Shown piece after piece: positions 1-7,044 of a stretch of DNA of 7,044 nt. This DNA is from Deltaproteobacteria bacterium (GTDB taxonomy: Bacteria > SAR324 > NAC60-12). The stretch's first letter is position 1, and each line of letters opens with the position of its first letter. The notes beneath the pieces were generated by a model that ran no database searches, had not been told where the DNA came from, and worked only from the letters and a program-made list of their open reading frames with translations. The position numbers and the translations under genes are program-made. Location: contig PBZZ01000074.1 of the NCBI GenBank assembly GCA_002730365.1, forward strand, positions 1 to 7,044, in the 5' to 3' direction.

Positions 1-187
1 AATTGTTGAACTGATTTTCCAAAGCAGATTTTTGGACTTCTCTGATTGAGACCATTTGCTGCAAGGCTTTTGATTCTAATGCATTTTGAAGAGTCGAAAT
101 ACTGATATAACTAATCACAATGATCGAAGTAAGTGTTACAGCCAGCACGAGAATGAGCAGTTTCGCTTGGAGAGAGTTATTTGTCAT
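1..187 (-). CDS. Methyl-accepting chemotaxis protein (receptor), N-terminal part only
   Basis: The first 62 codons are visible before the window edge. Residues 1-8 (MTNNSLQA) are a short cytoplasmic tail. They are followed by one strongly hydrophobic segment at about residues 9-30 (KLLILVLAVTLTSIIVISY), which is an uncleaved signal anchor or first transmembrane helix. The polar helical stretch after it (ALESKALQQMVSIREVQKSA, then LENQFNN) resembles the start of the periplasmic sensor region of many MCPs. The start is ATG at 187-185, preceded by GAGGA about 5 nt upstream, a good ribosome-binding site. It lies 10 nt downstream of cheW and is probably co-transcribed with it. A receptor here would sense a periplasmic signal and control CheA through CheW. 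The HAMP and signalling domains lie outside the window, so a sensor kinase or membrane cyclase with a similar N-terminus cannot be excluded. The receptor call rests on this N-terminal pattern and the operon context. Confidence 0.62.
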   Translation of the reverse strand, partial: MTNNSLQAKLLILVLAVTLTSIIVISYISISTLQNALESKALQQMVSIREVQKSALENQFNN

Positions 188-197
188 AATTCCTCAA

Positions 198-716
198 TCA
201 ATTACTATTTTCAGTGTTACCAATTAGTGCCTGAATGGCCTTATCCTGGGCAAATAATGAATCTAGATTTAGTAGAATCAACATTTCTCCCTTCCACTCA
301 CAAAGACCCTCCAAAAATTGTCTTTCTACAATCATTTCAGTTTCAGGTGGAGGTTGTACATTCTCCGCTGGCAAATTGATTACATCCAAGACCTTGTCAA
401 CTACCATTCCTATGAGCTTTTCTTCAACAAAAATTGTCATCAAAACTGTTCTTTCATTATATTCCAATTGGGGGTATCCAAACCGTAATCTCAGATCCAT
501 TACAGGAATAATTGAACCTCTCAAGTTAATCACTCCCTTATAATGTTCTGGCAAATTTGGAATGATGGAAATTCGATCATATGTAATAAATTCACGCACT
601 TTTCTAATATCCACCATGTAAGTTTCCTCGGCGATCTTAAAACTCACAAATTGCTGCCCCTCATGATTCGAAAATTCATAGGAGTCTTCATATTTAGATT
701 TCTCTTTTAACCCCAT
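198..716 (-). CDS. cheW: CheW-family chemotaxis adaptor protein
   Basis: This 172-residue cytoplasmic adaptor links receptors to the CheA kinase in chemosensory arrays. One CheW-like domain (two SH3-like beta barrels) covers about residues 20-165. Diagnostic stretches are QQFVSFKIAEETYMVDI, where the domain opens, IPNLPEHYKGVINLRGSIIP, the most conserved CheW signature including the NLRG turn, VMDLRLRFG, and GMVVDKVLDVINLP near the second barrel. The length is normal for the family; the first 20 residues are a polar, charged tail. The ATG start at 716 has GAAGG about 10 nt upstream, and this site overlaps the cheA stop region. The gene sits 13 nt after cheA and 10 nt before the receptor gene, as expected for an operon that builds one signalling complex. 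Nothing is broken or unusual. CheW-like paralogues such as CheV carry an extra receiver domain, which is absent here. Confidence 0.95.
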   Translation of the reverse strand: MGLKEKSKYEDSYEFSNHEGQQFVSFKIAEETYMVDIRKVREFITYDRISIIPNLPEHYKGVINLRGSIIPVMDLRLRFGYPQLEYNERTVLMTIFVEEKLIGMVVDKVLDVINLPAENVQPPPETEMIVERQFLEGLCEWKGEMLILLNLDSLFAQDKAIQALIGNTENSN

Positions 717-729
717 TGAGAAAATCCCT

Positions 730-2871
730 TCAATTAGATTTAAAACTCTTTCTCAGCAAACTTGGTAAATCAAGAATCAGAGACACTCCCCCATCTCCTA
801 GAATTGTTGCTCCAGCAATGCCTGGGATTTGAAAAAAATTTTCTTCCATACTTTTAATGACAACCTGTTGCTGATCTAAAATACGATCTACTAATAGACC
901 GCACTGCATCTTGTTATTCTCTACAATCACAACTAATTTTTCTTCGTTTGTTTTTTTCTCGTTTTCCAGATTGAAGGCTTTACCAAGGTTTAAAATCGGC
1001 AGGTATTCACCTCGGATCTCAACCACTTCACCTTGTTTTTGCATCGTTCTAAACTGATCGACTGTGGGACGAATTGATTCCAGAACAGAAAGGAGAGGGA
1101 TCGTAAAGATTTGATTTTGTACCTGGACTAGCATTCCCTCGATAATTGCCAAAGTCAGGGGAAGCTTGATTTGGAAAGTTGATCCCTTTCCGACTTCGCT
1201 ACTGATAAAAATAGAACCTCTCAATGACTCAATCTCCTGACGAACAACATCCATCCCCACTCCTCTGCCCGAGATGTCCGAGACATTCTCCGCGGTAGAA
1301 AAACCGGCATGAAATAAGAGCCTAAAGATTTCTTGCTCATCAAGTTCCGATTTCTCATCAATCAATCCTTTGGCCAATGCCTTCTGAAGGATTACTCTTG
1401 AATCAATGCCTGCACCATCGTCTTGAACTTCTATAAAAACATGACCTTCCCCATGAAACGCTCTTAAATGAATCGAGCCTTCTTCCCCCTTGCCTGTTTC
1501 TAGTCTTTTTTCAATCGACTCGATCCCATGATCCATTGCATTACGGACAAGATGCTTTAGTGGGCCACCAAGTTTTTCTGAAACATTTTTATCCAGTTCA
1601 GTCTCACCACCTAAGATCTGTAGTTTGATTTTTTTTCCTGAGTTCACACAGTAATCCCGCACAATTCTTTGCAACGGTAAAAATGTACCCTTAATCGGTA
1701 CCATGCGAATGTTCATCACCTGATCTTGAAGCTCGCGAACAACAATATCTGAGTCGTAAACGATCTGCTGATAGAGATCGCCCATTCTTCGATCTGCTAA
1801 GCGAAGTTCTTGTCCAAATTCTTTTAATCTGGCTTGGTTGATGACCGTCTCCCCTACCAGATTCATCAATTTATCCAGCTTCATGTTTGAAACATGAATT
1901 GATCCCCCCGACTCGTCTCTCTTCTTAGCGATGTTAGTCTTTGGGGCATTCTTTTCTTGTTTTACATCGGGATTTGTGTCCGATGGCTGTAGCTCTTCTT
2001 TTTTGGTAGCAGAAGTTGAGAAGGGCTCAGATTCAGGTGGATTTCTGTATTTTTCTGTCGTTGCTTCAAGAATCCCAGCATTAATATCGTGCTTGATTTT
2101 TGTTTCAACTGGTGGCCCTTGGATCAACTTGATTTCAATGCCCTCCTCATCCATGAAAAACATTAAGATATCCTCGAGTTCTTCCATTTTCTTGGTTGAT
2201 GAAAGAACCAAACTCCAATGCAGGTGCAGCTTTACAGGATCAAGAATATCTAAATTTGGGATCGAATGACAATGTGGGGTAACATAGCATTCTCCCAGAT
2301 CGTAAAGATCCTTCAGCAAAGCTATCGGATCTCCACTATTTTCCAAAATATCCTCTGAGAATTTCAGTCGGATCAGATACCTAAATTGATTTTCTTTAGG
2401 GGGCTTAAGTACTTGTTGTGTAGGTACAACATCTTGGGGAGTAGTTTCTTGTTCAAGAGGGTCTTCTGAATCGTCTTGAGCCTCTGACAAAATGCGGATC
2501 TGAGCTAAACTCGCTTCTGCGATTCCATGGTCAAATTGATCCACGCCCTCCAGTTCTGAACAATACCCACGCAGGCAATCAATCGAGCTGAGAAGCACAG
2601 TAATGAGTTCTTCTGTGACATTGCGGTTACTACCTCGAACGTCAGATAGCAGGAACTCTACTTCATGGGTATATTTCTGCAATTCTTCAAAGCCGATCAT
2701 GCCTGCGCCACCTTTTATCGTGTGAAATCCACGAAAGGCATTGTTAAGGGCATCTTGATTAGTAGGATCTGCTTCTAAAGTTAGTAAGCTTTCTTCAATC
2801 TGGTCATGCATGTCTGTAGCTTCTTCAAGAAAAAGCTTTACTGCTTCTGGATCAAACTTACTCAAATCCAT
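730..2871 (-). CDS. cheA: Chemotaxis histidine kinase CheA
   Basis: This is a 713-residue cytoplasmic kinase that autophosphorylates on its Hpt histidine and passes phosphate to receiver domains. P1/Hpt spans about residues 5-110 with the site FRGFHTIKGGAGMIGF (His50). A P2-position domain lies at about 160-250 and is not an evident enteric-type P2. A low-complexity Lys/Glu/Pro linker runs from about 252 to 322. The P3 dimerisation helices lie at about 325-385 (KLDKLMNLVGETVINQARL). The P4 ATPase follows, with N-box HLVRNAMDHG (about 440-449), G1 DDGAGID (484-490) and G2 GRGVGMD (535-541). The P5 CheW-like regulatory domain covers about 580-705. All catalytic boxes are intact. I chose ATG at 2871, 5 nt after the cyclase stop, because the family N-terminus begins near DLSKFDPEAVKLFLEEA. 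An in-frame ATG at 2910 would add 13 residues (MGWGLPLLQQITK) that resemble nothing in CheA and would overlap the upstream gene by 34 nt. Neither start has a strong ribosome-binding site, so translational coupling is likely. The probable phosphate acceptor in this window is Asp60 of the receiver-cyclase just upstream. Confidence 0.95.
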   Translation of the reverse strand: MDLSKFDPEAVKLFLEEATDMHDQIEESLLTLEADPTNQDALNNAFRGFHTIKGGAGMIGFEELQKYTHEVEFLLSDVRGSNRNVTEELITVLLSSIDCLRGYCSELEGVDQFDHGIAEASLAQIRILSEAQDDSEDPLEQETTPQDVVPTQQVLKPPKENQFRYLIRLKFSEDILENSGDPIALLKDLYDLGECYVTPHCHSIPNLDILDPVKLHLHWSLVLSSTKKMEELEDILMFFMDEEGIEIKLIQGPPVETKIKHDINAGILEATTEKYRNPPESEPFSTSATKKEELQPSDTNPDVKQEKNAPKTNIAKKRDESGGSIHVSNMKLDKLMNLVGETVINQARLKEFGQELRLADRRMGDLYQQIVYDSDIVVRELQDQVMNIRMVPIKGTFLPLQRIVRDYCVNSGKKIKLQILGGETELDKNVSEKLGGPLKHLVRNAMDHGIESIEKRLETGKGEEGSIHLRAFHGEGHVFIEVQDDGAGIDSRVILQKALAKGLIDEKSELDEQEIFRLLFHAGFSTAENVSDISGRGVGMDVVRQEIESLRGSIFISSEVGKGSTFQIKLPLTLAIIEGMLVQVQNQIFTIPLLSVLESIRPTVDQFRTMQKQGEVVEIRGEYLPILNLGKAFNLENEKKTNEEKLVVIVENNKMQCGLLVDRILDQQQVVIKSMEENFFQIPGIAGATILGDGGVSLILDLPSLLRKSFKSN

Positions 2872-2876
2872 CTTTG

Positions 2877-4286
2877 TTATTTGCTGAAGTAGCGGTAAAC
2901 CCCATCCCAATCTTCTGCCGGAGGAAATTGCTGAAAGTCTTGGGCTCTGGTTAAGTACATTTCAATGGAAGCATCTTCTGGCAAAAGTTCACCACATTCT
3001 TTGAATCCCTCAATCGCCTCCTCCCAATTTCGTTTCAAGTATGAATTCAGTGCCTCTTCAAATAAACCCGCTGCCTTTAATTTGTTTTCGTAATTTTTGT
3101 CGGAGTGTTCGTTGAACACCTCAAATATTCTAACGGGCTCCTTCTTTCCTTTGACTGTTATCCGATCTAAAAAACGCCAGTTGAATTCTTCCAGATGGCT
3201 GATTAGGTTTTTAGAGTCCTCTGACACTAACATCGGAACACGATAGTTTTTGGTTAAGCCTTCCAGCCTTGAAGCAAGATTGACAGCATCACCCAAAACA
3301 GTTGAATCCATTCTGGAATCTGATCCCAAGGTACCGATCACAACTGGGCCACTATGAATGCCAATTCCAATTTGAGTGGGAGGATAATTCTGCTTTTCTC
3401 GAAATTTATTAAATCGAATCAAGCTTGCTTGCATCTCAAGACCAGACCGAACGGCATCTCTGGCTTCTATGGCGTCCGGTTTTCCGGGTTGATCGAAAAG
3501 AGCCATGATTGCGTCTCCAATGAACTTGTCCACAAATCCATGATTCATATGAATTGGTTCTGACATGAACTGAAGAAACGTATTGAGAAACTGCATCAAC
3601 TCGGATGGCTCCATCGACTCAGAAATATCTGTAAAGGAGCGAATGTCAGAAAAAAGAATTGTGATGATGTCACTCTCAGCATGGCCAACTGCAATATTTT
3701 CGATCCCTGTCTTTGCAATCCGATCCAGAAATTCTCGAGGGACGAATTTCTCAAAAATTCTGGTCAATTCAGCCACTGCTGAAATTTCAGCAAGTTCAAC
3801 TTTTGTCTTCTTGAGTTCCTCGTATTGAAGTTTCTGTTGCTGAAGAGACACGTCAAGCTCACTGTTGAGCCGCAATGTTTCCTTTTCTGCCATCCTAACC
3901 CGGAGCAATGATTTTACTCGGGCTTGCAACTCTGAGGGATTGAAGGGTTTTCCCAAGTAATCGTCGGCCTGCAACTCAGTCAGGCCTTTGACGAGTTCTT
4001 CGATTTCTCCGTGTGTAGTCAAAAACAGAACAGGTATATGGCCCCAAAATGGATCAGCTTTAAAAATACGAATAAATTCGTCCCCATTCATTCTCGGCAT
4101 ATTTCGATCCAGAAGTACCAAGTCTGGCAACTGTTCCTTGGTACTTGCCGCAACAAGGTCAAGTGCCTCTTTTCCGTCTCCTGCTTCAGAAATTTTGTAG
4201 TCATGATCTTGCTCGGCCTCCAGAATTTTCCGCACTTGGAAGCGTATAGTTTTGGAGTCATCCACCATGAGTATATTTGCATTCAT
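2877..4286 (-). CDS. Response regulator receiver-adenylate cyclase fusion
   Basis: This 469-residue soluble protein should convert CheA phosphotransfer into cAMP synthesis. Residues 1-128 form a CheY-like receiver: acidic pair Asp9-Asp10, phosphoacceptor Asp60 (LVLLDRNMPRMNG), Thr90/Thr91 and Lys113 (YLGKPF). Residues 130-178 form a charged coiled-coil signalling helix, followed by FVPREFL, a common lead-in to cyclase domains. The class III cyclase domain covers about 205-395. Metal-binding aspartates are Asp214 (LFSDIRSFTD) and Asp258 (FVDKFIGDAIMALF). Lys254 and Thr329 (DSTVLGD) occupy the purine-specifying positions, which in this family favours ATP over GTP. Asn336 and Arg340 (AVNLASRLEG) are the transition-state residues. 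The tail at about 410-469 looks like a TPR-type helical repeat (EALNSYLKRNWEEAIEGF) ending in PPAEDWDGVYRY, a frequent end for such cyclases. The start ATG overlaps the upstream stop in ATGA, with GAGG upstream, so it is coupled to the STAS gene. All catalytic residues are present. Adenylate specificity and CheA as partner are inferences. Confidence 0.93.
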   Translation of the reverse strand: MNANILMVDDSKTIRFQVRKILEAEQDHDYKISEAGDGKEALDLVAASTKEQLPDLVLLDRNMPRMNGDEFIRIFKADPFWGHIPVLFLTTHGEIEELVKGLTELQADDYLGKPFNPSELQARVKSLLRVRMAEKETLRLNSELDVSLQQQKLQYEELKKTKVELAEISAVAELTRIFEKFVPREFLDRIAKTGIENIAVGHAESDIITILFSDIRSFTDISESMEPSELMQFLNTFLQFMSEPIHMNHGFVDKFIGDAIMALFDQPGKPDAIEARDAVRSGLEMQASLIRFNKFREKQNYPPTQIGIGIHSGPVVIGTLGSDSRMDSTVLGDAVNLASRLEGLTKNYRVPMLVSEDSKNLISHLEEFNWRFLDRITVKGKKEPVRIFEVFNEHSDKNYENKLKAAGLFEEALNSYLKRNWEEAIEGFKECGELLPEDASIEMYLTRAQDFQQFPPAEDWDGVYRYFSK

Positions 4287-4582
4287 CCCGGAGCCTCACT
4301 GGCTAGCCAACCAACCCCACACCATTTAAGAATTTTTTCTAAATCTTCATTGAAATGGATTTTAAATTCGCGATCTTCACTACGCATGTATTCCCTCATT
4401 GCAATCAGCAATTGAATTCCTGCGGTATCAATCATGGGAGACTTACTTAGGTCAATTGTTAGACTTTCTGGAGGTTCAGGAGTTTTCGTCAGGATTTCCC
4501 TCAATTGGTTGACGTTGTTTTTTTCCAAAGGTTCTTCGATCACCACTAAATTTTGCGATAGTCGGTACTCCATATCTACCAT
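4283..4582 (-). CDS. STAS-domain protein (anti-sigma-factor-antagonist-like) of the chemosensory operon
   Basis: This 99-residue protein is essentially one STAS domain. The hallmark is ESLTIDLSKSPMIDTAGIQL at about residues 39-58: a beta strand with the conserved IDLS, then Asp52-Thr53-Ala54-Gly55 at the place where SpoIIAA-type antagonists have Asp-Ser-Ser-Gly with a phosphorylated serine. The following helix (LLIAMREYM) and the final strand and helix (FKIHFNEDLEKILKWCGV) complete the fold. It is the first gene of the operon and overlaps the receiver-cyclase start by 4 nt. Small STAS proteins encoded beside cheA are known in other chemosensory clusters, usually without an obvious kinase partner. 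No anti-sigma kinase or PP2C phosphatase is visible here. The start at 4582 lacks a clear ribosome-binding site, and a second ATG three codons downstream (MEYRLSQ) is an alternative. Its role, as adaptor or modulator of the cyclase or array, is unproven. Confidence 0.88.
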   Translation of the reverse strand: MVDMEYRLSQNLVVIEEPLEKNNVNQLREILTKTPEPPESLTIDLSKSPMIDTAGIQLLIAMREYMRSEDREFKIHFNEDLEKILKWCGVGWLASEAPG

Positions 4583-4623
4583 TTTTCAAAGGGCAGCCAC
4601 TGAGGCAAGATGATGAAATTTCT

Positions 4624-4652
4624 CAAATATCAGTTCAGAAAATTTCTCTCAA
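4624..4652 (-). promoter_or_regulatory. Weak candidate sigma-70-type promoter for the chemosensory operon
   Basis: Read on the minus strand, TTGAGA (4652-4647, five of six matches to TTGACA) is followed after 17 nt by TATTTG (4629-4624, only three of six matches to TATAAT). This would give a leader of about 35 nt before the STAS ATG at 4582. It is the best placed of several AT-rich options. The poor -10 box and the AT-rich background mean that chance is a real explanation. Confidence 0.2.
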
Positions 4653-4805
4653 TAAATAGAAAAATCCCTAAAACTAAGCGCTTACAGTGAAAAAATCCAA
4701 GAATAACTTTGAATGAATTTTGTAAATTAATCCAACATTATTGAAGAATTACAATTATTTCTCCTGACATTCCATATTTTATCAGATTGTCAAAACGGAG
4801 GAGAT

Positions 4806-4826
4806 TCTGGATGCGGTTTATCCAGA
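4806..4826. repeat. Perfect 7-bp inverted repeat (TCTGGAT / ATCCAGA)
   Basis: Two 7-nt arms, TCTGGAT (4806-4812) and ATCCAGA (4820-4826), flank a 7-nt loop. The hairpin lies about 75-95 nt past the oxidoreductase stop. It could act as a transcription end for that gene, but no T-tract follows on the minus strand, so an intrinsic terminator is not supported. It may equally be a chance palindrome inside the possible gene remnant. Confidence 0.3.
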
Positions 4827-4899
4827 TGAAGTGGAAGGGCTTACAAACTTGGATTGGATCTGAAAATAGACTCTACAATTGGAGTAAAAGATGAAGGAT

Positions 4900-5511
4900 T
4901 TAAAAGGTATTTTTAACAACGAAGCGCTCAAGGATCTCATAAGACTGGGCTCCTGAAATTCCATACTGTCCTATCACGAACGTCGGTACACCCGAAATTC
5001 CAATTTGCCTCGATCTCATCCAATCAATGTCAACTGCTTCTTTGAAAACACGTTTTTCAAGGACTTTCGTAGCTTCTTGAGTTGACAGCCCAGCTTCCCC
5101 AGCAAGTTTTACTAGCAGGTTCTGATTAGCCAGGTTTTGCCCATCAACAAAATACGCTTCAAATATTTTCTGGTTTAGCAAAGAGCTTTCTGGGAATCTT
5201 TCCCCCCATTTCGATAGTTCCTGAGCTAATCGACTATTGTAAGTGTGTGTTCGATTTCCATAGGGCAACCCCTCCAACCGTATCAACTCTCTTAGATGCC
5301 CCTGAATAGCTGGAATGTCAAAATCTCTCCCTGCAAATAGTTCTTCCAAAGACAAACCTTTTTGCGGTGTTTCAGGATGTAATGGGAACTGAACCCACTT
5401 GATCGACAATTTGAATTTTTCCTCCAACCTTTTGACACGCCCGGTGACAAGATAGCACCAGGGTCAGACAAAATCGCTGAAGACTTCTAAAGTCAGCTTT
5501 ACTTTATTCAT
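4900..5511 (-). CDS. Selenocysteine-containing DsbA-family (FrnE-like) thiol oxidoreductase, TGA at codon 16 read as Sec
   Basis: The reading frame from ATG at 5511 encodes 203 residues if the TGA at 5464-5466 is decoded. The N-terminus is MNKVKLTLEVFSDFV-U-PWCYLVTGRV. DsbA/FrnE-family proteins open with a beta strand, SD, then the redox motif CPWC; here the TGA replaces the first, nucleophilic cysteine and Cys19 is the resolving one. The rest of the fold follows without interruption: strand and loop KWVQFPLHPETPQKG (about 38-52), a helical insertion (about 55-150), and the cis-proline loop GISGVPTFVIG with Pro176, which packs against the active site. A length near 200 is normal. An in-frame TGA at 5518-5520 just before the ATG leaves no other upstream start; the ribosome-binding site is weak (AAGAA). 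A SECIS-like hairpin follows the TGA. The next gene on this strand is a pseudogene, so simple decay by a Cys-to-stop mutation is the main alternative. The clean downstream frame, exact cysteine position and hairpin argue against it. Substrate and localisation are unknown; no signal peptide is seen, so it is probably cytoplasmic. Confidence 0.8.
5432..5450 (-). promoter_or_regulatory. Putative bacterial SECIS hairpin downstream of the in-frame UGA
   Basis: In the mRNA (minus strand) UUGUCAC (5450-5444) pairs with GUGUCAA (5438-5432) around a 5-nt loop CGGGC. Six of seven positions pair and a U-U mismatch sits in the middle. The loop begins 21 nt after the UGA, with G as its second base. Known bacterial SECIS elements also lie inside the coding region just after UGA, with a short stem, a bulged or mismatched U and a small G-containing loop. 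That is established for fdhF-type elements. The match here is structural and not proven. An alternative pairing of CCC/GGUG right after the UGA with CACC/GGG (5463-5440) would compete with it. Confidence 0.55.
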
Positions 5512-5550
5512 TTGAATTCATTCTTAACAGTTTTCCTGGTTCTTTGGGAA

Positions 5551-5575
5551 ACATTCCTACATAAATCTGGAATGT
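5551..5575. repeat. Perfect 7-bp inverted repeat between the regulator remnant and the oxidoreductase
   Basis: ACATTCC (5551-5557) and GGAATGT (5569-5575) are perfect inverted arms around an 11-nt spacer. The element lies in the 67-nt gap after the GntR remnant and about 40-65 nt before the oxidoreductase ATG. It could be an operator for the oxidoreductase or a hairpin ending the old regulator transcript. No T-tract follows on the minus strand, so a rho-independent terminator is not supported. Arms this short can arise by chance. Confidence 0.3.
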
Positions 5576-5578
5576 GTC

Positions 5579-6235
5579 TCACTCTGTATTCGGTTTTGCC
5601 GTGATCAAGCCATCTCTGACCTCATCAATGTGTATTTTCATGATAGCAGCAGCATTGTCCTAATCCCTTTCGCGGACAGCTCGATCAATCGCGTAATGTT
5701 GTGCAAAACTGAGATGATCCATGGGTGGAACAGCCTTTGACCTCGGAGTCGTCCCCAAACAATTGCACGCCGAATTGCATTCAATTGATCAAAAAGTGCC
5801 AACAAAACCGTGTTTCGAGGAACCTCTACAATGGTACGATGCAGCCGGTTATCGACATTTTCGTATTGACGCCAAGTTACTGCTTCTGGCTGTGCAACCT
5901 GGCAGCGCTTCAATTCATCAATATGGTAACCCGTTGCATTGATTGCAGCCTGTCAAGCAAGTAAAGGTTCGATCAATATTCTCGCACTCATTACTTCCAT
6001 CGGGTTAGATTGTTCAGCAACCCGACCAACAATAGAAAGTTCGTCAATTGGTTTCGCACCAAAAAAAGTTCCTTTACCAACTCTTTGCCACAGTTCTCCG
6101 TTTTTTTTAAGATTTGCCAGTTTTCTTGGAAAACCCGCAAAGGTCACCTTTAGGAATTTGCGAATTCAAATTAGAAAAACGCTCAAAACTTCTGTGTATA
6201 TCTGATTTCTCCTCAATAGAAATTACATCTTTCAT
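5579..6235 (-). pseudogene. Decayed GntR-family transcriptional regulator (FCD/FadR subfamily)
   Basis: Pieces of a GntR regulator are readable in order but not in one frame. From ATG 6235 (or 6247) the first frame gives SQIPKGDLCGFSKKT, resembling the helix-turn-helix entry, and stops with TAA at 6107-6109. A shifted frame then gives LANLKKNGELWQRVGKGTFF, the wing of the GntR domain, and EQSNPMEVMSARILIEPLLA, the start of the FCD effector domain. A TGA (5953-5955) interrupts where the family usually has an ordinary residue. The same frame resumes as QAAINATGYHIDELKRC, then WRQYENVDNRLHRTIVE and LLALFDQLNAIRRAIVWGRL, clear FCD helices. Near 5722-5732 the frame shifts again to PPMDHLSFAQHYAIDRAVRE, meets TAG at 5660-5662, and finishes DNAAAIMKIHIDEV to TGA at 5579. 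The helix-turn-helix also seems to have lost residues. Such regulators usually bind carboxylate-type effectors and control divergent catabolic genes. Here the divergent gene is also dead. The protein cannot be functional as read. Confidence 0.85.
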
Positions 6236-6345
6236 CATCAACTTCATTTGTTTTTTTCGTATCTGGAATTACGCCATCAAAAAATAAGATATTTACAGTA
6301 TTTCTCTCGGAGATTACGAATCACAACTGAGAAGCGTTTGAGAAA

Positions 6346-6400
6346 TTGTAATTGCCCGACCAAATTGATTCTGACAAGCAAAAATAATTGTTTGTAATTG
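6346..6400. repeat. Direct repeat TTGTAATTG, two copies, between the divergent pseudogenes
   Basis: TTGTAATTG occurs at 6346-6354 and again at 6392-6400, with starts 46 nt apart. Both copies lie between the regulator remnant and the hydrolase remnant, the place where a GntR regulator would bind; the second overlaps the presumed 5' end of the hydrolase remnant. The repeat could be a relic of operator sites, but the region is AT-rich and the unit short, so chance is likely. Confidence 0.2.
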
Positions 6401-6954
6401 ATACAGCACTAAAAGTTTGCTATCAATCCGATGTTCCAATGAGTTGTTTCCTATCCACAGGATTTATTACATTGGCCGTAACTATGCTGAAAACCAATGA
6501 TGTGCAATATGAGATGGAGTCAGCTCTCAAAAGCGGCGGTGCTGACATCAGTCTGGATGCCGCACTCGAACATGTCTACGGGTACGGACTAGGATTAGAC
6601 ATGACTCGGCGTGACCTGCAAGGAGAGGCCAAAAAACATGGTAGACTTGGGAGGTTGTGAAAATCCTTTGAAAAATCTGCCCCGATGAGCGAGCTTGTTC
6701 CTACGAGTGAGACCGGACACTTGGATCAGACTAATCTGCCTGAGAGTCAATGTTGAGAACAACTGTACGAAGATCCAAAACAAATGATTTGGAAAGTGCC
6801 CGAAATGAATGCATACCTATCGAAATTTTATGACGTCGCAGGTGGAGATTTGATCATGTCTGGAATTCCAGCAGTTGTGGGGCCTGTTTAAAGGGGGCAT
6901 AAAATATAGTATGAAATTGAAAACCTCGGCACCATGACAGTTGAAGTCATTTAA
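6388..6954 (+). pseudogene. Decayed fumarylacetoacetate hydrolase (FAH)-family enzyme
   Basis: Family landmarks appear in the right order but across frames and stops. One frame gives NELFPIHRIYYIGRNYAEN, the N-terminal FAH signature (usually FPVRRIYCVGRNYA), ending in TGA at 6498. A second frame carries QYEMESALKSGGADIS (family HHEIELVVAL), HVYGYGLGLDMTRRDLQGEA, then SFEKSAPMSELVPTSETGHL, QMIWKVPEMNAYLSKF and GDLIMSGIPAVVGP (family GDLITGTPAGVGPV), ending YEIENLGTMTVEVI at TAA 6952-6954. Stops interrupt it at 6658, 6754, 6889 and 6907. Roughly 40 or more residues between the GRNYA signature and the HHE metal-binding region are missing. Intact relatives hydrolyse acylpyruvate-type products of ring cleavage, such as fumarylpyruvate. 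The 5' boundary is uncertain: 6388 is a TTG in the frame of the second segment. The metal site and substrate loop are lost, so no activity is expected. Confidence 0.85.
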
Positions 6955-6997
6955 AACAACACTAAGAAAAACAAGTATTTGAAAGAAGGGCACAACC

Positions 6998-7044
6998 GTG
7001 ACGATTAGATCAATCATCGATGCCGGCAACGCTAAAGCTATTGC
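6998..7044 (+). CDS. Start of an unidentified gene, cut by the right edge
   Basis: A GTG at 6998-7000 is preceded by GAAGG about 8 nt upstream and opens a frame reading MTIRSIIDAGNAKAIA to the window end. It begins 43 nt after the end of the hydrolase remnant, on the same strand, so it was probably downstream in the same catabolic operon. Only 15 complete codons are visible and I do not recognise the family. Since its neighbours are decayed, it may be decayed too. No in-frame stop is seen in the visible part. Confidence 0.4.
   Translation, partial: MTIRSIIDAGNAKAI

Follow-up and report, generated by a model that had tools for sequence, protein, structure and literature searches.

A probable selenocysteine-containing FrnE-type DsbA oxidoreductase with a conserved hairpin downstream of its in-frame UGA

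In a 7,044-nucleotide stretch of bacterial DNA (the window), a minus-strand reading frame opens with an ATG, meets a TGA at codon 16 and then stays open to a TAA. The locus raises the question of whether this TGA ends a protein, marks a dying gene or encodes an amino acid. Here we argue that the gene very probably encodes a FrnE-type DsbA thiol–disulfide oxidoreductase with selenocysteine (Sec) as its attacking residue, the UGA being decoded through SelB and a downstream RNA hairpin. The computed evidence consists of the frame itself, the correspondence of TGA and cysteine codons, a family-wide hairpin and its covariation, dN below dS, the fold family and the Sec machinery of relatives. An uncultured marine lineage thereby probably gains a selenium-dependent redox enzyme.

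Reading frame and fold

Translation of the minus strand from the ATG at 5511 gives MNKVKLTLEVFSDFV-TGA-PWCYL... and continues to the TAA at 4900. Exactly two stops lie in the frame 5511–4900, at codons 16 and 204, and the stretch past the TGA comprises 187 open codons, which confirms a sequence-only reading of this DNA in which codon 16 alone interrupted the gene. That reading had also predicted that conventional gene calling would truncate the gene at TTG 5427 and lose the active site; a mechanical open-reading-frame caller does exactly so, starting at TTG 5427 and returning 175 amino acids. The features of the gene are as follows.

4900..5511, minus strand: putative Sec-containing FrnE-type DsbA gene, 203 residues, ATG start and TAA stop (from Pfam, PDB sequence match and predicted fold)
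5464..5466, minus strand: in-frame TGA, codon 16, at the predicted attacking residue of the U-P-W-C motif (from codon comparison with relatives)
5455..5457, minus strand: Cys19 codon, the expected resolving cysteine (invariant in 44 of 44 TGA genes)
5425..5427, minus strand: internal TTG chosen by conventional gene calling, giving a 175-residue product without the active site
5407..5409, minus strand: second internal TTG, which would yield a 169-residue form common among database matches
4984..4986, minus strand: Pro176 codon in GVPTF, the expected cis-proline opposite the active site (from the alignment of relatives)

With residue 16 set as cysteine, the product matches the Pfam family DSBA (PF01323) at E = 5.1e-28 and 98.6 bits (cut-off 25.6), and its best sequence match in the PDB is FrnE (E = 3.9e-25); no NCBIfam family scored above its cut-off. 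The predicted model (pLDDT 92) has a thioredoxin-like fold of the DsbA kind in which helix 1 begins at the active site, and FrnE is the top structural match by Foldseek E-value. The DsbA/FrnE-type identity first proposed from the letters alone thus holds by sequence and by predicted fold. Residue 16 sits between strand 1 (residues 7–12) and helix 1 (residues 17–33), which is where the attacking residue usually lies in proteins of this fold. Cys19 is the sole cysteine of the 203-residue product. Pro176 and Thr177 are invariant in the alignment of 52 relatives, and we assume for Pro176 the role of the cis-proline that faces the active site in thioredoxin folds. By inspection, strand 1 begins at residue 7, which leaves no room for a signal peptide; the protein is probably cytoplasmic.

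Codon 16 in relatives

The closest genes found by genome search are in the genomes G038 and G001 (87–88% identity), and the nearest named protein among the matches listed is P0051 of a SAR324 cluster bacterium (87% identity). When relatives were chosen by kinship and match score rather than by codon, the site was TGA in all 43 that were read: 24 from the phylum of G001, 16 alphaproteobacterial and 3 gammaproteobacterial, with identity down to 37%. The phylum of G001, inferred to be SAR324, was represented by 52 genomes and gave 24 matches at E <= 1e-25, each with one TGA and all at codon 16; within the order of G001, 21 of 41 genomes had a match at E <= 0.001. The alphaproteobacterial order of G043 (the genome of locus L003, titled Rhodospirillaceae; 43 genomes) gave 20 matches at E <= 1e-30, each with one TGA, which lies at codon 16 in 16 of the 16 whose TGA position was read, the other 4 being known by their count of one TGA. 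The gammaproteobacterial order of G042 (the genome of locus L002, which is titled Gammaproteobacteria) was sampled by 194 genomes out of a larger group; they yielded three matches, all three with TGA at codon 16. Above the thresholds of these kinship searches, in the phylum and in the alpha- and gammaproteobacterial orders, there was no match without a TGA. Weaker matches in the order of G001 (20–27% identity) mostly have no internal stop; five of those read have serine codons at the site, and we take these weaker matches for paralogues.

Cysteine forms are also abundant. A contig scan recovered 138 relatives, and among the best 80 the site is TGC or TGT in 77 and TGA in 3 (L001, L002 and L003), a ratio biased towards cysteine because the peptide patterns of the scan include the Cys motif. 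The in-frame TGA is thus aligned with the redox cysteine of homologues, as expected of a bacterial selenoprotein gene. The cysteine that had been anticipated opposite codon 16 is there, and a look for TGA or Cys codons in other strains or species found both, with other species keeping the TGA. Across the 44 TGA genes (43 relatives and the window; 37–88% identity), Asp13, Pro17, Cys19 and Tyr20 are invariant, Phe11 is kept in 41 and Trp18 in 43.

Two loci stand apart. The orthologue in G027, one of the 24 phylum genes, is split between two frames past about residue 129 (L121/L124) by a frameshift or an assembly error. A distant DsbA paralogue in G007 (L122, near base 1534; 28–29% identity) has a TGA in a U-P-F-C motif followed by a hairpin of its own, and is possibly a second Sec DsbA type.

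If the upstream part were untranslated, the true product would be a short protein starting at TTG 5427 or 5409, as conventional gene calls have it. A protein search lends this some appearance of support: among the 120 matches listed of 3,749, 57 start past the Sec site, many of them thereby resembling the short form, 62 have cysteine and 1 has tryptophan. These 57 were judged from their listed starts, some lie on contigs shorter than 1 kb, and a cut at TGA is not proven for each. The nearest database relatives are entered without their active site because gene finders take the apparent Sec TGA for a real stop. Against the short form, relatives of 37–88% identity conserve residues that precede the internal start, and over the 30 bases ahead of the TGA the window differs from L001 at only 2 and from L103 at only 3. 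On the predicted model, a short protein would moreover begin past strand 1 and the active site and keep little or nothing of helix 1. We consider the short form very unlikely.

A conserved hairpin downstream of the UGA

A SECIS-like hairpin directly 3′ of the UGA, a feature absent from the sequence-only reading, is present at the level of the family, and the window has its counterpart.

5431..5451, minus strand: bacterial SECIS-like hairpin, stem 5444–5451 with 5431–5438, pentaloop 5439–5443 (CGGGC)

A stem with as many as 8 pairs starts 12 nt past the UGA in the family, and a 5-base loop starts 20 nt past it, with G at the second loop position in 44 of 44 TGA genes. Bacterial SECIS elements usually obey rules on this distance and on a G in the loop.

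The 44 TGA genes form on average 6.75 of the 8 pairs, compared with 4.11 when their sequences are redrawn synonymously with codons taken from each gene's own usage; none of 2,000 redrawn sets reaches the observed total. The excess holds separately for the 25 rows of the phylum, window included (0/2,000), and for the 19 alpha- and gammaproteobacterial rows (0/2,000). The 77 Cys genes form 4.08 pairs versus 4.06 redrawn, a value reached by 841 of 2,000 sets (963 of 2,000 in another run). These counts leave out L104 and L175, duplicates of L001 and L002, and the distant paralogue L122. Unaided, RNAalifold recovered 6 of the 8 stem pairs from the first 27 genes. Among 40 distinct rows, 85% of stem cells are paired, as against 23–45% when the stem is slid along the alignment, and 28 cells have changed on both sides, as against a shuffled mean of 9 (0/500). 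Three pairs carry compensatory changes (UA/CG; AU/GC/UA/UG; CG/UA/GC). Of the five covariation measures, two do not exceed shuffles: the count of pairs with double changes is reached by 477 of 500 shuffles and that of pair types by 450 of 500. Since the rows share ancestry, the double changes are not independent events.

In the window itself, 6 of the 8 stem pairs form, with a U·U mismatch and an open outermost pair. Folded alone, the RNA downstream of the window's UGA shows no significant stability (z between −0.74 and −1.39), and the fold of the hairpin stretch is equalled or bettered by 33.5% of its synonymous variants. Taken singly, the window gives P = 0.05 by pairs and 0.335 by energy, and many TGA genes are likewise not significant on their own. 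The minimum-energy fold of the window is a competing stem adjoining the UGA; we set it aside, as only some of the relatives share such a UGA-adjacent stem, whereas the stem 12 nt on covaries. Single-sequence folding is uninformative here; the case for the window hairpin is built on the family. A search of Rfam gave no match at gathering scores.

Selenocysteine machinery in related genomes

The genome G001 carries a tRNA-Sec (60.1 bits; anticodon UCA by ARAGORN), selB (360 bits), selD (383 bits) and a 241-bit selA fragment at a contig end, below the curated cut-off of 268 bits. G038 has a tRNA-Sec with anticodon UCA (61.8 bits) and selB (349 bits), and the tRNA-Sec genes of G042 and G043 (66.9 and 72.5 bits) were both read as UCA. 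Across the 41 genomes of the order of G001, selB is above cut-off in 38 and a tRNA-Sec of at least 52 bits is found in 31, of which ARAGORN read 30 (all but that of G013), all as UCA. Counting was restricted to scores of at least 52 bits because the tRNA-Sec model is unspecific near its cut-off: 5 of 14 control genomes scored above it, and a 47-bit match at L082 is a tRNA-Leu by ARAGORN. In the same controls, selB was above cut-off in 2, selD in 2 and selA in 1.

Among the 19 genomes of the order that have the gene, 17 carry the tRNA-Sec (all UCA by ARAGORN), 18 carry selB and all 19 carry at least one of the two; no clear tRNA-Sec was found in G018 or G020, and no selB in G002. The 22 genomes without the gene include 14 with the tRNA-Sec and 20 with selB. 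The machinery is therefore general in the order and by itself no predictor of the gene. Having found it in the genomes of relatives, we infer that the host itself has it.

The selD gene of G001 (L099; C121:5028–5945) itself contains an in-frame TGA. Sec-containing SelD proteins, likewise encoded with an in-frame TGA, are known.

The UGA might alternatively be read through without Sec, by leaky termination or insertion of another residue, to give a low level of the long form, and the case for Sec here is indeed one of computation rather than of protein. Such read-through is less likely still than a short product: the site corresponds to the cysteine of CPWC, a hairpin comes after it as it does in selenoprotein genes of bacteria, and selB and a tRNA-Sec of at least 52 bits occur in 38 and 31 of the 41 genomes of the order. 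These observations favour Sec over other residues at the UGA.

Selection and neighbouring genes

Compared past the TGA with its two closest relatives, the window gene gives dN 0.057 and dS 0.382 against L001, a locus of G001, and dN 0.065 and dS 0.564 against L103. Nonsynonymous decay or further frameshifts, named in advance as signs that would speak against Sec, are not seen; dN is well below dS and there are no other stops.

The surroundings of the gene are less intact. A GntR/FCD-type regulator (window 5588–6156, minus strand) is decayed, its frame being both interrupted by a stop and broken; long copies matching it lie directly upstream of the Sec gene in L001 and L103. A FAH-family hydrolase gene (window 6420–6951, plus strand) is broken. 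Both genes are intact in L001, where an ABC-transporter block lies between GntR and FAH (2965–6416) that has no match in the window. By eye, window 6998–7044 (plus strand) looks like the beginning of the AMP-ligase-like gene found in L001. On the other side, window 198–4582 (minus strand) holds a chemotaxis-like cluster of CheW, CheA, a response regulator with an adenylate/guanylate cyclase domain and a STAS protein. In a search of 25 loci, whose flanks mostly span about 1.5 kb, only the two closest genomes yielded GntR, STAS and the response regulator, and a functional link to the chemotaxis genes found no support.

With such neighbours, the TGA could conceivably be a nonsense mutation and the gene itself decaying. 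The decayed neighbours also show what decay looks like locally, and the Sec gene is different: it has no further stop, its dN is well under dS, the residues right before the TGA and the RNA hairpin are conserved, and the TGA recurs in all 43 relatives that were chosen by kinship and read, even where identity is as low as 37%. Unless those relatives share the same mis-assembly, this conservation across species refutes decay, to which we give almost no credence. It is just as implausible that this organism reads TGA as tryptophan or some other standard residue, since TGA terminates CheW, CheA and STAS in the window, it also closes the Sec gene or its relative in 19 of 45 rows (window and one duplicate included), and SelB and tRNA-Sec are present in relatives. 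The tryptophan at the site in P0056, one of the 120 matches listed, appears to favour that reading; P0056 has a further tryptophan at position 201, which corresponds to the terminal TGA of this gene in L108, and so was most likely translated under a code with TGA as tryptophan. The apparent tryptophan reading of the terminal TGA would have given P0056 a false C-terminal extension.

Proposed mechanism

The alignment with cysteine, the TGA relatives, the FrnE match, dN below dS and the family hairpin together support the original proposal that the TGA codes for Sec. In the mechanism we propose, SelB with Sec-tRNA-Sec would read the UGA at codon 16, guided by the hairpin 12 nt downstream, so that Sec would be inserted at residue 16 and serve as the catalytic residue. 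The selenolate of Sec16 would attack a substrate disulfide or an oxidised thiol, the resulting selenenylsulfide would be resolved by Cys19, and the enzyme would be recycled by a cellular thiol system. According to PMC8945050, a disruption mutant of FrnE of Deinococcus radiodurans (DrFrnE) is sensitive to cadmium and diamide, which by analogy suggests a role in cytoplasmic oxidative stress.

Direction of change between Sec and Cys

Sec rows do not form one group in either of two trees, and Cys groups sit among them. Seven changes between Sec and Cys are needed, of which well-supported branches force at least four in the first tree (115 rows; 26 of the 77 Cys loci and all 62 listed Cys proteins) or at least three in the second (71 rows, with the Sec/Cys residue masked; 10 of the 77 loci and 19 of the 62 proteins). 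L121 was left out of both trees and L172 of the second. The midpoint root of the second tree falls on the branch to planctomycete Cys forms; from there, one reading is a single gain of Sec followed by several reversions, and another is several gains. Because bootstrap support is unsettled and many forks are open, the direction of change is a lead. We entertain as a tentative possibility, one that we would not favour outright, that Sec is the old state in this FrnE subfamily: gained once, kept as the sole form throughout the candidate phylum and in the alpha- and gammaproteobacterial orders, and reverted to Cys several times independently in other lineages.

If true, this Sec-first history would contradict the widespread idea that Sec is derived, an upgrade from Cys, and the subfamily would constitute a natural series of matched Sec/Cys pairs. 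The Sec and Cys forms at 50–58% identity provide matched pairs for gauging the benefit of Sec, and the conserved hairpin is a concrete SECIS candidate.

Comparison with known systems

The closest relative of solved structure, by sequence and by Foldseek E-value, is DrFrnE (DR_0659; PDB 5cnw and 5cp1), with a TM-score of 0.86–0.88 on the query and 29–30% identity. FrnE is described in PMC8945050 as a DsbA subfamily predicted to be cytoplasmic, with CP(W/F)C in Deinococcus. The window protein differs from DrFrnE in having predicted Sec in place of the first Cys and in lacking the C-terminal CXXXXC, as it has no Cys past residue 19. That motif is also missing from FrnE of S. roseofulvus and D. 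maricopensis and is not general in FrnE (PMC8945050). The second-best sequence match is SCO1869 of Streptomyces coelicolor (PDB 3gl5; E = 1.6e-13; 25% identity), annotated merely as a probable DsbA oxidoreductase; its TM-score on the query (0.89) is the highest among the top rows, and its Foldseek E-value is weaker than that of FrnE. Cys-containing DsbA-family oxidoreductases (62 of the 120 matches listed, P0057, P0058 and P0087 among them; 51–58% identity) have Cys where the window has the predicted Sec.

Sec-containing DsbA-like proteins had been said to be known already from marine metagenomes, and rightly so (PMC2398784). That GOS survey describes a DsbA-like selenoprotein family of PF01323 with a UxxC motif as 'DsbA 1', which a 2026 review calls 'DsbA-like protein form 1' (PMC13188914). 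Compared by description, this family and the window gene share the Pfam family and, as predicted for the window gene, Sec as the first residue of UxxC. UxxC DsbA-like selenoproteins are commoner in marine samples, according to PMC2398784, PMC13188914, PMC5029168, PMC9312934 and PMC1794560. A Sec-containing oxidoreductase FrnE is reported in PMC6627142 from green algae (Mamiellophyceae and M. viride); by description it is likewise a Sec FrnE, but its genes are eukaryotic.

The word SAR324 is absent from the main texts of PMC2398784, PMC13188914 and PMC9312934, and the passages available from PMC12013277 contain neither DsbA nor SAR324. In the open-licence PMC literature, where absence is weak evidence, SAR324 occurs together with selenocysteine, with selenoprotein, or with selenoprotein and DsbA only in PMC5029168. 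Table 1 of that 2016 survey lists two SAR324 single-cell genomes with an orphan SelD and without the Sec trait; if the lineage studied here is SAR324, our results suggest that those genomes are incomplete.

Because both DsbA-like UxxC and algal FrnE selenoproteins have been published, the window gene is a further probable DsbA selenoprotein of a known sort. What is apparently new relative to these systems is the Sec-only state across a lineage, a defined SECIS element and the nesting of Cys forms among Sec forms.
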